Shown: positions 1 through 61,011 of the stretch, piece after piece | Layout: every line of letters begins with the position of its first letter | How positions within the stretch are numbered: the first letter of the stretch is position 1 | NCBI GenBank assembly: GCA_031177865.1 | Contig: JAPSKD010000004.1 | Span: 1-61,011 of the forward strand | Source of the DNA: Bacillus sp. (in: firmicutes) | Lineage (GTDB): Bacteria > Bacillota > Bacilli > Bacillales > Cytobacillaceae | Length of the DNA stretch: 61,011 bases | Direction of reading: 5' to 3' | Position numbers and translations under genes: made by a program | The notes under the pieces: model-generated | Databases searched by the model: none | Told to the model about the DNA's origin: nothing | The model's input: the letters and a program-made list of their open reading frames with translations, nothing else

Positions 1-363
<363 letters not shown>

Positions 364-469
364 AGTATTGATTGCTCAATAGTTTGTTACCTTAGAATTA
401 AACGTTGACGCTTGTATTGTGTTCAGTTTTCAAAGAACTTTTTAACCGCCGCTCAAAAGCGACTTTATT

Positions 470-499
470 AATGTATCATGTTTCATCGTATTAAGTCAA
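470..499 (-). promoter_or_regulatory. rRNA operon promoter (minus strand)
   Basis: On the minus strand TTGACT (494-499) is followed after 18 bp by TACATT (470-475), about 110 bp upstream of the 16S 5' end. The leader between them contains TTCTTTGAAAACTGAAC, the sequence commonly found in front of Bacillus 16S genes. The spacing is one base longer than ideal, so the exact -10 is uncertain. Confidence 0.6.
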
Positions 500-888
500 C
501 ACTTTTTTAAAATGTTAATTTCATAGATTGAAGAACATAAAAATTATATTAACATAATTTATTATAGAAATCAAGTTTGCGATATGTCGTTTAAATTATT
601 TTGTATCGAAACGACAAAATTAATATTATCATTTTAATCAACTTCTATCAACAACCAATTTATTACAAATATAACATCATATAATTATACGAATATAACA
701 CCTACAGATATACATATAAATATTTCTCTACTTTATAATCGTCTACAACCATTCTACCTTCTGTACTTATTTCAGATATAGAATCATTATGTCTAATTCC
801 TTTTGGAGATTACCGATATGTATTCCTTTTATATTTTCTTCATGTAATGGGAAATTTAATTTATAGGATTATTAAGGAGGAATATTCA
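500..888. other. AT-rich intergenic region
   Basis: This is a very AT-rich stretch upstream of the rRNA promoter and the DUF3231 gene. I see no convincing ORF, hairpin terminator or repeat in it. It may contain further rRNA promoters or UP-elements, but none could be picked out with confidence. Confidence 0.5.
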
Positions 889-1902
889 ATGGAAATCGAT
901 CATGGTCCCGTAAAACTAACAGCTACAGAATTAGGTTATCTTTGGTCGACCTATCTTGCTGATAGTATGTCAGTTTGCATATTAAAATATTTTCTTATAC
1001 ATATGAAGGATGAGGACATCAAGACACTTACAGAGCATGCTTTGGATTTATCTCAACAACATACAGAGATTATCAGAGGAATCTTTAAAGAAGAAGGAAT
1101 TCAAATCCCACAAGGATTTACAGACCAGGATGTCAATTTAAAGGCAGTACGTTTGTTTTCAGATGTCTTTTATTTGTACTACCTTCACAATATGGGTAAG
1201 GGTGGTTTAGTAACCTATGGTCGCATTTTACAGAATATTTTTCGTAACGATATCAGTTCCTTTTTTTCGAAATGTTTAACGTCGACTATTGAATTGAAAA
1301 ACAACGCAACTCAAATTTTACTTAAAAAAGGCTTAGCTATACGTCCACCTACGATTCCATATCCAACAAAGTCAGAATTTATTCAACAAAAACAATCCTT
1401 CATATTAGAGGGACTTGGAAGAAGAGAAGAACTAACTGGATTGGAAGTAACGAATCTTTATTCAAATGTGATGGCAAATTATTTAGGAGCGAGCTTAGCT
1501 ACTGCATTTGGCCAAGTTGCTAAATCTGATAAAGTCCGCAAATATATCCTAAGGGGTAAAGAAATATCATTGAAACATATTAAGGTAAATGAGAAGTTAC
1601 TTGGAAATGTGTTCACTTCCTACTCCAATGTCATATGAACAAGAAGTATCAGAATCAAGGAAGCACCTTTTTCAGATAAATTAATGTTATTTCATTTTGG
1701 ACTTATGATTTATGCAGGGATAGGTAACTTTGGAGTATCTATTTCTGAAAGCCAAAGAAGTGATTTAGTTACGGATTACACACGATTAACTGCGGAAGTC
1801 CTGAAGTTTTCTGAAGATGAGGTTAATCTCATGATTGCTAACAAATGGTTAGAACAGCCACCATTGACGTCAAATAGAAGAGACCTAGCAAAGAAAAAAT
1901 AG
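889..1902 (+). pseudogene. DUF3231 family protein, frameshifted twice
   Basis: The N-terminal part starts at ATG 889, preceded by AAGGAGG at 874-880, and reads as a DUF3231 protein (function unknown, common in multiple copies in Bacillaceae). Frame 1 ends at TGA 1636-1638. The family sequence continues in the +1 frame over about 1610-1657 (LPTPMSYEQEVSES) and then returns to the original frame (KEAPFSDKLMLFHFGLMI...), ending at 1902 with the usual LEQPP tail. Two compensating indels therefore interrupt an otherwise complete gene of about 335 codons. It is a recent pseudogene or carries sequence errors; neither break lies in a long homopolymer. Confidence 0.8.
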
Positions 1903-1908
1903 ACGAAA

Positions 1909-1959
1909 GGGACAAGTACTGTGTTCCAACTGGGTTAAGAGACCTGTCCCTACGTCCCA
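1909..1959. repeat. GGGACA-type dispersed intergenic repeat
   Basis: This is an imperfect inverted repeat made of GGGACAAGTACTGTGTTCC and GACCTGTCCCTACGTCCC. It is one of about nine related elements in the window, all between genes. It sits between the 3' ends of the DUF3231 gene and the ABC exporter gene and could fold as a terminator-like hairpin. Confidence 0.6.
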
Positions 1960-3693
1960 CTATGTCAACTGCTGTTCTGCAAAACTTCTATAAAGTTCAT
2001 GCTCTTCAATCAATTCCTGATGTGTCCCTTTACCTGTGACTTTTCCTTTTTCAATAAAAATGATTTGATCGGCGTCCACGATGGTTGACAATCGATGAGC
2101 GATCACAAAAGTGGTGCGACCTTCCATGAGTCGTGATAAGGCTTCCTGAACAATACTTTCGGATTGGCTATCGAGGCTAGCCGTTGCCTCGTCCATCATT
2201 AGAATTTTTGGATCCCGTAAAAAGGCTCGAGCAATCGCAATACGCTGCCTTTGACCACCAGATAGTTTAACGCCGCGCTCGCCTACTTCGGTATTTAATC
2301 CATGTGAGAAAGCACGAATGAATTCATCCGCATAAGCCATTTTTGCCACTTCCCATAAGAGATCATCTGATATCTGATCCGCATTTTTCAAACCATAGCA
2401 TAAATTTTCACGAATGGTTCCCGCCATCATCGCACTTTCCTGTGAGACATAACCGATTTGACTTCGCCATGATTCTAGCGATAACTCGTGAATAGGAATG
2501 TCACCTATTCGAATTTCACCAGTTGTTGGCTCATAATATCGTTCCAGCAAGCCAAACATCGTCGTTTTTCCGCCACCACTTGGTCCTGCAAATGCAATCA
2601 TTTGGCCTGGCTTTGCCACAAAGGAAACATCTTGAATAACTGGTTCCTCACCACTATAGGCGAAGGATACATGTTCAACATGTATAGGTAAATTCGAAAT
2701 ATCAAGGTCTTTTCCTTGCTGACCTTCTTCCAATGGAAGGTCAATGATATCAATAATCCGTTCTGTTGCACCTTTTGCTTTTTGCAGTTGCGTAAAAAAC
2801 ATTGCAAATGATGTAATCGGAAAAATAATTTGAAACAGATAAAGTAGGAATGCAACAAGTGATCCTGTTGTCATTGATCCGTTAGCAACACGGATTCCTC
2901 CATATCCAATAATGATTACAATTACAATCATGACGATGGTGTACATAATCGGACCGATTAGCGCGAAAATCTTCGCCTCTCTTAATCCATATGTAAGTAA
3001 GTTTCGAACACCGTTGACTCCTTTTTCCTCTTCAAAGCCTTCAGCTGTTGAAGACTTCATTAATCGAATCTCACTAATCGTTTGTTGTATTTTTCCAGAA
3101 AATGTGGCGGTTTCATCCTGCAAGCCTCGTGAGATTTTCGCCATCTTACTTCCTAGTGGCATCATGATGACCATCGTAAGCGGAACGGAAACGAGCATGA
3201 GCAGTGTCATTTTCCAATCCATAATTAACAAAATGATGATGGCCCCAATGATTGAAATAACACCAGTGATAAATTGTGGGAAATGCTGTGAAATTAAATC
3301 CTTTACTATTCCAGTGTCATTGACAACTCGGCTAACCGATTCCCCACTTTGTTGCTTATCGAAATAGCTGACCGGTAATCGGATGATCTTTTCCCACATT
3401 TTCTCGCGCAGTCGTGCAACAATCCGTTGACCAACTGCAGCAAGCATATAAGTTGATACTCCATCAATCACCGCTTGTAAAAGGAACACGGCTGCAATAA
3501 TCGCTATCAGAGCACCATTAATCGATATCCCGGAAAATCCATCCACCAGCTCTCGCGTTAATAACGGAATCGAAAGCCCCACAAATGTTGTAATAATACT
3601 CCCAACTAAACCAAGCGTCAGCGCTGCCTTCGGAATATTCGTCGACAAAATCAAACGAAAAAACGGTCGTAACCCATTATCCTCTTTCTTCAT
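1960..3693 (-). CDS. ABC exporter, fused membrane and ATPase domains (BmrA-like)
   Basis: A 577-residue half-transporter with six membrane segments (about 1-315) followed by a nucleotide-binding domain (about 335-575). Walker A GPSGGGKTT lies near 369, the signature LSGGQRQ near 476 and Walker B MMDEATASLD near 496, so the ATPase site is complete including the catalytic Glu. Length and architecture match homodimeric multidrug exporters such as BmrA (YvcC) of B. subtilis. The start has AAGGAG eight bases upstream. The substrate is not determined by sequence; drug or lipid export is the family inference. It is transcribed alone. Confidence 0.9.
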   Translation of the reverse strand: MKKEDNGLRPFFRLILSTNIPKAALTLGLVGSIITTFVGLSIPLLTRELVDGFSGISINGALIAIIAAVFLLQAVIDGVSTYMLAAVGQRIVARLREKMWEKIIRLPVSYFDKQQSGESVSRVVNDTGIVKDLISQHFPQFITGVISIIGAIIILLIMDWKMTLLMLVSVPLTMVIMMPLGSKMAKISRGLQDETATFSGKIQQTISEIRLMKSSTAEGFEEEKGVNGVRNLLTYGLREAKIFALIGPIMYTIVMIVIVIIIGYGGIRVANGSMTTGSLVAFLLYLFQIIFPITSFAMFFTQLQKAKGATERIIDIIDLPLEEGQQGKDLDISNLPIHVEHVSFAYSGEEPVIQDVSFVAKPGQMIAFAGPSGGGKTTMFGLLERYYEPTTGEIRIGDIPIHELSLESWRSQIGYVSQESAMMAGTIRENLCYGLKNADQISDDLLWEVAKMAYADEFIRAFSHGLNTEVGERGVKLSGGQRQRIAIARAFLRDPKILMMDEATASLDSQSESIVQEALSRLMEGRTTFVIAHRLSTIVDADQIIFIEKGKVTGKGTHQELIEEHELYRSFAEQQLT

Positions 3694-4072
3694 ACCTATT
3701 TACTCCTTCCTGGAACAATGCACACCCGTCATGAGCAGATAGCTCCTGGCACAGAGGGAGAGGTTCATCGTCCCAATCCCACATTTAATCCAAACATAGC
3801 ACTCCTTTACCTACGAATCAAACGAGATAAAGTTACAATCTCAGGATAGAAATTTTGTGTCGGTTCATTCATTCCATTTCAATTTTAAGAGGGGTGACCT
3901 CTCACCAAGAACATCTGCGCCCTAGCCCTCCCTACTCTGTACTAAACACGGATAAACACCCATTTTTTCTATTATAAACACCTAATTATTACGGCTTCAT
4001 ATTCTAGTTAACATAGGCAATTTTTACAGAGACCTATGATTCTTTGATTTTAAATATGGAGGTTGACAATCG
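3694..4072. other. intergenic region with a degenerate GGGACA-type repeat
   Basis: This 379-bp divergent region lies between the ABC exporter (minus) and the manganese catalase (plus). Around 3735-3780 there is a decayed version of the window's GGGACA repeat (CACAGAGGGAGAGG, CGTCCCAATCCC). The rest is AT-rich toward 4040 and presumably carries both promoters; I could not fix either one. Confidence 0.4.
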
Positions 4073-4930
4073 ATGTTCTATCATATTAAAGAATTACAGT
4101 ACCGAGCAAAACCCGATCGCCCGGATGCGCTTTTTGCAAAACAACTTCAAGAGGTCCTAGGTGGGCAATTTGGCGAAATTTCTGTTGCGCTTCAATACTT
4201 ATTCCAAGGATGGAATGTTCGGGGTGCAGATGGCAAATATAAAGATTTGTTAATGGATACGGGAGCTGAAGAGCTTGCCCACATCGAAATGTTAGCAACA
4301 ATGATTGCTAGGTTACTTGATGGCGCTCCGGTTGGGGACCAGGAAATTGCTGCTCAGGACCCTGTAATTGGTGCAATTCTAGGTGGTATGAACCCACAAC
4401 ATGCAATCGTATCAGGGCTTGGGGCAATGCCGGCTGATAGTGTAGGCAATCGCTGGACAGCTGACTACATTATTGCGAGCGGAAATCTGTTAGCTGACTT
4501 CCGAGCAAATTTGAACGCTGAATCTCAAGGTCGCTTACAGGTAGTGAGATTATATGAATCAACAACTGACCGTGGTGTAAAAGATATGCTTTCATGGTTA
4601 ATTGCAAGAGACACGATGCATCAAAATCAGTGGATAGCAGCTATTTACGAACTTGAATCAAAAGAAAATATTGTTGTGCCTAGTACATTCCCACGCGAGT
4701 TAGAAAAACGTGAAGTTTCTCATGTCCTATTCAATTTCTCTCGTGGAAACGAAAGTGCTACAGGTAGATGGGCAAATGGTCCGAGTATGGATGGCGAAGG
4801 TATATTTAAATATGTAGAAAACCCTCAACCTTTAGCCAAAGCGCCTAAACTGCGGCCTGCACCACAATACATTCACGATACATTACCTGCCGTATTACAC
4901 AACGGCTTAATACCACCAAACATTTGCTAA
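4073..4930 (+). CDS. manganese catalase family protein
   Basis: A 285-residue protein of the dimanganese (non-haem) catalase family, which disproportionates hydrogen peroxide. The ferritin-like ligands are visible: Glu35 in GQFGEIS, and Glu67 and His70 in EELAHIEM. Further ligands are expected around E148 (ANLNAESQGR) and H183 (RDTMHQNQW). The C-terminal third carries the usual family extension. ATG 4073 has GGAGG twelve bases upstream. In Bacillus several such proteins are spore-coat-associated (CotJC, YjqC), so a spore role is possible but not shown here. It is followed by a dispersed repeat and appears monocistronic. Confidence 0.92.
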   Translation: MFYHIKELQYRAKPDRPDALFAKQLQEVLGGQFGEISVALQYLFQGWNVRGADGKYKDLLMDTGAEELAHIEMLATMIARLLDGAPVGDQEIAAQDPVIGAILGGMNPQHAIVSGLGAMPADSVGNRWTADYIIASGNLLADFRANLNAESQGRLQVVRLYESTTDRGVKDMLSWLIARDTMHQNQWIAAIYELESKENIVVPSTFPRELEKREVSHVLFNFSRGNESATGRWANGPSMDGEGIFKYVENPQPLAKAPKLRPAPQYIHDTLPAVLHNGLIPPNIC

Positions 4931-4945
4931 TTTTTTCACAAGTTT

Positions 4946-4996
4946 TCGTGTCCCACAAACTGGGACACGGGACCTGTCCCTGCGTCCCGCACGCGG
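4946..4996. repeat. GGGACA-type dispersed intergenic repeat
   Basis: Nested inverted repeats CGTGTCCC / GGGACACG and GGGAC / GTCCC, running to TGCGTCCCGC. This belongs to the same family as 1909-1959 and lies just after the catalase stop, where it could act as a terminator hairpin. The GC-rich stretch after it, to about 5070, has no recognisable feature. Confidence 0.6.
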
Positions 4997-5161
4997 CCCA
5001 AACCTACGACCCACATGAGCCCCACACTTGTTCCAGCCCAACCACCACGTACAGACGTGCCCCCTTCCATAGCAAGATAATCCATGTAAGTTGATAGGGA
5101 AAGCCATGTTACCTTTGTAAGTTATGCGGTAATCTTACTTTACGACATTTTTTAGAAGGTG

Positions 5162-6958
5162 ATGGATTTGGATGTTAAACCTATTTTTCGTGAGCATTTG
5201 ATTCAAAATAGATGGGGATATATAATAGGTACCATTTTGGTTACGATTTCTCTCATCTTGCAACTTGTTGTTCCGATGTTGCTTGAAGTCTTCACAGATG
5301 GTCTACAAACCTTATCTATAAACAGCGAAGAACTGATCCGGATTGCCTTTTGGATGGTCATAGTAGGAATTGGTGTATTTGCCTTCAGGTCTACAGGCAG
5401 AATCTATATTTTTCGTTTATCAAGAATGTTAGAACGTAATATTCGTGAAAGGTTATTTTCTCATTGGGAGACTCTGCAAACAGAGTATTATCAAAAGCAA
5501 CGGATTGGAAACTTAATGGCACATGCTCTTAATGATGTGAATGTTTTAAGGCAAATTGGAATGCAAGGTGTGTTCCAAACATTAGAAGCCGCCGTACTTA
5601 TTACAGTGACAGTCATTATGATGGCAACGACCATTGATTTGTATTTAACATTGTTAGTCCTTTTACCACTCCCTGGTTTAACTTACTTGGCCTATCGATT
5701 TCGCATAAAAATTAGAATGCACTCAAATCTTGTCCAAGAAGCCATTGGCAACTTAACGAGCCGAGTACAAGAATATTGCTCCGGAATCAGAATCATTAAA
5801 ACGTATGTCCAAGAAAAATCAGAACTAAACAAATTCGAGCAGGACAATCAAACCAATGTAGAGGCAAATCAGCAATTAATTCGTTCAAACTCCCTTTTCA
5901 ACTCACTTAGTCAGGGAATCGTTGGGCTAAGCTACCTTACCTCGATTGTGTTTGGTTCCATTTTAGTTATGCAAAACACCATTTCCCTTGGTGAATTTGT
6001 CGCCTTTAATACGTATTTATCGCTCTTAGTTGGTCCTATTGAAAATTTAGGTAAAGTTATTAATTTACTTCAGCAAGGGTCCGCGGCCGATTTACGCTTA
6101 CGAGATGTACTTTCTACAAAACCTTCTATTAAAGACGAAAAAGGAATTAAAAACATCCCATCTATTCAAGGCGACATTACGATTAAAGGGCTATCTTTTT
6201 CATATCAAAATAAACAAGGTCAAGCACTTTCCTCTATTGATTTACACATACCAAAAGGCACAACCTTAGCTATTGTTGGAAAAATCGGTAGCGGTAAATC
6301 GACCCTTGTTAATCTACTTCTACGAATCTTCAATCCACCTCGAAAAACCATCTATATCGACCATACAGATATTCGGGATATACCGCTCAAAACATTGCGC
6401 CAATCAATTGGGGTTGTTCCACAAGATCATTTTCTTTTTTCCACATCTATTAAAGAAAATATCGGATTTGATCCAAAGGGATATGCCAATCGCCAAGTGG
6501 AACTTGCTGCAAAACAAGCCCATGTTTATCACGATATTAAAGAGTTGCCACAAGGGTTTAAAACGACTTTAGGGGAACGCGGCCTGTCATTATCAGGAGG
6601 TCAACGACAACGGGTTAGCATTGCTCGCGCCTTGGTGAAAGAAGCACCCATCATGATTTTTGATGATAGCTTGTCAGCTGTTGATTCGAAAACAGAAAAA
6701 AATATTTTACAAACACTCAAAACGAAAATGAAAGAGACCACAACAATCCTAATCAGCCACCGTATTTCGACGATTCAGCACGCTGACCAGATTATTGTTC
6801 TTGACCAAGGAAAAATTATTGAGAGAGGGACACATCAGACCCTTTTAAAAAACGATGGGGTGTATAAAAAAATGCATAACCAGCAGTTAACCGGACTAAA
6901 TGTACATCCGGCCTACTCCAATGGGAAACCGATTGCGATTAAGAGGAGGAATCGATGA
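5162..6958 (+). CDS. bmrC: ABC exporter subunit BmrC-like (degenerate ATP site)
   Basis: About 598 residues: membrane domain to about 310, then an ATPase domain with Walker A GKIGSGKST near 373 and the canonical signature LSGGQRQRVSIARAL near 476. Walker B is IMIFDDSLSAVD, so the catalytic Glu is replaced by Asp near 500, as in BmrC (YheI), the non-catalytic half of the BmrC/BmrD multidrug exporter. The start is ambiguous: GTG 5159, ATG 5162 and TTG 5168 are all in frame, and AGAAGGTG overlaps the first two, so TTG 5168 has the best spacing. Its stop overlaps the next start (ATGA). I see no obvious bmrB leader peptide. Confidence 0.85.
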   Translation: MDLDVKPIFREHLIQNRWGYIIGTILVTISLILQLVVPMLLEVFTDGLQTLSINSEELIRIAFWMVIVGIGVFAFRSTGRIYIFRLSRMLERNIRERLFSHWETLQTEYYQKQRIGNLMAHALNDVNVLRQIGMQGVFQTLEAAVLITVTVIMMATTIDLYLTLLVLLPLPGLTYLAYRFRIKIRMHSNLVQEAIGNLTSRVQEYCSGIRIIKTYVQEKSELNKFEQDNQTNVEANQQLIRSNSLFNSLSQGIVGLSYLTSIVFGSILVMQNTISLGEFVAFNTYLSLLVGPIENLGKVINLLQQGSAADLRLRDVLSTKPSIKDEKGIKNIPSIQGDITIKGLSFSYQNKQGQALSSIDLHIPKGTTLAIVGKIGSGKSTLVNLLLRIFNPPRKTIYIDHTDIRDIPLKTLRQSIGVVPQDHFLFSTSIKENIGFDPKGYANRQVELAAKQAHVYHDIKELPQGFKTTLGERGLSLSGGQRQRVSIARALVKEAPIMIFDDSLSAVDSKTEKNILQTLKTKMKETTTILISHRISTIQHADQIIVLDQGKIIERGTHQTLLKNDGVYKKMHNQQLTGLNVHPAYSNGKPIAIKRRNR

Positions 6959-9087
6959 TCGAAAAGAATGAAACAAACCAACTCAAAAAATATAGTGATC
7001 AACAATTATTACGAAACATTCTTGCGTTTGCAAAACCGTATTGGAAGCTCTTTGTATTCTCTCTCCTTTTGACAACCTTGATTGTTATCGCAAGTCTGGC
7101 CCAGCCCTATCTAATTAAAGTCGCGATTGACAATCATATTAATGGAATCTATGCACCCATGGTTTATGTCGACCAATCCGAAAAAGACCAAGCATTACAT
7201 ATACTCGAAGAACAAGGTATAAAAGGGAAAGAAGTTACGACTTTTAAGGGTTATACGTATTTTCGTGTAACAGAATCTAGAGATGAGCTACCTGCTAGTG
7301 TGCAAAAAGCAAGCATTGTTTCAATCGATGGAACACACTACCTCATCCATGGTTGGAATAATGGATTAAAGAATCCAAATAACTATGAGATTATAAACGA
7401 TCGAATTACCATTAACGACAGTGCCTACCCTGTTATTTCATTGCAAGGAGAGGCGGAGCAATTATTTCGCAGCCAGGACTACACAGGAATGATTTGGCTT
7501 GGTGTGCTTTATTTTGTGTTGATTATTGGTTCATCCGTCCTTACGTATTTTCAAAATAACTCCTTACAATTTACAGGTCAATCCGTCATTTACGATATCC
7601 GGCAAACGATTATGAAGCACTTATCTCGTATGCAGGTTTCATTTTATGATAAAAATCCAATTGGTCGACTTGTCACAAGAATTACACATGATGTTGAAGC
7701 ATTGAACCAACTTTATTCTCAAGTCATTGTAAATCTCATACGTGAAATCTTATTGCTACTCGGGATTATCGTAATTATGTTACAAATGAGCGTTAAGCTT
7801 ACATTGATTAGTTTTACAGTGATTCCATTCATCGCCCTACTTACGTTTTATTTTAAAAAGGTTATTCGAAACGCGCAAAGATACGTTCGTTTTGTCTTGA
7901 GTAAATTAAATGCCTATTTAGCTGAAAATTTATCAGGAATGAGTATTATTCAGGTCTTTGTACGTGAAGAAAAGCAATTAGAGCAATTTAATGAATTGAA
8001 TCAAGAACATTATCGGGCCGGGATGCGTCAGACCGTTTTGAATTCGATTTTTAATCCTTCCATTGGCTTCTTTGGTAATATTTCGATGGCATTACTCATT
8101 TGGTATGGAGGCAGAAATGTATTAGACAGTGCCATTACGTTTGGCGTGGTGTATGCGTTCACCCACTATGTACGGCAATTTTTCGAACCATTACGAGGTC
8201 TTGCCGACAGGTTTAATCAAATTCAAGCTGCTCTCGCATCTGCAGAACGGATATTTGATACTTTGGAGACAAAGCCAACGATTGTGAATAAAGCAGACCC
8301 TATTAAGCTCCCAAACAAGGTGAACGGAAAAATTGAGGTTAAGAATGTATGGTTTGCCTATCAGTCAGAAGATTGGGTATTAAAAGATGTCAGTTTCACC
8401 ATCGCCCCTGGAGAAACCATTGGGATTGTGGGCGCAACAGGTGCAGGGAAAAGCTCTATCATACAATTAATCAATCGTTTTTATGATATTCAAAGAGGAA
8501 GTATCACTTTAGATGGAGTATCTATAAAAGATGTTGAGGTAAGTGAGTTAAGAAAGCATGTGGGGATTATCCAACAGGACAGTTTTGTATTTTCAGGAAC
8601 TGTATTTGATAATATTCGCCTAAATAATAAAACAATCGGTGATGATGAAATAAGAAAAGCAGCCAAATCTGTTGGGATTGACCCCTTCTTTAAAAACCTA
8701 CCACAGCAATACGAAACTTTACTTGGAGAACAAGGAACGGTATTATCAACTGGGCAACGACAGCTTCTTTCCTTTTTACGAGCGATGATGGCAAATCCTG
8801 ACGTCTTAATTTTAGATGAAGCCACTGCCAATATTGATACAGAAACTGAAATCGTTGTACAGGATACCCTAAAACGAATTTCGAAAAACCGAACAACGAT
8901 TATCATAGCGCATCGCCTCTCCACCATTCAGCATGCAGATAATATCATTGTGTTAGATAAAGGGAGAATTATAGAAATGGGTACACACGGCCGCCTTCTT
9001 CAACAAAAAGGCGCGTATTATCACTTATGTATGAGCCAAAACAAACAACAAATGACGAAAAAACAAAAAACAAAACTGTATCACTAA
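6955..9087 (+). CDS. bmrD: ABC exporter subunit BmrD-like (catalytic partner)
   Basis: A 710-residue protein that overlaps the bmrC stop by four bases, indicating translational coupling and a heterodimer. The membrane domain is interrupted after the first transmembrane helix by an extracellular insert (about 60-165), typical of BmrD (YheH). Walker A GATGAGKSS lies near 492, and Walker B VLILDEATANID near 619 keeps the catalytic Glu. The signature is LSTGQRQ rather than LSGGQ, which together with the Asp of BmrC makes one degenerate and one consensus ATP site. Preceded by GAGGAGG. Family role: multidrug efflux, often antibiotic-inducible in B. subtilis. Confidence 0.88.
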   Translation: MIEKNETNQLKKYSDQQLLRNILAFAKPYWKLFVFSLLLTTLIVIASLAQPYLIKVAIDNHINGIYAPMVYVDQSEKDQALHILEEQGIKGKEVTTFKGYTYFRVTESRDELPASVQKASIVSIDGTHYLIHGWNNGLKNPNNYEIINDRITINDSAYPVISLQGEAEQLFRSQDYTGMIWLGVLYFVLIIGSSVLTYFQNNSLQFTGQSVIYDIRQTIMKHLSRMQVSFYDKNPIGRLVTRITHDVEALNQLYSQVIVNLIREILLLLGIIVIMLQMSVKLTLISFTVIPFIALLTFYFKKVIRNAQRYVRFVLSKLNAYLAENLSGMSIIQVFVREEKQLEQFNELNQEHYRAGMRQTVLNSIFNPSIGFFGNISMALLIWYGGRNVLDSAITFGVVYAFTHYVRQFFEPLRGLADRFNQIQAALASAERIFDTLETKPTIVNKADPIKLPNKVNGKIEVKNVWFAYQSEDWVLKDVSFTIAPGETIGIVGATGAGKSSIIQLINRFYDIQRGSITLDGVSIKDVEVSELRKHVGIIQQDSFVFSGTVFDNIRLNNKTIGDDEIRKAAKSVGIDPFFKNLPQQYETLLGEQGTVLSTGQRQLLSFLRAMMANPDVLILDEATANIDTETEIVVQDTLKRISKNRTTIIIAHRLSTIQHADNIIVLDKGRIIEMGTHGRLLQQKGAYYHLCMSQNKQQMTKKQKTKLYH

Positions 9088-9093
9088 TAGGTG

Positions 9094-9144
9094 AATGACT
9101 ACCATTATTTCTGTTTTTCATCAGAAATGTGGTAGTCATTTTTT
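9094..9144 (+). terminator. rho-independent terminator after bmrCD
   Basis: AATGACTACCA (9094-9104) pairs with TGGTAGTCATT (9130-9140), with an inner ATTTCTG/CAGAAAT stem, followed by a T run. The 3' end of the converging araC-type gene lies inside it. Confidence 0.85.
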
Positions 9145-9995
9145 GTTGAGCGTATAAATGTCTTGTGGTTATCACTAAATTTAGTCGGTGAAACACCTAC
9201 GTTTCTTTTAAAAATGCGGCTAAAATATAATTCATCCTGATACCCGACACTTTGGCTGATCTCTTTAATTCGAAAATCGGAAATCGCCAATAGTTCTTTT
9301 GCGCGGTCAATCCGAACATGGGTTAAGTAATCGATCGGGCTGTAGCCCACATATTCTTTAAATAGACGTGCATAATGACTCGTACTCAATCCAGCCATCT
9401 TCGCTAAATTCGATAGATTCATATGTTCATGATAATGATTCACAATATAATCGATAGTGGTATCGATGGCCATTGTCGAATTTCCTGTAATCTTTTGCGA
9501 GCGAAAATCCTGAATAATCATCAGCAATATTTCTTGAAAATGCAATTTTCGCTGCATTGCCACTGTTGGTCCTCTGCGTTTTGAAAGTTGATGGATTTGA
9601 TCTAACACATGAATCATATTTCCCGTATTTGTAATTGGAAACACTCCTTGTAAAGGAAAGGATGTTGCTTCGGGACGTTCAAAGTTCCACTGGCCTTTTT
9701 CCTCAAAAGCTACTGCATATGTAAAGCGAACAAAGTAAAATTCAAGTGGGTTTGATGAGGATGTCTTTTTTTCACAGATCATCCCCGGCCTAAAAATAAC
9801 TAGTTTACCAGGTTTCAACTTATACTTTGTACCGTCCATTGTTACTTCGCCACTTCCTTTTGTAATAAACCAAAGGGAATGGTGTGGCTGCTCTCGGAAC
9901 GGCTTATACCAGTCAGGCTTACATCTCTTGTAACCGGACAGTAATAATGAAAAGACAAGCTGATTTAAATGCTTCGCTATTTTCCCCGTATTCAC
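9105..9995 (-). CDS. AraC family transcriptional regulator
   Basis: A 296-residue protein with an N-terminal cupin-like sensing domain (about 25-165, including HHSLWFITKGSGEVTMDG) and a C-terminal pair of AraC helix-turn-helix motifs (about 190-285, with GYQDELYFSRIFKRNVGVSPTKF). Such two-domain regulators usually sense sugars and activate uptake or glycosidase genes, but no such genes are adjacent, so the ligand is unknown. The start is GTG 9995 with GAGGTGG upstream. Its last codons fall inside the terminator hairpin shared with the converging bmrCD operon. Confidence 0.9.
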   Translation of the reverse strand: MNTGKIAKHLNQLVFSLLLSGYKRCKPDWYKPFREQPHHSLWFITKGSGEVTMDGTKYKLKPGKLVIFRPGMICEKKTSSSNPLEFYFVRFTYAVAFEEKGQWNFERPEATSFPLQGVFPITNTGNMIHVLDQIHQLSKRRGPTVAMQRKLHFQEILLMIIQDFRSQKITGNSTMAIDTTIDYIVNHYHEHMNLSNLAKMAGLSTSHYARLFKEYVGYSPIDYLTHVRIDRAKELLAISDFRIKEISQSVGYQDELYFSRIFKRNVGVSPTKFSDNHKTFIRSTKNDYHISDEKQK

Positions 9996-10160
9996 ACAAA
10001 CACCACCTCACAAAAGAATCCCCATATCCTATTCACCAACATTTATAAATATTCTTAATGTGACAGAGATCCCTTATCCTTAATGGCCAACAAACCTCGT
10101 CTTCCTCCGAGACACCATTTCCAATAACCTCCCATATACTGTAGTAAATGGGGTGATAAT

Positions 10161-10628
10161 GTGAAACGTTGGTTGAAGTTCTTTATTTTAATTTACCTCT
10201 CAGTTTTATTTTTTGGCAGTTTTTTTGCAATCGGTGTACTGTGGGTTGGTGCACTTGATGAAACACTCCACATCCAAGAAAACATTAAAATGTTCCTATA
10301 TTATTTCTTCGCCGGAGCTATTGGCGGTTCACTTCGGCATCTGTATATGTTCTGTTCCCATTATATGAACGATAATTTAATCGATCCCCGTCATTGGGTC
10401 ATGTATATTTTCTTCCCCCTCTTTGCTACAGGAACAGCAGTCATCGCTGTCACACTCATTCAAAGTGGGATTTTAATGATTGATTTCACCGACAATATTG
10501 ACGGTCCATTCGCACAGGTCAGTGTCGCCTTCTTTGTCGGATTTGGCTTTAACCGATTCCTCAATAAACTCAATGAGATTTCAACAGGTATGTTTGATAT
10601 GAGAAAACAAGATCAAAAAAAGGGCTGA
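10161..10628 (+). CDS. hypothetical membrane protein, four predicted helices
   Basis: A 155-residue protein I do not recognise. Four hydrophobic segments (about 8-30, 43-62, 83-104 and 122-140) suggest an integral membrane protein, with a conserved-looking GGSLRHLYMF after the second helix and a charged C-terminal tail. The start is GTG 10161 behind GGGGTGAT. It is a single gene between AraC and the AEC transporter and ends at its own terminator. No function is inferred. Confidence 0.7.
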   Translation: MKRWLKFFILIYLSVLFFGSFFAIGVLWVGALDETLHIQENIKMFLYYFFAGAIGGSLRHLYMFCSHYMNDNLIDPRHWVMYIFFPLFATGTAVIAVTLIQSGILMIDFTDNIDGPFAQVSVAFFVGFGFNRFLNKLNEISTGMFDMRKQDQKKG

Positions 10629-10651
10629 GTTCCTCAGTCCCTTTCAGATAG

Positions 10652-10680
10652 AAAGTGGCCCGGAGTCGGACCACTTTTTT
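10652..10680 (+). terminator. rho-independent terminator
   Basis: AAAGTGG-C-CCG / CGG-A-CCACTTT stem with a GAGT loop and a run of six T. An imperfect GGGCTGAG/CTCAGTCCC hairpin lies just upstream at 10622-10643. It overlaps the 3' end of the converging AEC gene. Confidence 0.8.
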
Positions 10681-11587
10681 AAATTAGATTGGCAAATACA
10701 TATAAAATCACGATACTCACCAAGATTGTGATATTAGTAACCGTTGCAATTAACCGAATGCTTTCATTACTGTACTTGAATTCAACCGCAAATGGGATGA
10801 CTGATGAAGCAACCGGAAGCAGCAAACCAATTAATATGGTGTATCGAAACATATCCTCGTATGGAAGCAGAAAGAACAAGGTGACTCCTATCAGTAAGCC
10901 CACTCCATACCGGAACGTTAGAAATTTCAATATCGGCTTCAAAAATTGCTTTTCAAATTTAAAATTTAAATAAAGCCCCAAAAGTAATAAGCATAATGGC
11001 ATGTTGGCTTGTGAAATGGTACTTGCCACATTAATTACCATATCCGGTAATTTAATATGACTTAAATTTAAAGTACTTGCAATCAAATACGTCATCAATG
11101 GGATTGATTTCGTAAGTTTTTTTACAATCGAAATCGGTTTGAGACTTAAGCCTTCTTCAGAAAAGTAGCTACCTAAAATATAGCTAATACCAAAGACAAT
11201 TAAGGATGTGCCCACATCAAATATACTAAAATACGTCAATCCATCGATTCCCCAAATTGCAAAAACAAGTGGAAACGCAAATAAACCAACATTAAAACCG
11301 GACGACATCATTAAAAACGAACCCTTTAGCTCTTTTTTCTCATTTTTATAAATAACCATGCCCAGTACAGATATGATGATTCCATAAACAAGGACAATAA
11401 TCGGAATTAAAATAAGGTTCATTTTAATTTCAACCGTATCAAACGTCACAAGCACTAACGCAGGTAGCGTAATTTTAAAAATAAGCTTGGAGATCGTCTC
11501 TCCATCCTTCTCCTGCAAAATCCCAATGCGCTTCAACACATACCCCAGGGCAATAATCACAACAATATACAAAAACTCCTCATTCAT
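10679..11587 (-). CDS. AEC family transporter (auxin efflux carrier type permease)
   Basis: A 302-residue hydrophobic protein with about ten membrane helices in two halves, fitting the AEC/Mem_trans family, whose bacterial members carry malate and other organic acids. The start is taken as ATG 11587, which has AGAGGAG upstream; the longer frame to 11635 would begin inside a dispersed GGGACA repeat and is rejected. The substrate cannot be read from sequence. It is a single gene; the repeat at 11604-11632 lies in its leader. Confidence 0.85.
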   Translation of the reverse strand: MNEEFLYIVVIIALGYVLKRIGILQEKDGETISKLIFKITLPALVLVTFDTVEIKMNLILIPIIVLVYGIIISVLGMVIYKNEKKELKGSFLMMSSGFNVGLFAFPLVFAIWGIDGLTYFSIFDVGTSLIVFGISYILGSYFSEEGLSLKPISIVKKLTKSIPLMTYLIASTLNLSHIKLPDMVINVASTISQANMPLCLLLLGLYLNFKFEKQFLKPILKFLTFRYGVGLLIGVTLFFLLPYEDMFRYTILIGLLLPVASSVIPFAVEFKYSNESIRLIATVTNITILVSIVILYVFANLI

Positions 11588-11603
11588 AAACACTACTCCT
11601 CTT

Positions 11604-11632
11604 GGAACAGAGGGACAGGTCCCGGGTCCCAC
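11604..11632. repeat. GGGACA-type dispersed intergenic repeat
   Basis: GGAACAGAGGGACAGGTCCC followed by GGGTCCC. It forms an inverted repeat around GGGAC/GTCCC and lies directly upstream of the ribosome binding site of the AEC transporter gene, which would put it in the 5' leader. Confidence 0.6.
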
Positions 11633-11769
11633 CAAAAATTCCCATTTACTATATCAATCTATCTTTCAATTCTAATCAAAAGTTTCACGGAATGCTAGAT
11701 GCAAAAAAGTGTATATAAAAAATCGAGAATTGCAATCGATTTGACGAACTAGTCATTTGGAATTTACTT

Positions 11770-11915
11770 TATAACATTTTCCAAATATGTCCAAAAGCCT
11801 TGGTATATATGGTGTTTATGCTATTACTTTTTCCACTAATATCCAAAAATCCAAGCATAAATGATGTTTTAGATGTACCTTTTCCACTTTTAACCAAAAT
11901 CCTTGTCATATTTAG
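11770..11915. repeat. 52-bp tandem degenerate repeat array, three units
   Basis: TCCAAAA anchors recur at 11790, 11842 and about 11893, each preceded by a CTATTACTTTTTCC-like block and followed by CCTTGGTATAT or CCAAGCATAA-like sequence. The units are diverged but clearly related to the array at 40035-40225. The flanking stretch 11640-12120 shows no gene. Confidence 0.65.
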
Positions 11916-12124
11916 TACTTTTTTTACAAAAAAGAGCATTAAACCATTTTTGGAATAACACCCTCATTCGATACTTTTTTAGTTTTGTAAAATGCTCTTA
12001 TTATTATGATTTCCCCTCTCGACAACGAATGTGGATTTCCTCCAAAAACCATAAAAAAAACGGACAGGTTACGTACACTTGAGTATACGGTACCTATCCA
12101 TGTTACTCACATTAAAATTTCATC

Positions 12125-12577
12125 TCATCTGGGACACTGTACCTGTCCCTCTGTCCCATTGTCGTTGATGCCATTTATGATGTCGTTTAGGGTTACGTTT
12201 GCTAAAATTTTTTCCATTGCGAATTGGGCCTGTGCAAATAAGGGTTCAATTGCATTTTGTATATTCCTACCGACGGGGCATTCTAGATTTGGGTTGTCAT
12301 GAACGCTAAACAGCTCTCCTTCTCTTACCACATCAACGGCCTTATACACATCTAGCATTGTAATTTCTGCTGGCTTTCTGTTTAGTTTTGCACCAGCAAC
12401 TCCTGGGTGTACTTCAATTAAATTTGCTTTTTTAAGCATTCCCATAATTTTTCTAATAACTACTGGATTTGTATTCACACTTGATGCTAAAAATCCTGAT
12501 GAACATTCCCCCTCTTTCGTTATCTCTATGAGGGAAAGTATATGAATTCCAACAGAAAATCGGCTACTGATGGACAT
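12125..12577 (-). CDS. ywnA: Rrf2 family transcriptional regulator (YwnA-like)
   Basis: A 150-residue Rrf2 winged-helix repressor; the DNA-binding region is about 1-65 (SSRFSVGIHILSLI...NTNPVVIRKIMGML). There is no three-Cys iron-sulfur cluster motif, so it is the YwnA type rather than IscR. It is divergent from a ywnB-like oxidoreductase, the same pairing as B. subtilis ywnA/ywnB, so it probably represses that gene through the palindrome at 12653-12677. RBS AAAGGTGA. The last ten residues (GTEGQVQCPR) are encoded by a GGGACA repeat, so the natural C-terminus seems to have been extended by repeat insertion. Confidence 0.85.
   Translation of the reverse strand: MSISSRFSVGIHILSLIEITKEGECSSGFLASSVNTNPVVIRKIMGMLKKANLIEVHPGVAGAKLNRKPAEITMLDVYKAVDVVREGELFSVHDNPNLECPVGRNIQNAIEPLFAQAQFAMEKILANVTLNDIINGINDNGTEGQVQCPR
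12130..12159. repeat. GGGACA-type repeat overlapping the ywnA 3' end
   Basis: GGGACACTGTACCTGTCCC followed by TCTGTCCC. It lies within the reading frame of the ywnA-like gene and supplies its final codons. Confidence 0.6.
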
Positions 12578-12638
12578 TGATTGTCACCTTTCTTTCATTC
12601 CTAGTCATACGTTTATTATACCTTAAAAGTTGAATGTA

Positions 12639-12677
12639 TTGACATCCACAACACATGTAACTACAATCATTACATGT
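12639..12677 (+). promoter_or_regulatory. ywnB promoter with palindromic operator
   Basis: TTGACA (12639-12644), a 17-bp spacer and TACAAT (12662-12667) form a near-consensus SigA promoter. A perfect 8-bp inverted repeat ACATGTAA (12653-12660) / TTACATGT (12670-12677), with a 9-bp gap, brackets the -10, an ideal position for repression by the divergent Rrf2 protein. The link to YwnA is inference. Confidence 0.8.
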
Positions 12678-12720
12678 AATCAATTAAATTACAAGCTAAA
12701 CCACATAGGAGGAACAGATC

Positions 12721-13356
12721 ATGAAAGTTGGAATTATTGGTGCAAGCGGTAAAGCAGGAAGCCTTATTTTAAAAGAGGCTGTTGAAAGAGGACATGAAGT
12801 TACAGCAATCGTTAGAGATGCATCTAAAGTGCAAAACGATCAGGTGTCTGTCATAGAAAAAAATGTATTAGAGTTAAAATCAGCCGATGTTGAACATCTC
12901 GATGTAGTGGTCAATGCATTTGGTGCACCACTTGGTGAAGAACAAGCCCATGTAGATGCTGGCCATGCATTAATTGAGGCTGTTAAAGGAACAGATACAA
13001 GAATCATTGTTGTGGGTGGTGCAGGAAGTCTTTATGTTGATGAGGCAAAAACTCTTCAACTCATCGACACTCCTGAATTTCCTGACTTTGTCAAACCAAC
13101 AGGAAAAGGTCAAGCAAGAAACCTTCAAGAACTAAAAGAAACAGCAGATATCACTTGGACATTTATCAGTCCTTCGGCATTTTTCGATCCAGAGGGAAAA
13201 AGAACTGGTGCTTATCAAACTGGTAAAGACAATTTACTAGTTAACTCTAAAGGTGAAAGCTACATTAGCTATGCTGACTTTGCCATTGCAGTAGTCGACG
13301 AAATCGAAAACCCAAAACATCTTAACCAAAGATTTACAGTCGTCGGCGAAGCTTAA
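12721..13356 (+). CDS. ywnB: NAD(P)-binding oxidoreductase, YwnB-like
   Basis: A 211-residue atypical short-chain dehydrogenase/NmrA-type Rossmann protein. The nucleotide-binding GASGKAGS lies at about 7-14; the central IIVVGGAGSLYVDE and the ITWTFISPSAFFDPEG region are typical of the YwnB/YhfK group, whose substrates are unknown. RBS AGGAGG is eight bases before ATG 12721. It is divergent from the Rrf2 regulator with a clear promoter/operator between them. It probably responds to redox or electrophile stress through that regulator (inference). Confidence 0.85.
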   Translation: MKVGIIGASGKAGSLILKEAVERGHEVTAIVRDASKVQNDQVSVIEKNVLELKSADVEHLDVVVNAFGAPLGEEQAHVDAGHALIEAVKGTDTRIIVVGGAGSLYVDEAKTLQLIDTPEFPDFVKPTGKGQARNLQELKETADITWTFISPSAFFDPEGKRTGAYQTGKDNLLVNSKGESYISYADFAIAVVDEIENPKHLNQRFTVVGEA

Positions 13357-13380
13357 TGGGACACATGTCCACTGTCCCAG
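13357..13380. repeat. GGGACA-type dispersed repeat (short copy)
   Basis: GGGACACATGTCC followed by ACTGTCCC immediately after the ywnB stop; a short version of the same family. Confidence 0.5.
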
Positions 13381-13487
13381 ACGAATATGGTATTAATACT
13401 AGTAGGGTTTTAATTTACAGAGGAAAATAAGGTCATTACGCCAAGGACTCTTCTGGTACTCAACTAAAAATTATAGTATGGGATTGA

Positions 13488-13535
13488 GAGACATGGTTCA
13501 TTAACCTAGTAGGGTTATGAACTTGTCTCTTTTTT
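13488..13535 (+). terminator. strong orphan terminator hairpin
   Basis: GAGACA-TG-GTTCAT (13488 on) pairs with ATGAAC-T-TGTCTC (ending 13529), followed by TTTTTTC. It is 110 bp beyond the ywnB stop. The preceding 13381-13487 has no ORF but repeats the word CTAGTAGGGTT, which recurs in the hairpin loop. It may end the ywnB transcript or a small RNA. Confidence 0.7.
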
Positions 13536-13686
13536 CTTTTTACTCCGTGATTACACAGTCATTATTACGAATAAATTACATTTTGTATTACACTTTAAAT
13601 CCAAGTAGACACATCAGGATAATAAGGTTAAACTATAAATAACACCAATTACTTCAATAGGTGATCCAGTTGTATAAATTTAATAA

Positions 13687-13866
13687 AACTTATCAAGAGA
13701 GGTGGAGGGGCTGGCCCTGTGAAACCTCAGCAACAGATTCGTTGAATACTGTGCTAAATCCTGCAAGCTAACAAGCTTGAAAGATAAGTGAGGTTATCCT
13801 AATCATAAAAAAGCCTCTTCTTATCTTGTTATTGGGTCTTCTAAAAAGCCAATTACGAAAGGAGAG
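13687..13866 (+). promoter_or_regulatory. SAM-I (S-box) riboswitch leader
   Basis: The conserved S-box core is plain: CTTATCAAGAGAGGTGGAGG, then CTGGCCC, GAAACCTCAGCAAC, a variable arm, TGCTAAATCCTGC and GAAAGATAAG. The P1 halves are CTTATC (13689-13694) and GATAAG (13783-13788). No strong T-tract terminator follows. Instead CCTCTTCTTATC (13814-13825) can pair either with GATAAGTGAGG (13783-13793) or, by its CCTCTTC, with the ribosome binding site GAAAGGAGAG (13857-13866). This suggests S-adenosylmethionine represses translation of the small gene downstream. The aptamer is certain; the switching mechanism is inference. Confidence 0.92.
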
Positions 13867-13871
13867 AGTTG

Positions 13872-14072
13872 ATGATGACCTTAGTAAAAGATGCAATTGA
13901 GAAACGTAAAAATGAGATCATTCGCAAACTAATTGAGTGTAATCAGTATAAAAAGGATGGAAGACATCTATTTGAACTATCCTTGCCCGAATTAGAACAT
14001 GAATACTTTAAAGTACAATCCAAAGGACACCCTCATACTGGTTATGGTTCGATACGTTGGAAAAACTTTTAA
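13872..14072 (+). CDS. FbpA-like small protein (Fur-regulated basic protein family)
   Basis: A 66-residue protein whose core (EIIRKLIECNQYKKDGRHLF, then ELSLPELEHEYF) fits the small FbpA-type family of Bacilli, named for Fur-regulated iron-sparing proteins of B. subtilis. The C-terminus GHPHTGYGSIRWKNF is usual for this subgroup as I remember it. Starts considered are TTG 13869, ATG 13872 and ATG 13875; ATG 13872 has GGAGAG five bases upstream. It lies directly behind a SAM riboswitch, which points to sulfur/methionine rather than iron control. I see no Fur box. Its function is unknown. Confidence 0.65.
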   Translation: MMTLVKDAIEKRKNEIIRKLIECNQYKKDGRHLFELSLPELEHEYFKVQSKGHPHTGYGSIRWKNF

Positions 14073-14131
14073 ATCATATCTATTAGGCCCCCTCTAGGAC
14101 CTATACTTGAAGGTTAATTATAAAATATGCA

Positions 14132-14168
14132 AAAAAGCTTGGATCCATTTGTGACTCAAGCTTTTTAC
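14132..14168 (+). terminator. rho-independent terminator after the FbpA-like gene
   Basis: AAAAAGCTTG (14132-14141) pairs with CAAGCTTTTT (14157-14166). It is nearly symmetric and could serve both strands, including the SDR remnant on the minus strand. Confidence 0.7.
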
Positions 14169-14173
14169 ATTTC

Positions 14174-14535
<362 letters not shown>

Positions 14536-14556
14536 ATGGGACAGTGGGTCCCACCT
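14536..14556. repeat. GGGACA-type repeat, short copy
   Basis: ATGGGACAGTGGGTCCCACC: a short inverted GGGAC/GTCCC element between the TetR remnant and the siroheme-type gene's 3' end. Confidence 0.45.
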
Positions 14557-14558
14557 AT

Positions 14559-15176
14559 TTACTTAATGAGTTCTCCCTTCCCTATTCGCTTAACAAATTT
14601 ATAAAATTGCTCCCGCTTTTTACCCTGTTCTGCATATGTAGAAATGATTTTTTCGATAGAATCATAGAGCTCGTCTGGTGTGAGGTTCTCCTTCAATAGG
14701 GTACCTACTCCAGCATCCTTTCCTTTTGCTTTCCCACCAACATATAAATCATAGTGGTCTCTCATTTTCATAATCCCGATGTCATTAACCAGCGGCTCAC
14801 CGCAACCAATCGGACAACCCGTATACGCCACCTTAAGAGTAAATGGTACAGGTTTTCCAGCAATACGGCGATTAACTTCTTTTGCAACCGGCATGCCTTC
14901 TTCCTCTTCCCCTTTGCAAAAATTGCACGTTCTTAAACTCTTAACGAAGTTTCCAACTGGATAACAAGCTAATCCTACCCGCTCGAATTCTTCAATGATA
15001 TCTTCCTTTTGATTTTCAGGTATTTCGATGTAGAGCTGCTGGAATGTCGTCAGCTCAAGCTCCTCATCTTCATTCAAATATTTAGAAATGGCCACAAGTT
15101 GCTTTGCATTCAACTTTGCACCAAATCCAATGCCTCCATTTATGGCAATCTTAATTTTATTCACATCGTCTCCCAT
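14559..15176 (-). CDS. small nitrite/sulfite reductase-like siroheme protein
   Basis: About 205 residues, carrying only one ferredoxin-like half domain (1-75) and one [4Fe-4S]/siroheme-type half domain. Cysteines in TCNFC and TGCPIGC sit near 84, 87, 121 and 125 (numbered from ATG 15176); the second motif runs into GEPLVNDIGI as in sulfite and nitrite reductases. Full enzymes are 500-800 residues, so this is a stand-alone half reductase; the substrate (sulfite, nitrite or other) is open. ATG 15176 has AGGGGTG eight bases upstream. A CsoR-family type operator (15251-15280) lies in its promoter region, suggesting copper or persulfide control. Confidence 0.75.
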   Translation of the reverse strand: MGDDVNKIKIAINGGIGFGAKLNAKQLVAISKYLNEDEELELTTFQQLYIEIPENQKEDIIEEFERVGLACYPVGNFVKSLRTCNFCKGEEEEGMPVAKEVNRRIAGKPVPFTLKVAYTGCPIGCGEPLVNDIGIMKMRDHYDLYVGGKAKGKDAGVGTLLKENLTPDELYDSIEKIISTYAEQGKKREQFYKFVKRIGKGELIK

Positions 15177-15250
15177 CAAAAACACACCCCTATTTAATAC
15201 ACCCGGTAGGTATATATATCACTTTATATTTATAGACTATTTTATTCATA

Positions 15251-15280
15251 GTTTACTATACCCCCCTAATGTATGTAAAC
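15251..15280 (-). promoter_or_regulatory. CsoR/CstR-type operator upstream of the siroheme protein gene
   Basis: TACTATA-CCCCCC-TAATGTA (15254-15273), enclosed by GTTTAC/GTAAAC inverted arms. The layout is the same as the csoR operator at 19961-19980. On the minus strand TATAGT could be the -10, but the -35 is weak. Whether CsoR or a persulfide-sensing CstR binds here cannot be decided from sequence. Confidence 0.6.
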
Positions 15281-15339
15281 TAATTTTAACACTGTACAAA
15301 CCAAATCAAAAGCAGCCCCTAGGGACCGCTTTACAAAAA

Positions 15340-16851
15340 TCACTTAATAAACGTCGCGTCACCCACATCCACATACATCGCTTCCCCACTAATTGCCTCA
15401 ATCGCACGGACGTGGCCAACTGTATCTGGAAAGTCTGCTACATAGGCAAGGTTATAAACGGACTTTCCGTCTTCATCGTACTCACGAATAAACATTCGTT
15501 CCATTTTCAAATTCCTTTTATAAATTTCTTTTGCCTCATTAACTGAAATAATAGGATTCGTCGGTAGATTGCTAAATAAATCGAGGGATGGAACGTCCAA
15601 GTTGAAATGAGTTATTTTTCCTGTATATCTTCCAACCTCGATTACTGTCACATGATTAACAACTCGCAGCCCCTGATGGAATAAGTGAACATAGAAGGTG
15701 TAGGTTTCCTCAACTTCAACGTACTCTTCTTCCCAATCTTCGAACTCCTCATCAAACAATTCGGCTTCATTTAAATCTTCTTCAAGCTCAAATGCTGCTT
15801 CTTCCTCAAACTCTTCAATATCATCCTCAAATACATCTTCGAATCCATCGTTTTCCGTTTCAAAGATTTCGAGTCTAAATCGTTCATGTGCATCTGGAAA
15901 CTGTTTAAACAACAAACTCATTGCCAGTTCTTGCGCATTTTCTAAGCCAATTTCTTCCCCACTATTATCATTCTCTTCACCATTTTTAACGTGTAAAAGG
16001 CTCCCTGACTTCTCATCAAAACAAAGCCTTATCACATGATTGGATTCATCTTCCATATCAAAAGAATACGAATCTACAGATTCTTGCTTGTTCCAAACTT
16101 CAATCCGTTTCCCATCCTCTACCTGCTGCTTATCTAAAAGTGTATAATCAGATGTTAGACCGACTAGTTCGTATACATCCTGGACAGGGGAATCACGTTT
16201 TACTATGGTCAAATCCGTTGGATATTCTTCTCTTATACTTGGAGAATCTGAACCGTCAACAGGAATCTCCATGATCTTCTCAATCACACTGTAAGAAAGG
16301 TGGTAATTGTTATCTCCATTTTTATAAACTTCATGATCAAATTGTTGAATATTTAACTCGACGTCTAGTCCTTCGATGTATTTTTCCAGTGCTTCCTCTT
16401 CAGATACAACGATATCAGAATAACGAATCTCATAGTCTTCATCTGTACTGTAAAAACTCATGATTTGACCTGAGGTCGAAATCGTTATTGTAAAACCAGT
16501 GCTATGTATAAACAAACCATATTTCTCATCTCTTTTTTCATATGTCACCATATAGGGATTATCTAAATCTAGGATTCCGGAAAACTCGTATTCTTGCTGC
16601 CCTGGGAAAAAGGTGTCAACGAATTTTTTCGCAATCTCTGTTAATTCTTCTTTCTTAAGCTCCCCCTCAGGCGCGTCTTCCACTAATGAATAACTCACTA
16701 ACTCTCCCTTTTCATTCAGTGAATAGCTCCCGATGACTTCATCTGAAGTTGCATCAAAAATATCAAAAATTTTGTCTTCATACTCCGAGACTTGATCATA
16801 CGCTCTAACCGGCAAAAATGTCTGCAACTTCTCCATCATTTTGTTCATCAT
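15340..16851 (-). CDS. YcdB/YcdC-domain (PepSY-like) protein, unknown function
   Basis: A 503-residue acidic protein with repeated PepSY/YcdB-like modules: each begins with a stretch such as KKEELTEIAKKFVDTFFPG or LENAQELAMSLLFKQFPDA, followed by beta-strand-rich sequence. An extremely acidic insert (about 330-375) separates the halves. No signal peptide is seen at the start used, ATG 16851, which has GAGGAGGGG upstream; a cytoplasmic or lost-signal location is therefore suggested. I do not recognise a specific function. It is a single gene preceded by the copper operon terminator. Confidence 0.7.
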   Translation of the reverse strand: MMNKMMEKLQTFLPVRAYDQVSEYEDKIFDIFDATSDEVIGSYSLNEKGELVSYSLVEDAPEGELKKEELTEIAKKFVDTFFPGQQEYEFSGILDLDNPYMVTYEKRDEKYGLFIHSTGFTITISTSGQIMSFYSTDEDYEIRYSDIVVSEEEALEKYIEGLDVELNIQQFDHEVYKNGDNNYHLSYSVIEKIMEIPVDGSDSPSIREEYPTDLTIVKRDSPVQDVYELVGLTSDYTLLDKQQVEDGKRIEVWNKQESVDSYSFDMEDESNHVIRLCFDEKSGSLLHVKNGEENDNSGEEIGLENAQELAMSLLFKQFPDAHERFRLEIFETENDGFEDVFEDDIEEFEEEAAFELEEDLNEAELFDEEFEDWEEEYVEVEETYTFYVHLFHQGLRVVNHVTVIEVGRYTGKITHFNLDVPSLDLFSNLPTNPIISVNEAKEIYKRNLKMERMFIREYDEDGKSVYNLAYVADFPDTVGHVRAIEAISGEAMYVDVGDATFIK

Positions 16852-16867
16852 ACCCCTCCTCTGTACC

Positions 16868-16900
16868 AAAAAGGGAGTTCAGGTCTAACCACGAACTCCC
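16868..16900 (-). terminator. terminator of the csoR-copA-copZ operon
   Basis: On the minus strand GGGAGTTC (16893-16900 complement) pairs with GAACTCCC, followed by a T run, 19 bp after the copZ stop. Confidence 0.8.
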
Positions 16901-16918
16901 AAACTGTGTAATGTAATT

Positions 16919-17128
16919 TTATGCTACAACATCATAGCCTTCTTCTTCAATTGCTTCTTTCATAGCATCTACGCTTACTTTAGATTCATCGTAAGTAACA
17001 TCTACTTTACCTGTTTCTAAGTGAACCTCAGCAGCTGATACGCCATTTAAGTTTTTCAATGCTCCCTCGACTGCTGCTTTGCAGTGACCGCATGACATAC
17101 CTTGTACGTCTAATGTTTTCTTTTCCAT
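16919..17128 (-). CDS. copZ: copper chaperone CopZ
   Basis: A 69-residue single heavy-metal-associated domain with the Cu(I)-binding loop GMSCGHC (Cys13 and Cys16) and the usual babbab length. It delivers Cu(I) to the ATPase CopA and to CsoR. ATG 17128 is preceded by AAAGGAGGTGA; a longer frame to 17167 has no reason to be used. It is the last gene of the csoR-copA-copZ operon, 91 bp after copA, and is followed by a terminator. Confidence 0.96.
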   Translation of the reverse strand: MEKKTLDVQGMSCGHCKAAVEGALKNLNGVSAAEVHLETGKVDVTYDESKVSVDAMKEAIEEEGYDVVA

Positions 17129-17219
17129 GATGTTTTCACCTCCTTTAAATGGAAGAGTGTTTGTCAAAATTGCAATCGGCTCAAGACCAAAAATCGTCTG
17201 TTGAACCCAAGCACTTTTC

Positions 17220-19616
17220 TTATAATTTCACTCGTTTTAAACGAAGTGAGTTTGAAACAACACTTACTGAGCTCAGTGCCATTGCAGCACCGGCAATCCA
17301 TGGTGCAAGTAATCCAATCGCAGCGACCGGAATACCAGCCACATTGTATCCGAAAGCCCAGAATAAGTTTTGACGGATATTTTTAATTGTTTCATGACTA
17401 ATTTTAATGGCTTTCGGAATCAGCAATAGCTCCCCGCCAAGAATTGTTAAGTCAGCAGCTTCGATTGCAACTTCTGTACCTGTACCAATGGCAATCCCGA
17501 TATCTGCTGTGACAAGAGCAGGTGCATCATTTACACCATCCCCAACCATGGCAACCTTTTTACCTTTAGACTGAAGTTCTTTCACTTTGTCTGCTTTTTC
17601 TTCAGGTAACACTTGTGCGATCACCTGGTCGATTCCAACTTGTTTCGCAATCGCTTGTGCTGTTCTTTCGTTATCTCCTGTTAGCATGATGACTTCAATA
17701 CCCATCTCTTTTAATTGCTTAATCGCTTCTGGCGCTGTTTCCTTGATTGTATCAGCCACGGCAATCATTCCGCGATATTCGCCATCAATTGCAATCAACA
17801 TGGCTGTTTTCCCTTGTGTCTCATATTCGACTAATTGCTCTTCAGATCCGGTTGTAATAATGAGATGATCCATCATCAATTTTCGATTTCCGACAAGAAT
17901 GTGTTTACCAGAAATTCTTGCTTCGATACCGTGGCCGGGTATGGCTCTAAAATCGTCGACCTCTAAAAATTCTATATCATTCTCTGTTGCATAGGCAACA
18001 ATTGCCTCTGCAAGCGGATGCTCAGAGCCTTTTTCCGCACTAGCTAATAGTTGCATTGCTTCATCGTCACCCGTAAAATCAGTAACTTCTGGTTTACCTT
18101 TTGTGATCGTTCCGGTTTTATCTAACACAATCGCTTCAATTTGATGTGTACGTTCTAAGTGTTCTCCACCTTTGAATAAGATCCCGCTCTCAGCCGCTCT
18201 ACCTGTTCCAACCATAATGGATGTCGGAGTGGCAAGGCCTAATGCACACGGACATGCAATCACGAGTACGGCAATCGCTGCGACTAATGCAGGCTCAAAT
18301 TGACCAGGCTCCACAAAAGCAATCCAAATGACAAAGGTTAAAATTGCTATACCAATAACAATTGGAACGAAATATCCTGAAATCACATCAGCTAGACGTT
18401 GAATTGGCGCCTTTGAGCCCTGCGCTTCCTCCACTACTTTTATGATCGACGCAAGAGCTGTATCTTTCCCTACCTTTGTTGCTTCCATTTCAATTGCGCC
18501 GTTTTTATTAATTGTTGATCCAATTAGTTTTGCACCTGAATCTTTTTCAATTGGTATTGATTCACCTGTAAGCATTGATTCATCAACAGACGTTCTTCCT
18601 TTAACCACGATACCATCTACAGGTATTTTTTCACCTGGTTTTACAAGCACACGATCTCCAACAACAACATCTTCAACTGGAACCATAACTTCTTTTCCAT
18701 CTCGGATCACGCGTGCTTCTTTCGCTTGCAGATTCAACAATTCAGAAATCGCATTTGTTGTATGACTCTTTGCTCTTGCCTCTAAAAACTTACCGAATAA
18801 AATCAATGTAATTAAAACGGCACTCGTTTCAAAGTATAAATGTGGCATGTAATGTGCGTTTCCAATTGTTTTAAGTGCTTCATATAAACTGTAGAAATAC
18901 GCTGCACTGGTACCTAATGCGACAAGCACATCCATATTGGCTCCACCATTTCGAAGGTTCTTATAAGCACCCTCATAAAATTGCCATCCAATAATAAACT
19001 GGACCGGTGTCGCTAATGCAAATTGAAACCATGGGTTCATAAAAATAGCCGGTACGTTCATTCCAAATAAATGAACAAGCATCGTTACTAATAACGGCGC
19101 TGAAAGCAAGGCCGAAATAATTAATTTCGTTTTTTTAGATTGAAGCTCTTTTTCTTTATAGGTTTGTTTTTCCTCAGCTGCTGCCTTTAGTTTCGCGTCA
19201 TAGCCTAGCTTCTGTATTTTCTCAATCAGGTCTTTGACATCAATCATCCCTGGGTTGTATTCAATTGCGGCACTTTCAGTTGTTAAGTTGACCGTTGCAA
19301 GCTTAACACCCTGTTGTTTATTTAAAACCTTCTCAATCCGATTAGAACAGGCAGCACATGTCATCCCAAAAACATCGAGTTCTGTTTTTTCCATGACAAC
19401 GCCATATCCTATATGTTCAATTTTCTTTGTAATATCCTCGATCGAGATCTTTTCTGGGTCATAATTAACGGTTGCTTTTTCCGTTGTTAAATTGACCTGT
19501 GCCTCCACTCCGTCCATTTTATTTAACTGTTTTTCAATACGCGTGGAACAGGCAGCACACGTCATCCCCGTTACACCAAGCGTTGTATGTTGCATTGCAC
19601 GCTGTGCCTCACTCAT
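17220..19616 (-). CDS. copA: copper-exporting P1B-type ATPase CopA
   Basis: 798 residues. Two N-terminal metal-binding domains each have GMTCAAC (Cys20/23 and Cys87/90). Eight membrane helices follow, with CPC in the sixth ([12 protein letters not shown], near 453), the phosphorylation motif DKTGT near 496, SEHPLAEA near 540 and [10 protein letters not shown] near 700. All catalytic elements of a Cu(I) exporter are intact. The start ATG 19616 lies 13 bp after the csoR stop, so the two are co-transcribed. Confidence 0.97.
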
Positions 19617-19629
19617 CGTCTATACCCCC

Positions 19630-19941
19630 TTATTTCGAAAACTGTTTTAAAACAGTCATTAACTCGTCAATCGCTTCTTGGCCTTCCCCATTCTTAATTG
19701 AATCACTGACACAATGTTTCATATGGCGTTCCGTGATTGTAAACCCGGTTTGCTTTAATGCAGATTGGATGGCACTTATTTGTACTAAAATATCTACACA
19801 ATAACGATCTTCTTCAACCATTTTCTGAATGCCACGAACCTGACCTTCGATACGTTTTAAACGGTTAACAATAGCTTGCTTTTCATCTTTTGTTCTTGGT
19901 TGACTCGGGTGCTCATGTAAAAATTTATCCAAATCAATCAC
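19630..19941 (-). CDS. csoR: copper-sensing repressor CsoR
   Basis: A 103-residue all-helical DUF156/CsoR protein. The Cu(I) ligands Cys48, His73 and Cys77 have exactly the Cys-(x24)-His-(x3)-Cys spacing of B. subtilis CsoR, which separates it from CstR or RcnR members. The annotated start is GTG 19941, but AAGGAAG abuts it; TTG 19932 would have better spacing. It is the first gene of the operon, directly behind the palindromic C-tract operator, so it is autoregulated. Confidence 0.94.
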   Translation of the reverse strand: MIDLDKFLHEHPSQPRTKDEKQAIVNRLKRIEGQVRGIQKMVEEDRYCVDILVQISAIQSALKQTGFTITERHMKHCVSDSIKNGEGQEAIDELMTVLKQFSK

Positions 19942-19960
19942 TTCCTTTTCTTTATACTCT

Positions 19961-19990
19961 TACTATACCCCCCTATAGTATTAAAGTCAA
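19961..19990 (-). promoter_or_regulatory. csoR operon promoter and CsoR operator
   Basis: On the minus strand TTGACT (19985-19990) is followed after exactly 17 bp by TATAGT (19962-19967). The perfect palindrome TACTATA-CCCCCC-TATAGTA (19961-19980) fills the spacer and the -10, so CsoR binding would block RNA polymerase directly. Confidence 0.9.
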
Positions 19991-20140
19991 TAAAAAAGAT
20001 TGATAAAAATTAGAAATTTGCATTTTATTTACTCGAATAGGCATAGTAGGTTTGAATTTTTTAAATAAGCAGGGTATGTAAGCCCATTATCAGTATTGTC
20101 GTGTATTTATCAATTTTGTTTTTTCTATATAACTAGAGTT

Positions 20141-20160
20141 TACGATACCCCCCTATTGTA
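20141..20160. promoter_or_regulatory. third CsoR-type C-tract operator
   Basis: TACGATA-CCCCCC-TATTGTA, one mismatch from palindromic, lying between csoR and the nuclease gene. I could not find a well-spaced promoter around it on either strand. It is 132 bp upstream of the nuclease ORF and 200 bp upstream of csoR, so its target is uncertain. The rest of 19991-20291 is AT-rich with nothing else seen. Confidence 0.55.
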
Positions 20161-20291
20161 TGCAAATGTATATTTTGTGACTTTTTAAAAAAGGCCATTT
20201 CTATATTGTTCGGTAAATTCAACCCTTGAAATTTTCGTGATATTACATATGATTAATTAATAATATAGATAAGATAGCAAAGGGAGAAACA

Positions 20292-20984
20292 ATGAAGAAT
20301 TTAGTAAAAACAGAACTAGTATTAATAAGTATAGCGTTCCTATCCGCTTGTTCAGATACCGTTGATGTAAAAGGAATTCGAGAACTAGCAGACAAGGTTG
20401 AGCAAGCTAGCGAAATTGTTGGTTCAAAAGAATTAGAAGAGTTTAGTGATGCGGTTGGAAATGCTGCAGAGTTCGCTGGAGAAATTGAAAATCTAACTGA
20501 AGTCCTTACGAAGCTTCCCGAAGAAGTTAATAAAGATAAAGTTGTAAATGCTCGTGTAGAATCTTGTTATGATGGAGACACCTGTAAGGCGATTGTAAAT
20601 GGTAAAAAAGAGTCTCTTCGGTTTTTACTTGTGGATTCTAGTGAAATTAAAGACGGACCAATGCCATATGCAGAAGAAGCACGTGATTATTTAAATGATT
20701 TAGTAAAAGGAAAAGAAATTGTTCTTGAGTTAGGTAAAGGTGATAGTCGCGATAAATACGATCGCCTTCTTGTCTATGGCTTCTTGCCAACAGGAGAAAA
20801 CATTCAAGAAACAATGTTAAAAGAAGGCCTTCTAACAGTAAGATATATTTATGAAGACAAAAAGTATCTCGATGATTATATTGCCGCGATGGAGCAAGCG
20901 AAAAATGCAAAAATTGGCGTATGGTCCATTCCTGGATATGCAGGGTATGATCAGCCGTACAATTTAGAAGTTGTCACTCACTAA
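20292..20984 (+). CDS. thermonuclease (SNase) family lipoprotein
   Basis: 230 residues. The signal peptide ends in a lipobox (FLSAC, lipidated Cys20), then a helical acidic linker (21-80) leads to a staphylococcal-nuclease OB-fold domain (about 84-220). The catalytic Arg110, Asp115 and Glu118 (RFLLVDSSE) and Arg158 (DKYDRLL) are all in place, so it should be an active, Ca2+-dependent, membrane-anchored extracellular nuclease. RBS AAAGGGAG. It is the first gene after a CsoR-type operator, which may or may not control it. A single transcription unit is likely. Confidence 0.88.
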   Translation: MKNLVKTELVLISIAFLSACSDTVDVKGIRELADKVEQASEIVGSKELEEFSDAVGNAAEFAGEIENLTEVLTKLPEEVNKDKVVNARVESCYDGDTCKAIVNGKKESLRFLLVDSSEIKDGPMPYAEEARDYLNDLVKGKEIVLELGKGDSRDKYDRLLVYGFLPTGENIQETMLKEGLLTVRYIYEDKKYLDDYIAAMEQAKNAKIGVWSIPGYAGYDQPYNLEVVTH

Positions 20985-21074
20985 TGAAAATAAAGTAAAA
21001 AGCCTATCCTATGACAACCAATAATTCGTATATTCTTTACCAAAGATGATAAATCTACCATTAGAGGTGATTTA

Positions 21075-22286
21075 ATGAACATACTGTGGGGGATATTCGG
21101 AATCTTGGTTGTACTTGGGATAGGCTTATTATTATCACGCAACAGGCGTAGTATTAATCCTCGAACAATTGTGATTGGATTACTAATCCAATTGAGTTTT
21201 GCTTTTATTGTTTTAAAATGGGAGACAGGAAGAGCGGCACTTAAATGGGTTTCGATGAGAGTTCAGGATATTGTTAACTTCGCTAATGAGGGAATCTCTT
21301 TTCTATTTGGATCGCTTTCAAATACAGAGGAATTTGGTGTTATTTTTGCAATACACGTGTTAACGATCATTATCTTCTTTTCTTCTTTAATCTCAATCCT
21401 TTATTATCTTGGGATTATGCAATGGTTCATCAAGATCATCGGAGGGGCATTATCTAGGTTACTCGGCACCTCGATGACTGAATCCATGTCTGCAGCTGCA
21501 AATATCTTCGTTGGCCAGACAGAAGCACCTTTGGTCATTCGTCCATATTTAGCTAAAATGACCAACTCGGAACTTTTTGCTGTAATGACAGGTGGACTAG
21601 CTTCGGTTGCAGGTTCTGTCCTTGTAGGGTATGCCCTCTTAGGTGTCCCATTAGAATACCTTTTAGCTGCAAGTTTCATGGCTGCACCAGCTGGACTTAT
21701 ATTAGCAAAGATTATTATGCCTGAGACCGAGCATTCCAACATAAAGGATTATGAAATGCAAAAAGATTCTGATTCTACTAACGTAATCGATGCTGCAGCT
21801 CGAGGGGCAAGTGATGGTTTACAACTTGCTTTAAATGTTGGGGCCATGTTACTCGCCTTTATTGCACTCATTGCGTTAATAAACGGGATATTAAGTGGAC
21901 TTGGGGGTATATTTGGTTATAACGCTTTAAGTCTTGAAAGCATCTTAGGAATCATTTTTTCACCGATTGCATTTGCCGTGGGTGTACCATGGTCAGAAGC
22001 AATCACGGCCGGAAGCTTTATAGGACAGAAGCTTGTACTAAATGAATTTGTGGCTTATTCTTCTTTTGCCCCTCGAATTCCTGAACTTACTGACAAAACA
22101 GTCATCGTTGTCAGCTTTGCATTATGTGGTTTTGCAAATTTAAGTTCAATGGCCATTCTGCTTGGTGGTTTAGGAGGACTAGCACCCTCACGACGCTCAG
22201 ATATTGCAAAATTGGGATTACGAGCAGTTGCTGCTGGGATGCTTGCTTCCTTACTAAGCGCTGCGATTGCCGGGATGTTTATATAA
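21075..22286 (+). CDS. concentrative nucleoside transporter (NupC family)
   Basis: A 403-residue polytopic protein of the CNT family: N-terminal helices, a central gate domain, and the C-terminal conserved block ([26 protein letters not shown]) that forms the nucleoside-binding helix hairpins, with [12 protein letters not shown] earlier in the chain. It imports nucleosides with protons or sodium. ATG 21075 has AGAGGTGA upstream. It ends at a bidirectional terminator shared with the converging scoAB operon. Pyrimidine versus purine preference is not determinable here. Confidence 0.92.
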
Positions 22287-22294
22287 ACTATCAG

Positions 22295-22324
22295 AAAAAG
22301 GATAAGGGGTTGCCTTATCCTTTT
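22295..22324. terminator. bidirectional terminator (nucleoside transporter / scoB)
   Basis: AAAAAGGATAAGG pairs with CCTTATCCTTTT around GGTTG; A and T runs on the two sides serve both converging genes. Confidence 0.85.
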
Positions 22325-22341
22325 CGAATTGATTCACACGT

Positions 22342-23001
22342 CTAAAATGCATCAAGTTTTACTTCATCAGCTATGATCAATTCAGCTTCAGTAGTTTCAA
22401 CTATATCCTGAACACTGTACCCCTTTGCTACTTCAACTAATTTTAAGCCATTCTCTGTGACATCAATAACGGCTTGATCTGTGATAATGCGATCTACTAC
22501 TTTTTGACCTGTAAGTGGTAGACTACATTCCTTCAATATTTTAGGCTGACCGTGCTTATTCACATGCTCCATAATGACAATCGTCTTTTTAGCACCGTGA
22601 ACTAAATCCATTGCACCACCCATGCCTTTAATCATCTTGCCCGGAATCATCCAGTTGGCTAAATCGCCATTCTCAGCCACTTCCATTCCGCCCAAGATTG
22701 CGATATCGATATGTCCGCCACGAATCATCGCAAAAGACTCAGCACTGCTAAAAAAGCTAGCACCCTTCATCGCCGTGACGGTTTCTTTTCCTGCGTTGAT
22801 AAGGTCAGGATCAACCTCTTCCTTTGAAGGATAAGGCCCAATTCCTAATAATCCGTTTTCCGATTGCAAAACCACATGTTTATTGTCAGCAATATAATTT
22901 GCTACCATTGTTGGCATGCCAATTCCCAGATTCACATAGTTTCCGTCCTGAATTTCCTGTTCTGCCCTTTGTGCAATCTTCACTCTCACGTAATTCGACA
23001 T
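22342..23001 (-). CDS. scoB: 3-oxoacid CoA-transferase subunit B
   Basis: A 219-residue beta subunit of a succinyl-CoA:acetoacetate-type (ScoB/AtoA) CoA transferase. The catalytic Glu48 lies in QSENGLLG, and [14 protein letters not shown] and [11 protein letters not shown] are diagnostic. It transfers CoA between an acyl-CoA and a 3-oxoacid such as acetoacetate. It follows subunit A by four bases, so the two are translated together to form the heterotetramer. RBS AGGGGAGG lies before ATG 23001. Confidence 0.93.
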
Positions 23002-23005
23002 CGTT

Positions 23006-23704
23006 CTACCTCCCCTGATCTCTTACTGTTAAACGTTCAATTCGTTTTTCATGCTTGCCTACAATAAGTCCTTGAACATAAATACTCGGTGTGTGAATTT
23101 CGTTAGGGTCGAGTTCGCCAACCTCTACGATCTCCTCTACCTCTGCAATCGTGTATTTCCCAGCTGCAGCCATGATTGGATTAAAGTTCTGTGCTGTTTG
23201 TCGATAAACTAGATTTCCTAATTTATCTGCTTTCCAAGCTTTAACTAAACTAAAATCAGCGGTTAATCCTTCTTCTAATAAGTATTCTTTTCCATTAAAC
23301 TCTCTTGTCTCGCGTCCCTCAGCAATTGGCGTTCCAACTCCTGCTGGGGTATAAAATGCTGGAATACCCGCTCCTCCAGCCCGAATTTTCTCCGCTAATG
23401 ATCCTTGTGGAACTAGCTGAACCTCCAATTCACCACTTAAAACCTGTCTTTCAAACTCCTTGTTTTCCCCTACATAAGAGGAAATCATCTTTTTGATTTG
23501 TTTATTTTGCAAGAGGATTCCAAGTCCCCAATCATCTACTCCACAGTTATTGGAAATCACTGTTAATTCCTTTACATTCGCCTGCCGTAGGCCAATGATT
23601 AGATTTTCAGGAATTCCTACAAGGCCAAAGCCACCTACCATTAAGGTCATCCCGTCTTTGATAGCGCTTACAGCTTCGTCGAAACTTGTAAATATAGTTT
23701 TCAT
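23006..23704 (-). CDS. scoA: 3-oxoacid CoA-transferase subunit A
   Basis: A 232-residue alpha subunit, with the glycine-rich CoA-binding segment [16 protein letters not shown] (about 21-36) and [12 protein letters not shown] downstream. It is the first gene of the scoAB operon and carries RBS AGGAGGGGA. A LysR-type regulator is encoded divergently 153 bp away and is the likely controller. The pair corresponds to B. subtilis scoA/scoB (yxjD/yxjE) used in ketone-body or poly-hydroxybutyrate-related metabolism. Confidence 0.93.
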
Positions 23705-23857
23705 TTATTTCCCCTCCTGAAATACGATATTTGAATCTCTGTATTTATTTCTTAATTTTCTATATCTTCTTAATAAAATTTTACAACAATCCAATTTATC
23801 CGTAAAATGAATAATAAGAATAAACTTTATTTCAAAATGGAATAAAAGGAGGTATCT

Positions 23858-24742
23858 ATGGAGCTAAAAGATTTACGCTATTTTATGGAAGTTGTTGATT
23901 ACGGTAGTTTTACTAAAGCAGCAGTTAACACCTACATCTCTCAACCAACCTTAAGTAAATCCATCAAAAAATTAGAAACTGATCTTAACGTTGAACTATT
24001 CGAACGCTCAACTAGAAAATTAGTATTGACTGATGCTGGTAAACTTGTCTATAAGCAAGCAACTAAAATACTAGGTGCCACAAATGAACTTCATACATTA
24101 TTAGACGATCTTATAAATCTACCTACCGGAAATATAAAAATTGGGATACCACCATTAATTGGAACACTCTTCTTTCCAACCATCGCGCAAAAATTTGGAA
24201 AGCAACATTCGCAAGTGACGTTAGAATTAATCGAACTTGGTGCTAAGCGTATTGAACATTTAGTAGATGAGGGGCAAGTTGACGTGGGTATTGTAGTCAG
24301 TCCAACCGACCACAATAAATTTTTGGTCTCCCCATTTATCATGGAAGAATTTATGCTTTTTACTCATCCCACACACCGGTTATCTAATGATAATTCTGTA
24401 AAATTAGAACAACTAGAAAATGAATCTTTTATTCTCTTTAATCAAGAATTTGCTTTACATAATTTGATCATTCAACAATGTCAAAATGCTGGATTCACTC
24501 CTACAATTGCTTATGTGAGTTCACAATGGGACTTGATAACGGAACTTGTGATTGCACAACTTGGGGTAACTCTTTTACCGAAATCAATCTATTCAAAAAT
24601 GGATGAGACTCAAATAAACAGGATACCACTCGAATCACCACCCATGTGGGAGCTTGTTGTCATTACGAAAAAAGATAGGTATCAATCTTTCGCAGTAAGA
24701 GCTCTGCTCAAGTTTCTTGCTGATGAGTTTCATAATCATTAA
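23858..24742 (+). CDS. LysR family regulator, divergent from scoAB
   Basis: 294 residues: N-terminal winged helix (1-60, KAAVNTYISQPTLSKSIKKL), then a two-lobed periplasmic-binding-protein-like effector domain (about 88-290). It resembles the CynR/CatM group. It is divergent from scoA with an AT-rich spacer, the classical LysR arrangement, so it probably controls scoAB and itself; the inducer is unknown. ATG 23858 has AAAGGAGG upstream. A bidirectional terminator follows. Confidence 0.9.
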   Translation: MELKDLRYFMEVVDYGSFTKAAVNTYISQPTLSKSIKKLETDLNVELFERSTRKLVLTDAGKLVYKQATKILGATNELHTLLDDLINLPTGNIKIGIPPLIGTLFFPTIAQKFGKQHSQVTLELIELGAKRIEHLVDEGQVDVGIVVSPTDHNKFLVSPFIMEEFMLFTHPTHRLSNDNSVKLEQLENESFILFNQEFALHNLIIQQCQNAGFTPTIAYVSSQWDLITELVIAQLGVTLLPKSIYSKMDETQINRIPLESPPMWELVVITKKDRYQSFAVRALLKFLADEFHNH

Positions 24743-24756
24743 CCCCAAAACAAAAA

Positions 24757-24801
24757 AACCTACAAACATTAAAATTTCAATGTTTGTAGGTTTCTTTTTT
24801 T
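24757..24801. terminator. bidirectional terminator (lysR / adenine deaminase)
   Basis: AACCTACAAACATT pairs with AATGTTTGTAGGTTT around an AAAATTTC loop, with A and T runs on either side. Confidence 0.88.
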
Positions 24802-24803
24802 CA

Positions 24804-26582
24804 CTACTTCGTTACCTCTGACCCGAACGACTCGGCCTTCAACAAAATAGCATCCTTTTTCACTTCATAAAGCCCATATGGCACCAAGCGTAATCCTGGA
24901 AGGAAGTCGCAGGTTAAGAACAATAAAGTATAAAGTATATCATGGAATGGGAACCCTCTTTCCTGCAAGGTTTGAAGCAACTCATCATGATATTGGACTG
25001 CTTTATCGAATGATGGGCTCGTAGTCATCATGCCTGTCAGCGGTAAAGGAATTTCAAGGATAATGTCATCACCATCTACGATGACAATACCCCCTCCAAT
25101 TTCATGAGCCCGAGTTGCTGCTTTTGCCATCGCTTGAGGGTTTCTTCCAACAACAAGTAATTCCGTCGTCGTATTGTACGTTGAAGCCATCCCATCAAGG
25201 GTAACAGCAAATCTTTCTAGGACTGCTCTACTGACCCAATTTCCTCTACGATCAATCAATGCTGAATACATAAGTCCTTCATGACCTGAAAGATCTGCAA
25301 AACCATTCACAGACGGGATGATGGTATCCTTCCTAGCGGTAATGACATTACTTTTAAAATATGAAACAGGTAATGGTTCATTTTCATCCGGATGTGGATA
25401 TTGGTAGAGTTCTGGATTTTCAAGAACAGACTTCGGGAATTCAAATGCTTCTCTTACCACATATTTTGTCCAGTCTACTTCTGGCATCGATGCCAATAAT
25501 TGTCCATTTTCTGCAACTACCCCACCGCTCGCAATAACTAAGTCAGGGCGGAAGTCAACTAGGTCAGGAAGTAGGAGAATGTCTGCTTTTCTTCCCGGAG
25601 CAATGCCCCCAATGTAATCTTCAAGGCGTAGATACGTCGCTGCATTGATTGTCACCATTTGAATCGCATCCATCACTGGAACACCAAGTTCAACTGCTTG
25701 ACGAACAAGTCCATCGACAAATCCTTCTCTTTCAATAAAGCCAGGATGTGGCCCATCTGTTGTCATCACAATTCTACTTGTGTTGACCTTCCCTTCTGTT
25801 ATCATTTTAATCACTTTTTCTAAATCTGGTCGAAGCGAACTGTTTCGTAATGTCGTCCACATGCCTAATCGAAGACGGTCTAATGCCTCTTTCGCCGTGA
25901 TTGCTTCATGGCAAGCTGTCACACCTGACGCGACAATCGCATTTAATTTTTCATACGAACAACCAGACGTATGTCCGTCAGATATTTTTCCGATTTCTTT
26001 TACATAATCCATTGTTTCTATTAAAAATGGATCTCCATTATAAAGGAGCGGCCAACGTGTTACCTCCGCTGAACCAACCACTTCGTCCAATGCAAGTAAT
26101 TCTTGAATATCTTGGTGATTATACCACTCACGTTCACCCGGATAGTCCGCCTGTGAAACAAGTCTTACAAGCCAAAGGAAATTTCCTGGCATGGACTTTA
26201 AGTCATAAACCATGTCCTTGAAGCCTTTCGCTCCCATATGTAAATAGAAAAATAGATTATCATTGACTGATGTGGTTGTACCAAGTGGCAACACCTTACT
26301 TGTTATGCTGATAGGGTTATAGACAACCCACGGATGAGAATGTGCTTCAATGAACCCAGGAGCCACATACTTTCCTTCAGCATCAATGACCTCCGTATGC
26401 TCGCCAACCATCAATTCACTTTCTCCTACATACGCGATACTATCCTTATACACAGCCACATTTAGTTTTAGAAATTCCCCAGAATACACATTAATGACTG
26501 TCCCGCCTTTTATATACAAATCAGCAGGTATATTCCCCTTTGCTACTTCCACTAGTTCACTTCTTTTTGCCCTAAGCTTCAA
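24804..26582 (-). CDS. adenine deaminase family protein (YerA-like)
   Basis: An amidohydrolase of about 592 residues: an N-terminal beta sandwich plus TIM barrel with the metal motif EAHSHP (near 80), and a C-terminal adenine-deaminase domain (about 410-590). It resembles YerA more than AdeC (B. subtilis), because the first metal motif reads AHSHPWVVYNP rather than DAHVHIESS. The activity is therefore assigned to family level only: probably deamination of adenine or a related base. The start is likely TTG 26582, which has GAGGAG eight bases upstream; the frame is open to 26615. Confidence 0.82.
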   Translation of the reverse strand: MKLRAKRSELVEVAKGNIPADLYIKGGTVINVYSGEFLKLNVAVYKDSIAYVGESELMVGEHTEVIDAEGKYVAPGFIEAHSHPWVVYNPISITSKVLPLGTTTSVNDNLFFYLHMGAKGFKDMVYDLKSMPGNFLWLVRLVSQADYPGEREWYNHQDIQELLALDEVVGSAEVTRWPLLYNGDPFLIETMDYVKEIGKISDGHTSGCSYEKLNAIVASGVTACHEAITAKEALDRLRLGMWTTLRNSSLRPDLEKVIKMITEGKVNTSRIVMTTDGPHPGFIEREGFVDGLVRQAVELGVPVMDAIQMVTINAATYLRLEDYIGGIAPGRKADILLLPDLVDFRPDLVIASGGVVAENGQLLASMPEVDWTKYVVREAFEFPKSVLENPELYQYPHPDENEPLPVSYFKSNVITARKDTIIPSVNGFADLSGHEGLMYSALIDRRGNWVSRAVLERFAVTLDGMASTYNTTTELLVVGRNPQAMAKAATRAHEIGGGIVIVDGDDIILEIPLPLTGMMTTSPSFDKAVQYHDELLQTLQERGFPFHDILYTLLFLTCDFLPGLRLVPYGLYEVKKDAILLKAESFGSEVTK

Positions 26583-26710
26583 ACTCCCCACTCCTCTACA
26601 CAATATCAACCTCATTACGTTTTATCTACTTTCGTCTATATAACATAATATTAATAAGACTAGTGCGGAACTGTCAATCCTATTGCTCGAGTTTATCAAA
26701 AATTTAGATT

Positions 26711-26741
26711 TTGGGACACAGGGACAGGTCCCTTGTCCCAA
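26711..26741. repeat. GGGACA-type dispersed repeat (well-formed copy)
   Basis: TTGGGACACAGGGAC and GTCCCTTGTCCCAA form an almost perfect inverted repeat. This is the cleanest copy of the family in the window. Confidence 0.7.
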
Positions 26742-26748
26742 AAACTAA

Positions 26749-26776
26749 AGGGACAGAGCCTTAGCCCTATCCCTTA
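26749..26776 (-). terminator. terminator of the DUF1801 gene
   Basis: On the minus strand GGGATAGGGC / GCTCTGTCCC forms a stem with loop TAAG, followed by TTTAGTTTTT, five bases past the stop of the 26781 gene. It shares GGGACAG with the neighbouring repeat, so repeat and terminator may have a common origin. Confidence 0.6.
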
Positions 26777-26780
26777 CTCT

Positions 26781-27146
26781 TTACTTCTCATTCAAATCCA
26801 TCGCAGCCTTAATTAATTCGTTAAAAACATCAGGCTGAATCTCTTCCATTTTCTTAATCCTAATATGCCTCATCCCTTTACCTGAACCTTGCAATAATTG
26901 ATTTGTATCTTTTTCTTGAAGTTCAACACCTCTATTGAAACCGAGATTTACATGTTTTTTAGAGGCCTGTAGGTAGCATACCAATCCATTGTAGGAGTAA
27001 TTAGGCATCGACCATTTATATTCCTCTACTAAGGTAGGCGATGCATCTAGTATGATTTCTCTTAAGGCAGATGCTATGTTCCGAATATCCTCTGGTAGTT
27101 CCGAAATATATTGGTCAACTGCTTCTATCGTTCTTGTTTTTTCCAT
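26781..27146 (-). CDS. DUF1801 (YdhG-like) protein
   Basis: A 121-residue protein of the DUF1801/YdhG family, with the usual landmarks: an N-terminal helix VDQYISELPEDIR, then EYKWSMPNYSYNG and HVNLGFNRG. The fold is related to frataxin/YjbR-like domains; no biochemical role is established that I know of. It is 42 bp downstream of the AlkD-like gene on the same strand, so co-transcription is possible. A terminator follows. Confidence 0.85.
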   Translation of the reverse strand: MEKTRTIEAVDQYISELPEDIRNIASALREIILDASPTLVEEYKWSMPNYSYNGLVCYLQASKKHVNLGFNRGVELQEKDTNQLLQGSGKGMRHIRIKKMEEIQPDVFNELIKAAMDLNEK

Positions 27147-27188
27147 TCATTTTCACCTTCAATTATTTATTTGTACAATAATGTGTAT

Positions 27189-27905
27189 TTAACAAATACA
27201 AGTCTTCCGTTTCAGACCGACTCTATTTTTCGCTTCTACTTTCTTTATATAATCCGACGCAAGAGGAACTTTACATGCTGTATTCCCCACATCAACATGC
27301 ACCTTTCCAATATGAGCTGCGACTTCCTTCGCTTCATCATTTAGTTCCGCTACATAGGTTCCGACAGACAAAACAAAGCTATTCATCACATAGCGAACCC
27401 GATTTCGCTCTCCATGGATCGTACTTTTCACTTGATTCAACAGCTCTCTTATTTCTTCGATATCTAGTTTTTCATCGGGTGTGATTGATAAATAATTTGA
27501 GTACGTACTCCATCCACAAACTGCAATCATTCCTTCATTAGAGTTCATCCATTCCCTTGCCAATTCAAGTGGATACTCACTTTCTGCAGCCACTTGGGCA
27601 ACTGTATACTCTGCAGCCATATACCAATATGCTTTAGTCACCCAATCTTGCAACGTCTCCTTCGTAATTAGCTTTGGATTCACCGAGAGACCCGCTAAAT
27701 ACATAGCGTCATGATTACCAGAATTATATAATCTTAACGCTAATTCATGATCCTTCTTTACAAACTTGACAAGTTTCTTCAAGTCTCCTATCTTAACTCC
27801 AAAATGCGGCTCTTTTACCCCATGATTCTTATAAATTTGCTTTATTTGCTCGGAACCCAATTCCTCAAGTTTTTCCATAATTTCTTCATACGTCACTTTG
27901 TTCAT
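27189..27905 (-). CDS. DNA alkylation repair protein (AlkD-like HEAT-repeat)
   Basis: 238 residues predicted all-helical, resembling the AlkC/AlkD superfamily of HEAT-like-repeat DNA glycosylases (GVKIGDLKKLVKFVKKDHEL, then WMNSNEGMIAVCGWSTYSNY). Classical AlkD excises 3- and 7-alkylpurines. I cannot confirm the catalytic Trp/Asp set without an alignment, and some relatives may lack glycosylase activity. RBS AAAGGATG lies just before ATG 27905. It is followed on the same strand by the DUF1801 gene. Confidence 0.8.
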   Translation of the reverse strand: MNKVTYEEIMEKLEELGSEQIKQIYKNHGVKEPHFGVKIGDLKKLVKFVKKDHELALRLYNSGNHDAMYLAGLSVNPKLITKETLQDWVTKAYWYMAAEYTVAQVAAESEYPLELAREWMNSNEGMIAVCGWSTYSNYLSITPDEKLDIEEIRELLNQVKSTIHGERNRVRYVMNSFVLSVGTYVAELNDEAKEVAAHIGKVHVDVGNTACKVPLASDYIKKVEAKNRVGLKRKTCIC

Positions 27906-28049
27906 CCTTTCATTAAGTTCTAGAACTATCTTCCAGTATCGACAAATGGATACCCTTTTCTATTAATTTAGTTTGTAACCCACTGTGAATCTTGTGAATT
28001 TTAATTTACTCCTTTATAGTTAAATTAAACTATATTTAGGAGGAAAAAA

Positions 28050-28420
28050 ATGAAACTTGGAGCATTTTCTGTCAGTTTAAATGTAAAAGACATCCACAAA
28101 TCCAAGGAATTTTACGAAAATCTAGGTTTTCAGACATTAGGTGGGGACATCAATCAAAATTGGCTCATCTTAAAAAATGGAGATACTGTTATCGGTTTAT
28201 TCCAAGGGATGTTTGATAAGAACATTCTCACTTTTAATCCTGGATGGGATCAAAACGCACAAAATCTCGATTCGTTTACAGACGTTCTTGATATTCAAAA
28301 GCAGCTAAAAGAAAAAGGAATGACAATGCTGACTGAGGCAGATGAATCAGGTGAAGGACCAGCTCATTTTTCATAGAAGATCCAGACGGCAATCAAATTC
28401 TATTCGATCAGCATCGCTAA
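28050..28420 (+). pseudogene. VOC (glyoxalase/bleomycin resistance) protein, frameshifted
   Basis: The ORF from ATG 28050 (RBS TAGGAGG) encodes a VOC-fold protein (MKLGAFSVSLNVKDIHKSKE) but stops at TAG 28374-28376 after GEGPAHFS. In the next frame the expected C-terminus (FIEDPDGNQILFDQHR) continues to TAA 28418-28420. Restoring one T to the run of five T at about 28366-28370 rejoins the frames. It is either a one-base deletion mutant, a slippage site or a sequencing error; the rest looks intact. Confidence 0.8.
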
Positions 28421-28438
28421 ACACATACATATTACCCT

Positions 28439-28477
28439 AATAAGCCTTTCACCCAATACTGGGCAAAAGGCTTTATT
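28439..28477. terminator. bidirectional terminator between two VOC genes
   Basis: AATAAGCCTTT pairs with AAAAGGCTTTATT around ACCCAATACTGGGC, which itself has a CCCA/TGGG inner stem. Confidence 0.75.
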
Positions 28478-28497
28478 AATTGAAGGAAATTTAAAAC

Positions 28498-28914
28498 TTA
28501 TTTCGCATTCTCATCAGGTTGATGAATCCCGAATATATTTCCTTCTGTGTCGATATAGTAGCCCTGCCACGCCATACCTGGAAGTGCATATTTCGGCAAA
28601 GCAACCTTCCCACCATTAGCCAAAATTTTCTGTTCAGTCGAATCATAATCTGCCACACCCATTGTACAAGCATAACCATTCAACGGCTGGTTTTCTCCAG
28701 GAGGAGGACCTTGCCTTTGCATCAGAGCACCGTCAATACCACGCTCATTTGCATCACCAGTTACAGCTCCAAAATAAGGCATCCCCGCATAATCCGTCCA
28801 GTCTTCAAAATTCCAATTAAAAACTTCTCCATAAAACTTCTTTGCACGCTCCATGTCATCCACATGTACTTCAAAATGAACGATTCTTCCCACTATGTTC
28901 ACCCACATTTTCAT
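28498..28914 (-). CDS. VOC family protein (glyoxalase-like)
   Basis: A two-babb VOC domain of about 130-138 residues (VGRIVHFEVHVDDMERAKKF), ending EGNIFGIHQ with its metal-ligand Glu. Proteins of this type are enzymes of unknown substrate, or antibiotic-binding proteins. ATG 28914 is the longest start; GTG 28893 (giving MGRIVHFEV) matches the typical family N-terminus and has GGGTGA just upstream. It is a single gene ending at the shared terminator. Confidence 0.82.
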   Translation of the reverse strand: MKMWVNIVGRIVHFEVHVDDMERAKKFYGEVFNWNFEDWTDYAGMPYFGAVTGDANERGIDGALMQRQGPPPGENQPLNGYACTMGVADYDSTEQKILANGGKVALPKYALPGMAWQGYYIDTEGNIFGIHQPDENAK

Positions 28915-29073
28915 TATTTTCCCAACATTATGTACTTCTACCTATGATACAGTTACACCTTCACCATTATCGGAAAATAGATAGAATTCTATTCAAGGTA
29001 TCAGGTTGAAACCATCCAATATTTGACACCGTTTTATCTCAAAACATATAATTTTACTAAAAGGATGATTAAC

Positions 29074-29472
29074 ATGTGTACGGAACAGGCAATCACCACA
29101 ACTTCCACCCTGAAGGAAAAAGCCTTGTCTTTTCTAAATTTAATAGTATCAGGGAATATTCGAGAAGCATACGAACAATTCATCGGGCCTAATTTTTGTC
29201 ACCACAATCCCTATTTTCGTGGCGATGCAGAAAGTCTCATGCTCGCTATGGAAGAAAATGCGGTCCAGAACCCTCATAAGATTTTCGAGGTGAAACTTGC
29301 CATAGAAGAAGGAGACAAGGTCTCTGTTTACTCCCATATCAGGCAAAATCCTGATGATCGTGGTGCAGCAGTTGTACATATCTTTCTTTTCGAAAATGAC
29401 AAGGTCGTTGAATTATGGGATATTGGACAACCCCTACCTGAGAAATCCCCAAATGAAAATGGTATGTTTTAA
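29074..29472 (+). CDS. SnoaL-like (NTF2 fold) protein
   Basis: 132 residues in a cone-shaped NTF2/SnoaL-like fold. FCHHNPYFRGD and VELWDIGQPLPE match the group of predicted SnoaL-like aldol-condensation proteins (COG4922), whose activity is not known in bacteria. ATG 29074 (AAGGATGA upstream) is preferred to the in-frame 29023 start. It is a single gene with its own terminator. Confidence 0.82.
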   Translation: MCTEQAITTTSTLKEKALSFLNLIVSGNIREAYEQFIGPNFCHHNPYFRGDAESLMLAMEENAVQNPHKIFEVKLAIEEGDKVSVYSHIRQNPDDRGAAVVHIFLFENDKVVELWDIGQPLPEKSPNENGMF

Positions 29473-29495
29473 ACAACTTATCTGCGCACAACAAC

Positions 29496-29527
29496 AATAG
29501 CAGCCCTCAAAGGACTGCTATTTTTTA
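29496..29527. terminator. bidirectional terminator (SnoaL-like / NCS2 permease)
   Basis: AATAGCAG pairs with CTGCTATT, with inner CCCTCAAAGGA, then TTTTTT; the converging permease gene ends inside it. Confidence 0.8.
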
Positions 29528-30811
29528 GTACACATATTGAATTACAAAATTACTAATAAACAAGATCGCAATCATATAAAGTGCCGGATGGATTTCTTTT
29601 CCTTTCCCCATCAATAGCTTCATGACTGGGTACATAATAAAACCGATTGCCATTCCATCCGCGATGCTATACGTTAATGGAATTAACACGATAATTAAAA
29701 GTGCTGGAAAGCTCTCAGTGAAGTCTTCCATAGAAATGTTCACAATGTTTTGCAGCATCAGAACCCCAATTAAGATTAGAATTGGTGAAACCGCACTTGC
29801 AGGAACCATTTTTATCACCGGAATAAACAAAATGGAAACTAAAAACATTACCCCTGTTACAATACTTGTTAGTCCTGTTCTTCCTCCAGCCGTAATTCCT
29901 GCAGCTGATTCCACTGAGGCAACCGTTGGGCTCGTTCCAAAAACTCCAGAAGATAATACAGAAACGGCTGTAGCCTGAAGTGATTTTTTACTACTCTCAG
30001 GACGTTTTAACATGTTCGTATGTCCATGTATTAAACCAATATTTTCAAATACCAACACCATTGCAAGTGAAATTGAAGTTAGCCAGAAAATGATATTCCC
30101 TGCTTGTGCCCAAGATAATTGACCAAACACACCAAAGTATTCGCTGAAATCTGGTGTGGATAAGGAGATTCCCTCTACATTAGATCCTCCAAACAAAATC
30201 GCTAATACCGATGTAATCAAAATACTTAATAATAGATTACCAGGCACATTTTTAATAAATAATAAAACCGTAATGATCAAACCAATAAAAGTTATTATAA
30301 CAGTTGGGCTACTTAAATCACCGATAGCTAGCAGAGTGTGTTCTGAGCTCGTAATTATCCCTGCATTATCAAACCCAATTAAAATCAACAGAATTCCAAT
30401 CCCAATCGTAATCGCTTCTTTTAAAGAAGCAGGGATTGAGGAAGTAATCACTTTTGCTAATGGTGTAAAAGCTATAACCACAAAAATGACTCCTGCTACA
30501 AATACCATTGCTAATCCTTCCTGCCATGTAAATCCGCCGGATTGCACAATGGTATAGGTAAACATCGCGTTAAGTCCCATTCCAGGAATGAGGAGAATCG
30601 GTGTATTACTCCATAACCCAATCATTACACATCCTATGAAACTAGTTAAAATGGTAGCAATAATTCCCGCTTCCATCGGAATTCCCGCCACAGCGAGGAT
30701 TGTTGCATTGACAATAATAATGTAGACAACTGTTATATATGAAATGAATCCCGCAGAAAACTCCTTTCCAATTGTTGTACCATGTTGTTTTAATTTAAAA
30801 AATCGTTCCAT
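29525..30811 (-). CDS. NCS2/AzgA-type purine permease (PbuG/PbuO-like)
   Basis: A 428-residue permease with about 12-14 helices. The N-terminal GTTIGKEFSAGFISYITVVYII and the TSPTVASVESAAGITAGGRTGL motif are diagnostic of the AzgA-like guanine/hypoxanthine/adenine:proton symporters. ATG 30811 has AAAGGTGA upstream and is preferred to the open frame to 30835. It is divergent from a LysR regulator, its probable controller. I do not see a purine riboswitch in the 120-bp leader, unlike B. subtilis pbuG. Confidence 0.9.
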   Translation of the reverse strand: MERFFKLKQHGTTIGKEFSAGFISYITVVYIIIVNATILAVAGIPMEAGIIATILTSFIGCVMIGLWSNTPILLIPGMGLNAMFTYTIVQSGGFTWQEGLAMVFVAGVIFVVIAFTPLAKVITSSIPASLKEAITIGIGILLILIGFDNAGIITSSEHTLLAIGDLSSPTVIITFIGLIITVLLFIKNVPGNLLLSILITSVLAILFGGSNVEGISLSTPDFSEYFGVFGQLSWAQAGNIIFWLTSISLAMVLVFENIGLIHGHTNMLKRPESSKKSLQATAVSVLSSGVFGTSPTVASVESAAGITAGGRTGLTSIVTGVMFLVSILFIPVIKMVPASAVSPILILIGVLMLQNIVNISMEDFTESFPALLIIVLIPLTYSIADGMAIGFIMYPVMKLLMGKGKEIHPALYMIAILFISNFVIQYVY

Positions 30812-30888
30812 ATTAATCACCTTTCTAACGTCCACTAAAAACGATATTCATAATAACATAGACTTCTACCATTCGAAAAATATATAAT

Positions 30889-30918
30889 ATATATAGAAAC
30901 TATATATTTTTTATATAG
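30889..30918. promoter_or_regulatory. overlapping palindromes between permease and LysR gene
   Basis: ATATATAG-AAA-CTATATAT (30889-30907) overlaps CTATATA-TTTTT-TATATAG (30900-30918). They share the middle half-site, directly upstream of the regulator's ribosome binding site. A LysR binding region is the likely role (inference). Confidence 0.5.
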
Positions 30919-30931
30919 AAGGAGAAATTTA

Positions 30932-31810
30932 ATGGATATTAAGCAGTTACGTTATTTTATTGCAATCGCTGAAGAAAAAAATATTACAGCAGCTGCCAAT
31001 CGGCTTCATATGTCTCAACCGCCTCTAAGCATGCTACTAAAGCAGTTGGAAGAAGAACTTGGAGTCAAATTATTTGAGCGAAATGGCAAAAGTATGGCGT
31101 TAACGGATAAAGGTGAAGTTCTCTATCAACGTGCACTGCATCTCGTGAACAGTGTTGAGGAAATCAAAAATGAAATACAAGAAACGGAAGAAGGTACAAA
31201 AGGCGTACTAGCCGTGGGCTTAAACACGTTGTCTGTCTCTGGGTTTTCGGATATGCTCCGTGCCTTCCACAAAAAATACCCACTCGTCTCGATAAAAGTT
31301 GTTCAAAACGATTCTTTTTATTTAGCGGAAATGGTTAAATCACGCGCGATTGAAATGGCATTTGTACGACTACCGCTTGAACATCGTGGTTTCATATATG
31401 AACACCTTCTTAGTGAGCCCTTTGTTTTTGTGAGTAAGCAGAAAACAGACATGGTCTCGCTAGAAATGATCTCACAATTGCCACTCATTATTCCAAGTAC
31501 TGAAGGTTTGGGGAGTTATAATATCATTCATGAAGCCTTTTCAAAACAAAAAATTCAATTTACGAGTATTGCGGAGTGCTCAGATATGCATGTATTGATG
31601 GAAATGGTTAAAGGAGGAATGGGAGCGACGATTGTGCCTAAATCTGTGTTTGATGTGTATGGAGATGGAGACCTATATTCTGCTCCGATTAAAGATACAA
31701 CAATGCATTCCTCATTAGGTATGATTTGGCTTGAGCATCACTATGTCTCAACTCCTGCTAAAAACTTTATCAAGTTAGTTAAACAGGAATTATCAAATCA
31801 GGGTTCGTAA
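30932..31810 (+). CDS. LysR family regulator, divergent from purine permease
   Basis: 292 residues with an N-terminal winged helix (TAAANRLHMSQPPLSMLLKQ at about 18-37) and a substrate-binding domain (90-285). RBS AGAAGGAG. Divergence from the purine permease suggests it controls that gene; the effector is unknown. It is followed by the tandem hairpin arrays. Confidence 0.9.
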   Translation: MDIKQLRYFIAIAEEKNITAAANRLHMSQPPLSMLLKQLEEELGVKLFERNGKSMALTDKGEVLYQRALHLVNSVEEIKNEIQETEEGTKGVLAVGLNTLSVSGFSDMLRAFHKKYPLVSIKVVQNDSFYLAEMVKSRAIEMAFVRLPLEHRGFIYEHLLSEPFVFVSKQKTDMVSLEMISQLPLIIPSTEGLGSYNIIHEAFSKQKIQFTSIAECSDMHVLMEMVKGGMGATIVPKSVFDVYGDGDLYSAPIKDTTMHSSLGMIWLEHHYVSTPAKNFIKLVKQELSNQGS

Positions 31811-31824
31811 GACTAACCATTAAT

Positions 31825-32086
31825 CGTACCTTCAGACGTTAGCATAACTTCCAGTGAGGGTACGATTAGCTCTTATTCGTACCCTCAGACGGTTTCATAA
31901 CTTCCAGTGAGGGTACGATTAGCCCTTATTCGTACCCTCAGGCGGTTTCATAACTTCCAGTGAAGGTACGATTAGCTCTTATTCGTACCCTCAGGCGGTT
32001 TCGTATCTTCCAGTGAAGGTACGATTAGCTCTTATTCGTACCCTCAGACGTTTACATAATTTCCGGTAAGGGTACGATAAAGCTTA
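31825..32086. repeat. tandem hairpin array A, five 53-bp units
   Basis: CGTACC recurs at 31825, 31878, 31931, 31984 and 32037, an exact 53-bp step. Each unit holds an inverted repeat CGTACCCTCA ... TGAGGGTACG with a 20-nt loop. The units are 85-95% alike by eye. It lies between two convergent transcription units, so it is not coding. Confidence 0.9.
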
Positions 32087-32139
32087 ATTCTAAGGAAAAG
32101 ATTTTTTCATATATGCTAAATACTTTTCTAGCACACTAG

Positions 32140-32390
32140 CATGTTTCGCTGCTATATCTGTTTCACGGGTTATAATCTTTTTCAACCATGCTTGTACCGG
32201 GAAAACCATCTTGCGCTACATGCTCAGCTCTTTTTCTACACTAGCTTGTACCGTGAAACCCCTCTTACGGTACAAGCTCTACTCGTTTTTTACACTAGCT
32301 TGTACCACGAAACCTTTCTTGCGGTACACGCTCAACTCGTTTTCAACCTAGCATGTACCACTAACCCCGTTTTGTGGTACACACTCAATC
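32140..32390. repeat. tandem hairpin array B, five 51-54-bp units
   Basis: Units begin near 32140, 32191, 32245, 32299 and 32352. The best shows CTTGTACCGT ... ACGGTACAAG with a 12-nt loop. In the last unit the arms read GTACCAC ... GTGGTAC: both sides changed together, so pairing is kept. The sequence is different from array A although it follows directly. The ORF that spans it is repeat-derived and not credible. Confidence 0.85.
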
Positions 32391-32413
32391 CTCCATCCAA
32401 GGACGAACCCAGG

Positions 32414-32443
32414 TGGGACAACGGACCTGTCCGCCTGACCCAC
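32414..32443. repeat. GGGACA-type dispersed repeat
   Basis: GTGGGACAACGGACCTGTCC, then GCCTGACCCAC: a diverged copy of the family, placed just upstream (on the plus strand) of the cold shock gene terminator. Confidence 0.5.
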
Positions 32444-32464
32444 AACCGCCAAAATCCACCCATT

Positions 32465-32498
32465 AAAAAAAACAGCCCTACATCAGTAGGGCTGTTTT
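32465..32498 (-). terminator. terminator of the cold shock gene
   Basis: AAACAGCCCTAC pairs with GTAGGGCTGTTT around ATCA; on the minus strand it ends in a long T run. It is 25 bp after the csp stop. Confidence 0.88.
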
Positions 32499-32522
32499 GA
32501 GATCTTATCTATATAGGTTAAA

Positions 32523-32723
32523 TTATAATTTAACTACGTTAGATGCTTGAGGTCCACGGTTACCTTCAACGATTTCGAAAGAAACTTCTTGACCTTCTTC
32601 TAAAGTTTTGAAACCATCGCCTTGGATTGCTGAGAAGTGTACGAAAACATCGTCTCCACCTTGTACTTCGATGAATCCGAAGCCTTTTTCGCTGTTAAAC
32701 CATTTTACTTTACCATTTTGCAT
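32523..32723 (-). CDS. cold shock protein (CspB/CspD-like)
   Basis: A 66-residue single cold-shock domain with RNP1 KGFGFIEV and RNP2 VFVHFSAI; it binds single-stranded RNA and DNA as an RNA chaperone. ATG 32723 follows TAGGAGGC. The 270-bp region upstream (32724-32994) holds a long AT-rich leader, as expected for csp genes, whose expression is controlled by mRNA structure; I could not define the promoter. Which paralogue it is (B, C or D) cannot be fixed. Confidence 0.95.
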
Positions 32724-32994
32724 GAAATATGCCTCCTAAAATGAACACACAAACCATTTGTGCATTGAAAAATTAACCATTGTACACTTACATAAATCTA
32801 AAACAAATTGACATATAACTTCAGAAGAATAGCCTGATTCTAAAATGAAATTATCGTTCTTTCTTTTCTTTAAACTTATATAACGCAACAAAATGGTCTA
32901 TTTCATCATATCATCGCAGATTACCAGAGTCAACCAACAAATATGAAAATAGTCATTTTCTCACACATGCTGTATAGACATGCATTCTCTCGAT

Positions 32995-33957
32995 TTAGTT
33001 AAAGAGTTTCGCGTACTCCCCATAGCCTTCTTTTTCAAGGTCTTCCTTAGGAATGAACCGAAGTGCAGCGGAGTTTATACAATAACGCATGCGAGTTGGA
33101 CCTGGTCCATCATAGAATAAATGGCCAAGATGGGAATCGGCTGTATTGCTTCTAACTTCAGTACGGATCATACCATGTGATGTATCAAGCTCCTCAATTA
33201 TTTCTTTCGCATCAATCGCCTTTGTAAAGCTTGGCCAGCCGCAGCCAGCATCATATTGATCCAATGAACTGAACAATGGCTTACCTGATACAATATCAAC
33301 ATAAATGCCTTCTTTTGTGTTGTTCCAAAACTCATTTCGAAACGGTGGCTCTGTCCCCTGTTCCTGTGTCACGTAATACTGCATATCTGTCAGACTTTTC
33401 TTAGCCTCTTCAAATTCCTTTGCAGCCCAATGGGTTCTAATAAATTTGTCCCTGCCTGATCCTTTACGATAACGATTATAGTGTTCAGGCTTCTTTTTAT
33501 AGTAATCCTGATGATATTCTTCTGCTCTGTAGAATTCCTTTGCAGGAAGAATCGGTGTCACGATTGGTTTTGTGAAAATTCCACTGTCAGCAAGTTTTTG
33601 CTTTGATTCTTCGGCAATCTTTTTCTGTTCGTCCGTATGGTAAAAAATTGCTGTGCGGTAGGAATCACCCCGATCAAAAAATTGACCGCCTGCGTCTGTT
33701 GGATCAATTTGCTGCCAAAAGAGCTCGACTAATTTCTCATAAGGAAAAATGTCTGGGTTAAATGTAATTTGAACAGCCTCATAATGGCCTGTTGTATCCG
33801 AACAAACCTCTTCATATGTAGGATTTTCTTTCGTTCCACCTGTGTAACCTGACACAACTTCAATGATTCCTGGCTGTGTATCAAATGGCTTAACCATACA
33901 CCAGAAGCAGCCGCCAGCAAAGGTTGCTTTTTCCACTTTTTCATGCGTATTTTCCAT
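32995..33957 (-). CDS. msrAB: fused methionine sulfoxide reductase MsrA-MsrB
   Basis: A 320-residue two-domain enzyme. MsrA (about 8-165) has the active GCFWC with catalytic Cys17; MsrB (about 180-315) has GCGWPSF and the active Cys293 in [11 protein letters not shown]. It reduces both diastereomers of methionine sulfoxide. The MsrB half lacks the two CxxC zinc pairs seen in other MsrBs. In B. subtilis the two are separate genes, so the fusion differs from that species. Single gene. Confidence 0.95.
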
Positions 33958-34075
33958 GTACCCTCTTCCTTTCTCCTTTTGCTTTATTTCATTATATCAT
34001 TTCTGCTGTCTGTTCAAAAAAATACGCTCATAGTATTTCCATAATTGGAAACAGTAAAAAATAGGAGGTGTAAGA

Positions 34076-34321
34076 ATGAGTAGTCCTTATTTATGTCCTA
34101 ATTGCAAAACCAATCGCTCCAGATTCAATATTATTGAACAAGTGTCTAGATCCGTTAAAATGAATCCACAAAGTGGCGAAGTTATGGAAGAATACGCAGA
34201 AAACCTTGATCCCTTCCATGTCCCATACCGTGGACCAGAAATCAAGGTTCAATGCGGGGTCTGTGGCCTGATCGAAGACGAACAATCCTTTATTAAAAGA
34301 GCCCAGAATTACAAAGGGTAA
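34076..34321 (+). CDS. small zinc-ribbon protein
   Basis: An 81-residue protein with two Cys pairs, CPNC (Cys7/10) and CGVC (Cys60/63), as in a zinc ribbon. Between them is an acidic stretch with HVPYRGP. The family is common in Bacilli but I know of no function. ATG 34076 has AGGAGGTG upstream. A GC-rich repeat hairpin follows the stop. Confidence 0.75.
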   Translation: MSSPYLCPNCKTNRSRFNIIEQVSRSVKMNPQSGEVMEEYAENLDPFHVPYRGPEIKVQCGVCGLIEDEQSFIKRAQNYKG

Positions 34322-34332
34322 AAACAGGGGGG

Positions 34333-34443
34333 CCAGGGGACCACGGGGACGGTTCTAGTGGTTCTCCATTTATGACCAAAAAGGGACAGCTCTCAATCTC
34401 CGGTATCTACCGGGCCAAGAGAACCGTCCCTATGGTTCGATCG
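34333..34443. repeat. GGGACGGTTCT-type long inverted repeat
   Basis: GGGGACGGTTCT (34340 region) and AGAACCGTCCC (34420 region) form the arms of a long imperfect hairpin. Shorter GGGACC/GGTCGTCCC parts lie outside it and a second GGGACAG within the loop. The core differs from that of the GGGACA family, but the style and location are the same. It fills the gap between the convergent genes at 34321 and 34454. Confidence 0.55.
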
Positions 34444-34453
34444 TCCCTTTTTA

Positions 34454-35470
34454 TCAGTAGCCTTCTTGTTTGACATTAAAGAACCTCTTGATGATGGAAA
34501 TTCGAAGTTCAATTAACGGCTGAGTTATTGCTCGAATTGTTTTCGTTGACAACAACAATGTTAAGATGAGTGAAGCAATTACTAATATTGCAATATTTCC
34601 AGTATCGTTAATTACATCTAGCCATTCGCTACTTCTGAAATATTTAATGACAAAGCCGTGCAATAAATAAACATATAATGTATGTGTACCCCAGCTTGTG
34701 AAGAAAAATTGTCTTTTCGGTAAAAGTGAGAAAAAGGCAACCGTCATAACAATTGAAACCAAGTAGACTGCTAATCGAATGAGTCCGCCGAGATTCTCCT
34801 GAGATAACGTTTCGTACGACTTCGAGCCAAGCAACCAACCGGTATTGAAATCTGGTACGAAATAATAGCCGATTAAAATAGCTAAAAGCAACATTCCTGA
34901 CCCCACTTGCACTGCCGGGCGTTTCAAAGCTGTGAAATGCTCTTTTTTACAATAAAAACCCAATAAAAATAATGGGAAAAAGACAAATGTCCGAGATAAA
35001 CTTAGGTAATTTTCCACAAAGGGAATATAGCCAACACCTATCCCAACTAAAACTGCGATAGTCACCGACCATTTCATCGGTAGTTTCGTGTACGCATACA
35101 GCATCACATTCCAGCAAAATAAACTAATTAAAAACCAAAGTGACCACTGTGGATTAAATGGCTCAAATAAAAGTGATTGTCCATTATATAGGTAGTAATA
35201 ATAGATCGTATAGATAAGCTGAAAAATTAAATAGGGAATCAACAGTTTTTTTGCCGTCTTTTTAATATATCCTTCCTTCCTAAAACCCTTTGCAAAATAC
35301 CCCGAAACTAATATAAAAGCAGGCATATGAAAGGAATACACGAAGTGGTAAATTGTCATGATGATTTTATGATCATCAATAAAAGGCTGAATGAAATGCC
35401 CAAAGACAACAAGGAATATTAAGATGAACTTTGCGTTATCAAAATAATACTCTCGCTTACTTGCCATCAT
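34454..35470 (-). CDS. acyltransferase 3 family membrane protein
   Basis: A 338-residue polytopic protein of the acyltransferase-3 family (O-acetylation of surface sugars and related polymers). The start REYYFDNAKFILIFLVVFGH contains the catalytic-type His in a helix, and SFHMPAFILVSGYFAKGF is the second conserved block. About ten helices are predicted. The substrate is unknown. MM start at 35470/35467 with AGGTTTTATG upstream; a specific start cannot be chosen. Single gene. Confidence 0.88.
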   Translation of the reverse strand: MMASKREYYFDNAKFILIFLVVFGHFIQPFIDDHKIIMTIYHFVYSFHMPAFILVSGYFAKGFRKEGYIKKTAKKLLIPYLIFQLIYTIYYYYLYNGQSLLFEPFNPQWSLWFLISLFCWNVMLYAYTKLPMKWSVTIAVLVGIGVGYIPFVENYLSLSRTFVFFPLFLLGFYCKKEHFTALKRPAVQVGSGMLLLAILIGYYFVPDFNTGWLLGSKSYETLSQENLGGLIRLAVYLVSIVMTVAFFSLLPKRQFFFTSWGTHTLYVYLLHGFVIKYFRSSEWLDVINDTGNIAILVIASLILTLLLSTKTIRAITQPLIELRISIIKRFFNVKQEGY

Positions 35471-35691
35471 AAAACCTCCAAACTATTGTTATCGTATTAT
35501 AGCATCGTTAGAAGGGTGTTTATGCAAATGTCTTTGATTTGTAAATGTCTTTTTAATATAAATGGCAAGTTTGTAATTATACTGAAAAATCTTAATCAAA
35601 ATGAAACAAACCTTATTTGCCGTTTTGACCTGTGATTCATATCATCATTTGGTTTATTTTCAAGCATTATACTAAGGTTGAGGGGATGGGA

Positions 35692-35949
35692 ATGACGAAG
35701 GATTGGTCGATTGATTTAGAGCATGGGGACTACGAGCCCAATATTTCTTTAGTGATTAAAGATGGGTTAAGGGCGATTGAGGAGACTGCACGTGGCTGCT
35801 ATGCCAATCTTGTCACACCTGAAAATTTCGGTAACCCCTCTCACTACCTTGCAGAAGCTATAAGTCAGAAGTACGAATCAAGTGTGTCCTATCAATTTAT
35901 TGATCACTGTGGATGTGGTGGTTATGTTTTTCGCGTCTGGAAAAAATAA
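35692..35949 (+). CDS. CGCGG-motif small protein, candidate RiPP precursor
   Basis: An 85-residue protein ending DHCGCGGYVFRVWKK, with Cys73 and Cys75 in a CGCGG motif and another Cys at 36. The MTKDWSIDLEHGDYEPN start and NLVTPENFGNPSHYL body match, from memory, the family annotated as CGCGG putative radical-SAM-modified peptides. ATG 35692 has GAGGGG upstream; the frame open from 35632 adds a hydrophobic segment without a ribosome site. No radical SAM gene lies within the window. The next gene overlaps its last 26 bases. The family assignment is recall and the peptide role is inference. Confidence 0.65.
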   Translation: MTKDWSIDLEHGDYEPNISLVIKDGLRAIEETARGCYANLVTPENFGNPSHYLAEAISQKYESSVSYQFIDHCGCGGYVFRVWKK

Positions 35950-36214
35950 AGAAGTGCTATATAAGCTTATGGAGTACACCAATGAGCAGGTTGTTATAAA
36001 TTGGTATGAGGATGAACAATTAACCGAACGTAATGGGTTCTTTTTTTCAAGCTTACGAGTCGAGGATAATACTCTCCTTTTCATAAAAGAAAATGAAGTG
36101 AAACAAACGATATCACTAGAAAACTATCAAACCATTGAAATCCTACCCGATTTTCGTGACTATTTTCAATTAATAAATAGAACAGGCACATTACAAATCT
36201 ATTTTCCACACTAA
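35924..36214 (+). CDS. unknown protein overlapping the CGCGG gene
   Basis: A frame of about 96 residues from ATG 35924 (MFFASGKNKEVLYKLMEYTN), preceded by GGTGGT and overlapping the CGCGG gene's end by 26 bases in another frame; a start at ATG 35970 is also possible. The interior is charged and beta-rich with no motif I recognise. The tight overlap suggests translational coupling with the upstream gene. A good terminator follows directly, which supports the frame being real. Confidence 0.6.
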   Translation: MFFASGKNKEVLYKLMEYTNEQVVINWYEDEQLTERNGFFFSSLRVEDNTLLFIKENEVKQTISLENYQTIEILPDFRDYFQLINRTGTLQIYFPH

Positions 36215-36244
36215 AAAATACTCAGGAGTGCTGAGTATTTTTTT
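36214..36244 (+). terminator. rho-independent terminator
   Basis: AAAAATACTCAG pairs with CTGAGTATTTTT around GAGTG, then T7. It ends the CGCGG unit. Confidence 0.88.
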
Positions 36245-36356
36245 AGCTTCAAAATTATTTCACAAACCGAAAGTTTCGTTAATGAAAATATTCTGCAATT
36301 GTGATACTATAAATCTATTAAAAAAACAAGTATATTTTTAGGAGATGGAAAAAATC

Positions 36357-37565
36357 ATGCCGAATTGGCAACGAAATTTATGGGTTCTTTGGATTGGTGT
36401 CTTTTTTACCGCTTCAGGGTTTTCAATGGTTATCCCGTTTTTACCGATCTTTCTGTTAGAAATCGGGGTACACGACCACACTGAATTATGGTCAGGGCTA
36501 ATCTATGGGGCTGCCTTTTTTGCAGGTGCATTTGCGACACCGTTTTGGGGAAGAGTTGCCGACAAATATGGACGTAAACCAATGATTGTACGGGCTGGCT
36601 TTGCCCTTTTTCTTGTTTATACGTTAATGGCATTTGTTACAAATCCTTATCAAATCTTAGGCCTACGTATCATGCAAGGTTTATTAAGTGGGTTTATCCC
36701 GGGCTCGATCGCACTCGTCGGGACAAACACTCCAACAAAAAATGTTGGGTATGCGCTCTCCATGATTTCATCTGCAGCAGCAACCGGGATGATTATTGGG
36801 CCTCTCTTGGGTGGCGGTTTAGCTGAACTCTGGGGTAATCGCTGGGCCTTTGCAAGCGCGGGAATCATTGTCTTATTGGCAACCATTTTAATTATCTTAT
36901 TCGTAAAAGAAGAAAACTTCAAAGCGAACAAAGAAAAAGGTTCCGTTATTAAGGATTTTAAAATCGCAATCGACAATCGTCCTTTCTTCCTTGTATTGAT
37001 TCTGACCTTAATGGTAAGTTGCTCTACAATGATTATTGACCCGATTCTACCACTATACATCGCTGATATCGCAAGTCACTCAAGTTATACAACATTACTG
37101 ACCGGTTTTATAATTGCATTACCTGGTCTTGCGAGTGCATTGTTTGCACCTGTGTGGGGAAAATGGGCGGACAAAGTAGGTTTCAATAGGATTTTATTCA
37201 TTGGGCTATTAGGCGCTGGAATTGGCACATTAGCTCAGATTGTCTTTACCCAAATCTGGGGCTTCTCAATTATTCGTTTCATCTATGGAGTCTTCTTCTG
37301 TGCGATCTTCCCTGCTTTAAATGGACTTATCGTCAAAATTACGCCTGAAGATTTCCGAGGCAGAGCTTTCAGCCTAAGTCAAACTGCAAATCAAATTGGA
37401 GGTATGATTGGCCCGCTTATCGGAGGGGTATTAGGAGGCCTATTTCCTACACAAATGCTCTTCACCGTGACAGGAATATTGCTCTTAGTTGCACTGGCTA
37501 CAGCTTACTTAAATGGGGACCAACGAAAACACGTGTTGAAACGAGGGGTACTGGCTAAGAAATAG
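36357..37565 (+). CDS. MFS multidrug efflux transporter (PmrA/NorA type)
   Basis: A 402-residue, 12-helix major facilitator. GRVADKYGRKPMIVRAG is the loop 2-3 motif A, and SMISSAAATGMIIGPLLGG is the antiporter motif C in helix 5, which marks it as a drug:proton antiporter; closest in memory to PmrA/NorA-like pumps. ATG 36357 is chosen because AGGAGATGG lies eight bases upstream; the 36345 ATG is inside that site. It is a single gene with its own terminator. Confidence 0.9.
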   Translation: MPNWQRNLWVLWIGVFFTASGFSMVIPFLPIFLLEIGVHDHTELWSGLIYGAAFFAGAFATPFWGRVADKYGRKPMIVRAGFALFLVYTLMAFVTNPYQILGLRIMQGLLSGFIPGSIALVGTNTPTKNVGYALSMISSAAATGMIIGPLLGGGLAELWGNRWAFASAGIIVLLATILIILFVKEENFKANKEKGSVIKDFKIAIDNRPFFLVLILTLMVSCSTMIIDPILPLYIADIASHSSYTTLLTGFIIALPGLASALFAPVWGKWADKVGFNRILFIGLLGAGIGTLAQIVFTQIWGFSIIRFIYGVFFCAIFPALNGLIVKITPEDFRGRAFSLSQTANQIGGMIGPLIGGVLGGLFPTQMLFTVTGILLLVALATAYLNGDQRKHVLKRGVLAKK

Positions 37566-37582
37566 AATAGATTCATATAGAC

Positions 37583-37612
37583 AAACGCTCAGAAGTCTCT
37601 GAGCGTTTCTTT
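37583..37612. terminator. bidirectional terminator (MFS / methyltransferase)
   Basis: AAACGCTCAGA pairs with TCTGAGCGTTT around AGTC, followed by CTTTTA; the methyltransferase stop lies within it. Confidence 0.85.
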
Positions 37613-38383
37613 TATCTTAATTGCTCGTGTAGCAACAAATGTTTTAATATACTTATCTAATATTCTTTTTCCACCAAAATCATCTTCATAAAAACCTGAA
37701 ATAACAAACCCAGCATCAATTTGCCCTTGAATTTGGTCTTCCAACGTGTGGGCAAATTCGATTGTTTGATTTGAATTGATATAATCTTGTACTTCATCCT
37801 TTGGTAAATAATCCAGGGTTGAAGATGGTATAGGATGCTTAACATCTAGAATTCCTTTATTTTCTTGATTTTCATCAAAGATCCAGAGTAAAGGATTCGT
37901 AAACCCAGCAATCAAAATACCATTGTTTATTAAAACTCTGGATGCTTCTTTCCAGACAGGGCGTACATCTTTAACAAATAAATTAGAAACAGGGTGAACG
38001 ATTATATCAAAGTATTCATCTTCAAATTCACTAAGGTCAGACATGTCACCTTGTACTGTTTTTAAGGTTAACCCTTCACGTTTTGCTACCTTTTCATCTT
38101 GTTCTAATTGTTTTTTAGATAGATCAAAAACGGTTACGTCTGCTCCAGCTGCGGCTAAGACTGACCCTTGTTGTCCCCCACCTGAAGCTAAGCAAAGAAT
38201 TTTCAATCCATCTAACGATTTCGGAAACCAGTGTCTAGGAACTGATTTTTCAGTTGTAACGATAATTTCCCACTCGCCAGTTTTACTCTTTTCGATTACT
38301 TCACTACTCACAGATTGAGTATATCTAGAACCATCTTCTACCTTCTTATCCCAAGCATTTCTGTTATGCTGAGCTATGTCCAC
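37589..38383 (-). CDS. class I SAM-dependent methyltransferase
   Basis: 264 residues with the Rossmann-like methyltransferase core. Motif I is LCLASGGGQQGSVLAAAGA (about 62-80), motif II VTVFDLS, and VQGDMSDLSEF the acidic adenine-binding step. The N-terminal HNRNAWDK is typical of small-molecule methyltransferases in Bacilli. The substrate is unknown. The upstream AGGAGGAATT before ATG 38383 supports the start. Single gene. Confidence 0.87.
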   Translation of the reverse strand: MDIAQHNRNAWDKKVEDGSRYTQSVSSEVIEKSKTGEWEIIVTTEKSVPRHWFPKSLDGLKILCLASGGGQQGSVLAAAGADVTVFDLSKKQLEQDEKVAKREGLTLKTVQGDMSDLSEFEDEYFDIIVHPVSNLFVKDVRPVWKEASRVLINNGILIAGFTNPLLWIFDENQENKGILDVKHPIPSSTLDYLPKDEVQDYINSNQTIEFAHTLEDQIQGQIDAGFVISGFYEDDFGGKRILDKYIKTFVATRAIKIKETLRDF

Positions 38384-38409
38384 AGTAATTCCTCCTACCC
38401 TTCAACAAA

Positions 38410-38452
38410 TTAAAAGTGCTTACTCCTACAAAAAATCAAACTAGGAATAAGC
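38410..38452 (-). terminator. terminator of the nitronate monooxygenase gene
   Basis: GTGCTTACTCCTA pairs with TAGGAATAAGCAC (one mismatch) across a 14-nt loop; on the minus strand TTTTAATTTG follows. Confidence 0.75.
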
Positions 38453-38472
38453 ACCACACTAAATTTATCTCA

Positions 38473-39447
38473 CTAAGCAAATACTTGACTTGCCTTCAAT
38501 AAATTTTCTCTTGCCTCTATATATTCGTGATGGAGTTTATCAACAAACTTACCAGCACTTGTCACTTCATTAATCGCACCAATGCCTTGACCACTTCCCC
38601 AAATATCCTTCCAAGCCTTTGATTTCCCTTCTCCGCCAAAATTCATTTTTGAAGGGTCACTTTCAGGAAGATTTTCAGGATCTAAGCCTGCTGCACGAAT
38701 GGATGGTGCTAGATAGTTTCCATGAACTCCGGTAAATAAATTACTGTACACAACGTCATCCGAACTACAATCAACGATGGCTTGCTTATAGTCTTCTGCT
38801 GCTCGTGCCTCATGTGTTGCAATAAATGGTGAACCGATATATGCAAAATCTGCTCCCATAGCTTGAGCCGCTAATATAGACTTCCCGGTTGCAATGGATC
38901 CTGCTAAAGCTAAGGGACCATCAAACCACTGACGTATTTCCTGAACTAAAGCAAATGGACTCTTGCTTCCTGCATGCCCTCCTGCACCTGAAGCGACGGC
39001 AATTAGGCCATCTGCCCCCTTATCAATTGCCTTATGGGCGAATTTATTATTGATGATGTCATGTAAAACAATTCCCCCATAACTATGAGCTGCTACATTC
39101 ACCTCTTCACGAGCTCCTAGAGAAGTTATAATAATCGGTACCTTGTATTTCACACAGAGCTCCATGTCCTGTTCAAGCCGATTGTTTGACCTATGTACGA
39201 TTTGATTAATAGCAAATGGAGCTGCTGGGCGGTCAGGATTTTTCGCATTGTAATCAGCTAGTGTCTCAGTTATCTCTGCCAACCATTCATCCAGTTGTGA
39301 GGCTGGTCTAGCGTTTAGTGCAGGCATCGACCCTACAATCCCTGCTTTGCATTGTTCAATCACAAGCTTTGGATTACTAATGATGAACATTGGTGAACCG
39401 ATAACAGGAATCCTTAAGGATTTCAGGATAGATGGAATATTCGACAT
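38473..39447 (-). CDS. nitronate monooxygenase family flavoprotein
   Basis: A 324-residue TIM-barrel FMN enzyme of the 2-nitropropane dioxygenase family. The N-terminal LRIPVIGSPMFIISNP and the phosphate-binding ASGAGGHAGSKSPF, with its active-site His, are diagnostic. It oxidises nitronates; many members act on propionate-3-nitronate. ATG 39447 has GGGGGAAG upstream and is preferred to the open frame at 39468. Single gene with a terminator. Confidence 0.9.
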   Translation of the reverse strand: MSNIPSILKSLRIPVIGSPMFIISNPKLVIEQCKAGIVGSMPALNARPASQLDEWLAEITETLADYNAKNPDRPAAPFAINQIVHRSNNRLEQDMELCVKYKVPIIITSLGAREEVNVAAHSYGGIVLHDIINNKFAHKAIDKGADGLIAVASGAGGHAGSKSPFALVQEIRQWFDGPLALAGSIATGKSILAAQAMGADFAYIGSPFIATHEARAAEDYKQAIVDCSSDDVVYSNLFTGVHGNYLAPSIRAAGLDPENLPESDPSKMNFGGEGKSKAWKDIWGSGQGIGAINEVTSAGKFVDKLHHEYIEARENLLKASQVFA

Positions 39448-39701
39448 ATTTACTTCCCCCAATTTCAAAACATATTTACTTGCATTTGAAAATAAATCAT
39501 GCTGAATCAGAGAAGGACAGGTTGTCTGTATTCAAATTTAGGTAATCGCTTTCAATCATCCTTCTATTTAGTAATACTATATTCATAGGGTTATAGTCAA
39601 ATAATTCTCTAAAATTTTAAAATATCCTTTTTACACTAACCAATACCTTCTTTTTGGAATAATTTATCCTAAAAGGGATTTGATATGTTGAAGGTGAAAA
39701 A

Positions 39702-39986
39702 ATGGATCTCAATTTAAAATTTTATATTAGGCAGGATGCGTTTATTTTAATACCTGTTCTTTATTTCATTGGGCTTATCCTTAAAGATACTCCTTTCATT
39801 CCACAGTGGACCCACAGATGGATTCAATTAGGATTCGCCACCATCGCCTGCCTTCTTTACTATGGCTTCATTATTCAATCCGTTGTGCAGGCTATCCTTG
39901 TCACAGGTGCAACCATGATCTCCGAAGACCTTATCAAAAACACACTCCACGGAATCTCCTCTGTTAGGGATAAAAACGATGAGTAA
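39702..39986 (+). CDS. holin-like small membrane protein
   Basis: A 94-residue protein with three hydrophobic segments (about 13-30, 42-60 and 62-80). The start DLNLKFYIRQDAFILIPVLY and the VQAILVTGATM block recall a phage holin family of Bacillus phages (PF16079-like, from memory). No other phage gene surrounds it, so it is a domesticated or stand-alone relative. ATG 39702 lies after GAAGGTG. Its role, for instance in lysis or as a membrane partner, is unknown. Confidence 0.55.
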   Translation: MDLNLKFYIRQDAFILIPVLYFIGLILKDTPFIPQWTHRWIQLGFATIACLLYYGFIIQSVVQAILVTGATMISEDLIKNTLHGISSVRDKNDE

Positions 39987-40034
39987 TTAGCTAATCTCGG
40001 GGACTTTATTCTTGGTCCCCAAAGGTGATATCCT

Positions 40035-40225
40035 TTGACCTTTTCCTATTTTATCCAAAACCTATGCCCTTAATTGGTCTTTACGCTATAATTTATTCCA
40101 TATTTATCCAATATTCATACCATATTTCATCTTTATGCTATGACCTTTTCCGGTTTCATCCAAAACCTACACCATATCCGGCCGTTACGCTATTACATTT
40201 TCCTTTTTTATCCAAATTCCTTATT
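40035..40225. repeat. 52-bp tandem degenerate repeat array, four units
   Basis: ATCCAAAA-type anchors at 40053, 40106, 40158 and 40210 recur every 52-53 bp, each preceded by ATGACCTTTTCC-like and followed by CCTA-CCATAT-like words, ending TTACGCTAT. It is the same family as 11770-11915, and fills most of the gap between two genes. Confidence 0.8.
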
Positions 40226-40251
40226 ATAAACACGTTCTCCATTCCACATAA

Positions 40252-40281
40252 AAAAGCGCTGATTCAAGACCAACGCTCCAT
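40252..40281 (-). terminator. possible terminator of the yrhO-like gene
   Basis: AGCGCTG and CAACGCT can pair (one G-T) across a 14-nt loop, with six T on the minus strand after it. It is a weak stem but correctly placed after the 40289 stop. Confidence 0.5.
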
Positions 40282-40288
40282 ACCCATT

Positions 40289-41113
40289 TTACTTCACATA
40301 ATGCTTTTTGAAATCAGAGTGGATTGAAAATTTGTGACGTAGGTCAATCAGGTTTTTGCCAAAGCTTTCTTCAAGAATATCACGATGCTTGTTTAACAGC
40401 TCCATCAAATATAAATCATGAATGATGACCTCTGTTATTGGCATAACTAGTCCTACATGCATCGTCCATGCTGCGCGACTATCTTTACCTAAAGACACGA
40501 TTCCAGCTACGACCTCTGAATCATCGCCACTGTATACGAGCCATCTTCCACCATATTCGTCAGTAATATCAAGGCTCATGTCATGCAAATACAAATTGGC
40601 AAAGTCAGATTCAACCTCTCCATACGCAACAATCGTAACATTGACACCTCTTTTGGCAGCAGCCCTTAAATCCCCTGCTAATACCTCATACTCCTCTTTC
40701 CATACTTCTAACAAAATCCGTTGGTTAGCTGATTCGATACATGTCCGCACTTTATCCAGAATTTCTGTATCCCCTGTGATATTCCAAATATTTTCACGGT
40801 CATGAACTGAGCGCTCAAAGTTTTCGAAAAACTTCTCTGCCTTATCAAAATTTTCCTCTGCCTTCTTACGACGGTGACGAATCAATTCCTTGGCAGGTAC
40901 CGGCGTGTATTGTGGTGTATTACCTGGACTAACCAATATATCCCCACGCATGACCAGATTGTCCAATACCTCATAAATTTTCGAACGAGGTACACCAGAA
41001 TTTTTTGCAACCGCATAGCCTGTTAATGGTGATTCTTCCAATAAGCTCAAATATGCCTTCGCCTCATACTCTGTAAACTGTAAATTCTTTAATGTATCAA
41101 AAATATTATCCAA
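40289..41113 (-). CDS. yrhO: TrmB family transcriptional regulator (YrhO-like)
   Basis: 274 residues: an N-terminal winged helix (LQFTEYEAKAYLSLLEESPL, then VPRSKIYEVLDNLVMRG, about 9-65) and a C-terminal TrmB/phospholipase-D-like sensing domain (about 115-255). It is divergent from a LysE-type exporter, the same arrangement as B. subtilis yrhO/yrhP. It probably represses that exporter; two matching palindromes lie between the genes. The ligand is unknown. RBS GGAGG lies just upstream of ATG 41113. Confidence 0.87.
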   Translation of the reverse strand: MDNIFDTLKNLQFTEYEAKAYLSLLEESPLTGYAVAKNSGVPRSKIYEVLDNLVMRGDILVSPGNTPQYTPVPAKELIRHRRKKAEENFDKAEKFFENFERSVHDRENIWNITGDTEILDKVRTCIESANQRILLEVWKEEYEVLAGDLRAAAKRGVNVTIVAYGEVESDFANLYLHDMSLDITDEYGGRWLVYSGDDSEVVAGIVSLGKDSRAAWTMHVGLVMPITEVIIHDLYLMELLNKHRDILEESFGKNLIDLRHKFSIHSDFKKHYVK

Positions 41114-41131
41114 TTTCGTTCCTCCACCGAA

Positions 41132-41232
41132 TAGTCGCTACCTTTGTAACTAATATATTAACAAAAAGTATTGATGCATTCCAATCATATCTGCTACAAT
41201 ATTTTTGAAAGTAGTTACTGTAGTAGTCACTA
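41132..41232. promoter_or_regulatory. twin 21-bp operators and yrhP promoter
   Basis: Site 1 is TAGTCGCT-N5-TGTAACTA (41132-41152); site 2 is TAGTTACT-N5-AGTCACTA (41212-41232). Both fit TAGTNRCT-N5-WGTNACTA, with centres 80 bp apart. A promoter TTGATG (41171) - 18 bp - TACAAT (41195) reads toward the exporter, placing site 2 just after the -10 and site 1 near the regulator's own start. Binding by the TrmB regulator is inference. Confidence 0.65.
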
Positions 41233-41257
41233 AAACCAACATGGAGGTCTACAGATA

Positions 41258-41887
41258 ATGGATAACCTAATTGCCTACTTACCAATCGCAGCTATGATGG
41301 TTATAATTCCCGGAGTGGACACGATGTTAATCATCAAAAACACACTTACATACGGTCCAAAAGCTGGTCGCTATACCCTACTTGGAACGTCTATGGGACT
41401 TGCTTTTTGGACACTTATTGCCGTTCTTGGTTTATCGGTTGTAATTGCGAAGTCAGTGTTTTTGTTTAGTTTTATTAAATATGCAGGTGCTGCCTTCTTA
41501 ATCTATCTGGGAATCAAAAGCTTCTTCACCAAAAGCTCCTTGTCATTGAATGAGCTTCAAGAACAAGCAAAGAATCAAGTTACACCTACAAAAAAACATC
41601 ATAAGGAATCATTTTTGCAAGGGTTGCTTAGTAACATACTTAATCCAAAGACCGTTCTCGTATATATCACAATCATGCCACAGTTTATTGATTTGAACGA
41701 GAACATAAACCAACAATTAATCATAATGGGCCTTATTATGTCCGTCCTTGCCATTGTCTGGTTTTTACTCCTCGTATCAATCCTTGATTACGCAAAAAAA
41801 TGGTTCAATAATCCCAAATTCAATAAAGTATTCCAAAAATCAACCGGTTTAATCCTAGTCGGCTTTGGCATTAAAACCGGAATCTAA
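41258..41887 (+). CDS. yrhP: LysE/RhtB family amino acid exporter (YrhP-like)
   Basis: A 209-residue, six-helix exporter. The N-terminal PGVDTMLIIKNTLTYGPKAG is the conserved RhtB start motif, and LSNILNPKTVLVYITIMPQF the central one. Family members export amino acids or analogues such as homoserine, threonine or toxic derivatives. It is divergent from its likely TrmB-type repressor, with the palindromes in between. RBS TGGAGG. A clear terminator follows. Confidence 0.88.
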   Translation: MDNLIAYLPIAAMMVIIPGVDTMLIIKNTLTYGPKAGRYTLLGTSMGLAFWTLIAVLGLSVVIAKSVFLFSFIKYAGAAFLIYLGIKSFFTKSSLSLNELQEQAKNQVTPTKKHHKESFLQGLLSNILNPKTVLVYITIMPQFIDLNENINQQLIIMGLIMSVLAIVWFLLLVSILDYAKKWFNNPKFNKVFQKSTGLILVGFGIKTGI

Positions 41888-41897
41888 TACCTAACAT

Positions 41898-41927
41898 AAA
41901 TCCGTTCATCCATTGAACAGATTTTTT
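41898..41927 (+). terminator. rho-independent terminator after yrhP
   Basis: AAATC-C-GTTCA pairs with TGAAC-A-GATTT, followed by TTTTTT. Confidence 0.82.
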
Positions 41928-42026
41928 CATATTTAAAATAGCCTGTTGTTACACAGAATCCCAAGCCCACACCGCATACTGTCACCTTACATATATATAA
42001 AAAGGTGACAAAGGTGAGGTGATAAA

Positions 42027-43022
42027 ATGACAGAGAAAGGATTTAATATACTAATATCCGTAATCATCGGGTTCCTTTTATGCTGTGCGGTGTTTTTCTA
42101 TGTAACTGAGGACAAAGCAAAACCCGTAACATCGAATCCAACGACCGTAGCACCGACAACTCCCACTCCTTCCAATACAGATAAGAAAAAACCACCATCG
42201 GCAGATAGCCAGGAACAACAAAATCAAGACAAGAATAATGAAACTGAAAAGCAAACAGATTCAAAAAAACAAAGTGAAAAAGATAAGCAAAAAGAAGATA
42301 AAGAAAAAGAAAAACAAAACAATGAAGAACAGAACAACAATGAAAAAGCAAAGCCTAGCGATGAACTCCCAGAGATTGTTTGGGGAATTGATTCTGCAAG
42401 TGAAACGACAAAAGATTTTTATGCTTGCGTAAAAGAGAATTTTGGTGACCCCGTCGTATTTGGTCGTTACCTTGGCGAGCGCGAAGGAATCTCAGTAGGT
42501 CTTACAGCTGAACAAGTGGAGATTATCCATGCTGAAGGTGACTTTATTCTACCAATCTACAATCATTTTAATGATGCAACAGGTTATGACAATGGAGTCG
42601 CGCACGCAAAAGAAGCAATTAAACTTGCTGGTGAAATTGGCATCCCAGAAGGAGTTGCTATATTTGCAGATATTGAACCAACCTACCCAGTAGATTCTGA
42701 GTTTATTAAGGGCTGGTTTGAGACAGTAGAAGGATCACCTTATAAATCTGGAATTTATGGCGTATTTGACCCTGAACAAGCTTTGTTCAAAGCCTATCAA
42801 GAAGCCGGAAAAAGCAACGGCGCCATCCTTGAACAGAACTATATTTGGACAGCTGCCCCTAGCGTCGGAATAACAGCAGCAGCAAAAGCACCAAAATATA
42901 ATCCGAGTGCTCCAGAAGGATCACTAGCATGGGGCTGGCAATACGGATTAGACTCTGAAACTTGTAACATTGACACAAACCTATTCAAACGTGAACTAGT
43001 CGATGTCTTGTGGAAACCTTAA
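42027..43022 (+). CDS. membrane-anchored DUF1906 (GH25-like) protein
   Basis: 331 residues. One N-terminal membrane helix (about 8-26) is followed by a long charged K/E/Q-rich linker (about 38-115, resembling a coiled or disordered stalk), then a C-terminal DUF1906 domain (about 118-331) of the glycoside-hydrolase-like TIM-barrel type (WGIDSASE, FGRYLGER, AIFADIEPTYP). The conserved acidic residues in ADIE favour an active enzyme facing the wall. ATG 42027 has AGGTGAGGTG upstream. It would be extracellular, cell-wall directed; the substrate is unknown. Confidence 0.82.
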   Translation: MTEKGFNILISVIIGFLLCCAVFFYVTEDKAKPVTSNPTTVAPTTPTPSNTDKKKPPSADSQEQQNQDKNNETEKQTDSKKQSEKDKQKEDKEKEKQNNEEQNNNEKAKPSDELPEIVWGIDSASETTKDFYACVKENFGDPVVFGRYLGEREGISVGLTAEQVEIIHAEGDFILPIYNHFNDATGYDNGVAHAKEAIKLAGEIGIPEGVAIFADIEPTYPVDSEFIKGWFETVEGSPYKSGIYGVFDPEQALFKAYQEAGKSNGAILEQNYIWTAAPSVGITAAAKAPKYNPSAPEGSLAWGWQYGLDSETCNIDTNLFKRELVDVLWKP

Positions 43023-43038
43023 GAAAATGAGTAACATG

Positions 43039-43075
43039 AAAAAAGAAGCATGAGTTTTCCTCTTATGCTTCTTTT
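43039..43075. terminator. bidirectional terminator (DUF1906 / AIM24)
   Basis: AAAAGAAGCAT pairs with ATGCTTCTTTT, with A and T runs on both sides. Confidence 0.82.
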
Positions 43076-43081
43076 CGTATA

Positions 43082-43777
43082 TCAGTTATTCGATTGCTGC
43101 ATATAAACCTCTTCATACGGCTGGACAATGACAAAGCCATCTCCCTCAAATCTCATTTGAATCGATTCGCCACTTCCACGACCTACAAATGTTTTAAATG
43201 AAATATCCGTTTGGAACTCAGGGTGAAGATTTCCAGACCAAGCAACTGTCGCATTTGGATCTGTAATAACTGGTTTTCCTGGCGTTACCCGCAATGTGAG
43301 TGGCTCATAATGAGTTGTAATCGCAAGCATTCCACTCCCCTCACAGCGAACATTGAACAATCCACCAGCCATCATACCCGCTACCCGCTTCATTAGCTTT
43401 ATTTCATGCTTCAAGGATGGTTCAAAGGCAAGAAGATCATTCCCATTTACATAGATTGATTCGTTCTGTAGCTGAAGAATGATAATTTTTTTCCCGCTGT
43501 CGGCCAAGTATAGTTTCCCTTGCCCATTTGCTTTCATTAATGATGTCCCTTCACCTGTTAACGCTTTCTTAAACATACTCCCAAGGCCATGCTCCAGGAT
43601 TCCTTCTCTTTCATACTTGATTTTTCCGTTATAGGCAACCATTGACCCTGCTTTTGCCCAAATCATCCCATTCAAATTTACTTCAAGCATTCTAGGTTTC
43701 TCTAACTCAAACAATCCTTCACCTTTGTCTTCTTGCTCTGTGTTTTTTATAAATTCAGCAATTGAATATTTACTCAT
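43082..43777 (-). CDS. AIM24 family protein
   Basis: About 231 residues of the AIM24/TIGR00266-like beta-rich family (LEVNLNGMIWAKAGSMVAYN, GGLFNVRCEGSGMLAI, VWSGNLHPEFQTDISF-like strands), whose bacterial role is unclear; often near membrane or stress genes. ATG 43777 is used (AAAGGATG upstream); the frame is open to GTG 43786. Single gene, divergent from the chromate operon. Confidence 0.83.
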   Translation of the reverse strand: MSKYSIAEFIKNTEQEDKGEGLFELEKPRMLEVNLNGMIWAKAGSMVAYNGKIKYEREGILEHGLGSMFKKALTGEGTSLMKANGQGKLYLADSGKKIIILQLQNESIYVNGNDLLAFEPSLKHEIKLMKRVAGMMAGGLFNVRCEGSGMLAITTHYEPLTLRVTPGKPVITDPNATVAWSGNLHPEFQTDISFKTFVGRGSGESIQMRFEGDGFVIVQPYEEVYMQQSNN

Positions 43778-43861
43778 ATCCCCCACATCCTTTCGTTAGT
43801 TTGTTATACGTATAGACTAGGAAAAGGTTTCATATTGTTAAGGTTTTGTAAATTTTCAGTT

Positions 43862-43932
43862 TTGACTTTAGGTATCTTTTTTTGTATGCTATAATTCCGA
43901 TATCGGTTTTCGATATTGGTTTTCTATATCAA
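43862..43932 (+). promoter_or_regulatory. padR-chrA promoter with repeated operator half-sites
   Basis: TTGACT (43862-43867) with 17 bp to TATGCT (43885), or the extended -10 TGCTATAAT (43887-43895). Directly after come CCGATATCGG (43897-43906, perfect palindrome), CGATATTGG (43911-43919) and CTATATCAA, evenly spaced by TTTT. These look like a PadR-type operator covering the start of transcription; protein identity is inference. Confidence 0.7.
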
Positions 43933-43952
43933 CCTGATTGGTGGTAACTAAA

Positions 43953-44261
43953 GTGGAAGAAAAAATATTGAGGAAGCTTTTTCTTGGGTTCATCCAGATT
44001 CATATTTTACACCATGCAAAAGAACACCCTATTTTTGGAGCATGGATGCTCGAAGAACTTAGAGAGCATGGATATGTCATAAGTTCTGGAACACTCTACC
44101 CTATCCTCCACAGCATGGAGTCAGATGGCCTATTAGAAAAAGAAGAAAAAAATGTAGACGGAAAAATTAGAAAGTATTATACCACAACCGATAAAGGAAA
44201 TTCCGTTCTTATCGAAGCTCGAAATAAAGCTTATGAGCTTTTCAAAGAAATTAAGGATTAG
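43953..44261 (+). CDS. PadR family transcriptional regulator of chrA
   Basis: A 102-residue PadR winged-helix protein (HPIFGAWMLEELREHGYVIS, then SGTLYPILHSMESDGLLE). The likely start is GTG 43953 (TTGGTGGT upstream); the frame is open from 43938. It lies 15 bp before the chromate transporter gene in one operon, with a repeated palindrome in its promoter, so autorepression and control of chrA are likely. Chromate-linked PadR regulators are known in other bacteria; the signal here is not shown. Confidence 0.88.
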   Translation: MEEKILRKLFLGFIQIHILHHAKEHPIFGAWMLEELREHGYVISSGTLYPILHSMESDGLLEKEEKNVDGKIRKYYTTTDKGNSVLIEARNKAYELFKEIKD

Positions 44262-44276
44262 TCGAAGGGGGAAAAC

Positions 44277-45443
44277 ATGAAAAATTTACTTGAAATTCTA
44301 GTTGTATCAACTAGACTCGGTTTGACATCTTTTGGAGGACCTGTTGCACACTTAGGATATTTTCACGAAGAATATATCCGTCGCCGTAAATGGATGGATG
44401 AAAAAACCTATGCAGATTTAGTTGCTTTGTGTCAGTTTTTACCTGGACCTGCTAGTAGCCAAGTCGGAATTGGTATTGGTGTGATGCGTGCAGGAGTACT
44501 CGGGGGAATTGTTTCATTCCTAGGGTTCACTCTTCCATCTGTCATTGCACTCATTCTTTTTGCAGTAATCCTACAAGGGTTGGATATCGGAACTGCTGGC
44601 TGGATTCATGGATTAAAATTGGTGGCCGTAGCCGTTGTGGCACATGCAATTCTTGGAATGGCACAAAAACTTACTCCAGATTTAAAGAGAAAATCACTTG
44701 CACTTTTTGCTTTAGTTGGAACTTTACTGTGGCAGACTGCCTTTACACAGGTAGGCGTTATTCTCATTGCAGCCATCTTAGGATTTATATTATTTAAAAA
44801 TCAAACAGACAGTGAGACTACCAATTTACAGTTCCCAATATCTCGTAAATTCGCAACTTTCTGTTTGACGTTGTTTTTCGGTTTGCTCATTCTTTTACCA
44901 ATTTTAAGAGAAGTAACTTCCTTGGAATGGATTGCAATGTTTGATAGCTTTTACCGATCAGGTTCGCTTGTTTTTGGTGGCGGGCATGTTGTATTACCGC
45001 TGTTAGAACGTGAATTTGTCCCAACAGGATGGTTAAGCGAAGAAGCATTCCTTGCTGGGTATGGAGCAGCACAAGCAGTTCCTGGACCACTGTTCACATT
45101 TGCTGCCTATCTTGGTGCTGTGATAAATGGATGGCAAGGTGGACTACTTGCAACGGTGGCTATTTTTCTGCCAGCTTTTCTACTCATTTTAGGAACATTA
45201 CCGTTCTGGGATTCTTTACGCCGCAATCCTAAAATTAAAGGTGCACTAATGGGGGTTAACGCAGCAGTGGTTGGAGTATTGATTTCTGCCTTCTATCACC
45301 CAATTTGGACCAGCACGGTGTATGCACCAATCGATTTTGCATTCGCAGCCATTTTGTTCAGCATGCTCGTCTATTGGAAACTACCACCTTGGATTGTTGT
45401 GGTAACAGGTGCGATCGGCGGTGCGATTATTAGTTTGTTTTAG
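44277..45443 (+). CDS. chrA: chromate transporter ChrA
   Basis: A 388-residue CHR-family protein with two homologous halves. RLGLTSFGGPVAHLGYFHEEYIRRRKW and LCQFLPGPASSQVGI open the first half; YRSGSLVFGGGHVVLPLLEREFV and GAAQAVPGPLFTFAAYLGA open the second. It exports chromate (and possibly sulfate) from the cytoplasm. RBS GAAGGGGGA. Second gene after padR; a terminator follows. Confidence 0.93.
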   Translation: MKNLLEILVVSTRLGLTSFGGPVAHLGYFHEEYIRRRKWMDEKTYADLVALCQFLPGPASSQVGIGIGVMRAGVLGGIVSFLGFTLPSVIALILFAVILQGLDIGTAGWIHGLKLVAVAVVAHAILGMAQKLTPDLKRKSLALFALVGTLLWQTAFTQVGVILIAAILGFILFKNQTDSETTNLQFPISRKFATFCLTLFFGLLILLPILREVTSLEWIAMFDSFYRSGSLVFGGGHVVLPLLEREFVPTGWLSEEAFLAGYGAAQAVPGPLFTFAAYLGAVINGWQGGLLATVAIFLPAFLLILGTLPFWDSLRRNPKIKGALMGVNAAVVGVLISAFYHPIWTSTVYAPIDFAFAAILFSMLVYWKLPPWIVVVTGAIGGAIISLF

Positions 45444-45468
45444 ACTACCAATTTGGTAGTCTTTTTTT
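45442..45468 (+). terminator. rho-independent terminator after chrA
   Basis: AGACTACCA pairs with TGGTAGTCT, followed by T7. Confidence 0.88.
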
Positions 45469-45503
45469 AATCTTACATTCGGCTTGTAAAAAATCAGCTT
45501 CAC

Positions 45504-46247
45504 CTATTCCTCCTCATCCTCTCTAAACAACTCGTCCAAATACCGTTCTCTCCGACTCAAAAATCCCATTGTGATCTGATAATGTTCGGTTTCTTCATAT
45601 TCAATCTGCTCAATTGGTAATGCATCAAAATTATAAATCTGGGCCCCCGGATATCCCAGTAATATCGGTGAATGAGTTGCAATTATGAATTGTGCATCTC
45701 CACCTTTTGCTAGATCATGAATTACTCGTAAAAAGGCAAGCTGCCGCGCTGGAGAAAAAGCCGCCTCAGGCTCATCCAAAAGATAAATACTTTGATCACC
45801 AAACCGATTCAAAAATAACGACAAGAACGACTCACCATGGGATTGCTCATGCAACGACTTTCCCCCATATCCTTCATAGTTAAAAGTAGGATCCTCCTCG
45901 GCCAATTGGTCCAAATAAGAGGCAAAATGAAAAAAGCTTTCTGCGCGTAAAAAGAAGCCCTGATTGATTTTTGGCATCCATGAGAGTCGAATAGACTCAC
46001 TTAATATTGGGGTCACATCTTCAAAATTATAGGAATTGTTTCTTCCCCCTCTCCCACTATTAAACCCACACTGGTGGGCAATTGCCTCAAGCAAAGTGGA
46101 CTTTCCCGACCCATTTTCACCTACAAAAAACGTAACAGGTTCATAAAAATTAAGTTGTTCAAGACCCCTAATACTTGGTATCGAATAAGGATATTCCCGC
46201 TCATTATGTATTTTTTCAGGTATTAATTTTACACTCCTTAAAAACAA
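45504..46247 (-). CDS. AAA family ATPase (COG3910-like)
   Basis: 247 residues with an ABC/SMC-like ATPase core. Walker A is FVGENGSGKSTLLEA (about 40-54), a loop with a GESFLSLFLNRF signature-like segment follows, then Walker B IYLLDEPEAAFS and the switch His in ATHSPIL. TTG 46247 is chosen: AGGTGAG lies seven bases upstream and the result (MFLRSVKL) resembles family starts; the frame is open to 46274. It is a cytoplasmic ATPase with no assigned role. Single gene. Confidence 0.83.
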   Translation of the reverse strand: MFLRSVKLIPEKIHNEREYPYSIPSIRGLEQLNFYEPVTFFVGENGSGKSTLLEAIAHQCGFNSGRGGRNNSYNFEDVTPILSESIRLSWMPKINQGFFLRAESFFHFASYLDQLAEEDPTFNYEGYGGKSLHEQSHGESFLSLFLNRFGDQSIYLLDEPEAAFSPARQLAFLRVIHDLAKGGDAQFIIATHSPILLGYPGAQIYNFDALPIEQIEYEETEHYQITMGFLSRRERYLDELFREDEEE

Positions 46248-46393
46248 ATCAACACACTCACCTAATACAACCATTTTAACACTTGAGCTTTATTATTCCA
46301 CCCATTTCAAATCAAATTGGATGGTTCTCTCTTGATAATATCTTTCATACATGATAAGATTCAAAAAATTTATCTTTTTTGGGAGGCCTGAAA

Positions 46394-46915
46394 ATGAGAT
46401 ATGTTACGTTAACGGAAGTTTATAATCATAGAATTGCTCAAAAATACTTGTCTCGTTCTGGGAAGGCTCACGCCATTGCTTGTGCTTACCATGCATTCAA
46501 AATGGCCAAGCAGCAAAATGTTTCTGTCGATCTTGCTACAAAGGCAGCTTTGCTACATGATATGGGGCATTATACATGGTATAAGAATGGAAAATGGGAT
46601 TATAGCATGTACAAGGAAAATGACATTCATGCCATTAAAGGGGCAGAACGTGCTCATAAATTATTGATTCGATTAGGTGAAAATCCGAAATATGCCAAAG
46701 AAATTGCTTATGCGATACTATTCCACACGGACTCATATATCGAAGAAGGTTTTATCAAGCGTACGCCACTCCAAGCCATCACAAAGCTTGCAGATGAACT
46801 GGATGAAGAAGAAGGTGGTCTTCACCACTATCGTGAAATTGATGAGGACAAAGCGAAGAAAATGATAGAGAGATTAGATGCCTTAGTTGAAGAAGAAATG
46901 GACAAACACCAATAA
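46394..46915 (+). CDS. HD domain protein (YqeK-like)
   Basis: 173 residues with an HD phosphohydrolase domain: HAIACAYHAFKMAKQ, LLHDMGHY (metal His-Asp), a further His in HAIKGAE, and AILFHTD. It resembles YqeK, a nucleotide (Ap4A) hydrolase, but the C-terminal part differs, so the substrate is open. ATG 46394 has GGGAGG upstream. It is convergent with the aminopeptidase gene. Confidence 0.82.
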   Translation: MRYVTLTEVYNHRIAQKYLSRSGKAHAIACAYHAFKMAKQQNVSVDLATKAALLHDMGHYTWYKNGKWDYSMYKENDIHAIKGAERAHKLLIRLGENPKYAKEIAYAILFHTDSYIEEGFIKRTPLQAITKLADELDEEEGGLHHYREIDEDKAKKMIERLDALVEEEMDKHQ

Positions 46916-46928
46916 ATTTAATCCAAAT

Positions 46929-46970
46929 TAAAAAGCCCAAGAGAAAATGCTTATTCAGCTTTCTCCTGGA
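46929..46970 (-). terminator. terminator of the aminopeptidase gene
   Basis: CCCAAGAGAAAATGC pairs imperfectly with GCTTTCTCCTGG around TTATTCA; on the minus strand TTTTTAAT follows. Confidence 0.72.
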
Positions 46971-46983
46971 CCTCGTTACATTC

Positions 46984-48228
46984 TTAAATAGCCCAATCAC
47001 CTTTTCGGAAAATCGGAACAACTGTACCATCTTGTTTAATGCCGTCTATATCCATATCACTTGATCCAATCATAAAATCGACGTGAACTGTTGACACATT
47101 TAAGCCACTTTCTTTTAGTTCGTCTTCATTCATTTTCGTGCCGCCCTGAAGATTTGTAGGGTACGCCGCACCAATCGCAAGGTGATTTGACGCATTTTCA
47201 TCGAATAACGTATTAAAGAAAGTAATACCTGACTGAGAAATTGGTGATGGATCTGGTACTAATGCAACCTCTCCTAGACCTGTTCCACCCTCATTATCAA
47301 ATACGAGCTTCTTCATAATTTCGTCTCCCGTTTCTGCGGAGATATCGACGATTTTGCCATCTTTGAAATGAACTACAATACCTTCTATTAAGGTGCCTGC
47401 ATAGCTTAATGGTTTTGTGCTTCGAACTACACCGTCCATACGACGTGTATCTGGAGCCGTGTATACCTCTTCAGTAGGCATATTTGCGATAAATTCTTCT
47501 TCTTTTGGATTATAACTTCTAGCGCTTTCCCAAATATGGTTCTTGGGCAAACCAAGTTTTAAATCCGTACCTGGTGCTCGATAGTGCAATGCATCAAATT
47601 GAATTTCATTTAGTTTTGCTGCCTTTTCATTCAGGATTTTTGTATGCTCTTCCCATGCAGCAACAGGGTCCTCCTCATACACTCGGCAAGTTTTGAAAAT
47701 TTGATCCCAGAGTGCATCCACCTGCTCTTCAGTTGTTGCAAGGTCGGGGAATACTTTAGCCGCCCACCCTGCTCCAGCAGCTGCTGCAACTGTCCATTTT
47801 AAATCATTGTTTTGAGTCGCAACCCGTTGTACTTTGAATGCCTTCGCAGCTTTGTTTTGATAGGCAGAGATTTTAGCAGAATCAATCCCGCTTAGAAAAC
47901 CTGGATCACTTGAGACGATTGAAAGTCTGCATACCTTATGGTTGAGAACATGATCATCTGATTCTTGAATTTCGTATTCAGGAATATCAGTTAATACCTC
48001 TTCAGGCTGATGTAGATAATGTTCTTTTGTAATTTCATCGTCAGACCACTTTACAATAACCTTTTCAGCCCCTAATGCGTATGCTTCTCTTGTCACAAGG
48101 CGAGCAAGTGGAGCCTGATCAACCGTGATTGTCATCTTAACCCAATCACCTTTTTGCACATTAAGTCCGTTAGCTACTAAAAGCTTCGCATACTTTTTTA
48201 AGTTCCCCTCAAATTGTGGAAGAGCCAT
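46984..48228 (-). CDS. M29 family aminopeptidase (AmpS-like)
   Basis: A 414-residue thermophilic-type aminopeptidase of family M29. The N-terminal FEGNLKKYAKLLVANGLNVQKGDWV and the C-terminal metal-site regions NEGGTGLGEVALVP, ASNHLAIGAAYP and HVDFMIGSSDMDIDG match AmpS/AmpT. It is a cytoplasmic metal-dependent enzyme removing N-terminal residues from peptides. ATG 48228 follows GGGGGT. Single gene with a terminator. Confidence 0.92.
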   Translation of the reverse strand: MALPQFEGNLKKYAKLLVANGLNVQKGDWVKMTITVDQAPLARLVTREAYALGAEKVIVKWSDDEITKEHYLHQPEEVLTDIPEYEIQESDDHVLNHKVCRLSIVSSDPGFLSGIDSAKISAYQNKAAKAFKVQRVATQNNDLKWTVAAAAGAGWAAKVFPDLATTEEQVDALWDQIFKTCRVYEEDPVAAWEEHTKILNEKAAKLNEIQFDALHYRAPGTDLKLGLPKNHIWESARSYNPKEEEFIANMPTEEVYTAPDTRRMDGVVRSTKPLSYAGTLIEGIVVHFKDGKIVDISAETGDEIMKKLVFDNEGGTGLGEVALVPDPSPISQSGITFFNTLFDENASNHLAIGAAYPTNLQGGTKMNEDELKESGLNVSTVHVDFMIGSSDMDIDGIKQDGTVVPIFRKGDWAI

Positions 48229-48287
48229 CTTATAACCCCCAATAAATTATGTATATCATTATACTAGCATAACACAAATTAAAAATC

Positions 48288-48728
48288 CTAATGAATCAAA
48301 GAACCCCTAAGCGTAGAAATACCATTTTCCAAATATCCCTTCAAACAGGTGAGCATATACATCCACCCCTCTTTTTGACCTAATAGAATGTTTACGATTT
48401 CAGGGTCGTCGGTGTTAAAACCTGATTCTGTTACCTCTAATATTGTACTTCCATCTTGCTCTTCCGTAAGCAAAAAAGTCACCGTAGTTTCCTGCTCACC
48501 TTCCCCCCATTTGTACACAATTCTTTTATCTTGTTCTACCTCTACTACTTTAATTGTTAATTCTGCATTATATTCCTGATAAATCCATTTAATTTTCTTT
48601 CCTTCTTCCAATCGACCTGAACTATTAGAAAACCAATAGTTTCCGATTTTTTCCGGGTTTACTAAAGCTTCGAACACCTCACTTGTCGACTCGTCAAAAC
48701 GCATTTTTGATGTTATCTCAGAAATCAT
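48288..48728 (-). CDS. SRPBCC / AHSA1-like domain protein
   Basis: 146 residues with the helix-grip START-like fold typical of AHSA1/YndB-type proteins (TSKMRFDESTSEVFEALVNP, then GSTILEVTESGFN and GWMYMLTCLKGYLENG). Such proteins bind hydrophobic ligands or act as stress proteins; no ligand is known. ATG 48728 is used, with AAAGGTGAG upstream; the longer frame begins inside this site. Single gene. Confidence 0.83.
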   Translation of the reverse strand: MISEITSKMRFDESTSEVFEALVNPEKIGNYWFSNSSGRLEEGKKIKWIYQEYNAELTIKVVEVEQDKRIVYKWGEGEQETTVTFLLTEEQDGSTILEVTESGFNTDDPEIVNILLGQKEGWMYMLTCLKGYLENGISTLRGSLIH

Positions 48729-48820
48729 AGAACATCTCACCTTTCATAAAAATACCTCTGTAATTCATATTATATCCATACTATTTCCACAAAAAAATGC
48801 TCCACTCCTTTAATAAAGTT

Positions 48821-48850
48821 AAAAAAGAGCAAACCGATCATTGGTTTGCT
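48821..48850 (-). terminator. terminator of the ypmS-ypmR unit
   Basis: AGCAAACC / GGTTTGCT with a GATCATT loop and, on the minus strand, a T6 run. Confidence 0.8.
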
Positions 48851-48852
48851 TA

Positions 48853-49434
48853 CTAGTCTATTGGAACTTGCAACTTGAACCGTAACTCGTCCTTACTTAG
48901 ATCAAAGGTTTCGACTGCGACCTTCATATCGCTTTTCATTTTCATTTCGGACAAATAGACATAGATATCTTGTTTTTTCGAATCAATTTGAACCCATTCT
49001 GGAAGATTATAATAGTCGTTAATATACCTAAGTACAAAGGAAACAGGTAAGCTCACTTGGCCAACAGTAAAGGCCTCCTGTTGTAATCGTAAATCCCCAT
49101 TTTCAATTACCTCAGGCTTAAATGTCATAACCATGTCGATTTCTTTCCCAAATACAGTAATCGTTCCAAGGAGCATCACCCGCTCCGTTAACAAAACCTT
49201 ATACTTTAGAGGATTATCCTTTGCTTCTTTTTTCAAAAAGCTATTGATTACTCTCGTTAAGTCCTCTTTATTCGTTTCGACTGACAGATTTACATGATCT
49301 GTGGATACGACATTTTCCTTTGGAGCTACTTCTTTATTCGGTGCGATAAGCAACCCGAAAAAGATAAGTACAAACACGAGATTAAGCGCTAGCAGTGTGA
49401 GAAAAAGAAACTTCCATTTATTTTTTACCTTCAT
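48853..49434 (-). CDS. ypmS: YpmS family membrane-anchored protein
   Basis: 193 residues, with one N-terminal transmembrane anchor (about 8-30) and an extracellular DUF2140 domain (FGKEIDMVMTFKPEV, QEAFTVGQVSLPVSFVLRYI, VQIDSKKQDIYVYLS). This is YpmS; its role is not known, but it consistently follows ypmR, as here (24 bp). ATG 49434 follows AGGGGGTC. It is the second gene of the operon. Confidence 0.88.
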   Translation of the reverse strand: MKVKNKWKFLFLTLLALNLVFVLIFFGLLIAPNKEVAPKENVVSTDHVNLSVETNKEDLTRVINSFLKKEAKDNPLKYKVLLTERVMLLGTITVFGKEIDMVMTFKPEVIENGDLRLQQEAFTVGQVSLPVSFVLRYINDYYNLPEWVQIDSKKQDIYVYLSEMKMKSDMKVAVETFDLSKDELRFKLQVPID

Positions 49435-49458
49435 CAAAGACCCCCTCTACGAAGGAAA

Positions 49459-50256
49459 TCACTCTTTTATGATTGCTTCAAAAATCCTTTCACTCATTAC
49501 TTCATACCCTTTTGCGTTTGGATGAAACTCATCTTCTGATAAAAGATTATCACTCGTTTGACTAAAAACATCGTCTACGACTACAAATTTAGTATGATCA
49601 AATGTTGAAAGAATTCTTTCACTACCTTCGTTCCAATTGTCTACAATTGTATTAATTTCCGTAGAAAGGTCAATAAACCAACCAAACGGATTGTACAGCC
49701 CAACTAGTACGATTTCGGCTTCACTATTATGGTTTCTAATATTTTCGAGGACTTTTTGTAAACGAACCTCATATTTAGCCTGTTCTTTCTCAAACACATG
49801 TAATGATAAATCAAAAAGGTTCTCTTTCACAATTTTCATTATATCATTTCCACCTATGGTAATGATAATGATGTCAGCATCCGCAATCCCTTCTTGAACT
49901 TCCTCATTCTGCAATCGATTTAGAAGGTCAGTTGTTTTATGACCTTTCACACCAAAATTCTGGAGAGTAACCGATTTTACATCTTTTTCACTTAGAAGCT
50001 TTTCCTCCAGCAACGAAGTATAGCCCCCCTGCTTCGATTCATCACCGACACCCTTTGTTAATGAATCGCCAATTGATGCAATACGAAGTTCTCTAGGGAT
50101 AAAATCATCCGGAACTTCACTCTTTGGAGATAGACCTGTATCATGGTCGCTGGTGGCTGTACCTGTTGTTGTTGCAGCTATTCCACCTGAACAACCACTT
50201 AATAAAAAACTAGTAATAATAATGGCTAATAACGGTTTGTTCAACTTGCTCACCAC
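49459..50256 (-). CDS. ypmR: SGNH/GDSL hydrolase lipoprotein (YpmR)
   Basis: 265 residues. The signal peptide ends at the lipobox LLSGC (lipidated Cys22), followed by a short linker and an SGNH esterase domain: IASIGDSLTKGVGD (nucleophile Ser), IGGND and the Asp-His pair in DEFHPNAKGY. It is a surface-anchored esterase or lipase of unknown substrate. Starts are GTG at 50256 or 50253, or TTG 50244; GGTGAG overlaps the first two. It is followed by ypmS. Confidence 0.9.
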   Translation of the reverse strand: MVSKLNKPLLAIIITSFLLSGCSGGIAATTTGTATSDHDTGLSPKSEVPDDFIPRELRIASIGDSLTKGVGDESKQGGYTSLLEEKLLSEKDVKSVTLQNFGVKGHKTTDLLNRLQNEEVQEGIADADIIIITIGGNDIMKIVKENLFDLSLHVFEKEQAKYEVRLQKVLENIRNHNSEAEIVLVGLYNPFGWFIDLSTEINTIVDNWNEGSERILSTFDHTKFVVVDDVFSQTSDNLLSEDEFHPNAKGYEVMSERIFEAIIKE

Positions 50257-50404
50257 ATTTCTTTCCAGACTGTTGTCTACAAGTTTAGTATTATAGCATA
50301 CGTAAAAAAACCTTTAAGGATTCATGTTTCGTTGAAATATCTTCCATTCAAATTAATAATTCCATTCTTCATAAAAGTTTGACCGATCCATTAAATAGAT
50401 GATG

Positions 50405-50431
50405 AAAAAAGACGTCTAAATGGACGTCTTC
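50405..50431 (-). terminator. terminator of the ykoQ-like gene
   Basis: AAGACGTCTAAATGGACGTCTT: GACGTC arms around TAAATG, with T6 on the minus strand, just past the stop at 50433. Confidence 0.85.
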
Positions 50432-50432
50432 A

Positions 50433-51284
50433 CTACATTGCTTGTTGTTCCGCTGTATTTTTTGCTCCGAGCGTTAGCGTGTGAATGGTAATTTCAGGAT
50501 TGCTTCGGACGCGAATATTAACCCCTGTCTGACCTAATCCCTCGTTTATATAAAACGGTTTTCCATCATGTGTATGAAAACCTTTTATCATTTTCATTCT
50601 AACAAGTTTCCCCATTTTCACCAAGTGATATGGCCTAGGGTAACAAATTTGTCCACCATGAAAATGGCCTGATAAGAGATAATCAAAATGATACTCCTTC
50701 ATCTGCAAAACAAGATTTGGGTCATGAGTTAACACAAGATTATACCCCGCTTTTAATGATGAATAAGACTCTACTAGACTGCTCCGATTCGAACTAAAAT
50801 CATCAATCCCAATCAAATTCAAACGATGACCATGAATCAGAAGTGACTCATTTTCATTTTGAAACGTTCTCACCCCGTGTTCCTCTAACATCTGTTTAAG
50901 TTTTTCAAAGTTTTTCTTTCGTAAAAAATAGTCATGATTTCCAAACACAGCATAAATACCATGAGACGGTGCAATTTTATTTAATATGTTTAGATAAGGA
51001 GCGAGTTTTGGAATACTGCGTTGACGATCCAAGAAGTCACCAGTTATGGCTATTAGATCAATTTTTTCATGTTTCACACGTCGGTATAATTCATCAGGAG
51101 TAATCGATAGATTTTCAAGATGTAAGTCTGATAGGTGGAGAACATTGACTTGTGTTGGGTTCACATATTGTTGTTCTGGGTTTACAGATATTTTATTAAC
51201 AATCACTTTATATGTGTTTTTATTAGCTTTTCTAAGATAATAGAAAACGATTAAGATAGCGATAAGAGCGATAAAAATTTTCAC
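50433..51284 (-). CDS. metallophosphoesterase (YkoQ-like)
   Basis: 283 residues: one N-terminal membrane segment (about 2-16), then a calcineurin-like phosphoesterase with the motifs HLSDLHLEN, TGDFLD, FGNHDYF, LTHDP and SGHFHGGQ complete, so two metals can be bound. Members of this set (YkoQ, YpbG, YaeI) act on phospholipid-related or unknown phosphodiesters. It sits downstream of a YkoP-like gene, as in B. subtilis ykoP-ykoQ. ATG 51284 lies after AAGGTGG. A terminator follows. Confidence 0.88.
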   Translation of the reverse strand: MKIFIALIAILIVFYYLRKANKNTYKVIVNKISVNPEQQYVNPTQVNVLHLSDLHLENLSITPDELYRRVKHEKIDLIAITGDFLDRQRSIPKLAPYLNILNKIAPSHGIYAVFGNHDYFLRKKNFEKLKQMLEEHGVRTFQNENESLLIHGHRLNLIGIDDFSSNRSSLVESYSSLKAGYNLVLTHDPNLVLQMKEYHFDYLLSGHFHGGQICYPRPYHLVKMGKLVRMKMIKGFHTHDGKPFYINEGLGQTGVNIRVRSNPEITIHTLTLGAKNTAEQQAM

Positions 51285-51357
51285 AAAAAAACACCACCTT
51301 TTCTCCTTCCATTATAGATAATAGAATTTGAAAAAAGCAGTGGTAATGAATGGATAC

Positions 51358-51909
51358 CTATCGATACATCTTAAATAGGGTATTTTTAGACATAAATAAA
51401 TACATCGGATGTCTACGGATACTTTGCGCTGACATATTTGAAACTGCCATACCATACATGGGAAGAAATACAATTAATTTAAACCACAGATAGACTTTGT
51501 TCGATATCGCTACTGTTTCAAAGCCTAGTCGTTTGCTACCTTTGTTTAGTGCTGTAATACCAATAAGCCCTTTTATTTCATCCCTTTTTGGGTGATTTTG
51601 TAAATACCCGGCAACTCCAGGCAATGCTTGCTTTACTTGCTTATATATCATTCTAGCCTTTGAAGTTTCTCCCTGAAGTCCAATCAACTCCCTAAGTAAA
51701 ATCACATTATGTAAATGAATTTTTATTAATAAATCGTTTTTCTTAATTTCGGTCCCATCAGCAAGAACGCATGAACGTCCTTTATATTTTGTTACTTTAA
51801 CCCGCAAAATCTCCCTATCCTCTACATATGTAAGTCTTGTAAGTCCATAATAAATCGGATCAAGAATTGTCCAAATGGTAATCACGCACAACTTCATTTT
51901 TGCGAGCAT
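51358..51909 (-). CDS. YkoP-like protein, function unknown
   Basis: A 183-residue protein resembling YkoP (IWTILDPIYYGLTRLTYVE, then KNDLLIKIHLHNVILLREL, GIGYHNRTL-like region replaced here by LIGITALNKGSKRLGF). YkoP and YkoQ are neighbours in B. subtilis, next to polysaccharide-related genes. ATG 51909 has AGGGGATG upstream. The protein has one or two weakly hydrophobic segments and no catalytic motif I can name. Co-transcribed with the phosphoesterase. Confidence 0.65.
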   Translation of the reverse strand: MLAKMKLCVITIWTILDPIYYGLTRLTYVEDREILRVKVTKYKGRSCVLADGTEIKKNDLLIKIHLHNVILLRELIGLQGETSKARMIYKQVKQALPGVAGYLQNHPKRDEIKGLIGITALNKGSKRLGFETVAISNKVYLWFKLIVFLPMYGMAVSNMSAQSIRRHPMYLFMSKNTLFKMYR

Positions 51910-52052
51910 GGATGCATCCCCTTAACAATCATTTACAATTTCATTTTCTCTATTTTCGTTGAAAATTATTTTGGAAAAGTAAGGCAAGATAAAAGTAGGC
52001 CATTATTAAAAAACTAGGTACATACATTTATATTTGAAAGGAAGTCATTTAG

Positions 52053-52202
52053 ATGGATAAAGATAATGAAAAACAACAGGATTCAAAACAAGAATTTCCT
52101 GAACAAATCTCAAATGGCTGTATCACCTTCACCAGTCATGAGCTGTTCTGGAAAGAGTTAGAAACCATCGTTGTTGACGGCATCGAATCTGCAGAGGATT
52201 GA
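52053..52202 (+). CDS. 49-residue small protein
   Basis: A short ORF (MDKDNEKQQDSKQEFPEQIS, then NGCITFTSHELFWKELETIV, ending GIESAED) with AAAGGAAG upstream and a strong terminator 11 bp after the stop. Charged, soluble, with one Cys. The framing by a ribosome site and terminator argues that it is translated. I do not recognise a family; a small sporulation or stress protein is possible. Confidence 0.6.
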   Translation: MDKDNEKQQDSKQEFPEQISNGCITFTSHELFWKELETIVVDGIESAED

Positions 52203-52212
52203 GACGGTATAC

Positions 52213-52238
52213 AAAAAGGACTCCGAGGAGTCCTTTTT
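52213..52238. terminator. bidirectional terminator (small ORF / sco1)
   Basis: AAAAAGGACTCC pairs with GGAGTCCTTTTT around GA: a near-perfect palindrome serving both convergent genes. Confidence 0.92.
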
Positions 52239-52246
52239 CAATCAAA

Positions 52247-52819
52247 CTATTGTACTTTCTTAATGTCTGCGATAATTTCTTCATATGGAGTATCTGAAAC
52301 TCCATCATAATCCTTTAACACTGTTCCATTTTGGTCTACCAAATAGAACTTAGTCATATGCACAACCTGGTCTTCACCTTCTGGTTTTGCAACTAAGGCT
52401 GCAAAGCTGTCTTTTGCAAATACTGTCATTTCATCCAATGTATATCCAGTTAACAAATGCCAGTTAGATAAATCATCCGAATAGCCTTCTGCATATTCCT
52501 TCAGCATTTCAGGCGTATCGACTTCAGGGTCAACTGAAAAGGAAACAAATTCAACATCAAGCTCCTCTTCTTTAACCATGCCTTGAAGTTTTGCCATATG
52601 AGCAGTCATTGGTGGACAAACCGTATCACACTGTGTAAAGATCATATCTGCTATCCATACTTTTCCTTCTAAATCTTTAAGGCTAAAATCTTCGCCATTC
52701 TGATCTACATAGGAGAAATCGGAAACCTCATAATTCAACGGATTTGCAATACCACTATTTCCACACGCAGCCAAAATAAAAATAAGGGCGATCATAACAA
52801 AAAATTTTATTCTTTTCAC
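52247..52819 (-). CDS. ypmQ: Sco1/SenC family copper-chaperone lipoprotein (YpmQ)
   Basis: About 190 residues. The signal peptide ends in LAAC (lipidation Cys), followed by a thioredoxin-fold domain with the metal/redox motif TQCDTVCP (CxxxC) and the His ligand in VVHMTKFYLV. It assembles the CuA centre of cytochrome c oxidase. GTG 52819 is used (AGGTGA upstream); the frame is open to 52852. It corresponds to B. subtilis ypmQ, with ypmR and ypmS nearby but separated here by the ykoPQ-like pair and a small ORF. Confidence 0.9.
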   Translation of the reverse strand: MKRIKFFVMIALIFILAACGNSGIANPLNYEVSDFSYVDQNGEDFSLKDLEGKVWIADMIFTQCDTVCPPMTAHMAKLQGMVKEEELDVEFVSFSVDPEVDTPEMLKEYAEGYSDDLSNWHLLTGYTLDEMTVFAKDSFAALVAKPEGEDQVVHMTKFYLVDQNGTVLKDYDGVSDTPYEEIIADIKKVQ

Positions 52820-52976
52820 GTTTTCACCTACATTCGTCATTTTTCCATTCAATATCTCATTTTAAAGAATCTGTGACAAACTTACAACAAAATAGCTGTG
52901 AACAATTTTCGAACATATCAAACAGCTTGTCATCATAAAATGGACAAGGAGAGTGAGTTTTGGGAGGTTAACGGTT

Positions 52977-53024
52977 ATGAGATTTTATTTTAATGGTTGG
53001 AGAGGTTTTTATTCAAATGCCTAA
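52977..53024 (+). CDS. 15-residue leader peptide candidate
   Basis: A short ORF (MRFYFNGWRGFYSNA) with GGGAGG 11 bases upstream, ending with TAA 53022-53024, so its end overlaps the ATG of the yitT-like gene at 53017. Ribosomes terminating here could restart on the downstream start, whose own ribosome site is weak. It is aromatic-rich (five of 15). It could be chance. Confidence 0.4.
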   Translation: MRFYFNGWRGFYSNA

Positions 53025-53637
53025 AATTATTATTACCTATATATGTATTGTAATCGGCGCATTTCTACAGGGGCTAGGTATGTCCTTATTTTTATTTCCT
53101 CATAATATTCCATCCGGTGGTGCTGCGGGGCTTGCAATACTAATGAATCACTGGGTTGATTTGCCTCTAGGCATATCCCTTTGGATTGTCAATTTCTCCT
53201 TTTTAATTCTTGCTTTAAAATACTTTGGGTTTTCATGGACGGTAAAAACGATGATTGCCGTGACGATTACTTCGGTGACAGTGAGTTACGTATCTACTCT
53301 TGGATTATTCTTAACCCCTTTCTTCTGGCTTGACCTTTTAAGTGGGGCAGTAATTTTTGGTATTGGTGTCGGTCTTTTAATCCGAAGTGGTTCATCTAGT
53401 GGCGGAATGGTGATTCCGACATTAATGATTGCACAATACAATGATTGGTCTCCTGGTAAAGTCATGCTTTGGTTAAATTTTTTCATTTTTTTATTAACAG
53501 CAACAGTAATCGATATCCGAATCGTTTTTTATGCGATTATATGCCAAACAGTATCAACAAATATCATTGACCTAATCTATCATCTTAGAGCACCTTCGTT
53601 TATCAATACACCCTCACTGGGTTGGCGAAAAAAATAA
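53017..53637 (+). CDS. YitT/YczE-like integral membrane protein
   Basis: About 206 residues with five or six membrane helices of the DUF161/YitT-type repeat (GAFLQGLGMSLFLFPHNIPS, then GGAAGLAILMNHW, and RSGSSSGGMVIPTLMIAQYN in the second half). Function unknown. ATG 53017 (GGAGAGG ten bases upstream) is chosen, with ATG 52993 in frame as the alternative; the upstream leader ORF may couple its translation. It converges on the cysC operon through a bidirectional hairpin. Confidence 0.8.
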   Translation: MPKIIITYICIVIGAFLQGLGMSLFLFPHNIPSGGAAGLAILMNHWVDLPLGISLWIVNFSFLILALKYFGFSWTVKTMIAVTITSVTVSYVSTLGLFLTPFFWLDLLSGAVIFGIGVGLLIRSGSSSGGMVIPTLMIAQYNDWSPGKVMLWLNFFIFLLTATVIDIRIVFYAIICQTVSTNIIDLIYHLRAPSFINTPSLGWRKK

Positions 53638-53667
53638 AGTAAGAAAGCCAAATGTACTTTCTTACTT
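53637..53667. terminator. bidirectional hairpin (yitT-like / cysC)
   Basis: AAGTAAGAAAG pairs with CTTTCTTACTT around CCAAATGTA. The stop codon of cysC lies within it. Confidence 0.75.
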
Positions 53668-54267
53668 CAAAAGAATTTCCCTGTCTTTTAAATAGTTAAT
53701 AATCGTACCAACTGATTGTGAAATGGTTAATTTATCTGTCTCTATAATCAACTCTGGATGATTGGGTTCTTCGTATGGAGAGCTTATTCCGGTAAATTCG
53801 GATATCTCTCCACTCCTTGCTTTTTTATATAAGCCCTTTGGGTCACGATTTTCACAAATAGTAATTGGACATTTCACGTAAACTTCGATAAATTCCCCGT
53901 CTGGAAACAAGGCTCTCACCTGATCGCGATCCTCCCGAAACGGTGAAATGAATGCTGTAGAAACGATTTGCCCACTATCAACAAATAGCTTTGATACCTC
54001 ACCTATCCTACGAATATTTTCTTTCCTGTCCTCTTTGCTAAAGCCAAGTCCGGCATTTAATCCATGACGAATATTGTCACCATCAAGGACGTAGCTTTGT
54101 ACTTTAAGTGAGAAAAGCTCTTTGTCAAGGGCATTTGCTAATGATGATTTACCGGAACCTGATAGTCCAGTAAACCAAATCACACAGCTTTTATGTTGAT
54201 TTTGTTGTTGTCGCTCATTCTTCGTGATCGTTGATTGATGCCATATAATATATTGTTCTTCGCCCAT
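53662..54267 (-). CDS. cysC: adenylylsulfate kinase
   Basis: 201 residues. The P-loop GLSGSGKSS lies near 34-42, with [26 protein letters not shown] and the [23 protein letters not shown] signature of APS kinase. It phosphorylates adenylylsulfate to PAPS. ATG 54267 has AAGGTGGGG upstream, 10 bp after the sat stop. It is the last gene of the comA-cysC operon, corresponding to B. subtilis yisZ. Confidence 0.95.
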
Positions 54268-54277
54268 ATTCCCCACC

Positions 54278-55426
54278 TTATATCTTCGTGTATTGTTCTG
54301 CCATTCCTCGAATGAGGACCTCGACTACTTCTGGTCTACTAAATTCCTTTGGTGGTTTTTTACCCGCTTTTAGCATTTCACGTACCTTAGTGCCCGATAA
54401 AATGACATGGTCTTCTTTACTATGAGGACATGTTTTTGCGGACGCCATATTCCCACATTTTCTACAGAAGAAACTATGCTCAAAAAACAATGGCAAAATG
54501 CCTAACTCATCTTCTGTAAAATGACTAAAAATAGTTTGTGAATCATACGTTCCGTAGTATTTCCCCACTCCTGCATGATCCCGACCGACTATAAAGTGAG
54601 TGCAGCCATAATTTTTTCGAACTAAAGCATGGAAAATCGCTTCTCTTGGACCTGCATAACGCATTGCAGCCGGAAATACCGATAAGAACACTCTGTTTTT
54701 TGGATAATATTTTTCTAGGAGAACCATATAACTTTCCATTCTGATATCACTTGGAATATCGTCCGATTTCGTTTCCCCAACTAAGGGATTTAAAAATAAG
54801 CCATCTACAACTTCTAATGCGGATTTTTGTATATATTCATGTGCCCGGTGTACTGGATTACGTGTTTGAAATCCGACTACTTTCTTCCAACCAAGATGCT
54901 CAAACACCGCTCTTGTTTCGATTGGGTCCAAGTAAAAGGTTTCAAACCTATCCTTTTTTGGACGCTTTATCATATGAATCGGACCGGCAACATAAACACT
55001 TGGCCTTTCATACAAACGTTTAACACCTGGATGCGCATCCTCCGTCGTTCGATACACCTTAAAAGCTTCAACTTCTTTGTTGGCCACATATTTTTCGGTC
55101 ACCTCTATAACCCCATAAACCTCATCATTTTGTACTAATCGAACCTTTTCTCCGATTGAGATCTTTTTTGCCGTTGCCTTATCTACCGCCAATGTGATAG
55201 GAATTGACCATGGCAAACCATTTGCAAGTCTCATTGAGTGTAGAATCGATTCATAGTCTTCTTTACCTACAAATCCCTCAAGCGGACTGTATGCCCCCAC
55301 CGCTATTAATTCCAAATCACTTAACTCCATGTTGCTCAGTTCAATTTGTTTATCGATTTCTTCAACGTTTAAAGTTGGATTGTAACGATTTACTAGCGAA
55401 CCGCCATGCGGCGTACTTAATGACAC
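54278..55426 (-). CDS. sat: sulfate adenylyltransferase (ATP sulfurylase)
   Basis: 382 residues. GTG 55426 is the start (GGAGG eight bases upstream), giving [15 protein letters not shown], the usual Bacillus Sat N-terminus; the frame is open to 55474. Active-site motifs [11 protein letters not shown] and VGRDHAGVG are complete, and a CRKC...CPH pair set is the zinc region of this group. It makes adenylylsulfate from sulfate and ATP. It corresponds to B. subtilis yitA; 26 bp separate it from cysH. Confidence 0.95.
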
Positions 55427-55452
55427 TTTAAAAACCTCCATTACCAATTTCG

Positions 55453-56160
55453 TTATTTCACATGTAAACCGCATTCTGTCTTATCAGAATTGGCCCATCT
55501 GCCTGAACGCAAATCTCCATTTAATACTTGATTTGTACAAGGTGCACAACCAATACTTGGATAATTTTTGTCATGCAATTTATTGTAGGGTAGATTGTTC
55601 AACTTGATATAGGTCCAAACATCGTCCCAAGTCCAATGAATAAGCGGACAGATTTTTATGTTCTTAAATTTTTCATCCTTGTTTAGGTATTCCGTATTCT
55701 GGCGGGTTGGTCCCTGCTCCCTCCGAAGTCCCGAAATCCAAGCTTTGGTAGATGTTAAAACTTCATGTAGAGGTTCAATTTTTCGAATTTGACAGCATAA
55801 GTTAGGATTCGTTTTCCATAGCTCATCCCCGTGCTCTTTTGCCTGCTCCTCAAGGTTTAAGGCCGGTTTTTTTAGTTCAATATTGAGAGCTGGATACTTT
55901 TTTTTAATCTTATCAATGAGTTCATAGGTTTCTTTGAAATGAAGTCCTGTATCCAGAAAGACAATTCTTGCTTCCTTGTTGACCTTAGAAATCAAGTCAA
56001 TGAGGACCATACCCTCAGCTCCAAAGCTACATGCGTAAACAATGTCTTCTGCCGAATACGTTCGATACGCCCATTTTAAAATATCGTAATAATCTTTGTT
56101 GCTGTTTATAACGTCCTTTACACTTTCCTCATTCCAATTTTCATATGTGATGCAGCCCAA
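55453..56160 (-). CDS. cysH: phosphoadenylyl/adenylyl-sulfate reductase
   Basis: 235 residues. TTG 56160 is the start, with AGGAGG nine bases upstream inside the previous gene. The PAPS-reductase core ([27 protein letters not shown]) carries the Cys pair CCQIRK and CAPC that bind a [4Fe-4S] cluster, and the C-terminal ECGLH with the catalytic Cys. It yields sulfite. The cluster motif suggests APS may be accepted directly. It corresponds to B. subtilis yitB, in an operon with sat. Confidence 0.93.
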
Positions 56161-56701
56161 TCTTGTGTTCCTCCTCTCGGACCTTGATCGTTAGCAGCTG
56201 ATTGTTTTTTATCTCTAGCTGATTCATGTTATTGATGGTTCCGGATTTTAGATAGGATACACATGCTCGAATCCAGGAACCATGACCAAATACTAAAATC
56301 GACTCAAAATCCTTGTATTTTTGTAAAAATGTGTGCACCCTTTTCTCCAGGTTTGAAATCTTTTCCCCAAGCATAATTTCACCTGGACATGTAAACCACT
56401 CATTTTTATACGTTTCGATGAGAAGCTTCTTTTCTTTGCCTTCGAATTCTCCAAAATTAAGCTCATTTAATAGTGGCTCTACTTCAAAACTCTCATACCC
56501 ATAGCCCTGTGCTGTTTGTTGGGTGCGAGTCAATTCACTTGTTAAAATTAATGAGTATGTTGGTTTTAACAATTCTTTATTGATTTCAATTGCCTCTTTA
56601 TTCTCATCCGTTAGCTCTAAAATGGGAATATCCTTACTCCCTTGGAGAACTCCTTTTTCGTTCCATTCAGTTGGAAGATGCCTGATTAAGGTAAGTTCCA
56701 T
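56141..56701 (-). CDS. histidine phosphatase family protein in the sulfolactate operon
   Basis: 186 residues of the histidine-phosphatase (phosphoglycerate mutase-like) superfamily. LIRHLPTEWN holds the catalytic His8 (RH then LP instead of the usual RHG), with SELTRTQQTA, ELNFGEFEG and the second His in VFGHGSWIRA. It overlaps comA by 16 bases and cysH by 20, i.e. it is translationally locked into the operon. GGGGGAG lies before ATG 56701. In B. subtilis the same slot holds yitC (ComB, 2-phosphosulfolactate phosphatase), which is not in this operon, so this protein may do that step. Inference only. Confidence 0.85.
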   Translation of the reverse strand: MELTLIRHLPTEWNEKGVLQGSKDIPILELTDENKEAIEINKELLKPTYSLILTSELTRTQQTAQGYGYESFEVEPLLNELNFGEFEGKEKKLLIETYKNEWFTCPGEIMLGEKISNLEKRVHTFLQKYKDFESILVFGHGSWIRACVSYLKSGTINNMNQLEIKNNQLLTIKVREEEHKIGLHHI

Positions 56702-57453
56702 GTCTTCTCCCCCAGGAAAAATGTTTCGCTCCGTAGTCCGAGTCTTTGTGATTCTAAAACGAGTACATCTTGTAATTTCACATTTCCGAGGTTGACATTC
56801 GCTCCAAACTGGTTAATAAAAAACATTTGTTGCTTAGGAGTTGGTGCTTCAAATATCACCTTATTCACGTCAATATTTTGGGAAATTTGATTAATTAAAT
56901 CCATGTTGACGCTGCCTGAACGATTGTAAATACCTGCTGTCCCTGAGTCTCTCCCCTCAGTGATGACATATTTACAACCTGTTGCCAACAGTAAATTAAT
57001 CTCATGTTCCCACTCCGATAAAGGCATTTCTTTATCTTGATCTTTTGAACCAACTTCTGCAATTACATTAAAATGTTGTTTTAGTTTTTTGATTAATGAA
57101 ATTCTCTTATGAAGTGGGATGTCAATTGTTCCATTTGAGATCTCAATCCATTCAATCCCTAGCGTTTGTAGGCTTTTTGCATATTCTTCAATTTTCTCTT
57201 GTGCAAAGCATTTCTCAAATAGGGTTCCGCCACAATAAGGGATGACATTGTATTTTTTATAGAGGTTGATTTTTTCTTGTAGGTTCGGGGTCACATAAGC
57301 GGATCCAATCCCAATTTTCGCGATATCGATATAGGAATGATAATCCTGTAAATAAGCCTCTAAATGACCTAATGGCGTACCAAAATCAGCGATTGAGGTA
57401 AGTCCATAGCTTCGTTCTCCCTGTGTTCGTAAAGGAACATCTAAAAAATCCAT
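56686..57453 (-). CDS. comA: phosphosulfolactate synthase (ComA, YitD-like)
   Basis: 255 residues of the (2R)-phospho-3-sulfolactate synthase family (FGTPLGHLEAYLQDYHSYID, then KIGIGSAYVT and the GGTLFE and ITEGRDSGTAG parts of the barrel). It adds sulfite to phosphoenolpyruvate. In B. subtilis the enzyme leads to 3-sulfolactate stored in spores; in archaea it starts coenzyme M synthesis. AAGGAGGAG lies before ATG 57453. It is the first gene of the operon, divergent from a YitG-like transporter. I could not identify a clear sporulation sigma promoter upstream. Confidence 0.93.
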   Translation of the reverse strand: MDFLDVPLRTQGERSYGLTSIADFGTPLGHLEAYLQDYHSYIDIAKIGIGSAYVTPNLQEKINLYKKYNVIPYCGGTLFEKCFAQEKIEEYAKSLQTLGIEWIEISNGTIDIPLHKRISLIKKLKQHFNVIAEVGSKDQDKEMPLSEWEHEINLLLATGCKYVITEGRDSGTAGIYNRSGSVNMDLINQISQNIDVNKVIFEAPTPKQQMFFINQFGANVNLGNVKLQDVLVLESQRLGLRSETFFLGEKTWNLP

Positions 57454-57768
57454 AGGAATAACTCCTCCTTAGTCCAGCGTAAGGATAAAAATCCTCACTA
57501 CATTTGCCCAATTCTTCTTAGGCTTCTGTTCTTTTTTTATTACATATACCCATCTTCTTACAGTTGATATGTTATTCAAAAATAGGTAAAGGGTGTATAG
57601 ATTGGGCTTTTCTGGGCACTGTTCATTTGGAAACTACTTACAGAATAGGTTTCGTGAGATATTGAAAAAATAGTAAGGCAATAATTGATTTTAACGACAA
57701 TGACAAGAGAGGAACGGATGAAGTTCATCCAGCCTTTTACATACCGTAAAAGAAGGAGATGCAAAAAC

Positions 57769-59016
57769 TTGTCAAATCAAAAAAATTCAGCAATGACAAT
57801 TGTTGCGATTAGTTCTATTCCACTAATCCTGGTACTTGGTAATTCGATGCTCATCCCTGTTTTACCACAAATGCAAAAAGAGCTAGATATCAGCCAATTT
57901 CAGGTGAGTCTTGTAATCACAACATTCTCAGTTGCAGCGGCGATTTCAATCCCATTACTCGGCTATTTCTCAGATCGTTTTTCTAGAAAAGCGGTCATTA
58001 TACCAGCATTAATTCTTTACGGTACAGGTGGATTGCTTGCTGGTGCTGCAGCCGCTTGGTTTTCTAGCCCTTATTTTTGGATTATGGCTGGTAGGCTTAT
58101 GCAGGGTATCGGTGCGGCAGGAACAGCACCTATCGCAATGGCGCTTACTGGAGATCTATTTAAAGGAGGAAAACAAAGCCGAGTTTTAGGACTCGTGGAG
58201 GCATCAAATGGCTTTGGGAAGGTTATTTCACCAATTATTGGTTCCCTTCTAGCGTTACTATTTTGGTATGCTGCCTTTTTTGCTTTCCCAATTTTTTGCT
58301 TAATTTCCGTACTTCTCACGATATTCTTTGTTAAAGAGAAAAAACAAAAGAAAGAACCACCCCCACTTAAACAGTATGTGCGCGGATTGTTTTCAGTGTT
58401 TAAACATGAAGGCAGATGGTTATTCACAGCATATTTAGCTGGAGCAACCTGCTTATTCACCCTTTTTGGGATTCTCTTTTACTTATCTGATGTATTGGAA
58501 AAAACGTATGATACAGATGGAGTACTTAAAGGAGCTATATTAGCAATTCCATTATTATGTATGACAACAACATCGTATATTACAGGTAGTAAAATCGGCA
58601 AAAAGATGCCTTTGATGAAAAAGCTCATCATCATTGGACTTCTACTCATGACTGTATCGTTTGCATTATTAGTCTTTTTTGAGAGCTTGATTCCGTTTAT
58701 TGCCGTTTTGGCAATCAGCAGTATTGGAACTGGGCTTGTATTACCTTGTATTAACAGCTTTATTACGGGCTCTGTTTCATCCGAAAAGCGAGGATTTGTT
58801 ACTTCTCTTTATGGATCTGTTCGCTTTCTGGGAGTGGCCATTGGTCCACCTATATACGGTTGGTTAATGAATTGGTCAAGAGCCGGCATGTTTTTAACAA
58901 CTGCATCATTAACACTTGTAGTTGGGCTTTTATGTATGCTCCTGATTCATGTTAAAAAGAAAAAGCCTAATAAAGAAACAAATGATTCCCTGTTCAAAAA
59001 ACTTCAATTTACCTAA
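57769..59016 (+). CDS. MFS transporter (YitG-like)
   Basis: About 415 residues and 12 helices. [20 protein letters not shown] starts helix 1, [18 protein letters not shown] is the loop 2-3 motif A, and the helix-5 region [19 protein letters not shown] follows. It resembles YitG of B. subtilis, which likewise neighbours yitD. The most likely start is TTG 57769 (AAGGAGATG seven bases upstream); ATG 57718 (AGAGAGG) is possible and adds 17 residues. The substrate is unknown; sulfolactate export is an untested idea from its position. It is divergent from comA. Confidence 0.85.
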
Positions 59017-59039
59017 TATGATAAAGGAGAGGTTGAGCT

Positions 59040-59327
59040 TTGCAAATTTTTGTTTCTCCAGAGGTTATTAAGGAAGAATGTCAAATACTAAACATCGTCA
59101 ATCAAGAAAAAAAAGCACTTGGCTATATCTCGTTTTTCTTTGATGATAAAAAAATGTATGTCTATGGACACTGTGAGGAATTGGGTGTAAGTAAGGATTT
59201 TAAAGACACGATCACACCGTACATTCAAGGTATGGCGAAAGCAAAGCCAGATTTAGATATTTTCTCTTATATCTCGATTGGTGGAGAAAAATTAGACTTA
59301 TCAGAAGAAGAAACTGAAGAAAAGTAA
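59040..59327 (+). CDS. small protein of unknown function
   Basis: A 95-residue acidic protein (MQIFVSPEVIKEECQILNIV...), with TTG 59040 preceded by AAAGGAGAGGT, 23 bp after the MFS stop and so co-transcribed with it. It has one domain with FFFDDKKMYVYGHCEELGVS and a highly charged C-terminus (SEEETEEK). I do not recognise it. A terminator follows. Confidence 0.6.
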   Translation: MQIFVSPEVIKEECQILNIVNQEKKALGYISFFFDDKKMYVYGHCEELGVSKDFKDTITPYIQGMAKAKPDLDIFSYISIGGEKLDLSEEETEEK

Positions 59328-59353
59328 GGATATCGATTTCGATATCCTTTTTT
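59326..59353 (+). terminator. rho-independent terminator
   Basis: AAGGATATCG pairs with CGATATCCTT around ATTT, followed by TTTTTT. Confidence 0.88.
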
Positions 59354-59438
59354 CTTTTGACAAAACGGTGAACAGATATTGTAAGGACATTTATTATGTT
59401 AAAATGGGCTTACATAGACATTGGAAAGGTTGTTTACA

Positions 59439-59918
59439 ATGAAAAAATTATCTGTCCTTCTCATGCTTGTCCTCGTGTTTGGAATGGCTGGTTGCTCTCA
59501 AAATGGAGAAAGTCATGAGTCCCAGGGTGAAGACCATGTAATCGGTGATATACGTGAGGAAACAGCCTCAATTGATGTGATGCCGTCCTTTTTAGATGAT
59601 AAGTCTGAGGAATTAGTCACAATATATAAAGCTGCAGCAATGCACAAAGATTTACTCGAAACAATGCCTTGCTATTGTGGTTGTGCTGATTCTGTTGGCC
59701 ATCGTGATAATTACGATTGCTTTGTCAATGAGAATAAAGGCGATGTAGTTGTATGGGATGATCACGGTACAAAATGTAATGTTTGCCTCGAAATCGCAGC
59801 TACAGCCGTGCTCGAATTTTCAAATGGGAAATCACCAAGTGAAATTCGAACTATGATTGACGAAACATATAAAGAAGGCTATGCTAACCCAACACCAACT
59901 CCACAGCCTGAAATCTAA
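59439..59918 (+). CDS. PCYCGC-motif lipoprotein
   Basis: 159 residues. The signal peptide ends in MAGC (lipidation), followed by an acidic segment and the domain MPCYCGCADSVGHRDNYDCF...CNVCLEIA of the PCYCGC family (PF13798), common in Bacilli, with Cys pairs that may bind a metal or be redox active. Function unknown. ATG 59439 (GAAAGG upstream) is used rather than the in-frame TTG 59421. It is flanked by terminators on both sides, a single gene. Confidence 0.85.
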   Translation: MKKLSVLLMLVLVFGMAGCSQNGESHESQGEDHVIGDIREETASIDVMPSFLDDKSEELVTIYKAAAMHKDLLETMPCYCGCADSVGHRDNYDCFVNENKGDVVVWDDHGTKCNVCLEIAATAVLEFSNGKSPSEIRTMIDETYKEGYANPTPTPQPEI

Positions 59919-59949
59919 AAAAGACGTGTGAAATTCACACGTCTTTTTT
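59917..59949. terminator. bidirectional terminator (PCYCGC lipoprotein / DegV)
   Basis: AAAAGACGTGTG pairs with CACACGTCTTTT around AAATT, with A and T runs. Confidence 0.9.
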
Positions 59950-59952
59950 GTA

Positions 59953-60795
59953 CTATTCCGCGTAATACATAAACCCAATCGCACCTGGGCCAGTGTGGGT
60001 GCTGATCACTGGCGTGGTTTCAACGATATCAACATCTTCATACCCAGTCAGCTTTTTAATGGCCTCTTTTAAATTTGTTGCAAGTTCTATTGCATCAACT
60101 TGAGCAATCGCTACACCTTTTATTGTTTTATTACTTACATCTTCAGCGAATTTTTTACTCAAGTATTTAACGATTTGGGCATGGCTTCTTACCTTCGAGA
60201 CTGGAGTATAGACCCCGTCCTGTAAAGAAGCAATTGGTTTGATGTTCAGTAAAGAACCAATAAATGCCTTGCCTTTTCCAATCCGCCCACCTTTTACAAG
60301 GTTTTCTAACGTATCAACGGTTACAAATAAAGTTGAGTTTTCTCTAATTTCATTGATTCGTTTCACGATCTGCTCTTTCGTTTGTCCCGCTTTTGCCATT
60401 TTAGCAGCTTCAACAACTTGAAATGCTAAAGCTCTAGAAATGTACATGGAATCAATCACGGTTACATTTGATTCACTTATATTAGCAGCATTCTCAGCAG
60501 AAGTAACTGTACCGCTCATCCCACCTGTCATGTGAATGGAGATAATTTCGCTGCCATCACTTCCTAATTGATCATAAAGCTCGACAAAATGCCCAACTGC
60601 TGGCTGAGAGCTCTTTGGCAATTCGACAGATTGCTTCATTCTCGCTAAAAATTCTTGTTGAGTGATATCCACCTTGTCTAGAAACGTTTCTCCATCAATC
60701 GTGATTGATAAGGGAACAACTTCGATTCCTAGTTCTTTTACTAGATCCTCTGATAAATCTGCTGTAGAATCTGTTACGATTTTTACCTTTGTCAT
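59953..60795 (-). CDS. DegV family fatty acid-binding protein
   Basis: 280 residues of the DegV/FakB fold. The N-terminal VKIVTDSTADLSEDLVKELGIEVVPL, the SSQPAVGHFVELYDQL motif, the fatty-acid pocket region IHMTGGMSGTVTSAENAA, and the C-terminal ISTHTGPGAIGFMYY are complete. FakB-type proteins present fatty acids to the kinase FakA for phosphorylation; DegV itself is not to be confused with DegU/S. ATG 60795 has GGAAGTGA upstream. Single gene. Confidence 0.93.
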   Translation of the reverse strand: MTKVKIVTDSTADLSEDLVKELGIEVVPLSITIDGETFLDKVDITQQEFLARMKQSVELPKSSQPAVGHFVELYDQLGSDGSEIISIHMTGGMSGTVTSAENAANISESNVTVIDSMYISRALAFQVVEAAKMAKAGQTKEQIVKRINEIRENSTLFVTVDTLENLVKGGRIGKGKAFIGSLLNIKPIASLQDGVYTPVSKVRSHAQIVKYLSKKFAEDVSNKTIKGVAIAQVDAIELATNLKEAIKKLTGYEDVDIVETTPVISTHTGPGAIGFMYYAE

Positions 60796-60891
60796 ACTTT
60801 CACTTCCTACGTCTAGTACAGCTATTATAAAAATAGTTTATCCAAATTTTAACGGGGAATTGCTTACAATTTATACCTAACCAGAATCATA

Positions 60892-61011
60892 ACCACCCGT
60901 GAGAACGGGTGGTTTGTTCTGCGGCTGAAAGCCTTCGTTACTGGCCAGCCCTTCAAAGGGCTCTGAAAGTTCGCCAACCGCACTACTTTTCCGGCTAACC
61001 CTAAAGGGTTT
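60892..61011 (-). mobile_element. right-end region of an IS200/IS605-type element (TnpB-associated), cut by window edge
   Basis: On the minus strand the window ends in structured non-coding sequence: GGCGAACTTTCAGAGCC, then CCTTTGAAGGG, GGCTTTCAGCCGCAG, and finally the hairpin ACCACCCGT-TCTC-ACGGGTGGT (60892-60913). This order, with a CCACCCGT/ACGGGTGG hairpin last, is what I recall from the 3' ends of IS605/IS1341-type tnpB elements, where this part is transcribed as guide (omega/reRNA) scaffold. The tnpB gene itself would lie beyond 61011, so this rests on recall. Confidence 0.55.

Follow-up and report, generated by a model that had tools for sequence, protein, structure and literature searches.

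The window, a stretch of 61,011 nucleotides from Bacillus sp. (in: firmicutes) (contig JAPSKD010000004.1), carries a set of five minus-strand genes at positions 53662-57453, comA, a histidine phosphatase gene (hereafter HP), cysH, sat and cysC, which were recognized from their open reading frames and Pfam matches. This is the gene set named in the original prediction, and all Pfam scores are far over cut-off. The genes, a candidate promoter and the two flanking genes are as follows:

57685..59016, plus strand: flanking MFS transporter gene, a conserved divergent neighbour outside the operon (Pfam MFS_1; synteny)
57568..57594, minus strand: sigma-K-like promoter, AC-N16-AATANNNTA (pattern match upstream of comA)
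56686..57453, minus strand: comA, (2R)-phospho-3-sulfolactate synthase (Pfam ComA, 5e-79; PDB 1u83, phosphosulfolactate synthase, 2.8e-53)
56141..56701, minus strand: HP, histidine phosphatase branch 1 of the RHLPT family, proposed 2-phospho-3-sulfolactate phosphatase (Pfam His_Phos_1, 2.5e-27)
55453..56160, minus strand: cysH, (phospho)adenylylsulfate reductase with a TTG start (Pfam PAPS_reduct, 1.4e-60; TIGR00434 above cut-off)
54278..55474, minus strand: sat, sulfate adenylyltransferase (Pfam ATP-sulfurylase, 3.4e-98, and PUA_2)
53662..54276, minus strand: cysC, adenylylsulfate kinase (Pfam APS_kinase, 2.8e-70)
52993..53637, plus strand: flanking YitT-family membrane protein gene, a conserved convergent neighbour outside the operon (Pfam YitT_membrane; synteny)

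The gene overlaps that had been claimed agree with the coordinates: HP starts at 56701 and comA ends at 56686, an overlap of 16 bp, and HP ends at 56141 while the TTG codon of cysH lies at 56160, an overlap of 20 bp provided that TTG is the true start. The sequence GAGGAGG is located 5' of this codon. No ComB gene was found at the window locus. The window ComA scores under the cut-off for the archaeal equivalog model TIGR03849 (225.9 vs 280 bits), and its co-location with sulfite-forming genes is the gene content of a spore sulfolactate operon. Operons of the window type probably make the spore sulfonate sulfolactate. In the proposed pathway, sulfate would be converted to sulfite via Sat, CysC and CysH, and ComA would form 2-phospho-3-sulfolactate from sulfite and phosphoenolpyruvate. 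HP would then dephosphorylate this product via a phosphohistidine intermediate to yield 3-sulfolactate, which is the step of ComB elsewhere.

The B. subtilis sulfolactate genes are organized in two operons, yitCD and yitBA-yisZ, of which yitCD is chiefly controlled by sigma-K in late sporulation (PMC517825). The order of the window genes had been described as mirroring yitD/yitC/yitB/yitA/yisZ. The gene set does match, with ComA, CysH, Sat and CysC common to both species, but a single-operon order does not, because the B. subtilis genes form two operons (PMC517825) and those of the window one, and because the gene groups in the ComB-type loci L089 and L095 are transcribed away from each other, comB preceding comA. 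Likewise, ComB is encoded upstream of comA in B. subtilis, whereas HP lies downstream of comA in the window.

HP belongs to branch 1 of the histidine phosphatase superfamily (PF00300, 96.2 bits against a cut-off of 21.7), the sole Pfam family detected at E up to 0.001, with no match to the ComB family PF04029. ComB is a Mg-dependent enzyme with a fold other than that of HP, and the two families are unrelated although HP is proposed to catalyse the same reaction. The catalytic core of branch 1 consists of R-H, R, E and H; the corresponding residues R7, H8, R59, E80 and H140 are invariant in 50/50 aligned rows and in 75/75 named homologues, and they line up with those of the PDB relatives 2eoa and 9mmh. 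The RHLP motif that had been noted in place of RHG is indeed present, as RHLPT, and it turns out to be a family-wide signature with one S variant (RHL-P/S-T). The family is furthermore invariant at W13, W102, W143, N160, N166 and N167.

The nearest models to the HP family are CobC and the phosphoglycerate mutases. CobC, or alpha-ribazole phosphatase (TIGR03162; PDB 2eoa and variants), is also a branch 1 enzyme with catalytic residues that align with those of HP, but its motif is RHG, HP scores only 88.1 bits against the TIGR03162 cut-off of 162.9, and there are no cobalamin genes within the operon. The top PDB profile match, 9mmh, named “Phosphoglycerate mutase”, spans nearly all of HP (1.4e-18) but has the motif RHA where HP has RHLPT, and HP scores under the cut-off for every listed phosphoglycerate mutase NCBIfam equivalog or subfamily model. 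Since the superfamily includes mutases and varied phosphatases, and since the motif and the invariant tryptophans and asparagines mark a specialized family, the ComA product might take another route, in which HP is a mutase or uses some other phosphorylated sulfonate, perhaps one further along the pathway, and the end product is a new sulfonate. However, the operon contains no further enzyme gene for an extra step and a single phosphatase completes the sulfolactate pathway, and we consider such an activity improbable.

A comparison of comA neighbourhoods, which had been proposed as a check, was carried out across an order-wide sample of 397 genomes, of which 68 have ComA above cut-off. HP was found directly after comA in 37 of these and ComB beside comA in 25, with neither in 6 and both in none. 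The HP family is present in 38 genomes and adjoins ComA in 37 of them (Fisher p 4e-32, not corrected for phylogeny; the association is phylogenetically clustered, so that this value overstates independence), the exception being one genome with HP but no ComA (G044). A phylum-wide search of 378 genomes at a threshold of 1e-25 gave the window's own assembly as the only match. In the ComA tree, the HP-type sequences form one clade, for which one HP gain and one HP loss are needed, and HP is retained in 37/40 genomes of this clade in the order sample. The ComB proteins encoded directly upstream of comA form one clade of 23 in the PF04029 tree, and the ten ComB-type ComA rows that were compared are 34-41% identical to the window ComA.

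The overlap between comA and HP is 16 or 19 bp in 32/49 loci, with HP starts set by rule. The comA-HP arrangement was also observed in 75/80 named loci, which are biased towards the window type because they are the best 80 of 330 matches obtained with an alignment that has the window ComA as its first sequence; among them are loci of Neobacillus, Mesobacillus, Robertmurraya, Fredinandcohnia and Siminovitchia. The arrangement belongs to a whole lineage and not to a single strain. Several ComB-type loci, L089 and L095 among them, are likewise flanked by MFS and YitT-family genes.

A ComB gene elsewhere in the genome had been named as an observation that would speak against the replacement, and the window's assembly does contain one PF04029 protein, on contig C466, away from the operon. 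This copy, however, clusters with PF04029 proteins that are not linked to ComA, outside the ComA-linked ComB, in a tree whose subset was drawn chiefly from the assembly's nominal genus and left out equally weak scorers such as G150 and G178. The clade of the C466 copy has nine sampled members, eight of which, the copy itself included, come from that nominal genus. Furthermore, the assembly is a mixture of two organisms: over some 9-9.7 kb, the window contig shares 95-97% DNA identity with two genomes from a different genus (g80), and its DNA is Fredinandcohnia-like. In this genus, PF04029 is present in 0/9 genomes, ComA is present in 8/9, and HP is present in exactly those 8. The assembly's own ComB was therefore rejected as the enzyme for this step.

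More generally, an unlinked ComB could perform the step and leave HP with another job, given that 14/37 HP genomes have an unlinked PF04029 gene, as has the window's assembly. Yet PF04029 is entirely absent from the other 23, none of the sampled copies from HP genomes falls inside the comA-linked ComB clade, and the unlinked copies are about as frequent in genomes lacking ComA (144/329), which makes the name 2-phosphosulfolactate phosphatase doubtful for them. We regard this explanation as very improbable. Non-orthologous replacement of ComB, as put forward in the original prediction, is well supported at the genome level by the exclusion at the locus, the single gain, the tie to ComA and the absence of PF04029 from most HP genomes and from the window's genus. 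HP was probably gained once, next to comA, at the base of a single ComA lineage that lacks ComB, and one enzyme family has apparently taken over the step of the other. We assign a probability of roughly 0.7 to the reading that the operon makes 3-sulfolactate during sporulation and that HP, having displaced ComB a single time, acts as its 2-phospho-3-sulfolactate phosphatase.

In most HP loci the HP gene is flanked by comA and cysH, and in the window it overlaps cysH, which could also suggest that HP clears the cysH by-product 3'-phosphoadenosine 5'-phosphate instead of acting on the product of ComA. We find this unlikely, and a general role for HP in serving cysH was rejected, because HP is kept beside comA where cysH is lacking from the locus (3/37 order loci and 13/75 named comA-HP loci, 12 of the latter lacking cysH, sat and cysC and one, L270, lacking cysH only), and because cysH occurs without HP in the ComB-type loci L085, L087, L089 and L095 and in the Lederbergia-type loci. 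The last-mentioned loci were found in G224, G377 and G416, all from the Lederbergia-type genus g64; they retain comA-cysH-sat-cysC, whereas HP and PF04029 proteins are both absent from the genomes. Loci of this type account for 4/80 of the named loci, again the best 80 of 330 matches, and three of the four are the same contigs by length. HP may be dispensable in such strains, or its place may be taken by a different phosphatase. A TauE/SafE gene beside these loci was considered as a special feature and rejected, since it is a neighbour in 22/80 loci, HP-carrying ones included. That the operon persists in such strains could mean that HP is an accessory protein and that a housekeeping phosphatase carries out the dephosphorylation, but HP is retained nearly throughout its ComA clade with conserved overlap and catalytic residues, and this alternative seems unlikely to us.

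If HP is the phosphatase of the ComA product, it would supply the missing phosphatase for the sulfolactate pathway of many Bacillaceae and provide a function for a histidine phosphatase family nearest to the CobC and phosphoglycerate mutase models. No paper containing both “phosphosulfolactate” and “histidine phosphatase” was found in the open-licence PMC full text. One comA-HP locus (L142 in genome G105) has no cysH and lies inside a nonulosonic-acid cluster with genes for a dehydratase, a cytidylyltransferase, NeuB and an aminotransferase, which also argues against a role tied to cysH. The cluster adjoins genes of flagellar appearance on visual inspection, and comA-HP directly precedes an ATP-grasp ligase gene. 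This ligase could link sulfolactate to a sugar through an amide bond, giving a sulfonated flagellar glycan. Tentatively, the overlap-tied comA-HP, having displaced ComB once, might be a portable sulfolactate-making pair that has been reused outside sporulation, with such a glycan as the product in G105.

Upstream of comA, the sigma-K-like pattern AC-N15..17-[AC]ATANNNTA was found in 51/53 loci of the HP or Lederbergia type (40 shuffles gave a mean of 2.8 and a maximum of 6), the pattern being post hoc in that it was written after reading the same upstream sequences. It departs from CATANNNTA at the first base, and the strict form is present in only 2/53. A sigma-K-like promoter in front of comA would agree with the published control of yitCD in late sporulation (PMC517825), and would imply expression in the mother cell. 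However, among the ComB-type loci, for which sigma-K control has been published in B. subtilis, the pattern occurs in only 8/25 (shuffle mean 1.55) and is absent from L089 and L095, so that it supports sigma-K only weakly. An earlier scan of the 53 loci with textbook-like patterns gave 7 sigma-E-like matches (shuffle mean 2.7), 3 sigma-K-like (4.6) and 0 sigma-G-like (2.4), and 6/7 of the sigma-E-like matches overlap the later sigma-K-like site.

The original prediction held that a histidine phosphatase (HP) takes the place of ComB, the known but unrelated 2-phosphosulfolactate phosphatase (PF04029), in a sulfolactate operon. Its gene set and both overlaps are borne out by the gene positions and Pfam matches: comA, HP, cysH, sat and cysC lie at 53662-57453 on the minus strand of the window, each scoring above its Pfam cut-off. 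HP shares 16 bp with comA and, provided that cysH begins at a TTG codon just preceded by GAGGAGG, 20 bp with cysH. The only Pfam match of HP was to PF00300, and it fell below the cut-offs of all 15 listed NCBIfam models, so that it is not a recognized member of a characterized subfamily there; the top model was CobC (TIGR03162), yet the score of 88.1 bits is far under the cut-off of 162.9 bits. The motif RHLPT was found in 49 of 49 HPs from the order and genus-sample loci (47 in an initial motif match and two by eye) and in 73 of 75 HPs from named loci, with RHLST in the remaining two. Alignment located the catalytic positions R7, H8, R59, E80 and H140, of which we take H8 to be the nucleophile, R7, R59 and H140 to hold the phosphate and E80 to be the acid, as in the superfamily. 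In the proposed pathway, Sat, CysC and CysH would supply sulfite, ComA would form 2-phospho-3-sulfolactate and HP would hydrolyze this product by the histidine route.

A ComA match was obtained in 70 of 397 genomes from the order, and above the family cut-off in 68. The neighborhoods were typed with profiles built here in these 68 genomes (using the copy on contig C456 for G000, the assembly that contains the window) and at 12 loci from the genus sample. HP follows comA in 37 of the 68 genomes and ComB is found at the locus in 25, whereas six have neither and none has both; all 12 genus-sample loci are of the comA-HP type. ComB is encoded immediately upstream of comA at 23 of the 25 loci and convergently at two (L114 and L125, from G284 and G261 in one genus, where both proteins are placed on branches of their own). 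The six genomes with neither gene include three of the Lederbergia type (G224, G377, G416), one with ComA alone (G430) and two (G326, G407) with distant ComA-like proteins that lack an adjacent HP or ComB and possibly differ in function (L103 and L113, the former 26% identical to the window ComA). Among the best 80 of 330 named ComA relatives, a set biased toward the window type because the window ComA was the reference, HP follows comA at 75 loci, four are comA-cysH-sat-cysC and one is ComA alone; several of these strains also appear among the order genomes, and thus the two sets are not independent.

The HP family is discrete, since the profile search of the 397 genomes (threshold 1e-30) gave no score between 1e-30 and 2e-68, and matches in the Lederbergia-type genus, searched to 1e-8, were either above 275 bits or at most 65.5 bits. 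The family was recovered from 38 order genomes, the 37 with comA-HP and G044, where an orphan member (L206:6001-6555) occurs in a genome without a ComA match. Only G000 matched among 378 phylum-wide genomes. HP tracks comA and not cysH, because comA-HP occurs without an adjacent cysH (3/37 order loci, 13/75 named loci) and cysH occurs without HP at some ComB-type and the Lederbergia-type loci. Pairwise distances across 46 loci were correlated at 0.87 for ComA-HP and 0.84 for ComA-CysH, showing that the genes are inherited together without setting HP apart.

In a quick maximum likelihood tree of 81 ComA proteins including the window (SH-aLRT support only, with long-branch warnings), 50 HP-type proteins and the three HP-less Lederbergia-type proteins form one clade (SH-aLRT 99) with the 25 ComB-type proteins outside, a topology that requires HP to have been gained once and lost once. 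An MFS gene is divergent from comA at 47 of 49 HP loci and a convergent YitT-family gene lies downstream at 43. Relatives of both are found near comB-comA at several of the 25 ComB-type loci (e.g., L085, L089, L095, L102), although BLAST matches to such large families at 1e-10 may be non-orthologous. These common neighbors suggest a single ancestral site where HP entered and ComB left, in an order that we infer. The never-combined occurrence at the locus and the single gain on the ComA tree support the predicted non-orthologous replacement of ComB, with HP as the putative phosphatase, from a different enzyme family, of the known spore sulfolactate pathway.

The three Lederbergia-type operons (L104, L111 and L117, from G224, G416 and G377, respectively) consist of comA-cysH-sat-cysC, with neither HP nor PF04029 in the genome, which shows that the operon can persist without either family. 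Other HP paralogs are present in these genomes (at most 65.5 bits), but a similar one (60.5 bits) also occurs in the HP-carrying relative G357.

PF04029 was identified in 185 of the 397 genomes. No match was obtained in 23 of 37 HP genomes (G214 and G240 among them being only 87% and 80% complete), nor in 7 of 12 genus-sample genomes. Genes of this family not beside comA occur in 14 of 37 HP genomes vs. 144 of 329 ComA-less genomes, with no difference (Fisher p 0.60). When 103 PF04029 proteins were placed in a quick tree (SH-aLRT only, long-branch warnings, deepest forks weak), the 23 ComB proteins encoded immediately upstream of comA formed one clade (SH-aLRT 99, on a long branch), with the two convergent ones elsewhere and all 78 unlinked proteins outside this clade. 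Of the 14 PF04029-bearing HP genomes, 13 are represented in the unlinked set by one or more copies (G131 is not, G239 contributes one of its two, and G160, where a stop interrupts the gene, only a piece). Given this separation and the presence in ComA-less genomes, it is doubtful that the unlinked proteins (e.g., L001, L027-L056, L165-L193, L288-L307) should be called 2-phosphosulfolactate phosphatases.

The G000 assembly is 91% complete and 6% contaminated, with 486 contigs, and has two comA-HP operons with the same neighbors, on the window contig C251 and on C456 (L106). The DNA around the window operon shares 95-97% identity with two genomes (L119, L123) from a genus other than the nominal one, g80, the window ComA is 98% identical to that of Fredinandcohnia onubensis, and the C456 ComA clusters with G016 and G017 from the nominal genus. 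G000 therefore looks like a mixture of Fredinandcohnia-like and Neobacillus-like organisms, with the window contig from the former. This mixed assembly as a whole does contain one weak PF04029 match (9e-24), located on contig C466. The C466 protein clusters with unlinked proteins, 8 of 9 from the nominal genus (G000 included), from which this subset was chiefly fetched. In g80, 0 of 9 genomes have a PF04029 match, while the B. subtilis positive control was detected. HP and ComA occur in the same 8 of 9 g80 genomes, and G428 has neither. Bacillus sp. V3B also has two comA contigs (L246, L268), one without HP, which reflects either a duplicated comA or a further assembly of mixed origin, and a record titled Bacillus subtilis DE0224 (L240) carries an HP-type operon under a species label that looks wrong.

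According to passages of one study, yitCD in B. subtilis is chiefly under sigma-K, yitCD and yitBA-yisZ are late operons with an inferred role in phosphosulfolactate synthesis, and sulfolactate makes up 5% of the spore dry weight (PMC517825). The pattern AC-N15..17-[AC]ATANNNTA, composed after reading the same, related sequences, was found upstream of comA at 51 of the 53 loci of the HP or Lederbergia type (shuffle mean 2.8); it is missing from L142 and L145. The window copy is:

57594-57568, minus strand, sigma-K-like site

This site is at -141 from comA vs. about -57 in many relatives, giving a longer leader (57454-57567). The pattern is a conserved promoter-like block, and its resemblance to sigma-K is suggestive only, since it occurs at just 8 of 25 ComB-type loci (shuffle mean 1.55) and is missing from L089 and L095.

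In G105, comA-HP is embedded in a nonulosonic-acid cluster (L142:106-7839; Polysacc_synt_2, cytidylyltransferase, ATP-grasp, NeuB and DegT aminotransferase), with no adjacent cysH and no sigma-K-like site. The cluster adjoins genes that look flagellar by eye, and a sulfolactyl decoration of a flagellar glycan is possible in this genome.
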